A DNA stretch of 64,000 nt from an uncultured Flavobacteriales bacterium (lineage in GTDB: Bacteria > Bacteroidota > Bacteroidia > Flavobacteriales > CAJXXR01), in NCBI GenBank assembly GCA_913063375.1, contig CAJXXR010000014.1, positions 1 to 64,000 of the forward strand, written 5' to 3'. This document shows, piece after piece, positions 1 to 64,000 of this stretch. Each line of letters begins with the position of its first letter. The first letter of the stretch is position 1. Below the pieces are notes generated by a model. That model was not told the origin of the DNA. It saw only the letters and a list, made by a program, of their open reading frames with translations, and did no database searches. Both the position numbers and the translations under genes were made by a program.

Positions 1-534
1 CGTTCTTTTGAAAAAAGAAACTTCCCTCCAGGACAACATGGTAATTCGAAAAGAAGAAAAAAGAAGTCTGAATATGCTACTCAGTTAAATGAGAAGCAAA
101 AGGCAAAGTATACATACGGTATCTTAGAGAAACAATTTTCTAACTTGTTTAAAAAAGCTTCACGTAGTGAAGGGATTACAGGTGAGATCTTGTTACAATT
201 GTGTGAATCACGATTGGATAATGTTGTTTACAGACTAGGTTTGGCTAACTCTAGAAGAGGAGCGAGACAATTAGTTGGACACAGACACATTACTGTAAAC
301 GGTTCTGTTGTAAACATTCCATCATACAGATTAAAAGCTGGTGATATTATCGCAGTACGTGAGCGTTCTAAATCTTTAGAAGTAATTGCTGAAGCTTTAA
401 CGAACAAATCATCGTACGAGTGGTTAGAATGGAATGGTTCTGATAAGTCTGGAAAATTCATTGCTGTTCCTGAAAGAACGCAGATTCCAGAAAATATCAA
501 AGAACAACTGATCGTAGAATTGTACTCTAAGTAA
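1..534 (+). CDS. rpsD: 30S ribosomal protein S4 (5' end missing)
   Basis: S4 is a primary 16S rRNA-binding protein of the small subunit and, in many bacteria, a translational regulator of its own operon. The reading frame is open from base 1, so the start lies left of the window; 177 codons plus stop remain of a protein usually about 200 residues long. The fragment begins in the conserved FPPGQHG region and continues into [10 protein letters not shown]; the S4 RNA-binding fold follows ([12 protein letters not shown] through [17 protein letters not shown]). The gene is followed after 28 bp by rpoA and then rplQ, the standard end of the alpha operon. Identity is certain; only the start is unseen. 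Confidence 0.97.
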
Positions 535-562
535 TCAAATATTTTCCTTTAAACACGAAATT

Positions 563-1555
563 ATGGCTATACTAAATTTCCAAAAGCCGGATAAAGTCTA
601 CTTGGTGAGTTCAACTGATACCGTTGGACAGTTTGAGTTCAGACCATTGGAACCCGGTTATGGTTTAACTGTGGGAAATGCACTGAGAAGAGTTTTACTT
701 TCTTCTCTAGAGGGGTTTGCCATTTCTTCTATCAAAATTGAGGGAGTAGAACATGAATTCAGTACTATTGAAGGAGTTGTTGAGGATGTAACTGAGATGA
801 TATTGAATATCAAAAAAGTTCGTTTCAAACAACTTGTTGAAGATACTGATGAAGAAACCGCACATATCTCAACTTCTGCTAAGGACAAGCTTACAGCTGG
901 TGATCTAGGGAAATTTATTTCTGGATTTGAAGTTCTTAACCCAGAGTTGGTTATCTGTAACATGAATTCTAAGGTTGACTTAGACATGACCATATCTATT
1001 AATAAAGGTCGTGGATTCGTTACATCTGAGGAAAACATTGTTGGCGAAGTACCATTTGGAACTATCGTTACGGATTCGATCTATACTCCTATCAAGAATG
1101 TTAAATATTCGATAGAAAATTTCCGTGTTGGGCAAAAGACTGATTACGAGAAACTGATTCTAGAAATCACAACAGACGGATCGATTCATCCTAAAGACGC
1201 TTTAACTGAAGCTGCTAAAATTTTGATTCACCACTTTATGTTGTTCTCTGATGAACGTATTACCTTGGAAGAGGCTGATGGCGTTGCTTCAGATGAATAC
1301 GATGAGGAATCATTACATATGCGTCAGTTGTTAAAGACGAAACTTACGGATATGGATCTTTCTGTTAGAGCATTAAATTGCTTGAAAGCTGCTGAAGTTG
1401 AAACATTAGGTGACTTAGTAACATTTGCTAAGGGTGACTTGATGAAATTTAGAAACTTCGGTAAAAAATCTTTAGCCGAACTAGACGAATTTGTTGAAGC
1501 AAAGGGTCTAGAATTCGGAATGGATATCTCTAAGTATAAATTAGACAAGGATTAA
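563..1555 (+). CDS. rpoA: RNA polymerase subunit alpha
   Basis: This is the alpha subunit, which dimerises to nucleate assembly of RNA polymerase and contacts upstream DNA and activators. The 330 residues match the normal family length. The N-terminal assembly domain spans about residues 1-235 ([23 protein letters not shown] is the classic signature at 29-51). A short acidic linker (DEYDEESLH) leads to the C-terminal domain from about 250 ([20 protein letters not shown], then [14 protein letters not shown]). The gene lies between rpsD and rplQ, with only 4 bp before rplQ, so it belongs to the same transcript. Nothing unusual is visible. Confidence 0.99.
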
Positions 1556-1559
1556 GGCC

Positions 1560-2075
1560 ATGAGACACGGTAAGAAATTTAATCACTTGGGTAGAACTGC
1601 AGCTCATAGAAAAGCTATGTTAGCTAATATGGCTTGCTCATTGATCGAACATAAACGTATCAATACTACTGTTGCGAAAGCGAAAGCTTTAAAGAAGTAT
1701 GTTGAACCATTGATTACTAAAGCTAAAACAGATACTACTCATTCAAGAAGAGTTGTTTTTAGCTACCTTAAACAAAAAGAGACGATAAAGTCTCTCTTCG
1801 GTGAGGTTTCAGTAAAAATTGGGGATCGTCCTGGAGGATACACACGTATCATCCGTACTGGTAACAGACAAGGTGATAACGCTGAAATGTGTATGATAGA
1901 GTTGGTTGATTACAACGAAATCTACAACGTTGAAGAAGCGGCAAGCACTAGTAAGTCTACTCGTAGATCAAGAAAAAAAGCAGACACTGTAACAGCTGAT
2001 ACAACTGCTCCGGCAGCTGAATCAAATGATGCTACAACTGAAAGCAAAGAGTCAAATGAAGATGCTGATGCATAA
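1560..2075 (+). CDS. rplQ: 50S ribosomal protein L17 with low-complexity tail
   Basis: L17 is a large-subunit ribosomal protein near the exit tunnel. The core (about residues 1-125) carries the signature [21 protein letters not shown] and ends near [11 protein letters not shown]. The remaining 45 or so residues are a tail rich in Ser, Thr, Lys, Ala and acidic residues (RRSRKK, then [11 protein letters not shown]), so the protein is 171 residues rather than the usual 116-130. C-terminal tails of this sort are common in L17 from Bacteroidota and are probably disordered. The gene ends the alpha operon and is followed by a strong hairpin terminator. Confidence 0.98.
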
Positions 2076-2105
2076 TATGTATCGGTTATCTAATGACTAG
2101 ATTTT

Positions 2106-2139
2106 AAAAGGATAAAGCCTATGGCTTTATCCTTTTTTT
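2106..2139 (+). terminator. Terminator of the rpsD-rpoA-rplQ operon
   Basis: A 14-bp stem (AAAAGGATAAAGCC with GGCTTTATCCTTTT) has a 3-base loop and ends in a run of T. It stands 30 bp after rplQ. Confidence 0.9.
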
Positions 2140-2212
2140 ATGTACCACAATTTCCTTTTTTCATTGAAGGATAAAAAAAATTGTGTGGTGCAATTCGGAA
2201 GAATAAATTTAT

Positions 2213-2220
2213 TAATTTTG
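2213..2220 (+). promoter_or_regulatory. Candidate -7 box for carA-eno-gltA
   Basis: TAATTTTG fits the Bacteroidota -7 form TAnnTTTG and lies 46 bp before the carA start, just after the alpha-operon terminator. I see no clear -33 TTG at the expected distance. Confidence 0.5.
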
Positions 2221-2266
2221 TACTCCGAATTATTTAGGAAGGTTTAGTAAAGAAGAATTATTATTC

Positions 2267-3370
2267 ATGAAGTACCAGGCGAAAAGAGATGCAATTGTTC
2301 TGCTAAAGGATGGAACTGTTTTTTATGGAAAAGCAGGGGGAGCTATTGGAACAGCAACAGGCGAAATATGTTATAATACTGGGATGACCGGTTATCAGGA
2401 AGTTTTTACTGATCCTTCATATTTCGGTCAAATGATGGTTTTGACCAATGCCCATATTGGAAATTATGGTGTGCAGAACCAAGAAACGGAATCTGACTCC
2501 GTTAAAATTTCTGGTTTTATCTGTAGAGATTTGAATGATCATCATTCAAGACCACAAGCTGATGGTTCTCTTCAAGAGTACTTTGAAAAAGAAAAAATTG
2601 TTGCTGTTACAAATATTGATACGCGTGCTCTAGTTAGGCATGTTCGTGACAATGGAGCAATGAATGCTATTATCTCAACGGAAACTACGGATGTAGACAA
2701 GTTGAAGGCCATATTAGATGAAGTTCCAACAATGGAAGGTCTTGAACTTTCTTCTCATGTCTCAACAAAAGAATCATATTTTGTTGGTGATGAAAATGCA
2801 GCAGTAAAAGTTGCAGTTTTAGATCTTGGTGTAAAAAGAAACATCTTGGAATGTCTTTCGCTTAGAGGATGTTATCTTAAAGTATTCCCTCATGATACTA
2901 GTTTATCAGAAATGGAGGAATGGAACCCAACTGGATATTTCCTTTCTAATGGACCTGGAGATCCAGGTGTTATGACGAATGTCATTGCAGAGGTTGAGAA
3001 AATTTTGAACCTTGACAAACCTGTTTTTGGAATCTGTCTAGGGCATCAAATGATGGCTTTGGCAAGTGGTTTGAAAACCTATAAAATGCATAATGGTCAC
3101 CGTGGGATTAACCATGGAGTATTGAATTTGGACTCTAATCGTGCTGAAGTAACTTCACAAAATCATGGTTTTGCTGTGTCTATGGAAGGTCTTGAGGATT
3201 CTGAAAACCTTGTGTTAACGCATAAAAACTTGAATGATGATACTGTTGAAGGTTTCAGAATAAATGGAAAGGACTGTTTTTCTGTTCAATTCCATCCTGA
3301 ATCTTCTCCTGGACCACATGATTCAAGATACTTATTCGATCAATTTTTGACCTTATTACAAAATAAATAA
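2267..3370 (+). CDS. carA: Carbamoyl-phosphate synthase small subunit (glutaminase)
   Basis: CarA hydrolyses glutamine and passes ammonia to CarB for carbamoyl phosphate, the precursor of pyrimidines and arginine. The 367 residues have the CarA-specific N-terminal domain (DGTVFYGKAGG, TGEICYNTGMTGYQEV) and a class I amidotransferase domain. The nucleophile is Cys257 in FGICLGHQ, and the His-Glu pair is His343 and Glu345 in FHPES. The oxyanion-strand sequence SNGPGDPG is also present. carB is not adjacent and not in the window. The stop is only 3 bp before eno, so carA, eno and gltA probably form one transcript. Confidence 0.97.
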   Translation: MKYQAKRDAIVLLKDGTVFYGKAGGAIGTATGEICYNTGMTGYQEVFTDPSYFGQMMVLTNAHIGNYGVQNQETESDSVKISGFICRDLNDHHSRPQADGSLQEYFEKEKIVAVTNIDTRALVRHVRDNGAMNAIISTETTDVDKLKAILDEVPTMEGLELSSHVSTKESYFVGDENAAVKVAVLDLGVKRNILECLSLRGCYLKVFPHDTSLSEMEEWNPTGYFLSNGPGDPGVMTNVIAEVEKILNLDKPVFGICLGHQMMALASGLKTYKMHNGHRGINHGVLNLDSNRAEVTSQNHGFAVSMEGLEDSENLVLTHKNLNDDTVEGFRINGKDCFSVQFHPESSPGPHDSRYLFDQFLTLLQNK

Positions 3371-4660
<1,290 letters not shown>

Positions 4661-4679
4661 CCCCAAAACCTTTGAACCA

Positions 4680-5984
4680 ATGGATCGATTAAAAGAGAAG
4701 TTTGCGGCGAAAATTCAACCCGCAATTGATGAAAGAAGAGCATTATTAAGTGATCACGGTGATGAAGTAGTAGGGGAGATCAAGGTAAGCCAACTTTATG
4801 GTGGAATGCGTGGAATGTTGAGCATGGTTTGTGAGACATCTAAGCTAGATCCAGAAGAGGGAATTCGTTTCCGTGGGTATTCTATTCCTGAGCTTCAAGA
4901 GAAGTTGCCACATTATCCAGAAGGGGCAGAACCTTTACCAGAGGGTATTTTTTACCTAATGTTGATGGGGGAATTACCAACGGAAGATGATGTAAGACGT
5001 GTTAGTAACAACTGGGCTAGAAGAGCTATTGTTCCTCCACATGTTTTTAAAGTAATTGATGCTTTACCAGAAAATACACATCCAATGACTCAATTCTCTG
5101 CTGCAATTACAGCCATGAGAACTGAATCCGAATTTGTTAAAGCGTACCGTAAAGGTATGACTAAGCAAGAGTATTGGGAGCCAACTTACGAGGACGCAAT
5201 GAACCTTATTGCTCGTCTTCCAAGAGTAGCTGCATATATTTACCGTAGAACGTATCACAATAACGATCACATTGAACCGGATCCAAAATTGGATTGGTCT
5301 GGAAACTTTGCACATATGCTAGGTTTCGACAATGATGAGTTTAGAGAGTTGATGAGACTGTATATGACAATCCATTCAGATCATGAAGGTGGGAATGTAT
5401 CAGCGCACGCAACGCATCTTGTAAGTTCAGCTTTAACTGACCCATATTTGTCTTTTGCTGCAGGTATGAATGGTTTGGCAGGTCCCTTGCATGGATTGGC
5501 AAACCAAGAGGTAGTAAGATGGTTGCTTGGTATGAAGGATGAATTAGGTGGAGGAACTCCATCTAAGGATCAAATTGCTGAGTATTGTAAGACTACACTA
5601 AAAGCTGGTAAAGTAATACCAGGATTTGGACATGCAGTATTGAGAAAAACAGATCCCCGTTATACAGCTCAAAGAGAATTTGCACAAAAACACATGCCTG
5701 AAAATGATTTATTCAAAATCGTTTCTCGCGTTTATGAAGTAGTTCCTGGAATTTTGACTGCTACAGGTAAGGTGAAAAATCCATGGCCAAACGTAGATGC
5801 TCATTCAGGTGTATTGTTGATGAATTACGGTTTAGTTGAATATGACTTTTATACTGTATTATTTGGTGTTTCTAGAGCACTAGGAGTACTTACTAATATT
5901 GTATGGGATAGAGCCACAGGTGGACCAATCGAAAGACCTGGTTCTACTACAACTGAATTGTTGAAAGAAAGATTCAATAAATAG
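4680..5984 (+). CDS. gltA: Citrate synthase, eukaryote-like (mitochondrial) type
   Basis: This enzyme condenses acetyl-CoA with oxaloacetate to citrate. I place the start at 4680 ([13 protein letters not shown]), giving 434 residues; the longer frame from 4602 would overlap eno by 59 bp. The sequence follows the mitochondrial type rather than the short GltA/CitZ type: [26 protein letters not shown] and [13 protein letters not shown]. The catalytic residues align as His271 (GPLHGLAN), His318 (GFGHAVL) and Asp373 (NVDAHSG), very near pig-heart numbering of 274, 320 and 375. It ends the carA-eno-gltA unit at a palindromic terminator. Confidence 0.96.
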
Positions 5985-6002
5985 ATCTATATATTATTAT
6001 AA

Positions 6003-6040
6003 AAAAAAGCCATTCCGAATATTCGGAATGGCTTTTTTTT
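6003..6040. terminator. Palindromic bidirectional terminator between gltA and redoxin gene
   Basis: A 38-bp perfect palindrome (AAAAAAAGCCATTCCGAAT and its complement) lies between convergent genes. It has an A run on the left and a T run on the right, so it can end transcripts from both sides. Confidence 0.92.
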
Positions 6041-6060
6041 ATGTGCATTGGATAATAGGT

Positions 6061-6711
6061 TTAATTGATGCTTACTCTTTTAATAGAGCAACCTAGGTTT
6101 TTTGTTTTTGGGACTGTGATAGGAATGCCTTTTGCTCCTTCACTTATGGCATCTAAAATATAAGTCTCTTTTACTTTATTAGAATTATCGACATTGTCAT
6201 CTATGGAACCAACATAAACAAGTTCCATTTTTTTGTTTAGTAGGAATACATCGGGAGTTGTTTTCGCACCAAATGCATTCGCTAATTGTGAATCGGTATC
6301 AATTAAATAGGGCATAGAATAATTGTTTTCTGTTGCCTGTTGTCTTAACTTTTCTAGCGATTCTTCACCATCTCGATCTCCTTCACTAGAATTTATCAAT
6401 ACCATTCCGTATTTATTTTTTTTCGCAGCTTGGTATACTTCTTCATATCGACCTTGCCATCCTTCTATAAATCCAGTAGAAGTTCCTGATACACATGGGC
6501 AACTATGAGCACTAAAGATTACCAATAATCCATTTTTCCGCTTCAATTTATCCAACGAATACTCTTTCCCATTCAATACATCCTTCATTTTTAATTTTGT
6601 TAAAGGGGCCTTTTCTTTTAATTGAAGTCGGGGATATTTAGAAGAAGTAAATGCCAAAAGGGAACCACAAATGATTACCAGGGTAGAAAGGGATAATAAT
6701 AATTTTCTCAT
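6061..6711 (-). CDS. Secreted peroxiredoxin-like/redoxin protein, CxC variant
   Basis: This is an exported thioredoxin-fold protein of the peroxiredoxin-like (PRX-like 1) kind, 216 residues, with an N-terminal hydrophobic signal segment (residues 4-21). The fold is indicated by LLVIFSAHSCPC at the redox site, MVLINSSEGDRDGEES and the cis-Pro region GAKTTPDVFLL. The active site reads SAHSCPCV: the first Cys of the partner protein's CNTC motif is replaced by Ala, and a new Cys73 stands two places after Cys71. A late Cys in KNLGCSIKR is shared by both paralogs. It is a tandem duplicate of the upstream gene at 6796. Its substrate is unknown. Confidence 0.82.
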   Translation of the reverse strand: MRKLLLSLSTLVIICGSLLAFTSSKYPRLQLKEKAPLTKLKMKDVLNGKEYSLDKLKRKNGLLVIFSAHSCPCVSGTSTGFIEGWQGRYEEVYQAAKKNKYGMVLINSSEGDRDGEESLEKLRQQATENNYSMPYLIDTDSQLANAFGAKTTPDVFLLNKKMELVYVGSIDDNVDNSNKVKETYILDAISEGAKGIPITVPKTKNLGCSIKRVSIN

Positions 6712-6733
6712 GATTAATTAGTGCTAGTATCTG

Positions 6734-6774
6734 TAAAAAAAATAGAGTGTTCTAAATAGTTTAAAACACTCTAT
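6734..6774 (-). terminator. Terminator after the second redoxin gene
   Basis: A 10-bp stem (ATAGAGTGTT with AACACTCTAT) has a 13-base loop and, read on the minus strand, ends in a run of about eight T. It separates the two tandem redoxin genes, so they are probably transcribed separately or with attenuation. Confidence 0.8.
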
Positions 6775-6795
6775 GAATAATAAGAAGTTATAAAA

Positions 6796-7431
6796 TTAGT
6801 TTTGCGCTTTTCTTTTGATGCTACAACCTAAGTTCTTTGTTTTTTTGATGCGAACTTCACCGTACTTATAGGCTTGTTCCATTGCATTATTTAAATAATC
6901 TACCTTTACCAATGCATGGTTGTCAACATTGTCATCAATTGATCCAGTATAAATCAATTTCATATCTGCATCAAACATAAATACATCTGGAGTTGTATTG
7001 GCTCCAAATGCATTCGCCAATTTTGAATCAGTATCCATTAGATATTCCATGGTGTACTCATTGGTTTGTGCATGTTCAACCATTGCCGTATAGGAATCTT
7101 CATTACTACGTTTTGCCTCATTGGAATTTATAAGAACAAATCCATATCCAAGCGCTTCAGCAGTAGCCTTCTGTCTGTTATATCTTCCTTGCCAACCTTC
7201 TTTTGTTTCTGTTCCAACTACAAAAGGGCAAGTGTTACAACTAAAAATGACAACCAAACCACTCTTTCCTTTGAGAGCATCTAGGTTATAATCATTACCG
7301 TCAACACCCTTCATAACAAGATCTGTAGCAGGAGCAGTTTGACCAATCTCTAAACGTGGATAATTTTTAAAAGCTAAAAAAGACAAGCTAACTAGAGCTA
7401 GTGCTAAAAATGAGAATAGTACTTTTTTCAT
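6796..7431 (-). CDS. Secreted peroxiredoxin-like/redoxin protein, CxxC form
   Basis: This is a 211-residue exported thioredoxin-fold protein, with a signal segment (MKKVLFSFLALALVSLSFLA) and the redox motif Cys65-Asn-Thr-Cys68 in VVIFSCNTCPFV. FVLINSNEAKRSNEDS and the cis-Pro segment GANTTPDVFMFD complete the PRX-like 1 pattern, and the C-terminal KNLGCSIKR adds a third Cys. It is about half identical by eye to its downstream neighbour, including YTGSIDDNVDN. It probably works as a thiol-disulfide oxidoreductase or peroxidase in the periplasm. The electron donor and target are unknown. Confidence 0.85.
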   Translation of the reverse strand: MKKVLFSFLALALVSLSFLAFKNYPRLEIGQTAPATDLVMKGVDGNDYNLDALKGKSGLVVIFSCNTCPFVVGTETKEGWQGRYNRQKATAEALGYGFVLINSNEAKRSNEDSYTAMVEHAQTNEYTMEYLMDTDSKLANAFGANTTPDVFMFDADMKLIYTGSIDDNVDNHALVKVDYLNNAMEQAYKYGEVRIKKTKNLGCSIKRKAQN

Positions 7432-7476
7432 GATAGAAATGTTTATTTTGAATCAAAGTTAACAATAATGTGTTTA

Positions 7477-7515
7477 AAAAAAAACCATCCTGTCTTATTC
7501 AGGATGGTTTTTTTT
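7477..7515 (-). terminator. Terminator after the T9SS cargo gene at 7555
   Basis: The stem AAAACCATCCT with AGGATGGTTTT has a 9-base loop and is flanked by A and T runs. On the minus strand it follows the gene ending at 7555. Confidence 0.85.
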
Positions 7516-7554
7516 ACTGTTTTTGTTAAAATACTTTACTATATATGAATCAAA

Positions 7555-9120
7555 TTATTTATTTGAAACCAGTTTGAAACTTTGAATGGTGCCTTCTTTT
7601 TCACAAATCAAGACATAAGTTCCATTAGTAAGTGTACTACTATCAATGATTAATTCATTGTCTAATTTGTCACTTATTTGGTTCAGATTGATTGACCTTC
7701 CAGTCATGTCAATCAATTGGAATGTATAATTCTTTAAATTATCTGTACTTAGACTGTATATTCCATCGTTATTATTCCAAACCAACTCTTCTTGTTCTAG
7801 TAAACCTTCTCTTTTAGGGCTAGCAGTACTATTAATAAACTTGCGATATATCGCTAAGGTTGATTGATTATAATATAAAAATGCGTTCTTATCAAGGTTC
7901 GATGCACCACCTACATTATCTCTAGTTTCTGCAATAGATGAATTTCCAAATCCAGATACCCCAAAAGTTTGGACATTATTGACTTCGAAGAGTCTTCCAT
8001 CTGAAAACATATTAACCATTTTTGAGATACCGGCATCCCATTTGAATTCTGCCAGTAAGACATCTTTTTTAGGAGATGAATTCTGAGGAACCCAAAAACT
8101 TCCTGATGAATAATCAGCAGCCCAAAGAAATTTTACTCTATCTGAGTTATATGCCACTGTAGGATACATACACCAAGCTTTTGATGAACCAGTAGAAACT
8201 TCGTAAAGGTTTGAATATACTCCGTTTTTCAGGGATGCTCCGACAATACCATATATTGGAGGTGAAGGTTTACTTATTCTCGCAGTGACTGTATAGTCTT
8301 CTGCTGTGAAATTACCTGATGCTAAATTATGTGGTGTTGCAATTCTCGGGAATTCAAATTCAAATCCACTAGGTGCTACATATGTTTGGGGAAGATCCTG
8401 AGGTGCATTTCCTGCGACAAGATCTGATATGAGTTCTTCATAGACTTCCATGTTTCCGGTGGTTGCCTCCACTGTTGAAAGTATATACTTATCCGAGCCA
8501 GTACATAATGCAACATCAGGATAATAAGACACTGGAGTGTAAGACATAGTCGTACCAATTGATGAGACTGGGCCAAGAATAGGAGATCCTATTCCTATGA
8601 AAAATGATCTAGCTTTTAATACATGAGATTCAGTCCATGTTATGACACCTCTTCCATTGCCACTAGCATCAAAGGTATAATCTATATTGGCGTATTCCTC
8701 TGATGAATTAATATTAACTTGAACGGGTACACCACTTATTGCATATCCTCCAGCTCCGTAAGTGTATTGTGAAAGGTAAATTGTATTTCCTAAACTATGA
8801 GAAACAAAAAAATTATTAATGGATTCTGAAAATTCAATATCAGGATCAGTTCCCGCTGAAATCGCTCCCGAATATGAAAGCATTGATCCTGTGTAATCCT
8901 TAATGTCTAGTCTGATAGCTCCTCCATCGTCCCAAACACTTGCTACGACTTGAGAATTTCCACTATTTGGTGAAATAGCCACTCCGGTATTTTTTATTCC
9001 ATTGGAGTTTGGGCCAATATAATCATCAGGAAGTACTGAATTAATAATAGGTTGAGCTACTGCTGATAACATTGAAAATCCCAAGATTCCCAACATTAGT
9101 GGTAAAATGTTCTTTTTCAT
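7555..9120 (-). CDS. Secreted protein with T9SS type A sorting tail, function unknown
   Basis: The protein has 521 residues with a clear signal peptide (MKKNILPLMLGILGFSMLSAVAQ). The last 75 or so residues form a type A T9SS C-terminal domain, recognised by the pattern YTFQLIDMTGRSIN, then LTNGTYVLICEKEGTIQSFKLV. The central 400 residues contain repeated short beta-strand segments with Trp and Gly (VVASVWDDGG, ITWTESHV, FLWAADYSSGSFW) that suggest a beta-propeller-like surface domain, but I do not recognise a family. It is likely exported across the outer membrane and anchored on or released from the surface. It stands alone between two terminators. Confidence 0.75.
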   Translation of the reverse strand: MKKNILPLMLGILGFSMLSAVAQPIINSVLPDDYIGPNSNGIKNTGVAISPNSGNSQVVASVWDDGGAIRLDIKDYTGSMLSYSGAISAGTDPDIEFSESINNFFVSHSLGNTIYLSQYTYGAGGYAISGVPVQVNINSSEEYANIDYTFDASGNGRGVITWTESHVLKARSFFIGIGSPILGPVSSIGTTMSYTPVSYYPDVALCTGSDKYILSTVEATTGNMEVYEELISDLVAGNAPQDLPQTYVAPSGFEFEFPRIATPHNLASGNFTAEDYTVTARISKPSPPIYGIVGASLKNGVYSNLYEVSTGSSKAWCMYPTVAYNSDRVKFLWAADYSSGSFWVPQNSSPKKDVLLAEFKWDAGISKMVNMFSDGRLFEVNNVQTFGVSGFGNSSIAETRDNVGGASNLDKNAFLYYNQSTLAIYRKFINSTASPKREGLLEQEELVWNNNDGIYSLSTDNLKNYTFQLIDMTGRSINLNQISDKLDNELIIDSSTLTNGTYVLICEKEGTIQSFKLVSNK

Positions 9121-9350
9121 TGAATGAAATTAATTTGGTTAAAATATAGTATCAAACAAATAATGTATTTAATTGACAATACGCGTCAAAATTCAAAGAT
9201 TGGATTAATCTAAAATTGATGAAATTATGATTATCAATAAATGTATTATTAGCTTAATTTGAAATAAATGTATCGAAAAATTAAACAAGAGTAGGGTCAA
9301 TTTGTTGAATTATTGATGTTAATTTTTGTTATAGTATTTTTTAATTCCAA

Positions 9351-9390
9351 AAAAAAAAGGCATCCAATGTGAATTGGATGCCTTTTTACT
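9351..9390 (-). terminator. Terminator after mdh
   Basis: The stem AAAAAGGCATCCAAT with ATTGGATGCCTTTTT and a 4-base loop lies 15 bp past the mdh stop on the minus strand, and ends in a long T run when read on that strand. Confidence 0.9.
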
Positions 9391-9404
9391 ATTGATAAAT
9401 AATA

Positions 9405-10340
9405 TTATGCAATTACTTCATTCAAAGCATTGTTCATAGCTCTAACTGCTTCAGCACTTTTTTCAAATAATACTTTTTCAGCATCATTTAATTGTACATC
9501 AACGATCTCTTCAACTCCATTTTTACCGATGATACAAGGAACACCAATACAAATATCATTTTGTCCGTATTCACCATCAAGCATAACAGAACAAGGAATC
9601 ATCTTCTTTTGGTCGTTTACTATGCTATCTACAAGATAAGCAACTGCTGCACCTGGAGCATACCAAGCAGAAGTACCTAACATTCCAGTTAGTGTTTTAC
9701 CACCTACCATTGTTGCTGCAGAAACCTCTTCCAATTTTTCAGTTGAAAGGTATTGAGAAACTGGCACACCGTTGTGAGAAGCCAATCTTGTCAATGGAAT
9801 CATAGTTGTATCACCATGACCACCGATAACCATACCATGAATATCGTTAGCTGGCTTGTCTATTGCTAAAGAAAGATACGTTTTGAATCTAGAGCTATCT
9901 AGTGCACCACCCATACCTATAATTCTGTTCTTTGGAAGACCAGTAGATTTAAGTGCTAAATATGTCATCGTATCCATTGGGTTTGATACTACTACTATTA
10001 TAGCGTTTGGAGAATGTACCAATACATTTTCTGAAACTGTTTTTACGATCCCTGCATTGATGCCAATCAATTCTTCACGAGTCATACCTGGTTTTCTAGG
10101 AATACCTGAAGTAATAACAACCACTTCACTTCCTGCTGTTCTAGCATAGTCGTTTGTGCATCCTACAATCTTAGTATTGAAACCTAAAGTAGTAGCACAT
10201 TGCATCATATCTAATGCTTTTCCTTCAGCATAGTTTTCCTTGATGTCCAACAATACAACTTCACTTGCAATTCTTCTTTGAGCAATTGCATTCGCACAAG
10301 TGGCACCTACATTTCCAGCACCGATTACCGTTATTTTCAT
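9405..10340 (-). CDS. mdh: Malate dehydrogenase, LDH-like type
   Basis: This NAD-dependent enzyme interconverts malate and oxaloacetate in the TCA cycle. The 311 residues contain the dinucleotide-binding GAGNVG at 7-12, Asp32 at the end of strand 2 (expected for NAD), the substrate-binding Arg82 and Arg88 in PRKPGMTRE, VVSNPMDTMTY and the catalytic His175 in GGHGDTTMIP. The length and the GGALDSSRF motif place it in the LDH-like MDH group usual in Bacteroidota and green sulfur bacteria. It is monocistronic, with a promoter box upstream and a terminator downstream. It supplies the oxaloacetate used by the citrate synthase encoded 4 kb away. Confidence 0.97.
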   Translation of the reverse strand: MKITVIGAGNVGATCANAIAQRRIASEVVLLDIKENYAEGKALDMMQCATTLGFNTKIVGCTNDYARTAGSEVVVITSGIPRKPGMTREELIGINAGIVKTVSENVLVHSPNAIIVVVSNPMDTMTYLALKSTGLPKNRIIGMGGALDSSRFKTYLSLAIDKPANDIHGMVIGGHGDTTMIPLTRLASHNGVPVSQYLSTEKLEEVSAATMVGGKTLTGMLGTSAWYAPGAAVAYLVDSIVNDQKKMIPCSVMLDGEYGQNDICIGVPCIIGKNGVEEIVDVQLNDAEKVLFEKSAEAVRAMNNALNEVIA

Positions 10341-10373
10341 GATAAGGTTTTATTTGTAAATTCAGTAAGAACA

Positions 10374-10381
10374 CAAAATTA
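10374..10381 (-). promoter_or_regulatory. Candidate -7 box for mdh
   Basis: TAATTTTG on the minus strand fits TAnnTTTG and lies 34 bp before the mdh start. I see no convincing -33 box. Confidence 0.5.
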
Positions 10382-10479
10382 ACTAAAAGCGGTTGAACAG
10401 GAGGGGTATTTTCCGAAAATTATGATATTCTATTGAGTGTGTTATTTTTAAAAAATTAATGATATTCGGGATATTTTGT

Positions 10480-10487
10480 TAAATTTG
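10480..10487 (+). promoter_or_regulatory. Candidate -7 box for the gliding-type protein gene
   Basis: TAAATTTG fits TAnnTTTG and lies 61 bp before the start at 10549. It also lies upstream of the alternative start at 10519. Confidence 0.45.
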
Positions 10488-10548
10488 TCAATAAGTGTAA
10501 TTATCTATTAGTAACCCATTGGTAATTAACCATTTTAAAAATCTCTCT

Positions 10549-12813
10549 ATGAAAAAGTACTTATTTCTAATTTTAGGAGCTTTTCTTTCTTTTAAATCAG
10601 CCGCTCAAACACCATTTGAATATATGGTATGTGAAGTGGGTGATTCTGTACTGCTCCAAGCATCTGATTTATACAACTCATCTGTTATTGCAGATATTGT
10701 ATCTTCAGGAGCTGTTTTTGACACCTTAGCCCTTGGTGATGACCAACTTTCAAGTTCCATTTTATTAGGATTTGATTTTGAGTTTTACGGTGTTACACAT
10801 TCTACAGTTCGTATTAGTTCGAATGTATATTTGAAATTTCCAGCTGTTCCAGGAGCTGTTGAAAATCCTCCGTTTCCGACCTATTCACCTTGGTCGATTA
10901 ATTCTGCCTTACCAAACGCAGCAGCAACCTATAACACGATTTTGTGCCCATATACTGATGTGCATCCAGGTATATCCCCAAATGGGATTAGATATGGAAC
11001 ATTTGGTACAGCGCCAAATCGTATTTTTGTTGCAATTTGGCCAGATATGAAGATGTTTTCTCCTGCTTGTTCCGACAAGTGTTTTGCAAACTCTATTGTA
11101 TTATTCGAGGGATCTAATAAAATTAGAAACTACTTGGGTAATTACGATTTTTGTGCTGCTTGGAATGGTGGATATGCTGTTCAAGGGTTGATAAATGCAA
11201 CGGGTGCTTCTAGTATATTTGTTCAAGACCCCGTACTCGCTCAACCTAGAAATTTCCCATTGCAATGGTCTACCATAAATGAAATGGTAGAATATACGCC
11301 TAATGCTGCTGGAACTGGGTATACTTACGCATTTGCACCTTTTGCTCCAGTTGGATATATTACTTGGGTAGATCAAAATGGAAATACTTTAGGATCTGGA
11401 TATACCTTACCTTATACTGTAACTGCTGCAAATATTGCAGATTTGCCGTTGTATGTTGATGCTAATTTCTCTTCTTGTTCTGAGTCAGGAAACATAGCTC
11501 AGGCGGTAATTACTTTTGGGAGTCAAGATATCAATACTTTTGAAGAAGGTCCTGATTGTATAGGTGATCAAAATGGTAATATTTTGTTTCTAACAGAAGG
11601 TGGTGCAAATATAGAGTGGGAAATCGATTTGTATGATAGCAATAACAATCTTTTGGCTAGTTATGATGGCGATGTAATGCCTGTTAATTTTACAAATCTA
11701 CCAATTGGAGATTACCGTGTAGTATCAGTTTCTGAAACTACCTGCGAATATGAAACGAACATAACTTTAGTTGAAAAATTTCATGATGTACAGTATCATG
11801 CAGAAGTAAGTGATGTTCTTTGTAATGGTGGAGCTACTGGAATTGTAAAGTTATTTCCACATGGAGGATTGGGTGAAGATTGGAATATTGTTGTACGTGA
11901 TTCTTTAGGGAATTTTGTGAAGAATTATTTTGCTGCTTCTGGAGATATTGATATTACGGATCTACCAAGAGGTGTATTTACTTTTGAAATGAAATCTCCT
12001 ACAACGTGTTATACTGAGGCTGTTTTTGAAGTTGAAGAACCGCAAGTATTGGATTTCGAAACTACAGAATTTGATCATAGCTATTGTGACCAAAGACCGG
12101 CGTTTGTCGATTATTCTGGTCGTGGTGGAGTAGAGCCTTATAAGTATTATTTTGATGGAAAGGAGAAATTAGACCTTTTTGAAGGGGATGTTGAACCAGG
12201 AATTCACATGGTACGAATTGAGGATTATAATGGATGTTTTGTTGAAGAACGTATAGAAATTCATAATAATTGGGCTCCTGAGGCTTATTTCGACTTAGAT
12301 TTTGAGGAAATAAACCTGCAAGATGCGACTATTCATTTTACAGATGTTACTGTAACTAATGAACATTCCGTATTGGTTAAATGGGAATGGTTCTTCGGTG
12401 ATGGAGGAAAAGCATTTGGACCTAATGTATCACATACTTTTAAAGATATTGGGGATTATAAAGTAACACTACGTGTCTACGATGAAAACAACTGTTATTC
12501 TGATGTAGATAGAATGGTACGTATAGTTGATCCAATAATGGTATTCCCTACGGCATTTACGCCAAATGGAGACGGTATTAATGAATTCTTTATTCCAATT
12601 AATTCTAGAATTCATCCTAAGGACTATAGTCTTGTAATCTATGATAGATGGGGAAAAGAAGTGTTTATGACTGAAAATATCGAATCTGGATGGGCTGGAT
12701 TCATCAAGGATGGTAAAGAGGCACAATCCGGATCATATGTATTCCACGCAGAATATACGGATGAATATGGTCATGATAAAACTCAAGATGGTATTTTCCA
12801 ATTACTGAGATAA
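10549..12813 (+). CDS. Large secreted protein with SprB-like repeats, PKD domain and T9SS type B (CHU_C) tail
   Basis: I use the start at 10549, where a signal peptide begins (MKKYLFLILGAFLSFKSAAQ); the frame is open from 10519. The 754-residue product has an N-terminal Cys-containing beta-sandwich-like region (about 20-260), then repeats like the SprB type (LCNGGATGIVKLFPHGG, DYSGRGGVEPYKYYFDG, EDYNGCFVEERIEI). A PKD domain follows (KWEWFFGDGGKAFGPNVSHTFKDIG). It ends with the gliding-motility-associated C-terminal domain (VFPTAFTPNGDGINEFF, IYDRWGKEVF, GSYVFHAEY), a type B T9SS signal. It is probably a surface adhesin or filament protein; the ligand is unknown. Confidence 0.85.
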   Translation: MKKYLFLILGAFLSFKSAAQTPFEYMVCEVGDSVLLQASDLYNSSVIADIVSSGAVFDTLALGDDQLSSSILLGFDFEFYGVTHSTVRISSNVYLKFPAVPGAVENPPFPTYSPWSINSALPNAAATYNTILCPYTDVHPGISPNGIRYGTFGTAPNRIFVAIWPDMKMFSPACSDKCFANSIVLFEGSNKIRNYLGNYDFCAAWNGGYAVQGLINATGASSIFVQDPVLAQPRNFPLQWSTINEMVEYTPNAAGTGYTYAFAPFAPVGYITWVDQNGNTLGSGYTLPYTVTAANIADLPLYVDANFSSCSESGNIAQAVITFGSQDINTFEEGPDCIGDQNGNILFLTEGGANIEWEIDLYDSNNNLLASYDGDVMPVNFTNLPIGDYRVVSVSETTCEYETNITLVEKFHDVQYHAEVSDVLCNGGATGIVKLFPHGGLGEDWNIVVRDSLGNFVKNYFAASGDIDITDLPRGVFTFEMKSPTTCYTEAVFEVEEPQVLDFETTEFDHSYCDQRPAFVDYSGRGGVEPYKYYFDGKEKLDLFEGDVEPGIHMVRIEDYNGCFVEERIEIHNNWAPEAYFDLDFEEINLQDATIHFTDVTVTNEHSVLVKWEWFFGDGGKAFGPNVSHTFKDIGDYKVTLRVYDENNCYSDVDRMVRIVDPIMVFPTAFTPNGDGINEFFIPINSRIHPKDYSLVIYDRWGKEVFMTENIESGWAGFIKDGKEAQSGSYVFHAEYTDEYGHDKTQDGIFQLLR

Positions 12814-12828
12814 ACATTTAATATAAAA

Positions 12829-12857
12829 AGAAAAGGTGTCCAATGGACACCTTTTCT
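12829..12857 (+). terminator. Terminator after the T9SS type B protein gene
   Basis: The stem AGAAAAGGTGTCC with GGACACCTTTTCT has a 3-base loop and lies 15 bp after the plus-strand stop. The T run after it is short. Confidence 0.75.
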
Positions 12858-12865
12858 TTGCACCT

Positions 12866-12899
12866 AAAAAAAGCCCCATACTAGTATGGGGCTTTTTTT
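12866..12899. terminator. Palindromic bidirectional terminator between the adhesin gene and gyrB
   Basis: A 34-bp perfect palindrome (AAAAAAAGCCCCATACT and its complement) is followed by T runs on both strands. It lies 20 bp past gyrB, read on the minus strand, and backs up the preceding plus-strand hairpin. Confidence 0.92.
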
Positions 12900-12919
12900 G
12901 TTAGGTAGATGTAAATGAA

Positions 12920-14968
<2,049 letters not shown>

Positions 14969-14972
14969 CTAA

Positions 14973-14980
14973 CAAATATA
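14973..14980 (-). promoter_or_regulatory. Candidate -7 box for gyrB
   Basis: TATATTTG on the minus strand fits TAnnTTTG and would give a leader of roughly 100 bases before gyrB. No -33 box is clear. Confidence 0.5.
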
Positions 14981-15166
14981 AAGTATTTAGGCCTCTTTTC
15001 CGATAAATTTGATTGCTTAATCCCTTCAGTGTCTCTTTGTTTTTAAAGAAATGGCCTTAGATGACATTAAATACTGTTTTTAGTGTTTGTAGTACTTTTG
15101 TAGTGAAAAGATAAAATAGAGGTATATGCCTTAAAAGGCCTTATTTTAAGATATAACTTAAATGAA

Positions 15167-15198
15167 AAAGGACCTTATTTTAGCAATAAGGTCCTTTT
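15167..15198 (-). terminator. Terminator after the TPR/outer-membrane unit
   Basis: The stem AAAAGGACCTTATT with AATAAGGTCCTTTT has a short loop. It lies 23 bp past the minus-strand stop at 15221. Confidence 0.85.
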
Positions 15199-15220
15199 AA
15201 GGAGTACTATATGAAGTGGA

Positions 15221-16987
15221 CTACAGTTTATATCTCGCAGATATAAATAGATTAAATCCATTTGTTATATACCCTTGGTTGGTTTCTATTTTGTTGTCTA
15301 GGATATTTCTAATCTGTAGGCTGGTGTTTAGCTTTTCTGTTGCATCAAAACTCAGGCCTAGGTTTAGGTCAGTAAAACCATCTATTTTCTCACTTTCGGT
15401 AGTTAACATTGCATATTGAGAGCTTGTAAAGGTCAATTCTCCGTAAGCTTTTAAATTTTCCGTAAGCTTATATTCCGGTAATACACTCATGCTAATTTTT
15501 GGTAAATGAGCAAGGTTCACAGTGTTTGGAACGTCGCTATATTGATTGAACTTTAAACTACCTAAGACAGATGCTTGCTCATTAAGTTTATATTTCCCCG
15601 TTGCCTCAATATTTAATATGGAAAGATCTAAGGTTATTGGATGAACATATAATTGCTCAATTATTAGTCCAGTACCAAATGTAGCAGTCAAATTTTGGAA
15701 TCGTTCTACTTCCTTATAGCTTAAATGAAGGTTTAGGTCTAATTTACGTACTGCTTTCGTAGTTATACCTAGATAGATGTTCATTGGTGTTGCCGTAGAG
15801 CTAGGAGCAGGTAATATGCTATAAGATGGAGTCACAAATGGAGACCATCGAATAGCATCATTATATGTGTTGATGCTATAATCTCCATTATATCCACCAT
15901 ATACTGTAGTCGCTTCAGGTAGTTGATAGTTTAAGTAGATTTTAGGGAATACTAGGAAGTTTTCATCTTCCTGGCTAGTACCTGATACGATATCTCCTGA
16001 AGATTCAGGCATTTCATGAATTAGATAATACGTGTTAACTCCTAATTGAAAGCTTAACTTACCTTCCTTACCATAGAAGGTTGGATCGAATTGGAAATGA
16101 GTTAACCTACCATCTTTTTTGGCTATAGAACTTTCATGATCAGCACTTATAAAGTCTAAATTGGCTGTGATTTTTTGTTTTCCTAATGGGATGTTCCATT
16201 TTGAGCCAAAGTCTATAATGGTTTCAGATGCCTCATTATTATTAAAGCCATGCTGAATATTGAAGTTAACCTTTTGAACAAGTTTGTTCGGATCTTGTTG
16301 CTCAAAGGCAAAATCTCCAGAAATAATTTGATGGTTCAACTTATTGTCTTTGGCAATGATGGTGTCTATCCCATTCAAGACAACAGTATTTGGATTGTAA
16401 TATACATTCAGAGGGGTTAGAAATAGGCTATCTGTATTCTCCGTATTAACTACCAATCTTTGATAACTGATATTTGACTTGAAGGATATTCCATTATCCA
16501 TATAGTCGAAATAGGCCATTGCCTTATTATCACTTCTATCGGAATAATGAATAGATTCACTTTTTCTATCTTCTGAATAGTGTCTTAAATAAAGACCATA
16601 TTTCGATTTGGTAGATTTTTGGTTACTCCACGAAAACTCTGCCAAAGGCCTTTTGTCCGTTCCATATCCCAATAAGATATATGAGCTATAGCTCGGTACA
16701 AATGGTTTTTTATAATCAATGGCTGATAGGATATGATTATTTTCATCCACTTTTAATACCATTTTCTTTACTTGGTATTCAAGGTTTTCCTTGATATAAA
16801 CGGAGTCTAAAAAAAGAGGTTGTTGATTCTTTTTATTGACTCTTGATATTTCTGGAATATAGTTTTTGAAGATTTTGATTTCTTCTTGTAAGTCATCTGT
16901 CTTTGTGGAATCAGAATCTTGTGCATACGCAATGGTAGATCCGATCATGAAGCAGGTAGCAAGTGTCTTAAGCATATTAGTATTCAT
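15221..16987 (-). CDS. Outer-membrane beta-barrel protein, TonB-receptor-like
   Basis: The 588-residue product begins with a signal peptide (LKTLATCFMIGSTIAYAQ). From about residue 90 on it consists of alternating aromatic beta strands separated by polar loops. The C-terminal part, with SLQIRNILDNKIETNQGY and final strand GFNLFISARYKL, resembles the end of TonB-dependent receptors and related barrels. The plug domain of a true TonB receptor is not visible: only about 70 residues precede the barrel. The gene starts 10 bp after the TPR gene stop and is surely cotranscribed with it, so the two may form an outer-membrane/periplasmic pair. The substrate is unknown. Confidence 0.7.
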   Translation of the reverse strand: MNTNMLKTLATCFMIGSTIAYAQDSDSTKTDDLQEEIKIFKNYIPEISRVNKKNQQPLFLDSVYIKENLEYQVKKMVLKVDENNHILSAIDYKKPFVPSYSSYILLGYGTDKRPLAEFSWSNQKSTKSKYGLYLRHYSEDRKSESIHYSDRSDNKAMAYFDYMDNGISFKSNISYQRLVVNTENTDSLFLTPLNVYYNPNTVVLNGIDTIIAKDNKLNHQIISGDFAFEQQDPNKLVQKVNFNIQHGFNNNEASETIIDFGSKWNIPLGKQKITANLDFISADHESSIAKKDGRLTHFQFDPTFYGKEGKLSFQLGVNTYYLIHEMPESSGDIVSGTSQEDENFLVFPKIYLNYQLPEATTVYGGYNGDYSINTYNDAIRWSPFVTPSYSILPAPSSTATPMNIYLGITTKAVRKLDLNLHLSYKEVERFQNLTATFGTGLIIEQLYVHPITLDLSILNIEATGKYKLNEQASVLGSLKFNQYSDVPNTVNLAHLPKISMSVLPEYKLTENLKAYGELTFTSSQYAMLTTESEKIDGFTDLNLGLSFDATEKLNTSLQIRNILDNKIETNQGYITNGFNLFISARYKL

Positions 16988-16997
16988 ATAGCTAAGC

Positions 16998-19900
16998 TTA
17001 TTGTTCTAATGATTCTTTTTGAAGGGATATCTCGTAACTTTCCTTTAGCATTTCTGCCTCTTCAACGATATCTTCTTCAGCATAATTTTTGATTACCTGT
17101 TCAAGGGTATAAATGGCATTTTGATCATCTTCAAGTGCGTGAAGATTCTGCGCTAGAAGTAGCAATGATTTAGCTAACCAACTTTTATATCCTGGAGTTA
17201 CTTTGGCTTGTTGATATACTTCTTTCTTAGAGGCTTCATAGTCATCTTGCATGAATAAGATTCGAGCATTGAAGTAATAGGCTTCAGCTTGTTTTTCTCC
17301 TTCAACATTTTCCTTCAACCAAGTGAATTTGCTTTTAGCTAATTTTAATGAATTATGCATAAAAGCTGATTTTGCTAGGATATAATTTCCTTCAATTAAT
17401 ATGTCCTCCCCTGAAGATGCCAGTTGTATAACCACCTTGGCAGATTCCATTGCTGGCCCATATTGTTCTAATTCATATTGGCAACGCATGATACCAATAT
17501 TAGCTATTTCCTTGTATTTCGGATACTGAGCCTCTACTTGCAATTTCGTATAGTATCCATTGGCCTTGGTGAAATTTCCAGCGGAGAATTCTAACTCAGC
17601 CAAATTGAGATTTGACTCGTCTAGGAAAGCATTTTGATGATCTTTTACCACTTCTGAAAATGCGGTAACAGCTTTGTCTTTCTTTTCAAGTTTAAGATAA
17701 ACTTGACCTAAGTAGAAATTGGCTTGAACAGTGAAATATCCTTCTGGATAATTAGAAATATAATTTTCCAAACTCAACTCTGCTTGTTGGTAATCACCTT
17801 TTAAGTATTGTAATTCACCTGATTCGTAGGAAGTACTGTCTAATGATGCTATGCTTTCATTTGCGAATGGAATATTAGCTATATAAACGGCATATTTATT
17901 TACTTCTCCGCTTTCAATATAAATGTTTTTAACGTTTCTCAGTGCTTCTCTAGATACTTCGTTCGCCTTGTATTTATCTATAATATCTTTAAATACAGTG
18001 AGGGCTTTTTCATTATTATTCGTGTTCATATATACCAAGCCAATTTTCAATTCGGCATTGTTTACATGAATACTTTGTGGAAATGAATTTAGAAGTCTTT
18101 CATAACTGAAAATAGCATTCTCATATTTGTTCAATTGGAAATAGGCATTACCTAATTCCAGTAAAGCTTCATCATTATAACTCGATTTTGGGTAGGTTTC
18201 TTTAAAATTCTTTAAGATTCCCACTTTAGCAGAATGATCTCCCATTAAACTAACACAAATAGCCTCTTGGAAGCTAGCGTAGTCTGATTCACTACTGTTG
18301 TTCTCAGCAGCAGATCTATACCTGGTTTTAGCCTGGCTATAATCTTGTAACATAAAATAGGCGTCTCCACCTCTAATGATAGCATCAATTGATTTTCTAT
18401 CCTTTGCCTTTTGAGAGTATTGATCAAATTTCTTCGCAGCTGGCGCATAATTTTTATTTTGAAGAAAAGCATAGCCCATATTGTAATAGGCATTGGTGAA
18501 TTCTTCAACATTTTTCGAATTAGGATCTGAAAAGAAAGCCCAATAGTTGCTTATAGCTTTGTCATATTTCTTAAGTCTATAAAATGCTTCTGCTTTCCAA
18601 AACTTAGCTTGTGAGCTGATCTTTCGGTCAACATGTTGTGTTAAAGATTTGTTCAAATGCTCTAGAGAAGGCCAATATTTTTTGTCGTTGAACAATTGAA
18701 TGGCTCTGAAATAACAAATCTCTTGGTAGGCCTTTCGTAATTTGAGATCTGTAAGACCTGTAATTTCAAGAGATGCGATTGCCTTGCTGTATTCTTTTTT
18801 ATTCAGGTAGTTATTTACCAAGTATCCATATACATCATTAATATAAGGAGAGTCGGAATATCTGTCAATGAAAGACTGAAGGGCTTCTTGGCTATTTCCA
18901 AATACATCACCTTGCTCATAAGCAAGCTTTGCATAGTTGAAATGAGACTCCTCTGTAACAGCTGGATTTACATCCAATTCTACAGATCGTTGGAAGGCCA
19001 AAATAGCATCTTCTTTATAACCCGTAGCTAATAGTGAGGTTCCTAAATGATGTTGTGTGTTTTGAGTAAGTGCTTCGTTTTTACTGGATACTTTTTTGAA
19101 TAATTTGATCGCCTCTTGATAGTTGCCTTTTTCCATCAAAGCAAAACCATAGTGGTACATATCTTCATTTTGCAAACGACCACCTTTATTCTCATATTCA
19201 ATATAAAGGGATATTGCTTGATCAAAGTCCTTTATTTGAACTAGACACATAGCTTTTATAGCGAGCAAGTTCCTTAATTCATTTTTTGAACTATGCTTTA
19301 ACCTTTTATCTATATACTGAATAGATTCATCAAATCTACCGTTGAAGTATAAAATTTGAGCAACATAGTTGCTGCATTGGTAATTGTATTTTGTCGAATT
19401 TTCTAATTGCTTAAATAAGCCCAAAGAAGTATCCCATTCTTCTTTCTTATAATGGATGAAGCCCAAATAATAAGTAGCATCTTCTTGATGTACATTTTCA
19501 CTTGTTGCTACTTCTTTAAGATTGGTAATAGCAAGGTCCAATTGATTCTCCAAAAAATAGGCGTATCCTAGGTTAAATTGATACTGGTTTGTAGCCAATT
19601 CATCCATGATAGACGAGTCTATCTGTTCGTACCAGTATATAGCTTTTTTGAAATCCTTTTTTTCAAAGAAATATTCAGCATAGTTTTGTTGGAGGTTAGT
19701 TGTCTCCGGAGAATTACTATGATCAACCAAAAAGTTATTCGCCAGTAATTCTGCATTATCATGCCCTTGCTTTAGTGCCGAAACGGCTCTATAGTAAGCT
19801 GCTTTTTGATAACCTAAACTATTGTTTTCATTGGGATGCTCTTGAAGGTAATTATCAAAAAATTCTTGAGCAATGTTAAATTGCCCATCCTCGAACAAAG

Positions 19901-20015
19901 AGATTCCTTTATCTAGAATAACTATGGGGGACTTAGGTTGAAATTGTACCTGAGCGTATATTGTTGTGCTAATGGTGCAAGCTGTTATAAAACAACCCCA
20001 TTTTTTATGAGTCAT
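16998..20015 (-). CDS. Large periplasmic TPR protein
   Basis: I place the start at 20015 (MTHKKWGCFITACTISTTIYAQ), because this begins a good signal peptide; the frame is open from 20078, but a near-consensus -7 box (TATATTTA, 20039-20046, minus) lies between the two ATGs. The 1005-residue protein is almost entirely TPR units, visible as repeated A/G/Y patterns such as AYYRAVSALKQG, YWYEQIDS, YYLGFIHYKKEEWD, LLELGNAYFQLNKYENA and NFYLGQVYLKLEKKDKA, more than fifteen in all. Some resemble YbgF/BamD-type repeats. It is cotranscribed with an outer-membrane barrel gene, which suggests a scaffold for envelope assembly. No lipobox is seen. Confidence 0.82.
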   Translation of the reverse strand: MTHKKWGCFITACTISTTIYAQVQFQPKSPIVILDKGISLFEDGQFNIAQEFFDNYLQEHPNENNSLGYQKAAYYRAVSALKQGHDNAELLANNFLVDHSNSPETTNLQQNYAEYFFEKKDFKKAIYWYEQIDSSIMDELATNQYQFNLGYAYFLENQLDLAITNLKEVATSENVHQEDATYYLGFIHYKKEEWDTSLGLFKQLENSTKYNYQCSNYVAQILYFNGRFDESIQYIDKRLKHSSKNELRNLLAIKAMCLVQIKDFDQAISLYIEYENKGGRLQNEDMYHYGFALMEKGNYQEAIKLFKKVSSKNEALTQNTQHHLGTSLLATGYKEDAILAFQRSVELDVNPAVTEESHFNYAKLAYEQGDVFGNSQEALQSFIDRYSDSPYINDVYGYLVNNYLNKKEYSKAIASLEITGLTDLKLRKAYQEICYFRAIQLFNDKKYWPSLEHLNKSLTQHVDRKISSQAKFWKAEAFYRLKKYDKAISNYWAFFSDPNSKNVEEFTNAYYNMGYAFLQNKNYAPAAKKFDQYSQKAKDRKSIDAIIRGGDAYFMLQDYSQAKTRYRSAAENNSSESDYASFQEAICVSLMGDHSAKVGILKNFKETYPKSSYNDEALLELGNAYFQLNKYENAIFSYERLLNSFPQSIHVNNAELKIGLVYMNTNNNEKALTVFKDIIDKYKANEVSREALRNVKNIYIESGEVNKYAVYIANIPFANESIASLDSTSYESGELQYLKGDYQQAELSLENYISNYPEGYFTVQANFYLGQVYLKLEKKDKAVTAFSEVVKDHQNAFLDESNLNLAELEFSAGNFTKANGYYTKLQVEAQYPKYKEIANIGIMRCQYELEQYGPAMESAKVVIQLASSGEDILIEGNYILAKSAFMHNSLKLAKSKFTWLKENVEGEKQAEAYYFNARILFMQDDYEASKKEVYQQAKVTPGYKSWLAKSLLLLAQNLHALEDDQNAIYTLEQVIKNYAEEDIVEEAEMLKESYEISLQKESLEQ

Positions 20016-20212
20016 ATTTTGCGGATTTTTTCGACGGTTAAATATACGAAAAGCGTTATTCTGTGTATAGATTTTCACATTTTTTAGTACTTTGACCTAG
20101 GATTGTAACAATCCATGATGTTAAGAATTTTTTCAAGTATTTATTTCTTGCATTTGTTCGTTGTCACAACCTTATTGAATCAAACGATATTTCTATCAAT
20201 TTATTTTTCCAT

Positions 20213-20890
20213 ATGTCTGTAGTAAATATTAAAAATGCCTCGATTTATCAGGATAATCATTTGGTATTGAGTGATGTTAGCTTTTCGGTAGAAGAAGGTG
20301 AAATGGTTTATCTTGTTGGTAAAACTGGGAGTGGGAAAAGTAGTTTACTGAAAACCTTGTATGCTGACTTGGATTTAAAAAGAGGGCAAGCTGATATTTG
20401 TAATTTCAAATTGGGCGATATTAAAGGGAAAGATATTCCTTTTTTAAGAAGGAATATGGGAATAGTTTTTCAAGATTTTCAATTATTACCGGATAGAACA
20501 GTTACTCAGAATTTGGAATTCGCTATGAAAGCGACAGGTTGGAAAGAGAAAATTTTAATTGAAACCAAAGTTCGTCAAGTTTTGGAAGAGGTTGGAATGA
20601 AAAATAAAGGCTATAAATTTCCTCATGAATTATCAGGAGGAGAGCAACAAAGAATCGCTATTGCTAGAGCGTTGGTAAACAATCCAAAACTGATCTTAGC
20701 AGATGAGCCTACGGGGAATTTGGATCCGGAGACTTCTCGTGCAATTATGTCGATTTTATTAAAGCTGAAAGAGAATAATAGAGCACTGATAATGGTTACC
20801 CATGACTATTCTTTAATAGAGGATTTCCCTGGTAGGATGTTTTTCTGTAACAAAGGAAAATTAGAGGAAATTTCTGAATTACCTTTTTAA
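20213..20890 (+). CDS. ftsE: FtsE-type ABC transporter ATPase
   Basis: FtsE is the ATPase of the FtsEX complex, which activates cell-wall hydrolysis at division. The 225 residues carry Walker A (GKTGSGKSS), the Q-loop (VFQDFQLLPDRT), the ABC signature (LSGGEQQRIAIARA), Walker B (LILADEPTGNLD) and the switch His (MVTHD). QDFQLLPDRTV and TVTQNLEFAMKATGW favour FtsE over the closely related LolD. ftsX is not adjacent. The stop codon overlaps the start of a glycosyltransferase gene by one base (TAATG), so the two genes are translationally coupled. Confidence 0.88.
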   Translation: MSVVNIKNASIYQDNHLVLSDVSFSVEEGEMVYLVGKTGSGKSSLLKTLYADLDLKRGQADICNFKLGDIKGKDIPFLRRNMGIVFQDFQLLPDRTVTQNLEFAMKATGWKEKILIETKVRQVLEEVGMKNKGYKFPHELSGGEQQRIAIARALVNNPKLILADEPTGNLDPETSRAIMSILLKLKENNRALIMVTHDYSLIEDFPGRMFFCNKGKLEEISELPF

Positions 20891-21768
20891 TGATTTCCAT
20901 TTTAATTGCAACATATCAATGGGATACAGAAGCACTCGTTGAACGTTTGGTATTAGAGATATCATCTAAAAAATTGGTTGCGGAGATAATTTGCATAGAT
21001 GATGCTTCTGGCTTCGTTCAATCGGAGCGCTTTCATTCCTTTCCATACCTACAATATTCCGTTTTAGACACCAATATTGGTCGTTCTGCTATAAGGAATA
21101 GATTGGCTAAACAGGCAAAGTACCCCTTGTTGTTATTTTTGGATGCAGACTCTTTACCAGTTGGTCATGACTTTTTATCAGACTATTTGGTGGCGGCAAC
21201 CTCTGTTGATGTTGTCTGTGGAGGTACTTCATATTATAATACTCCTCCAAGTAAAAGGACGGAGTTATTACGGTGGACCTATGGAAAGGAACGAGAGGAA
21301 AGGTCAGCATCAAAAAGATTGATTGACCCATACGTTTCCTTTACTTCCAATAATTTTTTGATTTCCAAGTTGGTCTTTGATCGGTTTCCTTTTGATGAAG
21401 AAATTCGAGAATATGGACATGAAGATACCTTATTTGGTATAGGTTTGAAAGAAAATAAGGTTTCCATATCGCATATAGATAATCCGGTTTACCATTTGGG
21501 TTTGGATGATGGAGCAGTATTTCTTTCTAAGACAGAACAGGCAGTTGTAAACCTTAGTAAATTATATAATAAAGGTCTTATTGGAAAGGAGGTACGTCTA
21601 ATTGCTGCATTTTTGAAATTACGCGCTTTAGGGCTGACCTATATTTTTAGGGTCTATTTCAGAATGATTGAAAAAAAATTGATAAAGAACCTATTGGGTG
21701 AACATCCAAGCTTGCGTAAGATGGACCTGTATAAGTTAGGATTATTTGTACAACAGATGAAACAGTAA
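20890..21768 (+). CDS. Glycosyltransferase family 2
   Basis: This is a 292-residue GT-A-fold glycosyltransferase, probably adding a sugar from a nucleotide donor to a cell-surface glycan. The N-terminal half shows SILIATYQW, the first acidic pair in CIDDAS, the metal-binding DxD in FLDADS and the probable catalytic acid pair in YGHEDTLFG. Residues 230-292 form an amphipathic or membrane-facing tail. It is coupled to ftsE and converges with a GT4 gene across only 2 bp. The donor and acceptor cannot be predicted. Confidence 0.88.
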   Translation: MISILIATYQWDTEALVERLVLEISSKKLVAEIICIDDASGFVQSERFHSFPYLQYSVLDTNIGRSAIRNRLAKQAKYPLLLFLDADSLPVGHDFLSDYLVAATSVDVVCGGTSYYNTPPSKRTELLRWTYGKEREERSASKRLIDPYVSFTSNNFLISKLVFDRFPFDEEIREYGHEDTLFGIGLKENKVSISHIDNPVYHLGLDDGAVFLSKTEQAVVNLSKLYNKGLIGKEVRLIAAFLKLRALGLTYIFRVYFRMIEKKLIKNLLGEHPSLRKMDLYKLGLFVQQMKQ

Positions 21769-21770
21769 TT

Positions 21771-22868
21771 TTATTGATAAATACTTAATAAAATAGCCTC
21801 TTCACATTCCCAGCATAATTCTTTTGCCGCGGCTCTGCAATTCAATTTTAATACCTCTCTTTTTACCTCAGTGATATTTAGTAGTTCAGATAAATTAGTT
21901 GCAAGTTCTTTGGAAGAAGTGCTATTATCTATGAAGCCAACGTCATAGTGGTTAACAATTCTCGACATTTCAGGAAATGGACTTACTAGAATAGGGATCT
22001 CCGCTCTTATATAATCAAATATTTTATTGGGTAGTGCGAAGTAATAATTTAAGCCAAGATTTTCTTCTAGGCTAATCCCTAGGTCCGCTAACGCTGTATA
22101 TTCATTAAGTTGTGAAAATGGTAGTTTACCGGTAAAGTGAATTTTATTATTCAGCTGCAAATTATTAGCTTGGCTTTTTAAATTTTCAAGAATATCACCT
22201 CCTCCAGCTATTATTAGGTAGGCATCCAGCCATTGCATACTTTCAATTAAACGTTCCAAACCACGCCCCATATTAGTGGCTCCTTGATAAAGAATACATT
22301 TCTTTTCTTCAGGAAAGGGCCATTCTGCTGTTTGCTTAGTATCGGCCTTTTGTTGTTGAGGAAGATTTCTAATGACTTTTAACTTAAGTCCAAATTTGTC
22401 GAAATAGTAATCTGCTATACTTTGGCAGACCGTATAAATATTTGTGCATTTGGGTAGAAAGAAACGCTCTATAAATTGCCAAAACTTTCGTACAACCTTG
22501 CGGTTGTATATTTCTGGACTTTCTGGGAAAAGTTCATGTAGATCTACGACTAGTTTTTTTCTACGAATCCTCGCTGCAAAAAACACTGCCGGAAGGCTAT
22601 CTAAGTCATTGGAAACAAAAATATCTCCTTTTATAAATAGTAGCTTAATAAATAGTGCAAGGTTGTAATTTGCGTAAAATAGAAAGCCTGTGTTAAATAG
22701 TAAATTAAATCGAAAGGTTGAATAAGACTGTTCTTTAAGTTTCTTATTATCTAGTTTACGACCAATTAGGTGAACCTTAAAGTCATTCTCAGACAGGCTT
22801 GAGCAGACCTTGTGTAATCTTTGGTCTGTATGTAAATCGTTTGTTACTGCTAAAATAACTCGTTTCAA
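21771..22868 (-). CDS. Glycosyltransferase family 4 (GT-B fold)
   Basis: This is a 365-residue retaining glycosyltransferase. The N-terminal Rossmann half opens with VILAVTNDLHTDQRLHKVCSSL, and residues 90-110 carry SNDLDSLPAVFFAARI. The C-terminal half holds the sugar-nucleotide site: LYQGATNMGRGLERLIESM, IIAGGGDILENL, IHFTGKLPFSQL and the E-x7-E-like region ISLEENLGLNYYFALPNKIFDY. It converges with the GT2 gene on the plus strand with no room for a terminator. It probably works in exopolysaccharide or LPS glycan synthesis. Confidence 0.88.
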   Translation of the reverse strand: MKRVILAVTNDLHTDQRLHKVCSSLSENDFKVHLIGRKLDNKKLKEQSYSTFRFNLLFNTGFLFYANYNLALFIKLLFIKGDIFVSNDLDSLPAVFFAARIRRKKLVVDLHELFPESPEIYNRKVVRKFWQFIERFFLPKCTNIYTVCQSIADYYFDKFGLKLKVIRNLPQQQKADTKQTAEWPFPEEKKCILYQGATNMGRGLERLIESMQWLDAYLIIAGGGDILENLKSQANNLQLNNKIHFTGKLPFSQLNEYTALADLGISLEENLGLNYYFALPNKIFDYIRAEIPILVSPFPEMSRIVNHYDVGFIDNSTSSKELATNLSELLNITEVKREVLKLNCRAAAKELCWECEEAILLSIYQ

Positions 22869-22891
22869 CTGGCTTCTCTATTTTGTTTTTA

Positions 22892-22899
22892 TATTTTTG
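22892..22899 (+). promoter_or_regulatory. Candidate -7 box for murB
   Basis: TATTTTTG fits TAnnTTTG and ends 19 bp before the ATG at 22919. It lies inside the open frame that runs from 22883, so the upstream ATG is not likely to be used. Confidence 0.5.
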
Positions 22900-22918
22900 T
22901 CTAGCTAATATATCGCTT

Positions 22919-23935
22919 ATGCGCCAATCAGAAAATATTTCCTTGAAAAACTACAATACCTTTGGTATTGATATTCGAGCCGACCACCTTTTTGAAATTG
23001 AAAAGGAGGAGGATTTACTTATGCTAGATCCCACTATTTTTATTAATAAGTGGATGGTTCTTGGAGGAGGAAGTAATGTTCTTTTTGGTAGTGATTATCA
23101 TGGTACTGTCTTGTGGATGAACAACAAAGGTAAACAGGTTGTTAAAGAAACTATTACGGATGTTATAGTGGAAGTTGCTGCAGGTGAAGTCTGGCATGAT
23201 TTCGTGATGTGGACCATAGATAAAGGGTATAATGGATTAGAAAATTTGTCTCTTATTCCAGGTAATGTTGGCGCATCTCCAATGCAAAATATTGGAGCTT
23301 ATGGTGTTGAGATAAAGGACTGTTTTGCGTATCTACACGCTTATTCTATTGAAACGGGGAAAATAGAGACCTTTAATTTTGAGGACTGTGCTTTTGGTTA
23401 TCGGGAGTCTGTCTTTAAAAATAAATTGAAAGATAAATACATTATTACTACGGTTGCCTATCGATTGAAGAAGGAGGCTAACTTACAGCTGTCCTACGGT
23501 GCAATTCAATCCGTATTGTCGGATATGGGGATTGTACATCCTAAGGCAAGAGATGTGTCCAATGCGGTAATTCGTATTAGACAATCAAAATTACCGGATC
23601 CAGCCAAGCTTGGTAATGCAGGTAGTTTTTTTAAGAATCCGATTATTTCTCAACAGACTTTCTTACCAATAAAAGAAAAGTTCCCTAATATTGTTCATTA
23701 TCAATTAGAAAATGGGCATATAAAACTTGCTGCAGGTTGGCTTATTGATCAAGCTGGATGGAAGGGTAAGAAGGTGGGAGCGTGCGGAATACATGTCAAT
23801 CAAGCATTGATTTTGGTTAATTATGGCGCTGCTAAAGGGGAAGATATTATGAACTTATCGAAGTTAATTCGAGAAGATGTATTCAATAAATTTGGGGTAG
23901 AATTACATTGCGAGGTGAATTTTGTGATGGATTAA
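22919..23935 (+). CDS. murB: UDP-N-acetylenolpyruvoylglucosamine reductase, type I
   Basis: MurB reduces the enolpyruvyl group with NADPH and FAD to form UDP-MurNAc for peptidoglycan. I use the start at 22919 (MRQSENISLKNYNTFGI), since the frame's first ATG at 22883 precedes a promoter box. The 338 residues contain the FAD-binding LGGGSNVLF, IPGNVGASPMQNIGAYGVEI, the type I loop FGYRESVFK, the proton-donor Ser in NAGSFFKNP and the C-terminal Glu in LHCEVNFV. The gene diverges from the GT4 gene, with a promoter between them. Confidence 0.96.
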   Translation: MRQSENISLKNYNTFGIDIRADHLFEIEKEEDLLMLDPTIFINKWMVLGGGSNVLFGSDYHGTVLWMNNKGKQVVKETITDVIVEVAAGEVWHDFVMWTIDKGYNGLENLSLIPGNVGASPMQNIGAYGVEIKDCFAYLHAYSIETGKIETFNFEDCAFGYRESVFKNKLKDKYIITTVAYRLKKEANLQLSYGAIQSVLSDMGIVHPKARDVSNAVIRIRQSKLPDPAKLGNAGSFFKNPIISQQTFLPIKEKFPNIVHYQLENGHIKLAAGWLIDQAGWKGKKVGACGIHVNQALILVNYGAAKGEDIMNLSKLIREDVFNKFGVELHCEVNFVMD

Positions 23936-24032
23936 TCCCTTAGAATTCTTGAAAATTTCCGATATTCGAGAAAATGAAAAGACAAGGAATTCAATATGGG
24001 TTTCTTGATGAAGGATTTTAAAATTTGGATAC

Positions 24033-25547
24033 ATGTTGCTTTCTTGGTCTGGTGTTATAATTAATTGGTTTATACGGAAGCGTATAGATCAAATGGCAGA
24101 AGTGATGGACAATCCTTCAGCTGCGCAGAAAGATGTATTTGATTATTTAATATCTACTGCCAAAAATACGGAATGGGGAAGCAAGTATAACTTTTCAGAG
24201 ATTCATGACTATAAGGCCTTTCAACAGGCTATTCCTATTTCTACCTATGAAGAATTTTGTCCTTTTTTGGAAAAAGTTAGAGCTGGGGAATCAGATGTTC
24301 TTTGGCCAGGGAAAATAAATTGGTTTGCCAAATCTTCAGGAACCACTTCAGGGAAAAGTAAATTCATACCAGTAAGCGAGGAAGCTATAATTGATTGCCA
24401 TTTTAAAAGTGGTAAGGATCTGTTGGCTTTGTATTGTAACCATTTTGAAAACAAAGAAGTTTTTAGTGGTAAGACGCTGGTCTTAGGTGGGAGCCATGAA
24501 CTTAATGAATACGATCAGAATATTATACAGGGAGATTTATCAGCAATTATTATTGAGAATTTGCCTTTCTGGGTGCAGAAAAGAAGAAGTCCTTCTAAGT
24601 CTGTAGCGCTAATGGGCGAGTGGGAAGAAAAGTTGAATAAAATGGCTGAAGAGGCTATTCATGAAGATATTCGTTCTATATCTGGTGTACCTTCTTGGAC
24701 TTCTGTTCTTATACGAAAAGTATTGTCTATAACTGGTGCTACAAATATTAAGGAAGTCTGGCCAAATCTAGAATTGTATATGCATGGAGGGGTCAATTTT
24801 GCTCCTTATGTTGAAGAATTTAAAAAATACATGCCTGATGATCTTCAGTATTTGGAGACATACAATGCCTCTGAAGGATTTTTTGGAATTCAAGATAAAC
24901 CTGATAGAGATGATCTACTACTTTTGCTTGATTACGGTATTTTTTATGAGTTCATTCCTATGACTTCCTTTAAATTGGGTGCTAAAGATGCTATTCCTCT
25001 AGAAGAAGTAGAGTTGGGAGTGGAATATGCAATGGTAATTAGTACTAATTCTGGTTTGTGGAGGTATTTGATTGGTGATACGGTATCATTTACAACGAAC
25101 AAACCTTACCGTATAAAAGTTACTGGGAGAACAAAACAATATATAAATGTATTTGGAGAAGAGTTAATTGTTCAAAATGCCGAACAGGCCTTAATGGAGA
25201 CTTGTAAAGAAACCCAGTCGATAGTAAGAGAATTTACTGCGGCTCCGTTAATTTTAGGAGATGGAGCCTGCGGAAAACATCAGTGGCTGATTGAGTTTGA
25301 AAAGGAGCCTGTAGATAAAAATGCTTTTGAAAAAATATTGGATCAAAAACTACAGTCTTTAAATTCTGATTACGAAGCAAAAAGGCATAAGAGTTTGGTA
25401 CTACAACAGTTGGATTTAACCTATGCTAAACAGGGGTTATTTTACAACTGGCTAAAAAGTAAAGGGAAACTAGGCGGTCAAAATAAGGTTCCAAGGCTTG
25501 TGAATAATAGAAGTTATATAGAAGAACTTTTAATCTTTAATTCATGA
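24033..25547 (+). CDS. GH3-family acyl-adenylate amido synthetase-like protein
   Basis: This 504-residue protein belongs to the GH3 family, known from plants for joining amino acids to jasmonate or auxin, and widespread but little studied in Bacteroidota. Motif I for nucleotide binding is FAKSSGTTSGKSKFIPVS, motif II is YNASEGFFGIQ, and the motif III region is YLIGDTVSF with VTGRTKQYINVFGE. The C-terminal lobe ends in LFYNWLKSKGKLGGQNKVPR. It probably activates a carboxylic acid with ATP; substrate and partner are unknown. Its stop overlaps the start of a small secreted protein (ATGA), so the two are coupled. Confidence 0.9.
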   Translation: MLLSWSGVIINWFIRKRIDQMAEVMDNPSAAQKDVFDYLISTAKNTEWGSKYNFSEIHDYKAFQQAIPISTYEEFCPFLEKVRAGESDVLWPGKINWFAKSSGTTSGKSKFIPVSEEAIIDCHFKSGKDLLALYCNHFENKEVFSGKTLVLGGSHELNEYDQNIIQGDLSAIIIENLPFWVQKRRSPSKSVALMGEWEEKLNKMAEEAIHEDIRSISGVPSWTSVLIRKVLSITGATNIKEVWPNLELYMHGGVNFAPYVEEFKKYMPDDLQYLETYNASEGFFGIQDKPDRDDLLLLLDYGIFYEFIPMTSFKLGAKDAIPLEEVELGVEYAMVISTNSGLWRYLIGDTVSFTTNKPYRIKVTGRTKQYINVFGEELIVQNAEQALMETCKETQSIVREFTAAPLILGDGACGKHQWLIEFEKEPVDKNAFEKILDQKLQSLNSDYEAKRHKSLVLQQLDLTYAKQGLFYNWLKSKGKLGGQNKVPRLVNNRSYIEELLIFNS

Positions 25548-26302
25548 GATTAATTGTATTAATTGCCTTTTTGACTTCTATGTACAGTACATGTTTTGGA
25601 CAAGAAAAGAGCTTGTATCATAATTTGCATAATCAGTTCTTCCTTTTGAGACCTTCCAGTTTTCAAAAAATCACAGTGGAGGATAGCACTTTGGCTAGCT
25701 TTGAAAGCAAAGGTTTTGATCACTTTACATCTGCCGACGTATCCAATCCTCATTATGTATGTATATTTTCTGAATGGAATCAAAAGATTTGGATTCTCGA
25801 TAATGAGTTAGCTTTATTTGAAGAGATTAATCTAAAGGATAAGTATGATTTTAAGGTTTCCAGTTTTTTTCAAATGAATAGATCCCTGTACTTGTATAGT
25901 GAAGAAGAAAGGAGTTGGTATATCTATGATTTTATGGTCAACCAAACAGTATATTCAGCATCACTATCTAATGAGGTTGATGAAGTTTTGGCTTTTTCAG
26001 GATGCGATGGTGACGTGATCTTTTTAGGTAATAATGGTGTTTGGACTACAGATAATTTCAATTTTTGGAGTTATAAAGATTGGTCATCATTTGTTAACAT
26101 TAAAGAGGAATGTTACGACAATAGCTGTAATCAACTATTAAGGTTGGATAGTAATGTAGTTTTGGTTAACCCTATTTGTGGGCAAGAGAAAGTACTTAAA
26201 GCTGATTCAATTGGAGAAATTTCGACCATCTCAGGCGAGATTATCTATTATTTTAAGGATAAAAGGATTCAATCAATTGGAGTGAAATTGATAAATGATT
26301 AA
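25544..26302 (+). CDS. Small secreted protein of unknown function, propeller-like
   Basis: I do not recognise this 252-residue protein. It starts with a signal peptide (MRLIVLIAFLTSMYSTCFGQ) and then has short beta-strand units with aromatic residues every 40 or so residues (YVCIFSEWNQKIWILD, SLYLYSEEERSWYIYD, VIFLGNNGVWTTDNFNFW, QLLRLDSNVVLV), which fits a small beta propeller. Cysteines occur in CFG, GCDGD, EECYDNSC and NPICG. The 4-base overlap with the GH3-type gene indicates translational coupling and a shared role, possibly in the periplasm. Confidence 0.7.
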   Translation: MRLIVLIAFLTSMYSTCFGQEKSLYHNLHNQFFLLRPSSFQKITVEDSTLASFESKGFDHFTSADVSNPHYVCIFSEWNQKIWILDNELALFEEINLKDKYDFKVSSFFQMNRSLYLYSEEERSWYIYDFMVNQTVYSASLSNEVDEVLAFSGCDGDVIFLGNNGVWTTDNFNFWSYKDWSSFVNIKEECYDNSCNQLLRLDSNVVLVNPICGQEKVLKADSIGEISTISGEIIYYFKDKRIQSIGVKLIND

Positions 26303-26349
26303 TGGCAATATGAGGAATTGCCATATATTAGAGTATTAAAAAGAAGAAA

Positions 26350-26958
26350 ATGCATATAGCTATTGCTGGAAATATTGGAGCCGGAAAAACAACCTTAACA
26401 GAATTGCTTTCCAAACATTATAAGTGGGAGTCACATTTTGAAAGTGTGGAGGGTAATCCTTATTTGGATAGCTTCTATACCGATATGCAGCGTTGGGCTT
26501 TTAATTTGCAGGTTTACTTTTTACAAACTAGATTTCAACATATCAAACGAATTAAGGAAAGTAGGAATAGTATAATTCAAGATAGGACCATCTATGAAGA
26601 TGCCTATATCTTTGCTCCCAACCTCCGTCAAATGGGTTTGATGTCGAATAGAGATTTTGAAAACTATCAATCATTATTTGAGTTGATAGAAAGTTTTTTA
26701 TCACCGCCTGATTTACTGATTTATATTAGAGCAAGCGTTCCTAAATTATTAGAACAAATAAGAATAAGAGGAAGGGATTATGAGAGTAATATCCGCGAAG
26801 ATTATTTGTCGAGGCTGAATGAAAGGTATGAGGCTTGGTTCAGTACCTATAACCGTGGGAATCTATTAATCATTGATGCAGATGAATTGGATTATAGTTC
26901 CAATAAGAATGATCTTAAGGCCATTATTGCCCAGATTGATCAGAAGCTGCAATCGTAA
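26350..26958 (+). CDS. Deoxynucleoside kinase (dGK/dCK/dAK type)
   Basis: This salvage kinase phosphorylates a deoxynucleoside using ATP. The 202 residues carry the P-loop GNIGAGKTTL (residues 7-16), the substrate Glu in HFESVEGNPYLDSFY, the DR(T/S) motif in IQDRTIYEDAYIFA and the LID arginines in RIRGRDYESN. The family contains deoxyadenosine, deoxycytidine and deoxyguanosine kinases; the exact nucleoside cannot be told from sequence. It lies 47 bp after the secreted protein gene and ends at a palindromic terminator shared with the glutamine synthetase gene. Confidence 0.93.
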   Translation: MHIAIAGNIGAGKTTLTELLSKHYKWESHFESVEGNPYLDSFYTDMQRWAFNLQVYFLQTRFQHIKRIKESRNSIIQDRTIYEDAYIFAPNLRQMGLMSNRDFENYQSLFELIESFLSPPDLLIYIRASVPKLLEQIRIRGRDYESNIREDYLSRLNERYEAWFSTYNRGNLLIIDADELDYSSNKNDLKAIIAQIDQKLQS

Positions 26959-26973
26959 ATAGCACTAAAAAAT

Positions 26974-27007
26974 AAAAGGTCGGATAATATATATTATCCG
27001 ACCTTTT
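26974..27007. terminator. Palindromic bidirectional terminator between dNK and glutamine synthetase III
   Basis: A 34-bp perfect palindrome (AAAAGGTCGGATAATAT and its complement) lies between convergent genes, with T runs on both strands. Confidence 0.92.
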
Positions 27008-27014
27008 TTGTGAA

Positions 27015-29207
27015 CTATCTTGTATAAAGTAATTCTCTATATTTTGGAAGTGGCCAATGTTCATCATCTATCATCATCTCAAGACGGTCAGTTGAGTCTC
27101 TTAATGATTCTAGGTAAGGTTTTACATTCTTACAGTATGCTTTTGCCATTTCTTCAGTAGACTCGATTTTATTGGCTTGTCTTCTAGCTTCAATCATCTT
27201 GTCAACATTGCTCTTAAGAGCACTAATGTGTTCTGAAATCTTAATGATCATATCAAGTGGTTCTTTCGATGCATCTTTTGCTGCATCACCTAGAACATCT
27301 TTTAATCCCTTAACGTTTTCAATCAAAGTGTTTTGATATCTGATTGCTGTAGGAACAATATGGTTACGAACTAAATCTCCGATAACTCTTGACTCAATTT
27401 GAATAGTCATTTGGTATTGCTCCAAAAGAATTTCATGACGAGCTTCAAGTTCAACTTGATTCATTACGTTACAAGACTCGAACAATTCTAAAACTTTCTT
27501 TTCTTTAAGGAATTCCAAAGCATAAGGAGTTTCCTTAATATTGTTCAATCCTCTTTTACCTGCTTCTACAACCCAGTCATCACCGTAACCATCACCTTCG
27601 AATCTGATACTTTTAGATTCCTCGATATAGTTTCTAAGGATTTGGAAGATAGCTTCATCCTTTGTCAACTCACTTGACTCAATCAAGGCATCAACTTCCT
27701 TCTTAAAGTCTTTCAATTGCTGCGCAATGATAGAATTAAGCACAGTCATAGGGAACGCACAGTTAGCGGTAGAACCTACTGCTCTGAATTCAAATTTATT
27801 TCCTGTGAAGGCAAATGGTGAAGTTCTGTTTCTATCTGTGTTGTCTAAAAGAATCTCAGGGATTTTACCTACCACGTGAAGTTTAAGGTTTGTTTTTTCC
27901 TCTGGAGTCATTTTACCATCCTTAACCTGAACTTCAAGTTCATCCAATACTTGGCTCAATTGGGATCCGATGAAACAAGAGATGATAGCAGGAGGTGCTT
28001 CATTTGCTCCTAGTCTGTGATCATTACTTGCAGTCGCAATACTAGCACGCAATAGGTCATCATGACGGTGTACTGCTTTGATAGTATTGATAAAGAAAGT
28101 TAAGAATTGTAGGTTGGTTTTTGGTGTTTTACCTGGGCTCAATAAGTTTTTACCCGTGTTGGTTGCCAAAGACCAGTTATTGTGTTTACCAGAACCGTTT
28201 AGTCCAGCAAATGGTTTTTCGTGATTCAATACTCTGAAGTGGTGCTTTATTGCAACCTTATCCATAACGTCTATCAGCAATTGATTCTGGTCGTTGGCAA
28301 GGTTACATTCTGAAAATACAGGAGCACATTCAAATTGGTTTGGTGCTACTTCATTGTGACGAGTAGTAGTAGGTATTCCTAATAAGAAACACTCCGTTTC
28401 GAAATCTCTCATGAAGGCTTGCGCACGTGATGAAATAGATCCGAAATAATGGTCGTCTAATTGTTGTCCTTTGGCAGGAGCATGACCGAAAAGTGTTCTA
28501 CCTGTTAATACCAAGTCAGGTCTAGCTGCGAATAATGCAGTATCTACCAAGAAGTATTCTTGCTCCCAACCTAGGGTAGCGATTACTTTAGTAGTAGTTT
28601 TATCAAAGTATTGACATACTTCTGTTGCTGCTTCATCTACTGCTGCAAGTGCTCTTAATAAAGGTGTTTTATTATCAAGTGCTTCACCTGTATAAGAAAC
28701 AAATACAGTAGGAATACAAAGAGTTTTATCAATGATAAATGCTGGAGACGTTGGATCCCATGCAGTATATCCTCTTGCTTCAAAAGTATTTCTGATTCCT
28801 CCATGTGGAAAACTTGATGCATCTGGTTCTTGTTGAACCAAAAGACCACCGTTGAAACGCTCTACAACTCGTCCACCTTCGATAGGATCGATAAAGGCAT
28901 CATGCTTTTCAGCAGTTGTTCCAGTTAATGGTTGGAACCAATGAGTATAGTGAGTAGCTCCCAGTGTCATTGCCCAGTTTTTCATAGCTGAGGCAACTTG
29001 GTCTGCAATTTTACGGTCGATTTTTGCACCAGTAACGATTGCTTCTTTTACACTTTTGTAAGCTTCCTTTGGAAGGAATGCCAACATAGCGTCTTCATTG
29101 AATACGTGATTTCCGAAATAATCAGATATTTTGTCTGAAGGAGCTTGAGAATGTACTGGCTTTCTTGACAGTACCTCTGTAAGTGCACTAAAACGCAAAG
29201 TTTTCAT
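27015..29207 (-). CDS. glnN: Glutamine synthetase type III
   Basis: The enzyme makes glutamine from glutamate, ammonia and ATP. At 730 residues it has the length of GSIII, the large type first known from Bacteroides and cyanobacteria, rather than the 440-470 residue GSI. Motifs include HGGIRNTFEARGYTAWDPTS, TRHNEVAPNQFECAP, the ATP-loop NGSGKHNNWSLAT, SNDHRLGANEAPPA and NRTSPFAFTGNKFEFRAVGS. The C-terminal GSIII extension has long helices (LEARHEILLEQYQMTIQ). It has its own promoter box and a shared terminator. No other glutamine synthetase is in the window. Confidence 0.97.
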   Translation of the reverse strand: MKTLRFSALTEVLSRKPVHSQAPSDKISDYFGNHVFNEDAMLAFLPKEAYKSVKEAIVTGAKIDRKIADQVASAMKNWAMTLGATHYTHWFQPLTGTTAEKHDAFIDPIEGGRVVERFNGGLLVQQEPDASSFPHGGIRNTFEARGYTAWDPTSPAFIIDKTLCIPTVFVSYTGEALDNKTPLLRALAAVDEAATEVCQYFDKTTTKVIATLGWEQEYFLVDTALFAARPDLVLTGRTLFGHAPAKGQQLDDHYFGSISSRAQAFMRDFETECFLLGIPTTTRHNEVAPNQFECAPVFSECNLANDQNQLLIDVMDKVAIKHHFRVLNHEKPFAGLNGSGKHNNWSLATNTGKNLLSPGKTPKTNLQFLTFFINTIKAVHRHDDLLRASIATASNDHRLGANEAPPAIISCFIGSQLSQVLDELEVQVKDGKMTPEEKTNLKLHVVGKIPEILLDNTDRNRTSPFAFTGNKFEFRAVGSTANCAFPMTVLNSIIAQQLKDFKKEVDALIESSELTKDEAIFQILRNYIEESKSIRFEGDGYGDDWVVEAGKRGLNNIKETPYALEFLKEKKVLELFESCNVMNQVELEARHEILLEQYQMTIQIESRVIGDLVRNHIVPTAIRYQNTLIENVKGLKDVLGDAAKDASKEPLDMIIKISEHISALKSNVDKMIEARRQANKIESTEEMAKAYCKNVKPYLESLRDSTDRLEMMIDDEHWPLPKYRELLYTR

Positions 29208-29230
29208 GTTAGATCGTTTTTTATTTGATG

Positions 29231-29238
29231 CAAATATA
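29231..29238 (-). promoter_or_regulatory. Candidate -7 box for glutamine synthetase III
   Basis: TATATTTG on the minus strand fits TAnnTTTG and lies 24 bp before the start. A GTTG lies too close (13 bp) to count as a normal -33 box. Confidence 0.5.
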
Positions 29239-29341
29239 TAAAAATTTGACTCAACAGATTAAAAAACACTCTTTTTTCGGAATGATACGTTTGAAAATAG
29301 GGGGGTGGCTTGCTAAAAAGACATTTTTTTTATTGTGTACC

Positions 29342-30286
29342 CTATCTGAGATATAGTATGCTCGTATACAATATGTAGAAAAGGAGTAATCCTAAACCTG
29401 CATAGCGTCCTATTTTCTTCTCTTTACTTAGTAGAATAATAAAGATGATGAAAACAATTAGGAACAACATCCAAGGTAGATCACCTAAGATCCCTGAATT
29501 TGGTTCCATTTGAATTTCTGAAACCATTGAAGTAATTCCAATTACAGCTCCGACATTGAAGATATTGGAACCTATTAAATTACCTATAGATAAATCTTCT
29601 TGACCTTTGATAGCGGCCATAATAGATGCTACTAGCTCTGGAATAGACGTTCCAAATGCAACTAGAGTCAGAGAAATTATTCGTTCACTAACATCGTTAT
29701 CTCTGGCTATTGAAATTACTTGCTCTATGAGTATTTCTGCACCATATTTTAATCCAAATACACCAATTAGTAATAGTGATATAGTTTTCCAGATAGGCAT
29801 AAGTGCATCATGATCCTTTTCTTTAGGATTGTTTTTGATATCCTTTCTAGTAGACCTAATTAGAAAGAGTAAATACGTCAATAATATTCCGAAAAGGATC
29901 AATCCTTCTGTAGAACTAATTATATGGTCTTCATATAGGAAGGCTGCAAATAGAATGCTTAGGATAAACATGACTGGCCAATCTATCCTAGATACCCTGG
30001 CATTTACCAATATAGGGAAGAGTAGTGCAGTTGGGCCTAGTACAATTGATAGGTTGGCAATATTGGAACCAATAACGTTACCAAGGGCAATGTCTGTTTT
30101 CCCCAATAGGGCTGCATCAAGACTGACAACTAGTTCAGGAGCAGATGTGGCAAATGATACAACGGTAAGCCCAACGATAACCATTGGAATATGAAAGCGT
30201 AAAGCTATATCAACAGCTGCTTTAACGAGTGCCTCCCCAGCGATGATTAAAATACTGATGGAGATGATAAGTAATAGGTAGGTCAT
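29342..30286 (-). CDS. Calcium/sodium antiporter (YrbG/CaCA family)
   Basis: This 314-residue membrane protein exchanges Na+ and Ca2+ or a related cation pair. The two alpha repeats are clear and inverted: VSFATSAPELVVSLDAALLGK with ALGNVIGSNIANL (about 43-80), and VAFGTSIPELVASIMAAIKGQ with SIGNLIGSNIFNV (about 206-245). About ten hydrophobic segments flank them, with a charged loop (RSTRKDIKNNPKEKDHD) in the middle. Its start overlaps the tatA stop by one base (TAATG), so the two genes are coupled, which is an unusual pairing. Confidence 0.92.
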   Translation of the reverse strand: MTYLLLIISISILIIAGEALVKAAVDIALRFHIPMVIVGLTVVSFATSAPELVVSLDAALLGKTDIALGNVIGSNIANLSIVLGPTALLFPILVNARVSRIDWPVMFILSILFAAFLYEDHIISSTEGLILFGILLTYLLFLIRSTRKDIKNNPKEKDHDALMPIWKTISLLLIGVFGLKYGAEILIEQVISIARDNDVSERIISLTLVAFGTSIPELVASIMAAIKGQEDLSIGNLIGSNIFNVGAVIGITSMVSEIQMEPNSGILGDLPWMLFLIVFIIFIILLSKEKKIGRYAGLGLLLFYILYTSILYLR

Positions 30287-30600
30287 TATTTATTTCGAGA
30301 AATCGTTTTTTCTACTTTTCGGACTTCATCTTGTAGAGAAGATTTTATTTCATTGAGGTCTTTACCTACATCCATAATTTCTCTGGAAAATACAGCACCC
30401 TCTTTTTCAGTGTCTGCCATATTACCTCTTATTTCGTTCTGGATATCTTCCTTCGCATCACGAATTTTACGCATCCCTTTTCCTAGGGTACGGGCAAGCT
30501 CAGGGATTTTCTTTGGTCCAAATAAAAACATCACGGCAAGGATTACAATGATAAATTCAAAGGTTCCAAGAAAATTGAATAATAACGGATAAGTAGTCAT
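30286..30600 (-). CDS. tatA: Twin-arginine translocase TatA/TatE subunit
   Basis: TatA forms the pore that carries folded proteins across the inner membrane. The pattern is one N-terminal membrane helix (FEFIIVILAVMFLF), the hinge FGPKKIPELARTLGKGMRKIRDA and then a charged amphipathic tail. I take the ATG at 30600 (104 residues): AAGAAG stands 6 bases before it and the frame's first ATG at 30630 precedes the -7 box. The ATG at 30606 is also possible. tatC is not in the window. It is coupled to the antiporter gene. Confidence 0.9.
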   Translation of the reverse strand: MTTYPLLFNFLGTFEFIIVILAVMFLFGPKKIPELARTLGKGMRKIRDAKEDIQNEIRGNMADTEKEGAVFSREIMDVGKDLNEIKSSLQDEVRKVEKTISRNK

Positions 30601-30619
30601 AGTCATCTTCTTAGTGGTA

Positions 30620-30627
30620 CAAAAATA
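30620..30627 (-). promoter_or_regulatory. Candidate -7 box for tatA-antiporter
   Basis: TATTTTTG on the minus strand fits TAnnTTTG and lies 19 bp before the chosen tatA start. It rules out the ATG at 30630 as the main start. Confidence 0.5.
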
Positions 30628-30706
30628 CAATTCATATCCCTAAGAGAGAAAGGATTTTTGAATTATTGATGCATTGTATTCAGATGTTAAAAAGTAGGGG
30701 ACAAAA

Positions 30707-30738
30707 AAAAGCCATCTCGTTAATACGAGATGGCTTTT
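30707..30738 (-). terminator. Terminator after secDF
   Basis: The stem AAAAGCCATCTCGT with ACGAGATGGCTTTT has a 4-base loop. It lies 20 bp past the secDF stop and shares its GCCATCTCG/CGAGATGGC core with the palindrome at 54098. Confidence 0.9.
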
Positions 30739-30758
30739 ATAGGATATAAGGTTAAACC

Positions 30759-33719
30759 TTATTTTTTCGATTTCTTCATGGTATCCATCATTACAGGTGT
30801 TGCAATGAATAGAGATGAATAAGTACCTACGACTACACCTACTAATAGGGCAAACATAAATCCTTGGATTACTTCTCCACCTAAGAAGAAGATGATCAAC
30901 AATACTAGAATAGTTGTTAATGAAGTATTGATTGTACGACTAAGTGTACTGTTCAATGCTTTATTAATTAATTCTGTATCATGAAAGTCTTCATCTCCTT
31001 TAACACGTTCACGAATTCTATCAAATACAACTACCGTATCATTCAGAGAATAACCAATAACTGTAAGGATAGCTGCGATAAATGCTTGATCAATTTCTAG
31101 TGAGAATGGTAGGTAATTCCAAGCAATTGAGAATATACCTAATACTACTAGTACATCGTGGAATACTGCAGCAACAGCACCCATAGAGAATTGCCATTTA
31201 CCAAATCGTATAGCGATGTATAGGAATATTACAAGTAATGAAGTTAATACAGACCAGAATGCAGCATCTTTAATATCATCTGCAATAGAAGGACCAACCA
31301 ACTGAGAACTTTCAATTTTGAAGTTAGGATCAATAAGTACTAATCCTTCAGCTAATTTTAAGTCTACAGCATTATCTGCATCCTCTACATCGATCATGTA
31401 TTTTGTTGTGATCTTAACCTGGTTGTTTTTACCAAACGTTTTTACGGTTGGTAATTGCTTCAAACCATTTTCAACGAATACATTACCTAGTGTTTTACGG
31501 ATTTTTTCAGTTTTAGCTTCTTGTTCGAAACTAACAACATAGCTACGACCTCCAGAGAAGTCAACACCTTTGTCAAAACCTCTTGTAGTCATAGCGAATA
31601 TACCTGCAAGGATAATTACTCCAGAGATAGTATAGGCTAATTTACGTTTACCTAAGAAGTTGAAAGAAAGTTTTGTAAACCACTTTTTAGTGATACCAGT
31701 AGAGAAGTTGATTTCTTTTCCTTTAGCTAATCTCCAGTTGAAATACAATCTTGTAATGAAGATTGAAGTAAATAGAGAAGTAATAATACCAATGATCAAG
31801 GTAGTTGCGAAACCACGGATTGGACCAGTACCAAACCACGCTAAGATAACACCTGTTAATAAAGTAGTAACGTTGGCATCAATAATTGCAGAGTAAGCAT
31901 GTGAATAACCATCTTTTACTGCAGTTTGAATATTTTTACCAAGAGAAAGTTCTTCCTTGATACGTTCAAAGATAAGAACGTTCGCATCAACCGCCATACC
32001 AATGGTAAGAACGATACCAGCTATACCAGGTAATGTTAATACAGCTTTAAATCCAGCAAGTACACCAAATATAAAGAACATGTTTAGTACCAATGCAATG
32101 TTAGCAGCAACTCCAGAATTAGAGTAGTAGAACATCATATATACTAGGATCATTCCCAATGCAATTAAGAATGAGCTTACACCAGCATCTACAGCACGTT
32201 GACCAAGAGATGGTCCAACAACGTCTGCTTGGATGATTCTTGCTTTTGCTGGAAGCTTACCAGCTTTTAAAACGTTTGCAAGATCCTTCCCTTCATTGAT
32301 ATCAAAGTTACCAGTGATTTGAGATCTACCACCTGTGATAGGATCATTAACTGTTGGGTAAGAGTATACATGGTTATCCAATACAATAGCAACGGATTTA
32401 CCTTGGTTGTTCGTTGTGATTTTTTTCCATTTTTGAGCACCTTCACCGTTCATTGCCATATCTACAATCACTCCACCTGTTGGGTCCAGGTATGAGCTTG
32501 CATCTACAATAACATCTCCAGCCAATTGTGCTTTATCGAAACGATTGGCTTTAATAGCTACGTAAGCGAAAACATCACTATTCTTTTGAATCGGTTGTGC
32601 AGACCAAAGGAATTTAGTGTATCTATATTCAGCTGGAAGTAACTTACGGATATCAGTTCTGCTGAAATAAGCATCAATTTTTGCTTTATCTTCTTCTTTC
32701 GCTAATCCAATTACTGGCCCTCTTTGTACAGTGATACCACCTTGACCTTGATTGATGCTAGGTTGTAAAACGGCAAATAATGGGTTGAATCTATCTACCG
32801 CAGGTAGTGAGTCATTTGAAAGGCTATCAGTTGATGCGTTATCATTGGCAAGATCTGCCAATTCATCGTCTGAACTTGTCCCTTCTGTAGTAGACTTAGA
32901 ATCTAAGATTAGAGAATCTGGACGAGCTTCAGTTTCTTGAAGACGGGCGTTTGCTGCAAATACGAAATCCATGATTTCATTTGCTTCAACTGTTTCCCAG
33001 AATTCCAATTGAGCAGTTGTTTGAAGCAGTTTTTTAATACGTTCTGCATCTTTAACACCTGGTAATTCAATTAAGATTCTACCTGACTGTTGTAGTCTTC
33101 TAATGTTTGGTTGAGTTACCCCAAATTTATCAATACGAGTTCTTAGGATAGTAAATGCTCTATCGATTGCTCCGTTAGCCTCTTGGCGAACGATTTCGAT
33201 AACTTCAGCATCAGTAGCATCCATTTTTGTGAACTTCTTACTCATTTCTTGCGTTCCGAAAAAGTCTGGATGGTGGAACTTGATGTCTGTACCAGTTTTA
33301 GCCTTTTCTTCTTCAAATGCTTGAACGAATAAAGTGATAAAGTCCTCCTGAGAGTCCTTTTGCTTTTCTTTAGCGTTAACTATAGCGTCACTGAAAAGTG
33401 GTGCATTTTCATTTCCCGCAAGACTTTTTAGGATATCTTCTACTGAAACTTCAAGGATAACATTCATCCCACCTTTCAAGTCCAATCCTAAGTTTAGTTC
33501 GTTTGATTTACACTCTTTATATGTAATTCCAAATAAACTGCTTACTGGTAAATTAGCCACAGAGTCTAAATACCTCTGTTCTGACTCCACTTCTCCGTTG
33601 GCAAACGCTTCTTCAGCATCGTCTTCTATACTTCCTGCGAAATATGTAAAAGACAGCTGATAAAGACATACCAAGGATAATAATCCCGCAAATAGCTTTA
33701 CAATACCTTTGTTTTGCAT
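30759..33719 (-). CDS. secDF: SecD-SecF fusion, protein translocase subunit
   Basis: SecDF is an RND-type membrane protein that uses the proton gradient to aid export by SecYEG. Start at 33719 (MQNKGIVKLFAGL), 986 residues. The SecD half has LGLDLKGGMNVILEV, the P1 domain (RIDKFGVTQPNIRRLQQSGRILIELPG) and the membrane block GIVLTIGMAVDANVLIFERIKEEL. The SecF half has DKGVDFSGGRSYVVSF and LTVIGYSLNDTVVVFDRIRER. An insertion rich in Ser, Asp and Asn stands in the middle of the periplasmic part (LILDSKSTTEGTSSDDELAD). The ATG at 33758 overlaps the promoter box and is unlikely to be used. Confidence 0.96.
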   Translation of the reverse strand: MQNKGIVKLFAGLLSLVCLYQLSFTYFAGSIEDDAEEAFANGEVESEQRYLDSVANLPVSSLFGITYKECKSNELNLGLDLKGGMNVILEVSVEDILKSLAGNENAPLFSDAIVNAKEKQKDSQEDFITLFVQAFEEEKAKTGTDIKFHHPDFFGTQEMSKKFTKMDATDAEVIEIVRQEANGAIDRAFTILRTRIDKFGVTQPNIRRLQQSGRILIELPGVKDAERIKKLLQTTAQLEFWETVEANEIMDFVFAANARLQETEARPDSLILDSKSTTEGTSSDDELADLANDNASTDSLSNDSLPAVDRFNPLFAVLQPSINQGQGGITVQRGPVIGLAKEEDKAKIDAYFSRTDIRKLLPAEYRYTKFLWSAQPIQKNSDVFAYVAIKANRFDKAQLAGDVIVDASSYLDPTGGVIVDMAMNGEGAQKWKKITTNNQGKSVAIVLDNHVYSYPTVNDPITGGRSQITGNFDINEGKDLANVLKAGKLPAKARIIQADVVGPSLGQRAVDAGVSSFLIALGMILVYMMFYYSNSGVAANIALVLNMFFIFGVLAGFKAVLTLPGIAGIVLTIGMAVDANVLIFERIKEELSLGKNIQTAVKDGYSHAYSAIIDANVTTLLTGVILAWFGTGPIRGFATTLIIGIITSLFTSIFITRLYFNWRLAKGKEINFSTGITKKWFTKLSFNFLGKRKLAYTISGVIILAGIFAMTTRGFDKGVDFSGGRSYVVSFEQEAKTEKIRKTLGNVFVENGLKQLPTVKTFGKNNQVKITTKYMIDVEDADNAVDLKLAEGLVLIDPNFKIESSQLVGPSIADDIKDAAFWSVLTSLLVIFLYIAIRFGKWQFSMGAVAAVFHDVLVVLGIFSIAWNYLPFSLEIDQAFIAAILTVIGYSLNDTVVVFDRIRERVKGDEDFHDTELINKALNSTLSRTINTSLTTILVLLIIFFLGGEVIQGFMFALLVGVVVGTYSSLFIATPVMMDTMKKSKK

Positions 33720-33755
33720 TATATAATCGTTTAATTCAAAATTATGCTGAACGTG

Positions 33756-33784
33756 CAAATATAAAATTTCTAATGGAAAAGCAA
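33756..33784 (-). promoter_or_regulatory. Promoter of secDF (-33 TTG, -7 TATATTTG)
   Basis: On the minus strand a TTG (33782-33784) is separated by 18 bp from TATATTTG (33756-33763), the full Bacteroidota promoter form. It lies 36 bp before the chosen secDF start. Confidence 0.65.
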
Positions 33785-33819
33785 CTAAATGATGTGATAC
33801 AATTATCGACTATTTTGTA

Positions 33820-33827
33820 TATTTTTG
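33820..33827 (+). promoter_or_regulatory. Candidate -7 box for the FG-GAP T9SS protein gene
   Basis: TATTTTTG fits TAnnTTTG and lies 34 bp before the start at 33862, back to back with the secDF promoter. Confidence 0.5.
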
Positions 33828-33861
33828 TCAGGAACGAATTTTCTACATTAAAAAACTAATT

Positions 33862-35973
33862 ATGAAATTATTTTTTGTTTCAGTGCTTTCTTTTTTTTTC
33901 CTATCTATAAATGCTCAACCTTATTTTTTTCAATCCAATGAACTACCAGTCGAAAAGGACGGTGTGATGTTGGAGCTTGCTTGGACTGGTGGTGTGAATT
34001 CTCCTCAGCTGAGTGAAATGGATTATAATATGGATGGTTTAATGGATTTAGTTTTATTCGACAGGACAGATTCTAATATAGTACTACTTAGAAACAATGG
34101 TTCGGGAGGAGAGTCAGCTTATCGATATGACTTCAGAACAGAATATGATTTTCCACGAATGCGCTTTTGGGCACTTTTTAGAGATATTAATAATGATGGC
34201 TTAGATGATATTTTTACCGGTGGAGCCGGTATTTGTAGAATCTATGAAAATACTAGTGTAGGTGAAACGGTGAGTTTTGAATTTATGGATACTCTTTTTT
34301 ATGGGAATTCTACTATATATGCTACCCAGCCAGATATTCCTGCTATTGAAGATGTAGATGGTGATGGTGATCTTGATTGGTTGAGCTTTGGTGTATTGGG
34401 AACTACAGTATATTATTACGAAAACGTTGGAACACCAGAGGAGCATGATTTTGAAAGCAATTCTATTTGCTGGGGTCAGTTTACCGAGAATGCTTTTGAT
34501 AATTCAGTTAACTTAAATGAAGATTGTTACGTAAGTGCTCCATTTGCTAAACAAGAAGGTGGATTGCATGGTGCGTCAACATTGGCAGCCTATGATTTAA
34601 ATAATGACGGTGATATGGAGTTGTTCATTGGTGATTTCTCCTATGGGACAGTTACAATGTTAACCAATGGAGGGACAGCAACTGAGGCAGTAATAACAGC
34701 GCAAGACACCCTTTACCCACAGAATGATGAGTCTGTTGATTTAAAGTATTTTCCTGCAGTATATTTTGCTGATATTGATCATGATGGTGAAAAGGATATG
34801 GTTGTAGCGCCGAATACTACTAGTGATTTTGCCAATACAGAGTGTATGTGGTATTATAAAAATGAAGGGACAACAGCTCTTCCAGATTTTCAATTCGTAC
34901 AAAAGGATGTCTTACAAGATCAAATGATTGAAGTAGGTAGAGACGCAAAACCTGTATTTTTTGATTATAATGATGATGGCTTATTAGACTTATTTGTAGG
35001 GAATCACCATCGATACCTGGATGGTGAGAAGAAATCTAGTCTGACTGTTTTTGAAAATGTTGGATCGGATACTTCTCCTTCTTATAAGTTTATATCAGAT
35101 GACTTTAATTCTATTTCTACTTTAGGGTTAGGCATTGGCTTGAGTCCATGTTTTGGCGATTTGGATAATGATGGTGATGCAGATATGGTTATAGGTACTG
35201 ATAATGGCAGGTTATATTATTTTGAAAATGCGCCAATTGGTAGTCTATCTGATTTTACTCTAGCGGCAACAGAATATTTTGGAATTGACGTTGGGGATAA
35301 CGCTTCGCCACAATTATTCGATTTAAATGCGGACGGTATGCTTGATCTTATTATTGGAGAGAATGAAGGTAATTTGAATTACTACCAAAATACAGGAACT
35401 GTAGCTGTGCCAAATTTTGTTTTAGAGAGTGAAAATATCGGAAATATTGATCCTGATAATATCCCAAGTTCTACTCCTCAATTCTTTTATGATACAGATA
35501 CCTTAAAATTAATGATTGGAACCAAAGATGAAGGATTGCATTTTTATAAAAATATAGATTCGAATCTAACAGATACCTTTGAATTAATTACCAGCTCTGT
35601 GGCTGATATTAAAAGGAAATATAACGCTAACGCTGCTATTGCCGACTTGAATGGAGATGGTTACCCAGAGTTACTTGTTGGTTTATTGAGAGGAGGAATG
35701 CATTTTTATCAGGGATTGTCTCCTAATAATATAGGCTTAGAAGAATTTGTACCACAAAACTGGGATGTTTATCCAAACCCTTCAAAGAACTTAATATATA
35801 TTAAAGGGAATGCTATTCCATCTTCTATTCAGCTATATAATGTACAGGGACAAATAGTAGCCTCATTCAAAGGGGTTGATAAGATAAATATCAAGAATCT
35901 GAAAGCGGGTGTCTATTTTATGACCATTACTCACGGACAGGATACACAGACGGAAAGAATTGTAAAAAATTAG
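33862..35973 (+). CDS. Secreted FG-GAP/VCBS repeat protein with T9SS type A tail
   Basis: The 703-residue protein starts with a signal peptide (MKLFFVSVLSFFFLSINAQ). It contains repeated calcium-binding-type FG-GAP units, seen as DxDxDG patterns: DYNMDGLMDLVLFD, DINNDGLDDIF, DVDGDGDLDWLSFG, DLNNDGDMELFIGD, DIDHDGEKDMVV, DYNDDGLLDLFVGN and DLDNDGDADMVIGT. These should fold as an integrin-like beta propeller. The end carries a type A T9SS domain (PQNWDVYPNPSKNLIYIKG, LKAGVYFMTITHG). Its role is probably surface binding. Confidence 0.85.
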   Translation: MKLFFVSVLSFFFLSINAQPYFFQSNELPVEKDGVMLELAWTGGVNSPQLSEMDYNMDGLMDLVLFDRTDSNIVLLRNNGSGGESAYRYDFRTEYDFPRMRFWALFRDINNDGLDDIFTGGAGICRIYENTSVGETVSFEFMDTLFYGNSTIYATQPDIPAIEDVDGDGDLDWLSFGVLGTTVYYYENVGTPEEHDFESNSICWGQFTENAFDNSVNLNEDCYVSAPFAKQEGGLHGASTLAAYDLNNDGDMELFIGDFSYGTVTMLTNGGTATEAVITAQDTLYPQNDESVDLKYFPAVYFADIDHDGEKDMVVAPNTTSDFANTECMWYYKNEGTTALPDFQFVQKDVLQDQMIEVGRDAKPVFFDYNDDGLLDLFVGNHHRYLDGEKKSSLTVFENVGSDTSPSYKFISDDFNSISTLGLGIGLSPCFGDLDNDGDADMVIGTDNGRLYYFENAPIGSLSDFTLAATEYFGIDVGDNASPQLFDLNADGMLDLIIGENEGNLNYYQNTGTVAVPNFVLESENIGNIDPDNIPSSTPQFFYDTDTLKLMIGTKDEGLHFYKNIDSNLTDTFELITSSVADIKRKYNANAAIADLNGDGYPELLVGLLRGGMHFYQGLSPNNIGLEEFVPQNWDVYPNPSKNLIYIKGNAIPSSIQLYNVQGQIVASFKGVDKINIKNLKAGVYFMTITHGQDTQTERIVKN

Positions 35974-36021
35974 TAATTGCACAATCTTGTTTTCAGCTGC
36001 TGATGCTGAATTTTACTGCAT

Positions 36022-36055
36022 AAAAAAAAGCCACATGAAAATGTGGCTTTTTTTT
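36022..36055. terminator. Bidirectional terminator between the FG-GAP gene and trxA
   Basis: The stem AAAAAAAAGCCACAT with ATGTGGCTTTTTTTT has a GAAA loop and lies between convergent genes. Confidence 0.92.
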
Positions 36056-36075
36056 ATATGATATTATGTCAACAA

Positions 36076-36390
36076 TTAAAGTTGAGCATCAATTTTAGAA
36101 GCTAAAACAGCTTTAGATGTAGCACCAACTTGCTTGTCTACTACTTCACCGTTTTTGAATACTAAGATGGTAGGAATATTTCTTACACCAAATTGAGCTG
36201 CAATTCCACCTTCGGTATCAACGTTTACTTTACCAACGATAGCTTTCCCTTCGTAGTCAGAATGTAATTCGTCAACGATTGGTCCAACCATACGACATGG
36301 TCCACACCATTCTGCCCAAAAATCTACCATTACTGGTTTGTCTCCGCTGATCAATTCTTGAAAGTTTGCTTCTGTTATTTCCAGTGCCAT
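36076..36390 (-). CDS. trxA: Thioredoxin
   Basis: This is a 104-residue cytoplasmic thioredoxin, which reduces protein disulfides. The active site is WAEWCGPCRMVGP, with Cys at 29 and 32; the cis-Pro segment is VRNIPTILVFKNGE, and the buried Asp (MVDFWAEW) is present. Length and motifs match standard Trx1. It lies downstream of dnaE on the same strand, with a 124-bp gap that contains two copies of the same -7 box, so it is probably transcribed on its own. Confidence 0.97.
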   Translation of the reverse strand: MALEITEANFQELISGDKPVMVDFWAEWCGPCRMVGPIVDELHSDYEGKAIVGKVNVDTEGGIAAQFGVRNIPTILVFKNGEVVDKQVGATSKAVLASKIDAQL

Positions 36391-36426
36391 AATTTATGTT
36401 CTTTATCTTTAGTTTAACATTCTTTA

Positions 36427-36465
36427 CAAAAGTAATTTATCTTATTCAAAAGCCGTGCAAAAGTA
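36427..36465 (-). promoter_or_regulatory. Two identical candidate -7 boxes upstream of trxA
   Basis: TACTTTTG occurs twice on the minus strand, at 36427-36434 and 36458-36465, exactly 31 bp apart. Both fit TAnnTTTG; they may be tandem promoters. Confidence 0.45.
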
Positions 36466-36514
36466 GATAGATTTCGTTTATCTGCACATTTGGCATTCAA
36501 ATCAGTCATTTTGT

Positions 36515-39500
36515 CTATAGGTCTATGTCAATTTCTATCTCAGGGATGCCGGCTAGTTGATCCAAGAAAGCACCGGTTACTTCCACTTTCTTTTTTCTTG
36601 CCATCATGGCGATTTTGGATTTGTTTCCGATTTCGTAAAGGTCAAATTTAAGGAGATGTCTCCCTTCATTTTCCTCAAGGACTTGGTTTAGTCTACCTAG
36701 GAACTCTTCATTTACATGATCAACATCTAGTTTTATTCTTAAACCTTTACACATTTTTTCCATTACCTCAGAAAGGAAATAAATAGTTGTGAATCCAAAA
36801 TCGATTTTTTCTTTATCCCATTTCCCAGGCTGTACACTAATTCTAGCATATACATAAGCGCCTTGGACCATATAATCTTTTACCTTATTGAAGTCATTTC
36901 CAAAAAGGAAAAACTCTTTAGTTCCAGAATAGTCCTCTAAGGTTACTATACCAAAAGGTTTTCCGGTCTTAGTTATTCTTTGTTGACAAGCAGTTATGAT
37001 TCCTGCAATATTGACAGATTTACCTAGGAGGTCTTTTGGATTATCCAATTGAGAAAGCTTATTCCCACGACAAAAATATTTGATCTCATGTTTATAATCA
37101 TCCAACGGATGACCAGAAAGATATACACCAACAACTTCCTTTTCTTTTGCTAAAGTATATAGATTCTCCCATTCTTGAGCAGGTGGTAATTTAGGTTCTG
37201 TTATGGTGTCTATCGAACTATTACCAAATAAATCTGGCGGTGCATCCTTCATTTGTTGGTAGGCGCTACCAAATTTCATAGCCTTCGTTAGAAAGGTTTG
37301 ATCAGAATTTTCTTCATAGAAATACATTGCTCGGTGTTCATTTTGGAAACTATCGAATCCTCCACCAAGTGCAAGGTTTTCCATAGTTCTTTTGTTTACC
37401 GACTTTAAATCTACTCTTTTGGTAACGTCGAAGATATTTGAGAAATGGCCATTTTTGCTTCTTTCAGCAACGATAGCCTCTACAGCTGCCGCACCAACTC
37501 CCTTAATCGCACCCATTCCAAATCGGACTTGACCACTATCATTTACACGGAAACGTAAGGCAGATTCATTGATGTCAGGTCCAAGAACTGTAATTCCCAT
37601 TCGTTTACATTCCTCCATGAAGAACGTTACCTTTTTAATGTCGTTCATGTTATGCGTAAGGACAGCTGCCATATATTCAGCGGGGTAATGTGCCTTTAGA
37701 TAGCCCGTGTGATAGGCTACAACAGAATAACAAGTGGAGTGCGATTTATTGAAGGCGTAGGCAGCAAATGCTTCCCAGTCATTCCAAATCTTCTCCAATG
37801 TTTTTGCATTATGACCATTGGCTGTACCTCCATTAATGAATTTAGGTTTCAGCTTAGCAAGCAAGGCCATAATCTTTTTACCCATGGCCTTTCTAAGTAC
37901 ATCGGCATCCCCTTTAGAGAATCCTGCAATGGATTGAGAAAGTCTCATTACCTGCTCTTGGTAAACCGTAATCCCATAGGTCTCGGACAAGTATTCATCC
38001 ATGATATCTAAATCATAGACTATTTCCTCTCGTCCGTGTTTTCTGGCGATAAAGTTTGGGATATATTCTATAGGTCCTGGTCTATACAAGGCATTCATTG
38101 CAATCAGATCGGCAAAGGTATCTGGCTTTAGAGCGCGTAGGTGTTTTTGCATCCCTGCTGACTCAAACTGGAAAGTCCCATTGGTTTCACCATTTTGGTA
38201 TAGTTCATAGGTCTTTTCATCATCTAGAGGAATATCATCAGGGATGATTTCAACGTCGTGCCGTTCTTTGATAAGTTTACAGGCAGTCTTGATGATAGTC
38301 AGGGTCTTTAGTCCCAAGAAGTCCATCTTTAGTAGCCCCGCATCTTCAACAACAGAGTTGTCAAATTGGGTAACATACATATTAGAGTCCTTGGCTAAGG
38401 ATACGGGGACAAATTTTGTAATGTCATCTGGGGTAATAATTACCCCACAGGCATGAATACCTGTATTACGTACTGAACCTTCAATAACTTCGGCTTGCTG
38501 TAATGTTTCCGAAGGAAGACCAACACCATTGGAAATGCTTTTCAATTGATTGACCATTTCCATCTGGTCAAGATTCAGTTTTCCTTTAAGTTTTTCATCG
38601 TCCCAATTGAACATTTTCTTTAGGGAAATGTCAGGGACTAGTTTTGCTAATCTATCGGCATCGCTAAGTGGAAGGTCTAGAACCCTTGCAGTATCTCGTA
38701 TGGCTGATTTTGCAGCCATCTTACCGTAAGTAATGATCTGAGCTACCTGATTTGAGCCGTATTTGTCAATTACGAAATTGATTACCTTCTCTCTTCCTTC
38801 ATCATCAAAGTCAATATCAATATCGGGAAGGGAAACCCTATCTGGATTTAGGAAACGCTCAAAAAGTAAGTCATACTTTATGGGATCGACATTGGTGATT
38901 CCAATACAATAGGCTACGGCGGATCCAGCTGCAGATCCACGGCCTGGTCCAACTGAAACCCCCATTTCTCTTGCTTCTGTTGTGAAATCCTGTACAATTA
39001 GAAAGTAACCAGGGTACCCTGTACGTTCAATGGTTTCTAATTCGAAGTCTAACCTTTCTTTAATATCTTCGGTTATATCTTCATACCGTTTTACTGCTCC
39101 TTTATAAGTAAGGTGGCGGAGGAATGCATTTTCCCCTCGTTTTCCACCATCTTTAGCATCCTCAGGTGCAATGAATTGTTCTGGAATATCAAATGCAGGT
39201 AATAATACATCCCTAGCAAGGACATAGCCTGTACATTTTTCAGCAATCTCATTGGTGTTGGTAATAGCTTCTGGTACATCTTTAAAAAGCTCCTTCATTT
39301 GTTGAGGAGTTTTCATATAGTATTCTTCAGTATCTAGACCATATCTAAATCCACGTCCTTTACCAATTGGTGTAGATTGACGTTCACCGTCTTTTATGCA
39401 AAGAAGAATGTCATGTGCATTGTGTTCTTCTTTTTTAGTATAATAACTGCTATTTGCAGCTATGCATTTTACATCGTGTTTTTTAGCTAACCGTAATAGA

Positions 39501-40885
39501 ACCTCATTAACTTTTTCTTCGGCATCAAGGCCATGTCTATTTAGTTCAACGTAAAAATCATCTCCAAACTGCTCTTTCCACCAAATGAATGCTTCTTCGG
39601 CTTGTTTCTCTCCAACGTTTAGAATAAGATTTGGGATTTCTCCAAAAATATTCCCAGTAAGAACAATTAGATCTTCCTTGTATTGCTCAACAATCTTTTT
39701 ATCAATCCTAGGGATATAGTAAAATCCATCAACAAATGAGATGGAAGACATTTTGCTAAGGTTGTGGTATCCTTTTTTGTTTTTGGCAAGAAAGGTTACG
39801 TAGGAGCCATTGTCTTTTACTTTTTTGTTGGTATGGTCGCTACAAACATTAAACTCACATCCTACAATGGCTGTAAGAGGAATATATTTAGGCTTCTTAC
39901 CATTTTCAACTAGGAGATCATTCTTTTCATCTACTGTTTTATTGTAATTCGCGGCTTCTCGAGCAAAATGGAAAGCAGCCATTAGATTTCCAGTATCCGT
40001 AAGTGCTACAGCGGGCATACTGTTTTCACTTGCAAAAGCAACCAATTCTTTTACAGTGGTAGTTGCTTGTAGTACCGAAAATTGTGAATGATTATGTAAA
40101 TGTGAAAAAGAGACCTCTTCTAAGTCTTTTAAATTTTGGGCTAATTCACCTTTAGTAAGTTTTGTGCTTTCTTCTTTTTCCTGAACTTCCGAAAATTCAA
40201 CGTTGTCTGGAGTGTAGGGTTGGATGTTTAATCCAATGGCTTTGATTTCCTGAGGATTGTTATCCAAAAAGGATTGATAGCTAGCTTGGTCAATATCTAG
40301 TCTAGTAGATCCAATAACCCCAAGCCTTACTAATTCTAGAAAACAGCGAGCTGTAGCTTCAACATCCGCAGAGGCATTGTGAGCTTCTCCAAATGCTTCT
40401 CCAAATAGTTTTTCATGAAGCTCCGTAAGTGTCGGCCACTTGAATTTACCTCCTCTACCTCCAGGGATTTTACAATGCTCTACCGATTCATTTTTGGTAT
40501 CAATTTGAGCCATCTCCGTCATGGTAGATGAAATACCCTTTCGGTAATACTCACATCCAACTATGTTAACATCGAAAATGACATTGTGTCCAACCGCAAA
40601 TGTGGATTGTTCTAGTGCTTTGTTGAATTCTTCTAATACAAAACTAAGATCAGTACCTTGGCGCATGGCTCTTTCGGTAGATATCCCATGTATCTTCTCC
40701 GCATTATAGGGAATGGAGTAACCTTCGGGCTTAACGATGAAGTTTTTAACCTCTATTAAGTCACCATTGTTATCGTGTATTTGCCATGCTAACTGGACTA
40801 GCCTGGGCCAATTGTCCGTATCAGTAATAGGCGCTCTAAAATCCCTTGGTAAACCAGTGGTTTCCGTATCAAAAATGATATACAT
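36515..40885 (-). CDS. dnaE: DNA polymerase III alpha subunit with N-terminal 3'-5' exonuclease domain
   Basis: The replicative polymerase chain, 1456 residues, some 300 longer than E. coli DnaE. Residues 1-190 form a DnaQ-like DEDDh proofreading exonuclease: Asp6 and Glu8 (FDTETTG), Asp105 (HNVIFDVNIVG), His169 and Asp174 (EAHNASADVE). The PHP domain begins about 258 (SHLHNHSQFS), but its usual TDHGN reads TDTGN at 296-300, so it may be metal-free. The polymerase core has PDIDIDFDD at 687-695 and ARVLDLPLSDADRLAK. An OB-type domain follows (NIAGIITACQQRITKTGKPFG). Fusions of proofreader and polymerase also occur in PolC, but PolC has a different order. Confidence 0.94.
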   Translation of the reverse strand: MYIIFDTETTGLPRDFRAPITDTDNWPRLVQLAWQIHDNNGDLIEVKNFIVKPEGYSIPYNAEKIHGISTERAMRQGTDLSFVLEEFNKALEQSTFAVGHNVIFDVNIVGCEYYRKGISSTMTEMAQIDTKNESVEHCKIPGGRGGKFKWPTLTELHEKLFGEAFGEAHNASADVEATARCFLELVRLGVIGSTRLDIDQASYQSFLDNNPQEIKAIGLNIQPYTPDNVEFSEVQEKEESTKLTKGELAQNLKDLEEVSFSHLHNHSQFSVLQATTTVKELVAFASENSMPAVALTDTGNLMAAFHFAREAANYNKTVDEKNDLLVENGKKPKYIPLTAIVGCEFNVCSDHTNKKVKDNGSYVTFLAKNKKGYHNLSKMSSISFVDGFYYIPRIDKKIVEQYKEDLIVLTGNIFGEIPNLILNVGEKQAEEAFIWWKEQFGDDFYVELNRHGLDAEEKVNEVLLRLAKKHDVKCIAANSSYYTKKEEHNAHDILLCIKDGERQSTPIGKGRGFRYGLDTEEYYMKTPQQMKELFKDVPEAITNTNEIAEKCTGYVLARDVLLPAFDIPEQFIAPEDAKDGGKRGENAFLRHLTYKGAVKRYEDITEDIKERLDFELETIERTGYPGYFLIVQDFTTEAREMGVSVGPGRGSAAGSAVAYCIGITNVDPIKYDLLFERFLNPDRVSLPDIDIDFDDEGREKVINFVIDKYGSNQVAQIITYGKMAAKSAIRDTARVLDLPLSDADRLAKLVPDISLKKMFNWDDEKLKGKLNLDQMEMVNQLKSISNGVGLPSETLQQAEVIEGSVRNTGIHACGVIITPDDITKFVPVSLAKDSNMYVTQFDNSVVEDAGLLKMDFLGLKTLTIIKTACKLIKERHDVEIIPDDIPLDDEKTYELYQNGETNGTFQFESAGMQKHLRALKPDTFADLIAMNALYRPGPIEYIPNFIARKHGREEIVYDLDIMDEYLSETYGITVYQEQVMRLSQSIAGFSKGDADVLRKAMGKKIMALLAKLKPKFINGGTANGHNAKTLEKIWNDWEAFAAYAFNKSHSTCYSVVAYHTGYLKAHYPAEYMAAVLTHNMNDIKKVTFFMEECKRMGITVLGPDINESALRFRVNDSGQVRFGMGAIKGVGAAAVEAIVAERSKNGHFSNIFDVTKRVDLKSVNKRTMENLALGGGFDSFQNEHRAMYFYEENSDQTFLTKAMKFGSAYQQMKDAPPDLFGNSSIDTITEPKLPPAQEWENLYTLAKEKEVVGVYLSGHPLDDYKHEIKYFCRGNKLSQLDNPKDLLGKSVNIAGIITACQQRITKTGKPFGIVTLEDYSGTKEFFLFGNDFNKVKDYMVQGAYVYARISVQPGKWDKEKIDFGFTTIYFLSEVMEKMCKGLRIKLDVDHVNEEFLGRLNQVLEENEGRHLLKFDLYEIGNKSKIAMMARKKKVEVTGAFLDQLAGIPEIEIDIDL

Positions 40886-40972
40886 CTAATCCCTTATTTG
40901 CTGTGTGAAGAATGAAACGAAAATACAATTTATTTTGATTGAATAATAACAGAATGGAGCATAGATTTAAGC

Positions 40973-41004
40973 AAAAAAAATACCAGCCTTTTCAGACTAG
41001 TATT
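40973..41004 (-). terminator. Terminator after the DOMON-like T9SS gene
   Basis: On the minus strand, AATACTAGTC pairs with GGCTGGTATT (10 bp with two G-T pairs) around a 6-base loop, and a run of T follows. Confidence 0.8.
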
Positions 41005-41026
41005 TTTATATAAATTGTAGTTGGAT

Positions 41027-42337
41027 CTAGTATAAGATTACCTTTTCCTCCAGGATTTTATTGTCTGCTAGAATGTTTATAAAGTAAATACCATCGGTTA
41101 AATCTCCAGTAGCAATGCTTATTGATTTAGCATGACTATAGTTATGGCTGTAGATATGTTGTCCATGGATATTGGTTAAGATTACCTTAATATTGGTATA
41201 ATCATCCATTAAGTCCAATTGGATTTGATTTTTCTTCTGGCTGATTATAATAGCTAAAGCTTTATCAATTTCAGTTAATCCAATAGTATTTACTGTAATA
41301 CAGTCTGAAGTATCAATACAATTCCAAGCGTCTGTAGTTACGGCATATTCACCATTGTTTGCGGCTACAAATGTGTTTGTGTATGTGCTGTCTACAATAA
41401 GACCATTTGAACAATCAATCCAATAATACATACTAACCGGATTGTTGACTGTAGCTACTAGTGTAAATCCTACTAAGTTTATGTTAGTTTCTAGATCAGA
41501 AATAGTTACAGTAGTGCTTGCAATGCTATCACAGCCATAACTGTTCTGGAGCGTATCAGTATAAGTTCCAGGTTCAGTAACTTGATTCCCAAAAATAGTT
41601 ATACTTCCTCCTTCACAAAAGGATACTGTATCTGATGAAGATTGAGTTGTTGAATCCATAAATGCTTGCGTAGAATGAATGGCACTGTCACATCCTATTT
41701 CATTTAAGAGCGTGTCTGTATACCATCCTTCCGTAAATTGATACTGGCCAAAAATAAGTGCGCTATCTCCCATGCAGATATTTACATTTGACAAGGTGTC
41801 CATTACAACAGCGGTAGTACATGGATCTGTAAAGCTCATTGAGGTTGTACCTTTATTCGTAGAGTGATAGGCCAAGCTAGAACCTGACCCAACAGCCCAA
41901 GCAATATCTAGACTAGTTGTGGTAGTTGTAAAGGTATAGTCATCTGTATTACTAGTATTGGTTGATCTTTCAAACACAAAGGTTTTAGTTGTACTACTTG
42001 TGGAAGAGCTAATATTTGAAAGGTCCTGAGAAGTTTGAAGAGTAGGGGCTTGGTTTCCATTCATATTGTACTCAACAGGATTCCCTGCACTATTGTTGCT
42101 GACAATTGTGTAAGCCGCTCCTGACATATCGGTCGTATTGAAGGCGGCGCCAAACCATTTTGTGGATGGTCCCGCAATTTCAAAGTATACTTTACCGGTA
42201 TTATCATTTACGGTAACAGTAATATCCATTTCATTATTATTACCAACATTTATTGTGCTAGTTTTGATTTGAGCAATTGTAATAAATGGTAAGAGAAATA
42301 GAGAAGATTGGAATAAACGTAAAGCGTTAGCCTTCAT
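41027..42337 (-). CDS. Secreted DOMON-like protein with Cys-Gly repeats and T9SS type A tail
   Basis: The 436-residue protein has a signal peptide (LRLFQSSLFLLPFITIAQ). Residues 22-170 resemble a DOMON-type sugar- or haem-binding sandwich (KWFGAAFNTTDMSGAAYTIV, then LDIAWAVGSGS). Two copies of a 65-residue unit follow, with the shared plan ICMGDSALIFGQY/FCEGGSITIFGNQ, then G-Y-T-D-T-L and GCDS. The last 80 residues are a type A sorting domain (LTDGIYFINILADNKILEEKV). It is probably exposed on the surface; the ligand is unknown. Confidence 0.75.
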   Translation of the reverse strand: MKANALRLFQSSLFLLPFITIAQIKTSTINVGNNNEMDITVTVNDNTGKVYFEIAGPSTKWFGAAFNTTDMSGAAYTIVSNNSAGNPVEYNMNGNQAPTLQTSQDLSNISSSTSSTTKTFVFERSTNTSNTDDYTFTTTTTSLDIAWAVGSGSSLAYHSTNKGTTSMSFTDPCTTAVVMDTLSNVNICMGDSALIFGQYQFTEGWYTDTLLNEIGCDSAIHSTQAFMDSTTQSSSDTVSFCEGGSITIFGNQVTEPGTYTDTLQNSYGCDSIASTTVTISDLETNINLVGFTLVATVNNPVSMYYWIDCSNGLIVDSTYTNTFVAANNGEYAVTTDAWNCIDTSDCITVNTIGLTEIDKALAIIISQKKNQIQLDLMDDYTNIKVILTNIHGQHIYSHNYSHAKSISIATGDLTDGIYFINILADNKILEEKVILY

Positions 42338-42528
42338 AAGAGTTGTTTTAATGTTTTTGAAAAAATAAAAATAAGGATTTTTTTAATATAACACCATCCT
42401 GATTATACTTGTTTAAACAAGTATCTATTTGTTCAAGATCTTAATTGATTCTAGGTGTTTGAATATTTAACTAAAAGACCTCTATTCCGTATAAAATTAA
42501 AGTAATTTCGTGTTCGATAAATTATTCC

Positions 42529-43887
42529 ATGAAGACAAATAAAAAGGCCACAGAGCTAGGAGAGGATCCTATTAGTAAATTGTTGGCAAAACTTTCTATT
42601 CCAGCAACCATAGGTATGTTGGTTTTGTTATTGTACAATGTAGTAGATATGATATTTGTATCGTACTATGTAGGTACATTGGCGGTAGGGGGGCTGTCTA
42701 TTGTTATGCCGATTTCAATGTTGATATCCTCTTTGGGTATGTCTATTGGTATTGGTGGAGGTTCTATCATAGCAAGGTATTTAGGCGCCAAAAGATATGA
42801 GGATGCCAATGCTGTTATGGGGAATATGTTGGTGTTGAATAGTTCTTTAATTGGTATTGCGACCCTGATTGGAATATTGGCAATGGATCAAGTACTTGTT
42901 TTATTTGGTGCTGGTGGAGAAATATTTCAATATGCCAAAGAATACTTTTTCATTATCCTTTTGGGGATGCCTATGTTTTCTTTTGCAATGTTGTTTAATA
43001 ATGTGGCACGAAGTGAAGGAAAGGCAAAGACAGCTATGGTAACGATGTTGATTTCTGCTTTGGTGAATTTAATACTTGATCCAATTTTTATAATTTATCT
43101 GGATTGGGGAATTGAAGGGGCAGCTTGGGCAACCGTAATATCTCAAATGTTAGCCTTAGGTTTTTTACTTTGGTTTTTCTTGAAGAAAAAAAGTGCGATT
43201 ACTATTCATAAAAAATATTGGAATTGGCAATCTACTATTATTAGAGAAATTTCTGCGATAGGTTCCTCTAGTATGGCAAGGCAAGGAGCAGCAAGTATAG
43301 TTGCAATTGTTGTGAATCATGCATTATTAACCTATGGAGGAGAGTTGTCAATTGCTGTATATGGAATTTTAGTAAGAATTGTAATGATGGTTGTATTCCC
43401 ATTATTTGGCCTTGCACAAGGAATGATGCCATTGGTAGGGTTTAACCTGGGTGCACGGAAGTACGAACGCATGGAAGAGTCCTTAAAAAAATCGATATTG
43501 ATAGCCACAGGCTTGTCGGTATTTATGTTTGTGGCTATATTTTTCTACTCAGAATCTTTTGTGCGTATCTTTTCGGACGACCCCGAAGTATTATCTATGG
43601 GGACACGGGCACTTCGAATAATAAATATTGCTTTGCCTTTTATAGGATTCCAAATTCTGGGATCGGTCTACTTTCAAGCTATAGGGAAGGCGAAGCCTGC
43701 TATAATATTGACGGTTTCTAGGCAGTTACTTTTCTTGGCACCCTTGGTATGGTTCCTGTCTAATGAATATGGACTAGATGGGATTTGGTATGCTTTTCCA
43801 ATAGCTGATACACTGTCTACTATATTAGTAGCGGCTTATATAATACCAGAATGGAAAGAGTTGAAACTGAAGATCAGTAGAAATTAA
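42529..43887 (+). CDS. MATE family efflux transporter
   Basis: This 452-residue inner-membrane protein has twelve hydrophobic segments in two related halves and exports cationic drugs or metabolites using Na+ or H+. The MatE signature is visible in the first half (LAKLSIPATIGMLVLLLYNVVDMIFVSYYVGTLA, then IGIGGGSIIARYLGAKR) and in the second half (GLAQGMMPLVGFNLGARKYERMEE). The length is standard. It stands alone, divergent from the DOMON-like gene and convergent with fbp. The substrate is unknown. Confidence 0.93.
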   Translation: MKTNKKATELGEDPISKLLAKLSIPATIGMLVLLLYNVVDMIFVSYYVGTLAVGGLSIVMPISMLISSLGMSIGIGGGSIIARYLGAKRYEDANAVMGNMLVLNSSLIGIATLIGILAMDQVLVLFGAGGEIFQYAKEYFFIILLGMPMFSFAMLFNNVARSEGKAKTAMVTMLISALVNLILDPIFIIYLDWGIEGAAWATVISQMLALGFLLWFFLKKKSAITIHKKYWNWQSTIIREISAIGSSSMARQGAASIVAIVVNHALLTYGGELSIAVYGILVRIVMMVVFPLFGLAQGMMPLVGFNLGARKYERMEESLKKSILIATGLSVFMFVAIFFYSESFVRIFSDDPEVLSMGTRALRIINIALPFIGFQILGSVYFQAIGKAKPAIILTVSRQLLFLAPLVWFLSNEYGLDGIWYAFPIADTLSTILVAAYIIPEWKELKLKISRN

Positions 43888-43942
43888 AGGCGCTTCATAA
43901 TTCAGCGGAAAGAAGAGAGGTGAAGGATTAACATATAGATGT

Positions 43943-43977
43943 AAAAAAAAACCCGGTACATACCGGGCTTTTTTTTT
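43943..43977. terminator. Bidirectional terminator between the MATE gene and fbp
   Basis: The stem CCCGGTA with TACCGGG has a 2-base loop and is flanked by long A and T runs. It reaches into the fbp stop codon. Confidence 0.9.
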
Positions 43978-44965
43978 ATTGAATGATAGAAAGTGCTTTT
44001 TCTACCTTATTTTTTGATCCTACTAGGAAGGGAACTCTTTGGTGAATTGCTTCAGGTTGAATTTCTAGAATGGATATTTTACCATCACTAGATGATCCAT
44101 AAGCTTGTTCAGCAATCATAGCCATAGGATTGCATTCGTACAGTAGTCTCAACTTACCTTCTGGTTTATCTGTAGTCCCAGGGTAAATAAAGATTCCTCC
44201 TTTAAGCATGTTTCTATGAAAGTCTGCTACTAGTGATCCAATGAATCTTCCAGTATGTGTTCTTTTGCCATTGGTAGTTTCCTTACAGTAGGCAATATAA
44301 CGTTGAATTCCTTCTTCGTAAAGTTCAGTATTACCTTCATTGATAGAGTAAATACCTCCTTCAACTGGGATTTTAATATTTGGATGAGAAAGGCAGAATA
44401 CGCCAATTGTTGAATCAAGTGTGAAGCCGTTCACTCCATTACCCGTAGTATATACTAGCATGGTAGATGATCCGTAAATAATATACCCAGCTGCAGCTTG
44501 ATCTTTTCCTTTTCTAAGGAATTCATCTTGCGTTACTTTTCCTTTTCTTTCTCTTTTAAATATCGAGAAAATGGTTCCAACAGGAATGTTTACATCTATG
44601 TTTGATGAACCGTCTAATGGGTCGAAGGCAACAATGTATTTTGCATCTTCTTTACCTTCAAAGCAAAGGATGTCATCTTGTTCTTCAGAAGCAATGGCAG
44701 CAACTTTGCCACCCATTTTAAGTGCATTTATAAATTGGATATCTGCATAGTCGTCCAATTTTTGTTGCTCTTCTTCTTGTACATTAGTGACGCCAGAAGC
44801 TCCTAACAGCTCTCCTAGTCCGGCGCTATTTATTTCACGGTGAATAATCTTCCCAGCCAATGCTATGTCGTTTAGGATTCTAGAGAAATCTCCAGTAGCC
44901 TCTGCGTGATTGTTACCTTTTTCTAAAATAAAGTCGGTAAGCGTTGTGATGTTATTAGATCTCAT
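43976..44965 (-). CDS. fbp: Fructose-1,6-bisphosphatase class I
   Basis: The enzyme removes the 1-phosphate from fructose-1,6-bisphosphate in gluconeogenesis. The 329 residues show the metal-binding sites AAIASEEQDD and VAFDPLDGSSNIDVNIPVGTIFSI, the substrate-binding region IGSLVADFHRNMLKGGIFIYPG and GKLRLLYECNPMA. The length and motif order match class I (Fbp), not GlpX or the class III enzyme of Bacillota. It has a candidate promoter box about 100 bp upstream. Confidence 0.97.
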   Translation of the reverse strand: MRSNNITTLTDFILEKGNNHAEATGDFSRILNDIALAGKIIHREINSAGLGELLGASGVTNVQEEEQQKLDDYADIQFINALKMGGKVAAIASEEQDDILCFEGKEDAKYIVAFDPLDGSSNIDVNIPVGTIFSIFKRERKGKVTQDEFLRKGKDQAAAGYIIYGSSTMLVYTTGNGVNGFTLDSTIGVFCLSHPNIKIPVEGGIYSINEGNTELYEEGIQRYIAYCKETTNGKRTHTGRFIGSLVADFHRNMLKGGIFIYPGTTDKPEGKLRLLYECNPMAMIAEQAYGSSSDGKISILEIQPEAIHQRVPFLVGSKNKVEKALSIIQ

Positions 44966-45065
44966 CCTTTTTGTTTAGTTGATCATTCACATAAATGAAA
45001 TGCCGCTGTAAAAACTGTTTTCCACATTGTTGGTTGTCAAAATGTGAAAATTTGTCTTACAGGTG

Positions 45066-45073
45066 CAAAATTA
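45066..45073 (-). promoter_or_regulatory. Candidate -7 box for fbp
   Basis: TAATTTTG on the minus strand fits TAnnTTTG and would give a leader of about 95 bases. No -33 box is clear. Confidence 0.4.
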
Positions 45074-45206
45074 GTAAATAAGTCTAAGATATGCTTTACT
45101 AAAACAATGGATTTTTGAGAACTAACATTCCAATTTGAACGAGATCTAATCCTGGTAGTTTTTTGTAAAGGGAATAGTAAGGTAAGAAGTAGGGGTTGAG
45201 GTAGGT

Positions 45207-45854
45207 TTAATCAATTCCTCTTTTTTGTAATTCATCTCTAATTTTTGCAGCTTGTTCATAGTCTTCTTGACCAATGGCTGTATTAAGAAGATTGTAAAGT
45301 TCAGAATCTGAAACATTGCTGTAATCTGACTCCTGGGACGAAGAACCTTTATCTTCTTGTGCTTCTTCTTGAATTCTTCTTGCTACTTCTTCCAATTCAG
45401 ACATCTCACTCATTTCATCTTCTTCTGTGAAATCGGAAGGTTCTTCAAGGATAAGTCCAGTTTTATCAAGGATATCTTCGTACGTGAAGATAGGAACACC
45501 TAATCTTACAGCAATCGCAATTGCATCAGAGGTTCTTGAATCAATGGTTTGTTCCTTTCCTTCTGTTTCAAAGATAATGCTAGAAAAGAATACGCTGTCT
45601 TCTAGTTTGTGAATCAGAATTTCTTTGACTTCAATGGAGAAGTTACTGCAGAATGACACAAACAAGTCGTGGGTTAACGGTCTTGGTGGTTGGATATCTT
45701 GATCTAGAGCGATAGCAATAGATTGTGCTTCAAATGCACCAATAACGATAGGTACCCTTCTCTCTCCATTTACTTCGGCTAGAATAAGGGCATATGCTCC
45801 TGTTTGAGACTTGCTATAAGAAATAGCAGATATGACAAGTTGTACTTTATTCAT
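45207..45854 (-). CDS. Bifunctional-nuclease (BFN) family protein with UVR motif
   Basis: The 215-residue protein has an N-terminal BFN domain (DUF151) at about 1-135: ISAISYSKSQTGAYALIL, GERRVPIVIGAFEAQSIAIAL and DSRTSDAIAIAVRLGVPIFTYEDIL. An acidic linker follows, and residues 180-215 form a UVR motif (LYNLLNTAIGQEDYEQAAKIRDEL) like that of UvrB/UvrC and Clp adaptors. BFN proteins are reported nucleases in plants, but the bacterial role is uncertain. A hairpin and a folded leader candidate precede it. Confidence 0.88.
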   Translation of the reverse strand: MNKVQLVISAISYSKSQTGAYALILAEVNGERRVPIVIGAFEAQSIAIALDQDIQPPRPLTHDLFVSFCSNFSIEVKEILIHKLEDSVFFSSIIFETEGKEQTIDSRTSDAIAIAVRLGVPIFTYEDILDKTGLILEEPSDFTEEDEMSEMSELEEVARRIQEEAQEDKGSSSQESDYSNVSDSELYNLLNTAIGQEDYEQAAKIRDELQKRGID

Positions 45855-45871
45855 TGAAATTATAAAATAAA

Positions 45872-45901
45872 ATACCTGCTGTGCGTAATGACAGCAGGTA
45901 T
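45872..45901 (-). terminator. Hairpin between etfA and the BFN gene
   Basis: An 11-bp perfect stem (ATACCTGCTGT with ACAGCAGGTAT) with an 8-base loop is followed on the minus strand by TTTATTTTATAAT. It is probably a leaky terminator for etfBA or a leader hairpin of the BFN gene, whose start is 17 bp beyond. Confidence 0.55.
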
Positions 45902-45921
45902 ACCGTAATAGGTCTCAAAAT

Positions 45922-45974
45922 TTATAGTTGTTGGCTTTCGCCTACATGATGCCCGAGTCGGTCTTAGACTATAA
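45922..45974 (-). ncRNA. Candidate structured RNA element between etfA and the BFN gene
   Basis: On the minus strand the 53 bases are closed by a perfect 7-bp stem (TTATAGT with ACTATAA). Inside are a GGC-GAAA-GCC hairpin with a GNRA loop and a CCG-ACT-CGG hairpin. Three nested elements in a short non-coding stretch are more than the base composition suggests. It may be a leader element or part of the etfA 3' end. I cannot name a family. Confidence 0.35.
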
Positions 45975-45992
45975 AGTTAAGCTTTTTATTTT

Positions 45993-46955
45993 TTAATTGG
46001 CAGCTTTATACTTTTTAATTGCAGCGATAAGTTTTGGGACTACTTCGAAGGCATCACCAACGATACCGTAATCTGCAGCCTTAAAAAATGGTGCTTCAGC
46101 ATCAGAATTTATAACAACGATGTTTTTTGAAGCAGATACACCAGCAAGATGTTGAATTGCTCCTGAAATACCAATTGCGATATATAATTCTGGGTTAATT
46201 GCTAGTCCAGTTTGTCCAACGTGTTCTGAATGAGGTCTCCAACCCATGTCTGCAACGGGTTTAGAACAAGCTGTTCCTGCTCCAATAGCACTTGCTAGGT
46301 CTTCAATCATATTCCAGTTTTCTGGTCCTTTTAGTCCACGACCACCAGAAATTACTAATTCAGCTTCTGGTAATGGAATTTTACCTGTAGCTTTATCTAT
46401 AGAAATAGAACTTAGTCCTGAAGAAGCAGCGTTCATTGCTTTATCTTCTACTTGTGCTTCCGTTTTGCTCTCGTTTACACCAAATGAGTTTGGAGTAATT
46501 GCTAGGACTACTTTAGACGCTTGAGTAGAATAGTGTACAAATGCCTTGTTAGAGAATACCTTTCTCTTAATGGTAAGTGGAGAAAGTGATACCGGTAAGT
46601 CCAATACGTTGGTAATAAGTGCAGCGTCTGACTTGATGGCAATCATCGGTGCCATATTTTTACCATTGTTGGTGTTTGACACAACAATAGTTGTCGCATT
46701 CATTTCATTTGCAACGTCATTAATAAGACTTGCAAAAATTTGATTGTTAAATGCTTTAAAAGTTTCTCCTTTTATATGGTAAACTTTGGTTGCTCCATAG
46801 TTTGCTAAAACAGAAACATCATCACTAGCTTCTGTAGTGATAGCAATACAATCTTCTCCTTTCTGTTGGGCTAGTTGAGCAGCATAACTAACTGCTTCAT
46901 AAGATGCTTTTTTAAAACTACCTTCCCAATTTTCAACATATACTAATACTGACAT
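45993..46955 (-). CDS. etfA: Electron transfer flavoprotein subunit alpha
   Basis: ETF carries electrons from acyl-CoA and other dehydrogenases to the quinone pool. The alpha subunit is 320 residues from the start at 46955 (MSVLVYVENWEG); the frame extends upstream to 47009 but that part overlaps etfB. The FAD-binding C-terminal domain is clear: VISGGRGLKGPENWNMIEDLA, ACSKPVADMGWRPHSEHVGQTG and IAIGISGAIQHLAGVSAS, followed by NSDAEAPFFKAADYGIVGD. It lies 19 bp after etfB in the same unit. Confidence 0.96.
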   Translation of the reverse strand: MSVLVYVENWEGSFKKASYEAVSYAAQLAQQKGEDCIAITTEASDDVSVLANYGATKVYHIKGETFKAFNNQIFASLINDVANEMNATTIVVSNTNNGKNMAPMIAIKSDAALITNVLDLPVSLSPLTIKRKVFSNKAFVHYSTQASKVVLAITPNSFGVNESKTEAQVEDKAMNAASSGLSSISIDKATGKIPLPEAELVISGGRGLKGPENWNMIEDLASAIGAGTACSKPVADMGWRPHSEHVGQTGLAINPELYIAIGISGAIQHLAGVSASKNIVVINSDAEAPFFKAADYGIVGDAFEVVPKLIAAIKKYKAAN

Positions 46956-46974
46956 GCTTTTGATCTTTCTATTA

Positions 46975-47721
46975 TTAAATAACTTTGGCTTCCTTGTGTA
47001 ATAGCTCAACTAACTCTTCTACGTTGTCAGGGCTAATCATTTTGCATGCAGCTTTCGCTACAGGTAATTCGAAGAATTCAACAGCCATTTTGTTTTCTGA
47101 ATCAATTGCAGGAACAACGTTCAGTGCTTTTTTTCTAGCCATCATAATTCCTCTCATTGAAGGAATTCTTAAGTCTTTTTCTTCAACTAATCCTTTTTGT
47201 CCTGCAACAATTATTGGTAGGCTAGATTGTAAAGTTTCTTTACCACCATCAATCTCACGAACTAAAGTAGCTTCAGTACCGTTCAATTCAAGTCCAATAC
47301 ATGCGTTAACAAAAGAAGTATTTGTAAGCTCAGCTACCATGCCTGGTACAGCTCCTCCATTATAGTCAAATGATTCTCTTCCTAGGAAAACCATGTCGTA
47401 TCCAGTATTGTCAATATGACTTGCTATTTGTTTAGCCACAAAGAATGAATCCTTTGCTTCAGCATCAATTCTTACTGCGTCATCTGCGCCAATAGCCAAA
47501 GCTTTTCTCAAAGTAGGCTCTGTTGAGGCTGGTCCTACGTTTAGAACTGTAACAGTAGCACCGTTACTTTCTTTGAGCATCATAGCTTTTGTAAGACAGA
47601 ATTCATCATAAGGATTAATGACAAAGGTTACCCCACCATCTTCAAATTCCTTATTCTCATTGCGAAAAGTGATTTTAGAAGTCGTGTCTGGAACATGACT
47701 TATACAAACTAATATTTTCAT
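46975..47721 (-). CDS. etfB: Electron transfer flavoprotein subunit beta
   Basis: The beta subunit partners with EtfA and binds AMP. The 248 residues include MKILVCISHVPDT, INPYDEFCLTKAMMLKE, IGADDAVRIDAEAKDSF, the conserved LGRESFDYNGGAVPGMVAE and the recognition-loop region LPIIVAGQKGLVEEKDLRIPSMRGIMMARKK. It is the first gene of the etfBA operon, with a candidate promoter box 65 bp upstream. No acyl-CoA dehydrogenase or ETF:quinone oxidoreductase is in the window. Confidence 0.96.
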   Translation of the reverse strand: MKILVCISHVPDTTSKITFRNENKEFEDGGVTFVINPYDEFCLTKAMMLKESNGATVTVLNVGPASTEPTLRKALAIGADDAVRIDAEAKDSFFVAKQIASHIDNTGYDMVFLGRESFDYNGGAVPGMVAELTNTSFVNACIGLELNGTEATLVREIDGGKETLQSSLPIIVAGQKGLVEEKDLRIPSMRGIMMARKKALNVVPAIDSENKMAVEFFELPVAKAACKMISPDNVEELVELLHKEAKVI

Positions 47722-47785
47722 GCGTAGTTAAGTGATTTTCGACTGGTAGTAACTTGGATACGCTTAGATGTTATATTGGATTTAC

Positions 47786-47793
47786 CAAATATA
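47786..47793 (-). promoter_or_regulatory. Candidate -7 box for etfB-etfA
   Basis: TATATTTG on the minus strand fits TAnnTTTG, 65 bp before etfB. A second fit, TAAATTTG, lies at 47860-47867. Confidence 0.5.
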
Positions 47794-48098
47794 CCCTGCG
47801 TTTAACTATTCTACTGGTCTTATTTTTATAATCCTGTAAAAGGAATTTGATTCGATAGGCAAATTTAACAATTTAAGAGAAAAATGTCCTCTTTTTTTAC
47901 AAGGAATATTACTGATTTATAAATATTATACTACCAATATTTTTAAGAACTGATTTTGCGCATAGTTGTCTTACTCATTGTTGATTACTGAATGATTTTT
48001 TTGATAAACAAAGGTCAGAAATTTTAGATAGGGTCATTAAATAAATCAAGAATTAATTAAATTTTAGATGGGTAATATAGAATTATATTTAAAATGAT

Positions 48099-48106
48099 TA
48101 CTTTTG
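48099..48106 (+). promoter_or_regulatory. Candidate -7 box for pdhB
   Basis: TACTTTTG fits TAnnTTTG and would give a long leader of about 120 bases before the E1-beta gene. Confidence 0.4.
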
Positions 48107-48235
48107 GCACTGCATAGCTCAGAGTGAGTTGTTTCTATTTTAAATTTTAGAGGACTATTTCTAATTAATTCTAGAACGACTGATTGCTGAGTGTAAGAAG
48201 TTTATGATACGTTGTTGTTTTAAAAATACGGCACT

Positions 48236-49213
48236 ATGAGAGTGATACAATTTAGAGAGGCCATTGCCGAGGCTATGAGCGAAGAAATGCGCAAAGATGA
48301 AACCGTCTATTTGATGGGGGAAGAGGTTGCGGAATATAACGGAGCTTATAAGGCCAGTCAAGGTATGCTGGATGAATTCGGTTCAAAGAGGGTAATAGAT
48401 ACACCAATTGCAGAGCTTGGATTTGCAGGAATTTCAGTTGGAGCTGCTATGAATGGTTTGAGGCCAATTGTAGAGTTTATGACTTTTAACTTTTCTTTAG
48501 TAGCTATTGATCAGGTGATCAATTCAGCGGCTAAGATGATGCAAATGTCTGGTGGTCAGTTTAACGTACCAATAGTATTTAGAGGGCCAAATGGTTCTGC
48601 TGGACAATTGGGAGGTCAGCACTCACAATCTTTTGAAAGTTGGTTTGCAAACTGTCCTGGATTAAAAGTTGTTTGTCCATCAAACCCGTATGATGCTAAA
48701 GGTCTATTGAAAGCAGCAATTCGTGATAACGATCCTGTAATCTTTATGGAGTCTGAGCAGATGTATGGTGATAAAGGTGAGGTGCCAGAGGGAGAATATA
48801 TTATTCCTTTAGGTCTTGCGGATGTTAAAAGGACTGGTTCAGATATTACTATCGTTACTTTTGGTAAAATCACCAAAATAGCTATGATTGCGGCAGAGTC
48901 GTTGGAGAAAGATGGCATTAGTGTTGAGGTTATTGATCTACGTACCATTCGTCCTTTAGACATGAATGCAATTTTGGAATCTGTTAAGAAAACAAATAGA
49001 TTGGTTATTGTTGAAGAAGCATGGCCTTTTGCATCTGTTTCAAGTGAGATTACTTTTAGAGTTCAAGAGCAAGCATTTGATTATTTGGACGCTCCAATTA
49101 AAAGAATCGTAACGGCAGATACTCCTATGGCATATGCTCCAACTTTGGTGGCAGAGTTCATGCCAAATGCTGAAAGAGTAATTGAAGCAGTAAAAGAGGT
49201 AATGTATATCTAA
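48236..49213 (+). CDS. pdhB: Pyruvate dehydrogenase E1 component, beta subunit
   Basis: E1-beta pairs with E1-alpha to decarboxylate pyruvate with thiamine diphosphate. The 325 residues begin VIQFREAIAEAMSEEMRKDETVYLMGEEVAEYNGAYKAS, the standard E1-beta start. They contain TPIAELGFAGISVGAAMNGLRPIVEFM, the potassium-site region QLGGQHSQSFESW and VIDLRTIRPLDM. A branched-chain 2-oxo acid E1-beta is the alternative, but the pdhA and E2 genes lie 2.6 kb away. Unusually it is not next to E1-alpha; a PorE-like gene and two terminators separate them. Confidence 0.93.
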   Translation: MRVIQFREAIAEAMSEEMRKDETVYLMGEEVAEYNGAYKASQGMLDEFGSKRVIDTPIAELGFAGISVGAAMNGLRPIVEFMTFNFSLVAIDQVINSAAKMMQMSGGQFNVPIVFRGPNGSAGQLGGQHSQSFESWFANCPGLKVVCPSNPYDAKGLLKAAIRDNDPVIFMESEQMYGDKGEVPEGEYIIPLGLADVKRTGSDITIVTFGKITKIAMIAAESLEKDGISVEVIDLRTIRPLDMNAILESVKKTNRLVIVEEAWPFASVSSEITFRVQEQAFDYLDAPIKRIVTADTPMAYAPTLVAEFMPNAERVIEAVKEVMYI

Positions 49214-49240
49214 TACTGGTCAATTTCAAAATATATAGTG

Positions 49241-49276
49241 AAGAGGTCATTCTTAATAGAATGACCTCTTTTTTTA
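49241..49276 (+). terminator. Terminator after pdhB
   Basis: The stem AAGAGGTCATTCT with AGAATGACCTCTT has a TAAT loop and ends in a run of T. Confidence 0.92.
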
Positions 49277-49465
49277 TTCAAAAAAGTAATTAACCCATAT
49301 TTTTTTTACCAAGTGTGGTTTTTAATAGTACTTTTCTTATTGATATTCTCTATATATAATAATCTTTTTCTTAATATTGTGGAACAAGTCTTTAGGACTT
49401 TTTTTCATTTAAGAATATTTCTTTATTTTAGCACGAATCAAAAGACTTTAATTTCAAAGTAAAAT

Positions 49466-51580
49466 ATGAAAATTTCAAAAATTTTCTTGGGTTCTGCTCT
49501 TGTTTTGATGGCAGTATCAACAGCTGTTGCCCAATCGAAGAGAACAAGGAAAGCAGATGCGGCATATACAAATGCCGAGTTTCATAAGGCCAAAGAACTG
49601 TATAAGTCAGCTTATTCTAGATCGGGAGATAAGAACGAGAAGAAGTACATTAGTTTTCAAATGGCTCAATGTGCTCGTAGAACTGGGAATTACAGACAAG
49701 CTGAAAATTATTTCAAACGTACTGTAAAGATGCGTTATGATGATCCTATCGCATTGTTATACCTAGCTCAGGCTCAACAGAACCTTTCTAAGTATGAGGA
49801 CGCTAAAGAGAATTTCACGAAATATTCTAGTATGGTTCCTGGAGACGTTCGTGGAACTGAAGGGTTTGATGGTTGTGTCTATGCATTAGAAATGTTAGGC
49901 AACCCTACTCAATACATCGTTGAAAATGCAAAGACATTAAATTCACGTGGTTTTGATTATTCTCCAGCTTGGGGAAAGAAGGATTATTCTGTTTTATTCT
50001 TTGCGACTACTAGAGAAGGGGTGATTGGAACAAGAACTTCTGATCAAACGGGTCAATATTTTGCAGATATCTGGGCTTCTGAAGTTGAAAAGAAGAGAAA
50101 AAAGAGAAGCAGAACAGCTAAGAAAAAGACAGGACCTAAATGGGTTACTCCAGTTTCATTAGGTGAGTTTGGTTCATCAGATAAAGGTGAAGAGACTATT
50201 AATACAAAACATGAAGAAGGTTCAGTGAGTTTGAACTCTCGTGCCAATGTAATGTATTACTCGCAGGCGGTATATGAAAAGAAACAATATGAAGGTCGTA
50301 GAATCTTTGTCTCCAAAAGAAAAGGTGGAGGCTGGGAAGAAGGTACGGAAGTAGCTTTCCCTGCTGAAAATGCTGACTCTACAAATTTCTTCGATTATAC
50401 ACATCCAGCGATTCATCCAGATGAGAAAACATTATTCTTTGTTGCTGATCTAGAAGGTGGATATGGTGGTACTGATATCTGGTACTCTATTTACGACAAG
50501 CGTAAAAAGAAATGGACGAAACCTAAAAATGTAGGTCCAGAAGTAAATACTGCTGAAAATGAAGCTTTCCCAACTGTTCATTTAGATGGGACATTGTTCT
50601 TTGCTTCTAATGGTCATTCTGGATTAGGTGGTTATGACCTTTACCGTGCAGAGATGAAATCTAGCCGTTATGGGAATGTGAAAAATATGGGTTCTCCTAT
50701 TAATTCATCTTATGACGACTTTGGATTAATCTTCAAAGGAAACGACTATAAAGAAGGATTCATGACTTCAAACCGTAAAGGTGGAAAAGGATTGGATGAT
50801 ATCTATACTGTTAAGTTATTGGGTACGCTTTTCAAAGTTCATGGTCAACTGATTGATCAAGAAAAGAATGAGCCAATGGCCGGTGTTACTGTTAAGTTGG
50901 AAGGTACAAACGGTCAAGTTATTGACGTTACTACAGATAAAGAAGGGAATTATTCTTTCGATCCTGAGCAGTTAGAGAAGGATGTAGATTATGATCTTAG
51001 CTTTATAGCTGATGGTTTTAAAGGAAATGTTCAAAATTTCTCTACAAAAAATCTAACCATTAATGATTTTGAAAAGACAGATGAAGGATACCTTCGTGAA
51101 GTGTTGGTTGATGCTTCATTGATTAGAGATCGTCTTCCTGTAGTATTACCTCATATTGAATATGATTTCAATAGTGCTGATTTACGTCCTAGCGCTATGA
51201 CAGATCTTGATCACCTTGCTAGGGTTCTTGAAACAAATCCAGAGTTGAGAATCAAATTGAGAGCACACACAGATCATATCGGAAATGAATCAGGAAATCA
51301 AGAGCTGTCTCAGAAAAGAGCACAAGCCTGTGTTGATTATCTAATTTCTAAAGGAATTTCTGCTGAAAGATTGGAAGCACAAGGTATGGGTGAGTCAGAG
51401 CCTTATACAATGACTGAAGACGATGGTTATTTGAAAAAAGCAACTAAGTTGACAGCGAAGTATGTAACTTCTATCCGTTATAAGAAATGGAGCGATAAAG
51501 CACGTCAGTATAACCGTAGAACGGATTTTGAAACTTTGGAGCCACTAGTTATTAAAGAAGATAAATTTGGAGAGTACTAG
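49466..51580 (+). CDS. PorE-like envelope protein: TPR, PD40 propeller, regulatory-like domain, OmpA
   Basis: The 704-residue protein has a signal peptide (MKISKIFLGSALVLMAVSTAVA). Domains in order: TPRs (about 30-125), WD40-like PD40 propeller (about 165-440; DYSPAWGKKDYSVLFFAT, HPDEKTLFFVADLEGGYGGTDIWYS), a carboxypeptidase-regulatory-like domain (about 455-535; AGVTVKLEGTNGQVIDVTTDKEGNYSF) and an OmpA peptidoglycan-binding domain (from about 560; IEYDFNSADLRPSAM, AHTDHIGNESGNQELSQKRA). PorE of Porphyromonas gingivalis, which ties the T9SS to the cell wall, has this order. PorE is a lipoprotein, but no lipobox is seen here, and Bacteroidota carry several such paralogs. Confidence 0.82.
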   Translation: MKISKIFLGSALVLMAVSTAVAQSKRTRKADAAYTNAEFHKAKELYKSAYSRSGDKNEKKYISFQMAQCARRTGNYRQAENYFKRTVKMRYDDPIALLYLAQAQQNLSKYEDAKENFTKYSSMVPGDVRGTEGFDGCVYALEMLGNPTQYIVENAKTLNSRGFDYSPAWGKKDYSVLFFATTREGVIGTRTSDQTGQYFADIWASEVEKKRKKRSRTAKKKTGPKWVTPVSLGEFGSSDKGEETINTKHEEGSVSLNSRANVMYYSQAVYEKKQYEGRRIFVSKRKGGGWEEGTEVAFPAENADSTNFFDYTHPAIHPDEKTLFFVADLEGGYGGTDIWYSIYDKRKKKWTKPKNVGPEVNTAENEAFPTVHLDGTLFFASNGHSGLGGYDLYRAEMKSSRYGNVKNMGSPINSSYDDFGLIFKGNDYKEGFMTSNRKGGKGLDDIYTVKLLGTLFKVHGQLIDQEKNEPMAGVTVKLEGTNGQVIDVTTDKEGNYSFDPEQLEKDVDYDLSFIADGFKGNVQNFSTKNLTINDFEKTDEGYLREVLVDASLIRDRLPVVLPHIEYDFNSADLRPSAMTDLDHLARVLETNPELRIKLRAHTDHIGNESGNQELSQKRAQACVDYLISKGISAERLEAQGMGESEPYTMTEDDGYLKKATKLTAKYVTSIRYKKWSDKARQYNRRTDFETLEPLVIKEDKFGEY

Positions 51581-51611
51581 GTTTTAGTAGTATTCAAGAA
51601 ATATAATATCC

Positions 51612-51648
51612 AAAGCGGAAAGGTGTAACTCACCTTTCCGCTTTTTTT
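51612..51648 (+). terminator. Terminator after the PorE-like gene
   Basis: The stem AAAGCGGAAAGGTG with CACCTTTCCGCTTT has a TAACT loop and ends in TTTTTTT. Confidence 0.92.
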
Positions 51649-51819
51649 ATGCCCTTTTTTCGGGTTTAGCCCTAAATATAGGAAGGGATATATTTCTTTT
51701 TAAAGAGTTGTAAATGTTTAATAATTAGACAGGAAGCATTCGACTTAATAGAAATTATTTGTGCTGATTATCTTTTTGTAAAAAAAGCCTTCGGATTCGG
51801 TTAAAATCAAACTATTTCA

Positions 51820-51827
51820 TAGATTTG
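51820..51827 (+). promoter_or_regulatory. Candidate -7 box for pdhA-pdhC
   Basis: TAGATTTG fits TAnnTTTG and lies 21 bp before the ATG at 51849. It overlaps the ATG at 51825, which therefore cannot be the main start. Confidence 0.5.
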
Positions 51828-51848
51828 CATATTGTGAAATTCAGTATT

Positions 51849-52841
51849 ATGGCGGAAATTAGCTTTAAAAAGGATACCTATTTAAAATGGTATGAAGACA
51901 TGTTGTTGTGGCGTAAGTTGGAAGACAAAGCCGGAGCACTATATATACAGCAAAAAATTAGAGGATTCTTGCACCTGTATAATGGTCAAGAGGGTCTTTT
52001 AGCTGGGATAATGTCCGTAATCAATCCTAAAAATGATAGGATGATTACAGCTTATAGAAATCACATCCACCCCATAGCTATGGGAATGGATCCTAAATAT
52101 ATGATGGCTGAACTATATGGTAAGTCTACAGGGTGTTCAGGAGGTAAAGGTGGTTCTATGCACATGTTTTCTAAAGAATTTAATTTCTTTGGAGGACACG
52201 GTATTGTAGGTGGTCAAGTACCGCTAGGAGCAGGGTTGGCATTTGCTGATAAATTTCTAGAAAAACCCGGTGTAACGGTTTGTTTTATGGGCGATGGTGC
52301 CGTTAGACAAGGAGCTATACATGAGGCCTTCAATATGGCAATGCTATGGAAGTTACCAGTGATCTTTATTTGTGAAAATAATGGATATGCAATGGGTACA
52401 TCTGTAGAACGTACAGCAAATCATACCGAAATCTGGAAGTTAGGTTTGGGATATGAAATGCCATGTGGTCCTGCTGATGGGATGAACCCTGAAGCTTTTG
52501 CTTTGGAATTTAAAAAAGCTTATGATAGAGCTCAAGCTGGTGAAGGTCCTACCTTTATTGAAGCTAAGACTTATCGTTTTAAAGGACACTCGATGTCCGA
52601 TGCCCAAAAGTATCGTACAAAAGCCGAAGTAGCAGAGTATCAAAAAATTGATCCTATCACAAAAGTGAAGGAAAGATTATTGGATGAAAAATGGGCTACA
52701 GATGCTGATATCGAAGTTATCGATGCAAGAGTAAAAGTGGCTGTAAAAGCAGCTGTAGATTTTGCTGAGGAATCTGAATTCCCAGTAGCTGCAGATTTGT
52801 ATAAAGATGTTTATGCTGAGGAGTATACCTTCATAAAATAA
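51849..52841 (+). CDS. pdhA: Pyruvate dehydrogenase E1 component, alpha subunit
   Basis: E1-alpha binds thiamine diphosphate and, with E1-beta, decarboxylates pyruvate and loads acetyl onto E2. Start at 51849 (MAEISFKKDTYLKWYEDM), 330 residues. The family features are GFLHLYNGQEG, TAYRNHIHPIAMG, CSGGKGGSMHMF and the ThDP motif GDGAVRQGAIHEAFNMAM leading to CENNGYAMGT. The phosphorylation-loop region (YRFKGHSMSDAQKYR) is the usual bacterial form. It lies 6 bp before the E2 gene and is cotranscribed with it. Confidence 0.96.
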   Translation: MAEISFKKDTYLKWYEDMLLWRKLEDKAGALYIQQKIRGFLHLYNGQEGLLAGIMSVINPKNDRMITAYRNHIHPIAMGMDPKYMMAELYGKSTGCSGGKGGSMHMFSKEFNFFGGHGIVGGQVPLGAGLAFADKFLEKPGVTVCFMGDGAVRQGAIHEAFNMAMLWKLPVIFICENNGYAMGTSVERTANHTEIWKLGLGYEMPCGPADGMNPEAFALEFKKAYDRAQAGEGPTFIEAKTYRFKGHSMSDAQKYRTKAEVAEYQKIDPITKVKERLLDEKWATDADIEVIDARVKVAVKAAVDFAEESEFPVAADLYKDVYAEEYTFIK

Positions 52842-52847
52842 TATAGA

Positions 52848-54080
52848 ATGGCAGAAGTAGTTAAAATGCCTCGTCTGAGTGATACAATGACTGAGGGTGT
52901 TGTAGCAACATGGCATAAAAGCGTAGGTGATAAAGTATCTGAAGGAGATCTTCTAGCGGAGATTGAAACAGATAAAGCAACCATGGAATTTGATTCTTTC
53001 CAAGAAGGAGTCTTATTACACATTGGTGTTCAAGAAGGGGAAGCTGTTCCTGTTGAATCGATTATTGCTATTCTTGGTGAAGAAGGTGAAGATATAGAGG
53101 CTATTTTAAAAGCTGAGTCTGCTGAGTCTACTGAATCTACTGCACCAGTTGTTGAAGAATCTGCACCAGTTGAAGCAAAGGTGGAAGCACCAAAAGCCGA
53201 AAAAGTAGCTTTAGTAAATATGGGTACCACTTCTATCGATGGTCGTGTTAAGGCATCTCCATTGGCAAAGAAAATGGCTGCCGATAAAGGTATTAACTTA
53301 AGTACGCTTCAAGGTTCAGGTGACGGAGGAAGAGTAATAAAAAGAGATATTGACAATTATGTTGTTCCCGCTGCTGCAGTTGGAACTGTAATGGGACAAG
53401 AATCTTATACTGATGAGCCAGTTTCTCAAATGAGAAAGATAATCGCTAAGCGATTGGCTGAATCAAAATTTACTGCACCTCATTTTTATTTGACGGTATC
53501 AATTGACATGGATAATGCAATTGCGTCTAGAAAGATGATGAACAACTTACCGGATACTAAAATATCATTTAATGACCTGGTAGTAAAAGCTTCTGCTTTG
53601 GCATTGAAACAGCATCCATCAATAAATTCTTCATGGTTGGGAGATACAATTCGTAGAAACGACCATGTACATATCGGTATTGCAGTGGCGGTAGATGAAG
53701 GACTTTTGGTACCTGTTGTAAGATTTACAGATACGAAGAGCTTAAGTCAAATTGGTACTGAGGTTCGTGATTTAGCTGGAAGAGCTAAAGATAAAAAATT
53801 ACAACCTGCAGATTGGGAAGGTAATACATTTACCATTTCAAATCTAGGTATGTTCGGGATAGAGGAGTTTACGGCGATAGTAAATCCACCAGATGCTTGT
53901 ATTTTGGCAGTTGGAGGTATTAGCCAAGTTCCTGTAGTGAAAAACGGACAAGTAGTTCCTGGAAATATTATGAAAGTAACACTTTCATGTGATCATAGAG
54001 TAGTAGATGGTGCTTCTGGAGCTGCCTTCTTAAATACGCTAAAGTCTTACATGGAAAATCCAGTAACTATGCTTGCTTAA
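52848..54080 (+). CDS. pdhC: Pyruvate dehydrogenase E2 component (dihydrolipoamide acetyltransferase)
   Basis: E2 is the core of the complex, moving acetyl groups from lipoyl-lysine to CoA. The 410 residues hold one lipoyl domain with Lys43 in ETDKATMEF, a Glu/Ala/Ser-rich hinge (about 85-125), a peripheral subunit-binding domain (VKASPLAKKMAADKGINL, about 140-175) and the catalytic domain ending with His383 in CDHRVVDGASGAAFL. Many E2s have two or three lipoyl domains; here there is only one. E3 is not in the window. The gene ends at a palindromic terminator. Confidence 0.96.
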   Translation: MAEVVKMPRLSDTMTEGVVATWHKSVGDKVSEGDLLAEIETDKATMEFDSFQEGVLLHIGVQEGEAVPVESIIAILGEEGEDIEAILKAESAESTESTAPVVEESAPVEAKVEAPKAEKVALVNMGTTSIDGRVKASPLAKKMAADKGINLSTLQGSGDGGRVIKRDIDNYVVPAAAVGTVMGQESYTDEPVSQMRKIIAKRLAESKFTAPHFYLTVSIDMDNAIASRKMMNNLPDTKISFNDLVVKASALALKQHPSINSSWLGDTIRRNDHVHIGIAVAVDEGLLVPVVRFTDTKSLSQIGTEVRDLAGRAKDKKLQPADWEGNTFTISNLGMFGIEEFTAIVNPPDACILAVGGISQVPVVKNGQVVPGNIMKVTLSCDHRVVDGASGAAFLNTLKSYMENPVTMLA

Positions 54081-54097
54081 CCAGGATTAAACAATAT

Positions 54098-54135
54098 AAA
54101 AAAAGCCATCTCGAATATTCGAGATGGCTTTTTTT
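54098..54135. terminator. Palindromic bidirectional terminator between pdhC and the HD/PycTM gene
   Basis: A 38-bp perfect palindrome (AAAAAAAGCCATCTCGAAT and its complement) lies between convergent genes. It ends both the PDH transcript and the cyclase-to-HD transcript. Confidence 0.92.
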
Positions 54136-54146
54136 TGTCTAAGTAT

Positions 54147-55397
54147 TTATAGAACTGCAGTAGAAGCATATTGGATACTATATATAAAGGCGGATATTGA
54201 AACGAATAAACCTGCCACAAATACAATATAACTTATACGTAGTAATTTGTATTTTCGATGTAATACTATCCCCAAAAAATAGAGATCCCTCGATAGACTT
54301 CTATACAAATAGTCTTTATCCTGCATTAATTCTTGTATTCCCCATTCAAAATCATCCAAAGGCATTTTGTGAAAATTACCAAAAAACAGGATATTCCCCT
54401 CTTTATTCGCTATTTTCTCTTTAGATAATAAGCCGTGGGAGGTTTGTGGAATGGTTGATAAAATTGATATGATTACAGTCGCAATTGTAAATACCAATAA
54501 GATAATACAAGGGTAGATTAGAAAAGGGTTGGTGTCCAGTTTGGGAAATAATGCCGATAATACAATTGAAATGATAATGGCATTGACAGAGATTAGGGTA
54601 TTGGCTTTATTGTCCGCAAGACGACTAAGATTTAGATGGTTTCTCAAGGAAACTCTAAACATGGTTTCGATTCCTTTTTCAGGGATATCTGAATTTTTCT
54701 TCTTTTTCTTTTTCTTTGTTTTTTCAGCAGGATCTTCGGAAGTCTTTTCCGAATTTTCAGTTGGAAGTTCTACTTCTTTGTCCTGTATATTATTCGTTGT
54801 TGGTTCATCTGTCTTTAACTGATCTTCCAATTTTTGAATATTCTCCATTTTTTGTGGTCGTAAATGTGTCTTTGCAAAATCTGTGTAGTACTTATGAGCT
54901 CGAAGAAATTTGCAACAGGATCTATTCCATTCTTCATCGGATTGAATATGGGCATTCATCTTTGCCATTTCTTCCTTTAAATTCTTGTAAATAGACATGT
55001 AGTTTTCATCACCCAAGTGAGCTAGATCGGCATCTTTCATAATCTTTTGTGCCAAGTCTTCAGGTTCTTTGGTCAGGTTAGTCACCATGATAAGTTCCTT
55101 GATACGATCAATACCTACTCTTGGATAATCTCGTTTAGTAAGATAATCATCCACCGCTTGTGCACTTCTCTCTTCATGGTTGATAGCTCCTCCTAAATAG
55201 CCAATGTCGTGGAATAAGGCCGCTATTGCAATCCATTCTTTCTCCTGCTCATTTACCGCTGAGTTATTGGTAATCCTCATGGCGGAGTTATAAACAAATT
55301 CTGTATGATCCCAATTGTGATACATCAGCTCTTTCTTTGAAGACGCTAATTCAAATTGTGATTTTACAAAAGTATATGATTCATCGATTAATGACAT
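54147..55397 (-). CDS. HD phosphohydrolase fused to a Pycsar-effector-like membrane domain
   Basis: The 416-residue protein has two parts. Residues 20-180 are an HD phosphohydrolase domain with metal residues His31 (WDHTEFV), His63-Asp64 (LFHDIGYLGG) and Asp122 or Asp124 (KDADLAHLG). A charged linker (about 185-240, with eight Lys in a row) leads to a C-terminal membrane domain like PycTM, the effector of Pycsar: LRNHLNLSRLADNKANTLISV is the hallmark, followed by helices at about 267-285, 291-312 and 388-410. Such proteins are common in Bacteroidota and may cleave or sense a nucleotide. The gene is last in a four-gene unit beginning with a cyclase. Confidence 0.85.
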   Translation of the reverse strand: MSLIDESYTFVKSQFELASSKKELMYHNWDHTEFVYNSAMRITNNSAVNEQEKEWIAIAALFHDIGYLGGAINHEERSAQAVDDYLTKRDYPRVGIDRIKELIMVTNLTKEPEDLAQKIMKDADLAHLGDENYMSIYKNLKEEMAKMNAHIQSDEEWNRSCCKFLRAHKYYTDFAKTHLRPQKMENIQKLEDQLKTDEPTTNNIQDKEVELPTENSEKTSEDPAEKTKKKKKKKNSDIPEKGIETMFRVSLRNHLNLSRLADNKANTLISVNAIIISIVLSALFPKLDTNPFLIYPCIILLVFTIATVIISILSTIPQTSHGLLSKEKIANKEGNILFFGNFHKMPLDDFEWGIQELMQDKDYLYRSLSRDLYFLGIVLHRKYKLLRISYIVFVAGLFVSISAFIYSIQYASTAVL

Positions 55398-55431
55398 AGT
55401 GTATGTTTCCTCGTATGATTAATAGGATCCG

Positions 55432-58400
55432 TTAAAATAAGAATTTAGTTCCAAAACTAAAGAATTTCTCCTTGTCCGAAAATGACATGGTACCATTTAA
55501 AATGATAAAGTCCAATGCATTTATATAAAGACCTACTCCATGGCTCTTATGCCAAAGATCTGAATTTTCATTTGAATTCCAGACTTTCCCAAAATCATAA
55601 TGGGTGAGGAGACCTAATTGAAACGGTAAAATATAGTTTTTAATATAGATGATGTTGAATCTTAATTCAGAATTTTGATAAGCCATACTTTTTCCTGAAT
55701 ATCGATTTCTTGGTATTCCTCGAAAATTGGTATTACCATCTAAATAATTTGCTTGATGAAAAGGATACTTTCCAGACAATATATGGTACCCTCCCCTAAG
55801 TGCTAAAGATGTTGGAATAGGTATTTGTGGTAGTGGTAGGTATACACTTAAGTCTGCTGATAATCGTTGATATCTTAATGTGCTTTCCGAAAGGTTTTGG
55901 AATGCAGAGGCCTCAATACTTAATTCGATTCCTCTTTCTGGATTCAGTTTTTGGTCTTTGTTTTCTAAAATATATCGTACAAATAACCCTGTATAAAGCC
56001 CATCTTCACCTTCCAATAATTCTGCCCCTTCAGGAGTATTGGACTCATCATCAAATCCTACTTGAAGCGCGTCAATACCAATCTGAAATTTTTGCATTTG
56101 ATTATCAGAGGTGTTTTGAATGAATGGTCGTATTTTATTCCATTTAAGTCTTATTTGATTGTCATCTCCTGGAACCGATATTGTTTCATTCCCGGCTTCA
56201 TGGTAATCAAATATTAATGGATGTCTGAGAGTTGCACTCCCAGCGAAATCCCATTTACCTAGCAACTCTGTAAATTGAAATTTATAATCTAGGTTAAAAG
56301 CATTCGTTGCGGATACATTTGCCGTTAAATGATGTAATGTTTTGAAAGGATTCTTTTTGAAACCTCTAATTTTCCATTGAAATCCACCTCCTAAGAATAG
56401 GCCGTCGTCAACGTTATAACCAACAGATGGCAACGGAAGCATCACATCATAAGCAAAGGATTCACGATCATAATCGTAGGCATCAATTGTATTTCGAATA
56501 AACACTTTTGTCTCCTTAGATTTTTGGATTTTGTTTTCACCTTTATTACTGTCATAGATATAGGTCTTCTTTGCCCATTGTGTACTATTTGATGTGTCTT
56601 CAATCTTATCCTTCTCCGTTCCACCAATTATTCTAACAAGGATGGTTTTCTCTACATCTCCGGAAATTTTGTATTCATCATTTCCATCTAGCCCGTAAAT
56701 ACATATTTCCTCCGTTTCCTCACCATGAAAAATTCGGTGGTATATTTTCTTTTTGGCTTTCTTCTTTCCCTTTTTTCGTTTAAAAACACTGACTTCAACC
56801 CTGTTGCTGTCCAGTCTTTTTATGTCAAAATAATCGTTTTCTAGCGTCCCAATAATGTCTACAGTTTTAGCTAATACGCTATAATACCTGGAGGCAAATT
56901 CAGTAAGGTGTCCTCGTCGAGATTTTAGCGTTTCATAGAGATCTTTTCCATTATATTGATAGGCGGCATTGGGTAGTTGTTTGATGGACAATTGCAGTAC
57001 TGAGTCCGAAAGTTCATTTTGCATAGAGTCGGCCACAGACATCCATTCTTCTAAGGTAGCTTCATTTAGAAATGAGCGATCAAAATATCTGGCATTAAAA
57101 TTTTGACCTTCAATATCTCTAATGTCGTCAGAAAATGGTTGGAATTTACGTAGTAACCATTTCCGATTTGCAAGGCTTGGAACTAGACCGTCAAATTTGA
57201 AAAATACCTGGTCACGGTCTCGGGGAATTGGCTTATAATAGGTATTCTTACCTTTTTTGAAAGATGCCCATCTCCATTGATCGTCATGTCTGTCCCAGTC
57301 TGACATCAACATATCCAATAATCTTGCTCTCAGAATGGAATATTTATCTAGTTTATGCGATTCATCCTTTTGGATTTTTTCGATCAACTTAGCGTAATTA
57401 ATAACCCTCTTTGAATTTCCAAAATTCGAAGCATGGCTCATATCTCCATCTGGACGTTCCTCAAATAAACACAAGGTGCCACCAAAGTCTTCTCGGTAAT
57501 CTCCCAGGATTGGATCGTCTGGAACTATTACTAGTTTGGGTTGTGAATAATATACTCCAACTGCATTGGCTAATGGAGGGACACATACAGCTGCATAGGG
57601 ATGAGATCCAGCAAGTCCATCCTGCAGAATGTCTTTAGCTAAAGTGTTTTGTAATACTCGTCCAAGTAGGAGGCTTGCATCTTTATTGATGGTTCTAAGA
57701 ACATATTCTTGTCCATCCATACCTTTTAAGCGCAGGGATTTTGTTTGCATTCCTCCACCTTTTTTTATCGGAACTAGTCCTCCTTTTTCAAAATGAATGT
57801 CTAGGTATGAAACCTCAATTGGAAGATTCCAAATATCTCTATTCAAATCACCGAAGAAAATTCTTTTAGTCTTCCCTGCTGCATAACTGGAATTAGGGAT
57901 TACGGTATCAACTTTTCCTTTATAAGACTGTTTTGGGATGGCCTCTGATAAGACCGTATTTAGTTTTTCACTTTTGAATAGACGTTTTTTATAAACCAAT
58001 TTATGATCTTCGGTCATTTCTGGGCTGTAGAAACTCAACCATACTTCACCATTTTTATGATAATCAACTTTGGCAAATCCTTTTCTTTCTGCTCCAAACT
58101 GAAGCTTTTGGTTTCCTTTCAGATAAGAGGTTTTTGAGCCAGAGCCGCTAACGATATAGTGATTGTTTTTTTCTTTACGGTACTGAAGGTTATGCTCATG
58201 ACCTGCAACATATATAATGTTGTCATATTCTTCAAATACTTTAGTAAAGGACCTAACCATATCCTGGTATACTGGATGGGTAATATCTTGTCTATGTCCA
58301 AGGAGTTTTCTGTACATAGGATAGATACTTCCTATAACTGGCATAGGAATGAATAAGTTCGAATTGATGTTTTTTAAAGGGAATAAATGATCTGAAAAGG

Positions 58401-59118
58401 CAAATTTCCCACCATGAACTCCGTTGCTATACATGGGATGGTGCCCTGCAATTATGATGTTTTTATGTCTGTATTTTTTTAAGACGTCCTTCAGTTGAGC
58501 TAAAAGTTCTTCTCTTGTTTGACTAGTACATCCATCTTTCTGACCTTTCGCTTTTTTATAGGGATGTAACCACCACTGTGTGTCAAGAATAATCATCACC
58601 AAATTGGATTCTAACTTCATTACCTTTGGTCCAGGGCAACCTCCATCTGGTAGAAATACATTTCCTCGATCAAGGTACTTCTCAACATATTTTTCCTGTC
58701 GTTGAACAAATTTCCAACCTTTTTCAGTTCCTCTTTTCCAATCATGATTCCCCGGTATGATTGCAATCCTTCCTTTGAATTCTTTTAGAATATCTAACTG
58801 AGCATTTAAGTTAGCCTCATCCTGACTGCGTTGTTCATGCTTCTTACCATGAAGACCTTCTGGATAAATATTGTCACCTAGAAAAACAATCGAGGAATGT
58901 TCATCTTCTTCATTGATTAATCGTTGAAGCAGTTGAAGGTTTTCCTTTGATTTTATTGGTGTTTCTCCCGCATCTCCTATAAAATAGGTACTATGAATAA
59001 TGGGGGAGGTGCTGGCTGTACTGATCCATTCCTTTTCTGAATGTTTCAAAAAGTCCTGACTTGTTTTACAAGAAGGAAGTATCAGTAATAAACTTATAAT
59101 TAATATTCTTTTCATCAT
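55432..59118 (-). CDS. Lipoprotein: calcineurin-like phosphoesterase, kinase-like segment, Omp85-type barrel
   Basis: A 1228-residue exported lipoprotein (lipobox LLILPSC, Cys17). Residues 40-380 are a metallophosphoesterase of the purple-acid-phosphatase type: Asp49 (IGDAGE), Asp82 (LGDNIYPEG), Asn124-His125-Asp126 (PGNHDW), His226-His227 (AGHHP), and His307 and His309 (GHEHN). The middle (about 460-660) has EYVLRTINKD and SDWDRHDDQWRW (606-617), with PIPRDRDQVFF, a pattern reminding me of HipA/Fam20-type kinases, but the fold is unproven. From about 860 an outer-membrane barrel follows with the Omp85 loop motif NFRGIPRNRY (Arg1133). Start and stop overlap the neighbour by 4 bases. The substrate is unknown. 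Confidence 0.8.
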   Translation of the reverse strand: MMKRILIISLLLILPSCKTSQDFLKHSEKEWISTASTSPIIHSTYFIGDAGETPIKSKENLQLLQRLINEEDEHSSIVFLGDNIYPEGLHGKKHEQRSQDEANLNAQLDILKEFKGRIAIIPGNHDWKRGTEKGWKFVQRQEKYVEKYLDRGNVFLPDGGCPGPKVMKLESNLVMIILDTQWWLHPYKKAKGQKDGCTSQTREELLAQLKDVLKKYRHKNIIIAGHHPMYSNGVHGGKFAFSDHLFPLKNINSNLFIPMPVIGSIYPMYRKLLGHRQDITHPVYQDMVRSFTKVFEEYDNIIYVAGHEHNLQYRKEKNNHYIVSGSGSKTSYLKGNQKLQFGAERKGFAKVDYHKNGEVWLSFYSPEMTEDHKLVYKKRLFKSEKLNTVLSEAIPKQSYKGKVDTVIPNSSYAAGKTKRIFFGDLNRDIWNLPIEVSYLDIHFEKGGLVPIKKGGGMQTKSLRLKGMDGQEYVLRTINKDASLLLGRVLQNTLAKDILQDGLAGSHPYAAVCVPPLANAVGVYYSQPKLVIVPDDPILGDYREDFGGTLCLFEERPDGDMSHASNFGNSKRVINYAKLIEKIQKDESHKLDKYSILRARLLDMLMSDWDRHDDQWRWASFKKGKNTYYKPIPRDRDQVFFKFDGLVPSLANRKWLLRKFQPFSDDIRDIEGQNFNARYFDRSFLNEATLEEWMSVADSMQNELSDSVLQLSIKQLPNAAYQYNGKDLYETLKSRRGHLTEFASRYYSVLAKTVDIIGTLENDYFDIKRLDSNRVEVSVFKRKKGKKKAKKKIYHRIFHGEETEEICIYGLDGNDEYKISGDVEKTILVRIIGGTEKDKIEDTSNSTQWAKKTYIYDSNKGENKIQKSKETKVFIRNTIDAYDYDRESFAYDVMLPLPSVGYNVDDGLFLGGGFQWKIRGFKKNPFKTLHHLTANVSATNAFNLDYKFQFTELLGKWDFAGSATLRHPLIFDYHEAGNETISVPGDDNQIRLKWNKIRPFIQNTSDNQMQKFQIGIDALQVGFDDESNTPEGAELLEGEDGLYTGLFVRYILENKDQKLNPERGIELSIEASAFQNLSESTLRYQRLSADLSVYLPLPQIPIPTSLALRGGYHILSGKYPFHQANYLDGNTNFRGIPRNRYSGKSMAYQNSELRFNIIYIKNYILPFQLGLLTHYDFGKVWNSNENSDLWHKSHGVGLYINALDFIILNGTMSFSDKEKFFSFGTKFLF

Positions 59119-59909
59119 GGAATAGAGGTGAAATGCATTATTTGTGCTTTTCCAGATTTTCCTTCACTAGCAATGTATAATTCTCCATTTTTAGAAAAAC
59201 TGATACCTTCAGGTTGTTTATAAATGGTTTTATCAAGATTGTAATAATGGATCAATTTGCCATTGTAATCTAAGCAAATTAACTTTTTCCCTACAGATGC
59301 CAGAATATAAATATAACCATCAGCGGGATTTATAGCAATTCCAGAAGGTAAAAGTCCTGCATTTCTATAAATACCAATTTCCTTTTTGGCTAATTTGATG
59401 ATTGGTTTAAGTAGGTATAGGTTGGAGTTTAAATCAAAGCTGTAAATGTTTATATACTTGTTTTTCTTTTTTGAAGGATGGTCTTTTGATACTAGAAGTA
59501 GTCTATTGTTGATTTCATCATGGCATATTCCTTCGAATTCTACAGCCGCTTTTCCAGGGAATCGATGGATTACTTTATCTTCTCCTAAATGATTTACACT
59601 AACAATGGTTCCATTACTTTTTAAAACAAAAAACCTTTTAGAAGTGGTCGCAATACCCTCATAATCTCCTTTTTTTGAAAAAGAAATTTTGCTTGACTTT
59701 TCAAAAGAACCAATTCCTAAGCTGTAGATAATGCCTTTCTCATCTTGGATGGCCACCATTTTACTTTGATCGATATAGGACAGGCCTGAAATTTCTTTTA
59801 ATTCCTTTTTTAAAGGATAGATATGATCAGGTCTTCTCAGTGCATGGTCTTGAATCATGGAACATCCAAATAGGCCAAGAAGGAAAAGGGATGTGAATTG
59901 TTTAATCAT
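59115..59909 (-). CDS. Lipoprotein beta-propeller, SdiA-regulated-like
   Basis: The 264-residue product has a lipobox (LLGLFGC, Cys16) and then about six repeats of a propeller strand pattern: LKEISGLSYIDQSKMVAIQDEKG, DYEGIATTSKRFFVLK, AVEFEGICHDEINNRLLLVSKD, SGIAINPADGYIYILAS and PEGISFSKNGELYIASEG. This is the pattern of the SdiA-regulated family (phytase/strictosidine-like propellers). Its ligand is unknown. It overlaps the cyclase gene by 8 bases and the phosphoesterase-barrel gene by 4 bases, so all three are translationally coupled. It may sense or bind a phosphorylated ligand in the periplasm. Confidence 0.78.
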   Translation of the reverse strand: MIKQFTSLFLLGLFGCSMIQDHALRRPDHIYPLKKELKEISGLSYIDQSKMVAIQDEKGIIYSLGIGSFEKSSKISFSKKGDYEGIATTSKRFFVLKSNGTIVSVNHLGEDKVIHRFPGKAAVEFEGICHDEINNRLLLVSKDHPSKKKNKYINIYSFDLNSNLYLLKPIIKLAKKEIGIYRNAGLLPSGIAINPADGYIYILASVGKKLICLDYNGKLIHYYNLDKTIYKQPEGISFSKNGELYIASEGKSGKAQIMHFTSIP

Positions 59910-60969
59910 AATTGAGAGATGTTTTCCAAATTGATACCTTTTCTATTTTTCCTTTTAATTGATGGGTTCCTATTGAAGTATGCTTTAAAAGAATGTCTTT
60001 ATTCAATCTATTTTTAAGCCTATCGGAGATGAGTAAGTTAGCCTGATAGGTAGCGCATAATGATTGTATGCGAGAAGTTGTGTTTAGGATATCTCCGTGA
60101 TAACAGATTTCACTTTTCAATTCTCCAACTTCCGTTACAGTAACTTGGCCGATATGTGCACTTGCCTTAAATACGGGAACAACCCCATATTGCTCCATAT
60201 AATAGTCGGAATTACTATTTATTTTTGCCTGGAATGCATAAAATGCATGAATAACGTTATTATTTTTAAGTCCTTTTATAGGGTTCCAATTTAAGACAAC
60301 TTCATCACCTACATATTGATAAACTTCTGCTGAGAAATCGGCAACAATGGCTACGTCTTTAAAGCAATCTCTAAGAAGTTGACTGTACTTTATATTACCT
60401 ATTTCTTCTGCTATTCTTGTAGAGGACGTCAAATCTACGAACATAAAAATACGCTCTATCTGTCTAGGTTTGTAAAATTTTCCAATCATCAATTTCCATA
60501 GATTTCCAGATCCTAGCTTTCTATCCATCTCCCGCATAAACTCAATTAGGAAACTCACCATGAACCCATAAATTATGAAGACATGATTCCCTGTTGTGAA
60601 ATCTTCAAAGCTTAGTTGAATTTGTAAAAGTTTGTTTAAACTGAAGATCGCTAGATAGGTTATTATACTAAGAGCGGATAAGTTGAGAAGGGTTATTAAT
60701 ATGAAAAATAAACCTAGTGATAGTACATTACGAAAATACTTGGCTATATATAAATCAATGATGGAAAAAATGGTTCCTGCAGATATTCCTAAAACTATGA
60801 TTTGAAAAAATATGGTACGGGCGGCATTTATTTTGGTGATTCTATTTTGTTTAATAAGGTCTGCAATTTCATCGTTCCCTATATCATGTCTTAGGAATAT
60901 GAAAAATCCAATAGCTACAGACCATGCTAGAATATAAAATAATAAGATTCTTAAATTCTTTCTTTTCAT
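59902..60969 (-). CDS. Membrane-anchored class III nucleotide cyclase
   Basis: The 355-residue protein has an N-terminal membrane part with four or five helices (about 8-27, 52-76, 80-110, 129-145) and a class III cyclase domain from about 168. The metal ligands Asp179 (FMFVDLTSST) and Asp222 (VGDEVVLNW) are present, as are Asn296 and Arg300 of the transition-state pair (GDILNTTSR). Compared with mycobacterial Rv1625c, the adenine-selecting Lys296 and Asp365 positions are Gln218 and Cys289, so ATP preference cannot be assumed. The family is common in Bacteroidota, mostly untested. It is first in a four-gene unit. Confidence 0.87.
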   Translation of the reverse strand: MKRKNLRILLFYILAWSVAIGFFIFLRHDIGNDEIADLIKQNRITKINAARTIFFQIIVLGISAGTIFSIIDLYIAKYFRNVLSLGLFFILITLLNLSALSIITYLAIFSLNKLLQIQLSFEDFTTGNHVFIIYGFMVSFLIEFMREMDRKLGSGNLWKLMIGKFYKPRQIERIFMFVDLTSSTRIAEEIGNIKYSQLLRDCFKDVAIVADFSAEVYQYVGDEVVLNWNPIKGLKNNNVIHAFYAFQAKINSNSDYYMEQYGVVPVFKASAHIGQVTVTEVGELKSEICYHGDILNTTSRIQSLCATYQANLLISDRLKNRLNKDILLKHTSIGTHQLKGKIEKVSIWKTSLNYD

Positions 60970-61003
60970 TTGTATTGCAAATGGTGATTGATGAAACGTA
61001 TTA

Positions 61004-61031
61004 TAAAGATAATCGCTTTAAATAAAATCAA
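61004..61031 (-). promoter_or_regulatory. Candidate promoter of the cyclase operon
   Basis: On the minus strand TTG (61029-61031) is separated by 17 bp from TATCTTTA (61004-61011), one mismatch from TAnnTTTG. It lies 34 bp before the cyclase start. Confidence 0.45.
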
Positions 61032-61083
61032 GCTTAGAAAATGAAGATTTCTAAACCAGAAAGCTAAGGAGATATTAGGGTAC

Positions 61084-61109
61084 AAAAAAAGCCTCCGAGG
61101 AGGCTTTTT
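61084..61109 (-). terminator. Terminator after asnS
   Basis: AAAAAGCCTC pairs with GAGGCTTTTT around a CGAG loop, 9 bp past the asnS stop on the minus strand, with a T run. Confidence 0.85.
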
Positions 61110-61118
61110 AATCGAGTT

Positions 61119-62561
61119 TTAGAATTCTGCATTTTGTGGTGTTCTTGGAAAAGGAATTACATCACGTATATTTTGCATACCCGTAACGAATAATACCATT
61201 CTTTCAAATCCAAGTCCAAATCCACTATGTGGAGCAGTACCAAATTTTCTTGTTTCTAAATACCACCATAGGTCTTCTTTAGGAACATCCATCTCTTCCA
61301 TTCGTTTGACTAATTTATCGTAGTCTTCCTCTCTTTGAGCACCTCCAATAATTTCACCAATTCCAGGGAATAAAATATCCATAGCTCTAACGGTCTTCCC
61401 ATCTTCCCCCATCTTCATATAGAAGGCTTTAATGTCTTTTGGGTAATCTGTTAGAATTACAGGGCAGTTGAATTCTTTTTCTACCAAATACCTTTCATGT
61501 TCAGATTGTAGATCTGCACCCCAACCGTCAATGATGTATTTGAATTTCTTTTTCTTATTGGGCTTTGAATTCCTTAGGATATCAATAGCCTCCGTATAGG
61601 TTAAGCGTTTGAAAGGGTTATCTGCAACGAATTGAAGTTTTTCAATTAGTGTCATTGTTTGACGGTCTGCAGCCTTTTTGCTTTTATCCTCGTTGATTAG
61701 ACGTTGATTTAAGAATGCTAAATCATCCGCACAATTTTTCAGAATGTCTGAACATAGGTGTCTCAACATTTCTTCTGCAAGATCCATGTTGTCATCAAGG
61801 TCAGCAAATGCTACCTCAGGTTCTATCATCCAAAACTCTGCAAGGTGTCTTGTGGTATTGGAATTTTCCGCACGGAACGTTGGTCCAAAGGTGTAAATTT
61901 TACCTAGGGCCATTGCAGCCAATTCACCTTCCAATTGTCCAGAAACCGTTAAATTTGCTTCCTTAGCAAAAAAGTCTTGGTCGTAATCTACAGATCCATC
62001 CTCCTTTTTTGGTACGTTGTTCAAATCTAAATTCGTAACCTTAAAAGTTTCTCCAGCACCTTCGGCGTCACTTGCCGTGATAATTGGAGTATGGATATTA
62101 TAGAAACCTTTTTCATGGAAGAACTGGTGAACAGCGAATGTCAGTTGATGACGAATTCTAAATATTGCTCCAAAGGTATTTGTACGGAATCTTAAGTGCG
62201 CTTTTTCACGCAAAAACTCCATACTGTGTTTCTTCGGTTGAATAGGGTAGGCGTCAGCATCACAATCACCTAAGATTTCAATCCCTTGGGCTTTTATTTC
62301 AACCTTTTGGCCTTGACCTTGCGATTCTACAACCTCTCCAGTAACTGCTATACAAGCACCTGTCGTAACACGGTTTAATAATTCTTCACTAAAGTCTCCT
62401 TCAGCTACTACTTGAATATTATTAATCGTAGATCCATCATTAAGACTAATGAAGGATACACTTTTACCTTGTCGATGGGTACGAACCCATGCCTTTACTA
62501 ATATCGTAGATCCAACTAGATCGTTGGAAATAATTTGCTGAATATTTGTAGCTTTCATCAC
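61119..62561 (-). CDS. asnS: Asparaginyl-tRNA synthetase
   Basis: A class IIb synthetase that charges tRNA-Asn with asparagine. The 480 residues have an N-terminal OB anticodon-binding domain ([25 protein letters not shown]) and a class II core: motif 2 in [25 protein letters not shown], the AsnRS-specific [20 protein letters not shown] and motif 3 in [29 protein letters not shown]. AspRS is ruled out by the shorter length and by [13 protein letters not shown]. The ATGs at 62561 and 62558 are both possible starts. It has its own promoter box and terminator. Confidence 0.97.
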
Positions 62562-62592
62562 TAGAGTATTAAAGCATTGTGAAAAATGAGTA

Positions 62593-62600
62593 CAAAAATA
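62593..62600 (-). promoter_or_regulatory. Candidate -7 box for asnS
   Basis: TATTTTTG on the minus strand fits TAnnTTTG and lies 31 bp before the asnS start. Confidence 0.5.
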
Positions 62601-62670
62601 GTCAATTCCAATTATTTCTGTTTAATAGAAGTTGGCTTTTCTTGAAGCAAATACCCTAATTTTTACATCT

Positions 62671-63729
62671 TTACTCCTGAAAGGCAGGATTGGTGATAAA
62701 TGTGGTGTCTGAAAGTGTGTGTAGAAAGGCTAAAAGATTGGCTTTTGCATCCTCTGTTAATAGTAATCCAGTTTCTGGATTTTTCATCAATGGGTCTAAG
62801 GTTGAGCTTGTATGCCCACCGGTATTGTAAAAGTCAATCACCTCTTCTAAGGTTTTAAAACGACCATCGTGCATATAAGGAGCTGAAAAAGCAATATTTC
62901 TAAGTGTTGGAGTCTTAAATTTCGCTTTATCCATTGGGTTTTGAGTAATTTCATAGAGACCAAGATCAGTCCAGTCTTCCTCTTTGTCTATTCCGTTATT
63001 GTGGAATAAATTGTCTGTTCCAAGTGGGAAGCCGTGACAATGGAAACAATCCGCTCCATTAGGATTCCCATCTATAGGTCCTTCAATATTAAACATGTCT
63101 AGTCCTGCAAATTCAGCAGCAGTTAAATTAACTTCACCTCTAAGGTATTTGTCGAATTTCGAATTACCAGAAATAAGTGTTCTTTCAAATTGAGCAATAG
63201 CTTTCGCTATAAGAATAGAATCTACCGTCTCAGTACCAAAGGCTTTTATAAATAGTGGGGGATATTGTGCATCATTTTGGATTTTCTCCACGGCATTTGG
63301 CCAAGTTTCATGCATTTCTATCGGATTTACAACTGGACCAAGCGCTTGGTCTTCTAGACTTTTTGCTCTCCCATCCCAAAAGAAATTATTTCCCCATAAT
63401 GCATTTACTATAGGCATGGAACTTCTATTTCCACTGATACCATCAATTCCTGTACTTACAGCCCCTGTATCTGAGAAGGCAAATGCTGGTTGATGACAAC
63501 TCCCACAAGATTGGCTGTTGTCTCCACTCAATTGCTTTTCATAAAACAATTTTTTCCCCAGTTTGACACCTTCAGCAGTCATAGGATTGTCCTCTGGAAT
63601 TTCAAATTGAGGAAAATTCATTGGTAAATCTATCGTATAGGGAGTGGCTGATGTGTCATCTGTGTCTCTATTGCAGGCAATAAAAAGACCTAAAAGAAGA
63701 AAAAAGGAAAAGGTTGATAAGGTTCTCAT
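62671..63729 (-). CDS. Di-haem cytochrome c peroxidase lipoprotein
   Basis: This 352-residue envelope protein has a lipobox (LGLFIAC, Cys19) and two c-type haem sites: CGSCH at residues 75-79 and CFHCH at 228-232. It follows the CcpA/MauG family, which reduces hydrogen peroxide with electrons from cytochromes: GKKLFYEKQLSGDNSQSC, WGNNFFWDGRAKSLEDQALGP, TPTLRNIAFSAPYMHDGRFKTLEEVIDFYN. It is probably attached to the periplasmic or outer membrane. It has its own promoter box (63754-63761); no terminator is clear. Confidence 0.94.
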   Translation of the reverse strand: MRTLSTFSFFLLLGLFIACNRDTDDTSATPYTIDLPMNFPQFEIPEDNPMTAEGVKLGKKLFYEKQLSGDNSQSCGSCHQPAFAFSDTGAVSTGIDGISGNRSSMPIVNALWGNNFFWDGRAKSLEDQALGPVVNPIEMHETWPNAVEKIQNDAQYPPLFIKAFGTETVDSILIAKAIAQFERTLISGNSKFDKYLRGEVNLTAAEFAGLDMFNIEGPIDGNPNGADCFHCHGFPLGTDNLFHNNGIDKEEDWTDLGLYEITQNPMDKAKFKTPTLRNIAFSAPYMHDGRFKTLEEVIDFYNTGGHTSSTLDPLMKNPETGLLLTEDAKANLLAFLHTLSDTTFITNPAFQE

Positions 63730-63753
63730 CTGGTATGTTAATTATTAATCTAC

Positions 63754-63761
63754 CAAATATA
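63754..63761 (-). promoter_or_regulatory. Candidate -7 box for the cytochrome c peroxidase gene
   Basis: TATATTTG on the minus strand fits TAnnTTTG and lies 25 bp before the start at 63729. Confidence 0.5.
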
Positions 63762-63818
63762 CTGAAACCTATTCAATAAAGATTATGATGTACAGCATAG
63801 CAATTGATACAGAATGGT

Positions 63819-64000
63819 CTATTCTGCATCATGAAGATCAAACATAATTTTATCTTGTTGCCTTAGTAGGTAGGTGCTCATAAGAACTTCTGATCCAATA
63901 GCAGCGGCATCTGTAGATTCATGAGGGAGTAATGCCGTATAGCAAGTAATACCATCATAGAGACCTTTGATGAATAGTCCGAAATATTTACTGCCTTTAA
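63819..64000 (-). CDS. C-terminal end of an unrecognised protein, cut by the window edge
   Basis: On the minus strand an open frame enters from the right edge and gives 59 residues before the stop (TAG, 63819-63821). It reads KGSKYFGLFIKGLYDGI, then TALLPHESTDAAAIGSE and LRQQDKIMFDLHDAE. The codon use looks coding and the position upstream of the peroxidase gene fits a real gene end. I do not recognise a family from so short a piece. Confidence 0.6.
   Translation of the reverse strand, partial: KGSKYFGLFIKGLYDGITCYTALLPHESTDAAAIGSEVLMSTYLLRQQDKIMFDLHDAE

What the first reader, a model, noticed from the sequence alone, without database searches (positions are those of the whole stretch)
45922..45974. 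Possible structured RNA between etfA and the BFN gene
The 53-base stretch closes with a 7-bp stem and contains a GGC-GAAA-GCC hairpin and a CCG-ACT-CGG hairpin, followed 21 bases later on the minus strand by an 11-bp hairpin near the BFN start. Together they look like a leader with a possible terminator. Bacteroidota carry several short conserved RNA motifs, such as Flavo-1, but I cannot match this by memory.
Basis: seen in the sequence. Interest (0 to 1): 0.5.

Follow-up and report, generated by a model that had tools for sequence, protein, structure and literature searches.

The report
Ordinary terminator after etfA, unconserved spacer
The stretch is a short spacer with no counterpart in the relatives examined, followed by what looks like a normal stop signal for transcription; nothing found here points to a new regulatory RNA.

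Summary
The 53-nt "RNA" (45922-45974) folds only weakly better than shuffles (z about -1.7), and 23 of 27 other gaps in the window hold a 53-nt stretch that folds better. It matches no Rfam family, Flavo-1 included. The only other held genome of the same family has etfA and BFN in the same order with a 62-nt gap that carries a similar terminator hairpin but nothing like the 53 nt. In 30 of 44 loci with etfA upstream of BFN the gap is 30 nt or less. What stands out is the second hairpin: 11 bp plus a U-rich tract at 45901-45862 (z -5.3). It has the anatomy of an ordinary intrinsic terminator for etfBA. It is probably leaky, with BFN made by read-through, since no exact sigma-A promoter box lies in the gap. 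No homologue of the 53 nt was found and no same-genus genome is held, so covariation could not be tested. A genus-specific RNA is not excluded, but nothing supports it.

The parts
45872..45901 (-). 11-bp hairpin (loop 8), stem of the putative intrinsic terminator of etfBA
   Evidence: terminator scan; z -5.27; counterpart in same-family L026
45862..45871 (-). U-rich tract TTTATTTTAT directly after the stem
   Evidence: z -1.66 / -1.76; absent from L026 and from the other syntenic gaps
45902..45921 (-). 20-nt spacer between the 53 nt and the terminator hairpin
   Evidence: ORF; start placed at MSVLVYVENW; syntenic in 44 relatives' loci
45207..45854 (-).
   Evidence: ORF; relatives

Best explanation
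The gap holds an ordinary intrinsic (Rho-independent type) terminator at the 3' end of the etfB-etfA transcript, preceded by an unconserved 3' untranslated spacer that happens to contain small hairpins. RNA polymerase leaving etfA transcribes the spacer, the 11-bp hairpin forms, and the U-rich tract releases the transcript. The hairpin ends 17 nt before the BFN start codon and the gap has no exact sigma-A promoter box, so BFN is most likely expressed by polymerases that read through (partial termination). Shown: the anatomy, the excess stability of the 11-bp hairpin, a like hairpin in the same-family genome, the absence of the 53 nt there. Inferred: termination itself, its leakiness, read-through expression of BFN.
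For: Hairpin plus U-rich tract on the transcribed strand; z -5.27; no fold that breaks the terminator costs less than 9.0 kcal/mol; L026 keeps a hairpin with the same core at the same place, 21 of 22 pair cells standard, one pair changed on both sides; 9 of the 14 relatives' gaps longer than 30 nt hold a terminator-like hairpin by scan; 53 nt near shuffled energy and without counterpart; two exact TAnnTTTG boxes upstream of etfB, none in 45840-46450; a class of transcripts from partial termination is described in F. psychrophilum (PMC9723704, passage).
Against: With two sequences the pair counts prove nothing: 237 of 500 shuffles do as well. The hairpin lies only 17 nt before BFN, odd for a terminator if BFN must be well expressed. 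5 of the 14 longer gaps show no terminator in the scan. One-mismatch promoter-like boxes do lie in the gap (45979, 45924, 45923), so a weak promoter is not excluded. The 91 nt ahead of the terminator fold slightly better than shuffles (z -1.81, 4.6%). No expression data.
Confidence: 0.85

Rival explanations
1. The 53 nt plus the terminator form a cis-regulatory leader (attenuator or riboswitch) of BFN: a folded sensor decides whether the terminator forms.
For: A hairpin-rich stretch directly ahead of a terminator that directly precedes a gene is the usual layout of such leaders (established knowledge); the firm GGC-GAAA-GCC hairpin; marginal energy of the 91 nt (z -1.81).
Against: Folds without the terminator stem are 9.0-16.1 kcal/mol worse, so no strong competing fold was found; no Rfam match; absent from the same-family gap; no exact sigma-A box from which a leader would start.
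Confidence: 0.04
2. The stretch and the terminator are the body and end of a small RNA cut from, or started near, the etfA 3' end.
For: A stable hairpin followed by a terminator is a common 3' end of small RNAs (established knowledge).
Against: No counterpart in relatives' gaps; no exact TAnnTTTG box in or just before it; no expression data.
Confidence: 0.08
3. The stretch is a copy of a dispersed repeat, such as Flavo-1 or another short interspersed element.
For: Flavo-1 is frequent in several relatives (16 of 60 genomes) and sits in this same gap, antisense, in L007.
Against: No Flavo-1 match in the window or the own genome (65 of 470 candidates scored, 150 of 461 scored); no second copy of the 138 nt in the own genome; AGGCGAAAGCCAA once exactly, two one-mismatch places against one for the reversed control. 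The genome is 83% complete.
Confidence: 0.02

Closest known systems
Intrinsic (Rho-independent) transcription terminator
   Same: Stable hairpin (11 bp, 5 G-C pairs) directly followed by a U-rich tract, downstream of a gene on the transcribed strand
   Different: Ends only 17 nt before the next co-directional gene; U tract interrupted by A; termination not measured
Flavo-1 RNA (RF01705)
   Same: A short RNA motif of Bacteroidota; found once in the same etfA-BFN gap of another genome, on the opposite strand (L007)
   Different: No match to the model in this gap and none found in this genome

Membership tests
Intrinsic terminator | stable hairpin beyond chance | tested here: met
   z -5.27, 0 of 200 shuffles
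Intrinsic terminator | U-rich tract directly after the stem | tested here: met
   TTTATTTTAT
Intrinsic terminator | position after a gene on its strand | tested here: met
   91 nt after the etfA stop, minus strand
Intrinsic terminator | transcripts end there | not testable with these tools
   needs Term-seq or 3'-end mapping
Flavo-1 (RF01705) | match to the Rfam model at its gathering score | tested here: not met
   no match in the window, none up to E 10 in 45700-46200; the model does ring in relatives
Any other described RNA family (Rfam 15) | match at gathering score | tested here: not met
   0 matches in the whole window
Riboswitch or attenuator leader | structure kept in relatives by compensating changes | tested here: inconclusive
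   no homologue of the 53 nt found in syntenic gaps, so no covariation can be counted; no same-genus genome held
Riboswitch or attenuator leader | alternative fold that competes with the terminator | tested here: not met
   best folds without the terminator stem are 9.0-16.1 kcal/mol worse; ligand or protein binding not considered

The most novel reading that the evidence does not exclude
A young, genus-specific RNA element that arose between etfA and its terminator and acts as a small 3'-end RNA or as a control of read-through into BFN.
Probability: 0.06. Interest if true: 0.3.

Novelty: already known. Interest (0 to 1): 0.06.

Why it matters
It matters little: it removes a candidate RNA and annotates a likely terminator. 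One mild point: etfA and BFN are nearly gapless in 30 of 44 loci examined, while some lineages, this one included, have a terminator-like hairpin between them, which would partly uncouple BFN from etfBA.

Tried and rejected
Rfam at gathering score and at E up to 10: no gathering match; the four weak matches are to an lncRNA region, two microRNA families and a snoRNA. Phage collection: no match. tRNA or tmRNA: none in the window.

Single-sequence covariance model R1 (two copies of the same 53 nt): besides its own locus it matched 1 of the 195 other genomes searched, G032, 26.5 bits, E 0.00114 for one genome, so about 0.2 expected over 196 (strict filters). That place (L060 1501-1552) does not align at the CCG hairpin, has two non-standard pairs in the outer stem and lies antisense inside a 173-aa ORF: taken as chance. 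In the 51 sources there were two further matches. L033, 20.3 bits, E 0.013, had already been chosen for DNA likeness; it breaks all three CCG pairs and two outer pairs and keeps the GGCGAAAGCC hairpin. L035 3406-3425, 13.0 bits, E 3, is partial and not in an etfA-BFN gap. Both taken as chance.

A decayed coding piece: one plus-strand frame is open for 22 codons across the 53 nt (LLAFAYMMPESVLDYKVKLFIF), and the ORF under the G032 match reads LLVLTYMM at that place. The own genome has a relative of that ORF on another contig (C8, 40% identity, no stop inside), but the 138-nt gap has no second match in the own genome. Not excluded, not supported.

Full report
What is there. The gap between the etfA stop (45993) and the BFN start (45854), both genes on the minus strand, is 138 nt.

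Is it more than chance? The 53 nt: z -1.66 with 16 of 200 shuffles as stable; z -1.76 and 6% of 1000; plus strand z -0.64. The 91 nt ahead of the terminator: z -1.81, 4.6% of 1000, marginal; the first 71 nt of the gap: z -1.30, 10%. Among 574 intergenic 53-nt windows, 21% score as low, and 23 of 27 other gaps of 60 nt or more have a window at least as low (gaps from a simple rule, ORFs of 80 aa or more, so some may be mis-set). A 7-bp inverted repeat of this span is found in 18% of shuffles. The three-way arrangement is not stable: outer stem 0.58-0.65 in the gap and 0.09-0.10 with flanking bases, CCG hairpin 0.35-0.42; the GGC hairpin is 0.99-1.0. The 11-bp hairpin is different: z -5.27, 0 of 200. 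Terminator-like hairpins of 14-17 bp occur elsewhere in the window, for example 54135-54098 and 51612-51644, 12859-12827 and 9387-9354, 30738-30707; 60001-64000 was not scanned.

Relatives. BFN was sought in 60 genomes, the own one included, 57 with a match. The family holds one other genome, G001. Named contigs gave 20 more loci. Of 49 relatives' loci with BFN (L002-L030, L035-L054), 44 have an etfA match upstream; 5 were dropped for want of one (L017, L035, L042, L053, L054; L042 begins near the contig end, in what looks like the end of etfA). L027 and L039 look like the same contig (same length and alignments), so the 44 hold at least one duplicate. The gap is 30 nt or less in 30 of 44 and larger in 14. 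A scan found a terminator-like hairpin in 9 of the 14: L002, L003, L004, L006, L007, L009, L019 (weak, in a 1102-nt gap), L022, L026. It found none in L010, L011, L015, L016, L018; by eye L016 has a longer-looped one. I saw nothing like the 53 nt in these gaps, and model R1 hits none of them. L026, the same-family genome, has a 62-nt gap that is mainly the terminator. Its hairpin pairs with the window's in 21 of 22 cells, with one pair changed on both sides; partners slid by 1-3 columns fall to 27-55% paired. With two sequences 237 of 500 shuffles do as well, so this is no statistical proof. The 138 nt in 395 genomes of the order gave, apart from itself, 3 genomes with matches of 28-32 nt; no BFN or etfA was found in the 3-kb stretches around them, L032-L034.

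Flavo-1. There is no match in the window and none was found in the own genome: one search scored 65 of 470 candidates under strict filters, one search scored 150 of 461. The 14 control genomes of both calls do not ring, so the positive control is itself: 16 of 60 genomes have it (14 over the cut-off), G001 of the same family with 7 places. In L007 a Flavo-1 lies in this same gap on the opposite strand (13 loci scanned). PMC9723704 (12 passages, section 15 part 1 and section 19 seen) reports that Flavo-1 places in F. psychrophilum gave no real clue to function. PMC2864571 (8 passages) lists Flavo-1 as a probable RNA, not cis-regulatory.

How it works. The best reading is an intrinsic terminator of etfBA with partial read-through into BFN. 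No exact TAnnTTTG box (the sigma-A -7 element in PMC9723704) lies on either strand in 45840-46450, against two upstream of etfB; on the minus strand three one-mismatch places fall in the gap, none with TTG at the right distance. PMC9723704 has a class of transcripts from partial termination. No fold without the terminator stem is closer than 9.0 kcal/mol to the best. That termination happens and leaks is inferred.

Limits. No same-genus genome is held, so a genus-specific RNA cannot be tested by covariation. The 29 relatives' loci share 45-57% BFN identity and the 20 share 33-50%; absence there says nothing about a younger element. The own genome is 83% complete.

Noticed in passing
L007 2163-2241 (+): A Flavo-1 RNA (RF01705, 64.6 bits) lies in the etfA-BFN gap of this genome, antisense to the two genes.
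   Followed up: partly
L002, L003, L004 (etfA-BFN gaps): A TATCTTTG sequence, matching the sigma-A box TAnnTTTG, lies inside the terminator-like hairpin between etfA and BFN in all three, so a promoter may overlap a terminator.
   Followed up: no
L019, 1102-nt gap between etfA and BFN: An unusually long gap with many irregular CTTTTTAA-like pieces; Tandem Repeats Finder reports no array.
   Followed up: partly
G003, G055: Flavo-1 reached all 65 scored candidates in these two genomes, so copy numbers there are lower bounds, while none was found in the window's genome.
   Followed up: no

Follow-up and report, generated by a model that had tools for sequence, protein, structure and literature searches.

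A Bacteroidota-wide outer-membrane protein that unites a purple-acid-phosphatase-like enzyme and an Omp85 barrel with an unclassified kinase-fold domain, encoded beside an HD-PycTM gene

The locus described here lies in a 64,000-nucleotide stretch of DNA from an uncultured Flavobacteriales bacterium (GCA_913063375.1 CAJXXR010000014.1:1-64000; hereafter the window), in which four genes form a minus-strand run: a nucleotide cyclase, an SdiA-regulated lipoprotein, the main gene, and HD-PycTM, an HD phosphohydrolase fused to a PycTM membrane domain (Table 1). The main gene, present as a single copy in the genome, is one uninterrupted open reading frame of 1228 aa with its ATG at 59118 and its stop at 55432, and orthologs of the protein are of equal length across Bacteroidota. 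The intact frame and the lipobox agree with the single 1228-residue lipoprotein described in an earlier note on this DNA; the lipid-anchor Cys is invariant in 15 order-level relatives, and about half of the wider family set carries an ordinary signal peptide in place of the lipobox. An AlphaFold2 model of residues 29-1228 reached a pLDDT of 90.1 and a pTM of 0.84. Overall, the product is a real outer-membrane protein, found throughout Bacteroidota, in which a purple-acid-phosphatase (PAP)-like enzyme and an Omp85 barrel flank an unclassified kinase-fold domain.

Table 1. Features of the main gene and its neighbours, with positions in the window and residues numbered along the main protein
Feature	Position	Strand	Basis or remark
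Whole gene	55432..59118	-	Lipoprotein signal, PAP-like phosphatase, kinase-fold domain, beta-rich linker, Omp85 barrel
Lipoprotein signal peptide	59068..59118	-	Lipobox ILPSC17, then CKTSQD
PAP-like metallophosphatase, residues 40-377	57988..59001	-	Pfam Metallophos, PDB profile matches, fold match
Kinase-fold domain, about residues 400-751	56866..57921	-	AlphaFold2 model, Foldseek, CotH profile match
Catalytic-loop motif DWDRHDDQW, residues 607-615 (DRHxxQ; D609 putative catalytic Asp)	57274..57300	-	100% conserved; aligned with CtkA DRHNGNW
Putative metal-binding motif PRDRDQ, residues 632-637 (D634/D636, DFG-Asp equivalent)	57208..57225	-	Asp 100% conserved; aligned with CotH xWDxNxxFG
Beta-rich linker from kinase C-lobe to barrel, residues 752-875, where POTRA would stand	56494..56865	-	AlphaFold2 secondary structure all beta
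16-stranded Omp85 barrel, residues 892-1228	55435..56445	-	Model strands; BamA fold matches
NFRG (Omp85 L6 motif), residues 1131-1134, between strands 11 and 12	55717..55728	-	Model position; R1133, G1134 invariant
HD phosphohydrolase fused to PycTM (Pycsar effector) membrane domain	54147..55397	-	Pfam PycTM 1.5e-30, HD 1.7e-6; 34 bp downstream of main gene
SdiA-regulated beta-propeller lipoprotein	59115..59909	-	Pfam 2.9e-8; 4 bp overlap (ATGA) with main gene
Membrane class III nucleotide cyclase	59902..60969	-	Pfam Guanylate_cyc 2.2e-6; 8 bp overlap with SdiA-regulated gene

The N-terminal enzyme matches Pfam Metallophos (3e-7 over residues 46-243) and contains all five PAP motifs of the set used here (GDxG, GDxxY, GNH(D/E), HH, and GHxH), namely GDAG at residues 48-51, GDNIY at 81-85, GNHD at 123-126, HH at 226-227, and GHEH at 306-309. 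The complete calcineurin-type metal site previously read from the sequence is indeed present, and it is more exactly of the PAP type. Additionally, the family profile retrieved human TRAP/PAP from the PDB at 6e-12, and the full-length model matched the fold of the PAP relative GAP50 at 9e-11. Across 81 full-length relatives the metal ligands are largely retained; of the ten positions inspected, at least one differs in 17 relatives, and several ligands are missing in about eight.

At the other end of the protein, the full model forms a barrel of 16 strands whose top fold matches are BamA structures (9e-11). Pfam Omp85 matches residues 998-1191 at 5e-11, above the cut-off, and NCBIfam Omp85_fam gives 4e-25 with 89 bits, below the model cut-off of 200. 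The NFRG sequence occupies the L6 position, as an Omp85-type barrel with this loop motif would have it; relative to the strict L6 consensus (V/I)RG(F/Y), R and G are kept and the flanking residues differ. No POTRA domain was detected, either by a Pfam search of the protein or in the model, which is all-beta at residues 752-875. POTRA is known to be missing from some Omp85 subfamilies (PMC4104836).

Between these two parts lies a domain whose AlphaFold2 model, based on an 80-sequence alignment, has a pLDDT of 92.8 and a pTM of 0.92. A Foldseek search of the PDB placed kinase-fold proteins at the top of the list for this model: CtkA (2.0e-6, probability 1.00), HipA (2.3e-5), Legionella HipT (4.3e-5), CotH (7.7e-5), COQ8A (1.4e-4), PI4KIIalpha (2.3e-4), the Fam20-type Golgi casein kinase (4.3e-4), and RIO2 (6.5e-4), with TM-scores that are modest (0.3-0.5) because of insertions. 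PADLOC, NCBIfam, and Pfam assigned nothing to the domain, and Pfam gave no credible family match in the window protein, 15 relatives, or 80 relatives. In particular, HipA PF07804 had no match in any of these three sets, and CotH PF08757 had none at E up to 10 in the window protein or the 15 relatives and did not appear in the family lists (E up to 1) of the 80 relatives. The best PDB profile match was again CtkA, at an E of 0.11 that is not significant alone, with DRHNGNW aligned under DRHxDQW. When compared by hhalign with a CotH profile built from CotH proteins of Bacteroidota genomes, the middle-domain profile scored 38.3 (E 3.5e-4 for a single comparison), with DWDRH and PRDRDQAF aligned to the counterpart motifs of CotH. 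None of 40 column-shuffled controls exceeded 21.0, and CotH versus HipA, two accepted kinase families used as a yardstick, scored 31.0. The HipA profile comparison scored 20.0, below its shuffled-null maximum of 23.3. Membership in HipA was rejected on this score, and membership in CotH, to which the relation is a distant one, was rejected because there is no Pfam match. The best explanation of the model and the profiles is that the middle domain would represent a new family related to CotH/HipA/Fam20 kinases and described by no Pfam family. The kinase-like middle segment suggested by the earlier note is thus upheld by AlphaFold2 and Foldseek, with which the CotH profile comparison agrees; neither of the outcomes named there as contrary, a middle domain without a kinase fold or a barrel unrelated to Omp85, was found.

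Kinase-type features recognizable in the sequence include a catalytic Asp, a metal Asp, a candidate strand-3 Lys (K479, with R475), and a Gly-rich loop (G454-G455). The first two lie within SDWDRHDDQW (residues 606-615) and PRDRDQ (residues 632-637), where D607, W608, D609, R610, H611, Q614, D634, and D636 are 100% conserved in the 81 full-length relatives; the putative pocket residues G454, G455, R475, and K479 are likewise identical in all 81. Position D+5 of the kinase loop is an invariant Gln (Q614) in this set, not the metal-binding Asn that is found there in HipA and canonical kinases and, by profile alignment, in CtkA; Asn does occur at D+5 in locus L137 and a few divergent relatives. 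Because one of the two search patterns of the GTDB scan contained DWDRHxDQ and thereby biased the set of relatives, conservation was re-tested by a profile search without motif bias. In this search, 47/47 three-domain proteins kept an intact catalytic motif, and D609 and H611 were lost in several paralogues that are barrel-only or stand-alone. The alignments indicate that motif conservation in the relatives is beyond chance, and joint loss of catalytic residues in divergent paralogues is the pattern that would mark an enzyme family with pseudoenzyme branches, some of the phosphatase-less paralogues being predicted pseudokinases.

The family is large and its architecture varies. Full-length relatives (29-47% identity) were found in 14 of the 59 further genomes that were searched as relatives, at least 583 places throughout Bacteroidota were confirmed in GTDB, and the middle domain is present in 152/392 Bacteroidota genomes (about 40% of those sampled). 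Among the 150 matches listed, 109 fall in frames of at least 1100 aa, 36 in frames of 800-1000 aa, and five in frames below 600 aa. Domain profiles distinguish phosphatase-kinase-barrel proteins, kinase-barrel proteins, and a kinase-fold lipoprotein alone, and on a tree the phosphatase needs about six changes and the barrel two. In two loci (L132 and L133), three consecutive genes on one strand separately encode the kinase-fold part, the phosphatase, and the barrel, which argues that the three parts act together. Furthermore, kinase-barrel genes without the phosphatase (L136 and L140) retain the same partner genes, pointing to the kinase-fold domain as the core and the phosphatase as an option; L141, which starts at a contig edge, was left out as a natural case without phosphatase.

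The most constant of these partners is HD-PycTM, which was present in the fetched flanks of about 55 of 80 GTDB loci. The SdiA-regulated gene was near about 30 of the 80, nearly always directly upstream, and the cyclase family was found in about 24 of 80-81 loci, with eight further loci carrying DUF2652, which we take to be cyclase-like. Among 40 relatives, HD-PycTM (one protein of about 400-500 aa) lay within about 3 kb in 12/12 genomes with the main gene and was encoded in 0/28 of those without it. Across the phylum, 129 genomes had listed kinase-domain positions; a PycTM-family match, in some cases a shorter form without the HD domain, lay within 6 kb of the kinase domain in 94 of these and within 15 kb in 107. 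Conversely, the kinase-fold domain was present in 91 of 94 genomes with full-length HD-PycTM, a number that includes G188, G303, G325, G396, and G408, which lie outside the 150 matches listed but are positive in the 392-genome tally; such co-occurrence counts are inflated by the relatedness of the genomes. The adjacency of HD-PycTM at this scale is independent evidence of association, and the gene run is non-accidental. Pycsar as a defence system was also considered and appears unlikely: the PADLOC matches were restricted to neighbour genes. PycTM matched at 1.5e-30 and PycC weakly (4e-4), and the HD fusion and the phylum-wide conservation do not resemble a mobile defence system.

The N-terminal domains of Omp85 proteins are periplasmic. 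For PlpD, the analogue invoked in the earlier note, the patatin domain is exclusively periplasmic (PMC11116518), and a lipoprotein export signal has been defined for Bacteroidota, in which some such lipoproteins are flipped to the surface (PMC5080379). No such signal (of the C-X-K-(D/E)2 or SDDDD type) follows the lipidated Cys of the window protein, and among 41 lipobox-like members not one carries two acidic residues between +2 and +6, so that surface exposure by this route was rejected. Together with the half of the family that lacks a lipobox, these analogies and sequence features suggest that the enzyme parts probably face the periplasm rather than the cell surface. The surface enzyme proposed earlier has a precedent in the Bacteroidota lipoproteins that do flip, but the missing signal in every lipobox-bearing member examined, the ordinary signal peptides, and the periplasmic enzyme domain of PlpD make it very unlikely.

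The three domains with their folds, the conserved catalytic residues, and the conserved locus are observed by computation; catalytic activity and the periplasmic side are our inferences. The Omp85 barrel, with the lipid anchor in the window protein, would hold the enzyme in the outer membrane facing the periplasm; the kinase-fold domain, as the conserved catalytic core, would transfer a phosphoryl or nucleotidyl group to a substrate in the envelope; and the optional PAP-like domain would strip phosphate from that substrate or a related one. The enzyme would act in a conserved pathway with HD-PycTM, often also with the SdiA-regulated lipoprotein and the nucleotide cyclase. We hold this account, an outer-membrane-anchored, periplasm-facing enzyme whose kinase fold adds and whose phosphatase removes a phosphate-type group in an HD-PycTM pathway, to be somewhat probable. 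The invariant Gln at D+5, the modest TM-scores, and the HipA comparison within its null count against it. The phosphate donor is its largest difficulty, as no periplasmic ATP pool is known; where the ATP would come from is equally unsettled for the CotH of spore coats (PMC7821199).

Several other readings can be weighed against this account. The kinase-fold domain may be a pseudokinase or a ligand sensor that binds a nucleotide or phosphorylated ligand, leaving the phosphatase as the sole enzyme, and the replacement of Asn by Gln in the catalytic loop, the pseudokinase paralogues within the family, and the want of a known periplasmic ATP supply all speak for it; however, every metal and catalytic Asp of the three-domain form is 100% conserved, a stricter conservation than that of the phosphatase residues (17/81 deviate), and we regard this reading as rather unlikely. 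A role mainly in outer-membrane protein assembly or translocation, with the soluble domains substituting for POTRA, would suit an Omp85 barrel with an L6 motif and corresponds to the default view of odd Omp85 subfamilies in Heinz and Lithgow 2014 (PMC4104836). It appears quite improbable, given that no POTRA was detected, that the kinase-fold domain also exists without a barrel, that the active sites are conserved, and that PlpD provides a precedent for an Omp85 enzyme. As a narrower form of the preferred enzymatic explanation, the protein may be a polyphosphate or phosphate-acquisition device in which polyphosphate or a phosphorylated extracellular compound is the donor or substrate. PPK1 lies within 6 kb in 17/80 loci and SixA in eight, phytase-like and PAP2 neighbours occur, and PPK1 is encoded in 12/12 relatives with the main gene versus 9/28 without it, the last being weaker evidence because genome size confounds co-occurrence; yet PPK1 is common and is adjacent neither in the window genome nor in most relatives, and we consider the device rather unlikely. 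A trans-envelope signalling or phosphate-transfer pathway, in which an outer-membrane kinase-fold/phosphatase enzyme acting in the periplasm with a non-ATP donor (e.g. polyphosphate) would be coupled to a cytoplasmic cyclic-nucleotide module of class III cyclase and HD-PycTM, a housekeeping relative of Pycsar, is a speculative and distinctly unlikely extension.

The wider interest of the family lies in a kinase fold that is described by no Pfam family yet belongs to a large family in a compartment without a known ATP pool, in enzyme domains carried by a barrel class regarded mainly as assembly machinery, and in the protein's tie to a PycTM gene, whose type is known otherwise from defence against phages. 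Both phosphorylation of a reversible kind at the outer membrane and a role of PycTM outside defence can now be tested directly. The open-access library searched yielded no account of the kinase-fold domain, of its stand-alone forms, or of its association with HD-PycTM, and the conserved HD-PycTM locus of the kinase-fold gene is new here.

Among the closest known systems is a published grouping based on PF00149, the calcineurin-like phosphoesterase family. Heinz and Lithgow 2014 (PMC4104836) used it to define an Omp85 'Metallo' subfamily, which they called a metalloprotease, with a PF00149 domain on an Omp85 barrel without POTRA; its members, as described there, are very probably the same proteins as those studied here. 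Since PF00149 denotes a phosphoesterase, the pairing of phosphatase and barrel was already catalogued but mislabelled, and the published metalloprotease label is hereby corrected. The kinase-fold domain, the free-standing forms, and the conserved neighbours are absent from the 2014 main-text description. The new type of surface enzyme suggested by the earlier note is supported in part: the surface location is not supported and the phosphatase-Omp85 fusion had been catalogued, and no earlier description of the kinase-fold domain was found in the library searched. CotH (PF08757) and the HipA/CtkA kinases, the best fold and profile relatives of the middle domain, share the kinase fold and a D-x-H-x-x-(N/Q) loop with a metal Asp after it, but here there is no kinase Pfam match, Gln is invariant at D+5, and the domain is joined to a phosphatase and a barrel. 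The five PAP metal motifs and PDB profile matches to TRAP link the phosphatase to purple acid phosphatases, from which it differs in being part of a bacterial outer-membrane fusion and degenerate in some members. In Pycsar, a PycC cyclase is paired with a PycTM effector, and the partner gene here likewise carries PycTM, often with a cyclase nearby; in the present case, however, PycTM is fused to HD in a conserved chromosomal locus, with no evidence of phage defence. PlpD, a patatin-Omp85 protein, similarly carries an enzyme domain on a 16-stranded Omp85 barrel, whereas the protein described here bears two other enzyme folds in place of the patatin lipase, has no detected POTRA, and adds a lipid anchor.

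Stand-alone kinase-fold lipoproteins are paired on opposite strands at three loci (L130, L131, and L134), where one copy retains an intact DWDRH in its catalytic loop and the other carries DWSRR; each pair likely comprises an active protein and a pseudokinase. The divergent kinase-barrel proteins of loci L206-L217, which have lost the catalytic residues, are pseudokinase branches. Three CotH-family (PF08757) proteins are encoded in the genome holding the window, on contigs C11, C16, and C7.

PPK1 (polyphosphate kinase) is found near the main gene, often together with SixA, in 17 of the 80 GTDB loci (L020-L099), and in genome G005 a second PPK1 copy sits between the main gene and HD-PycTM.

Features in the window and example PPK1 loci
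Feature	Source	Position	Strand
TPR - PD40 - OmpA protein	window	49466-51580	+
HD-PycTM protein with poly-lysine stretch	window	54147-55397	-
Membrane class III nucleotide cyclase, heading the four-gene run	window	59902-60969	-
Di-haem cytochrome c peroxidase, MauG type	window	62674-63732	-
PPK1 locus	L020	3086-5104	
PPK1 locus	L092	3068-5101	

Elsewhere in the window, the TPR - PD40 - OmpA protein is of a kind linked in Bacteroidota to the cell envelope and to type IX secretion systems, and the peroxidase is apparently a lipoprotein. The cyclase shows weak similarity to PycC (PADLOC). The genetic partnership between HD-PycTM and the main gene extends throughout Bacteroidota, which suggests a role for PycTM outside defence.
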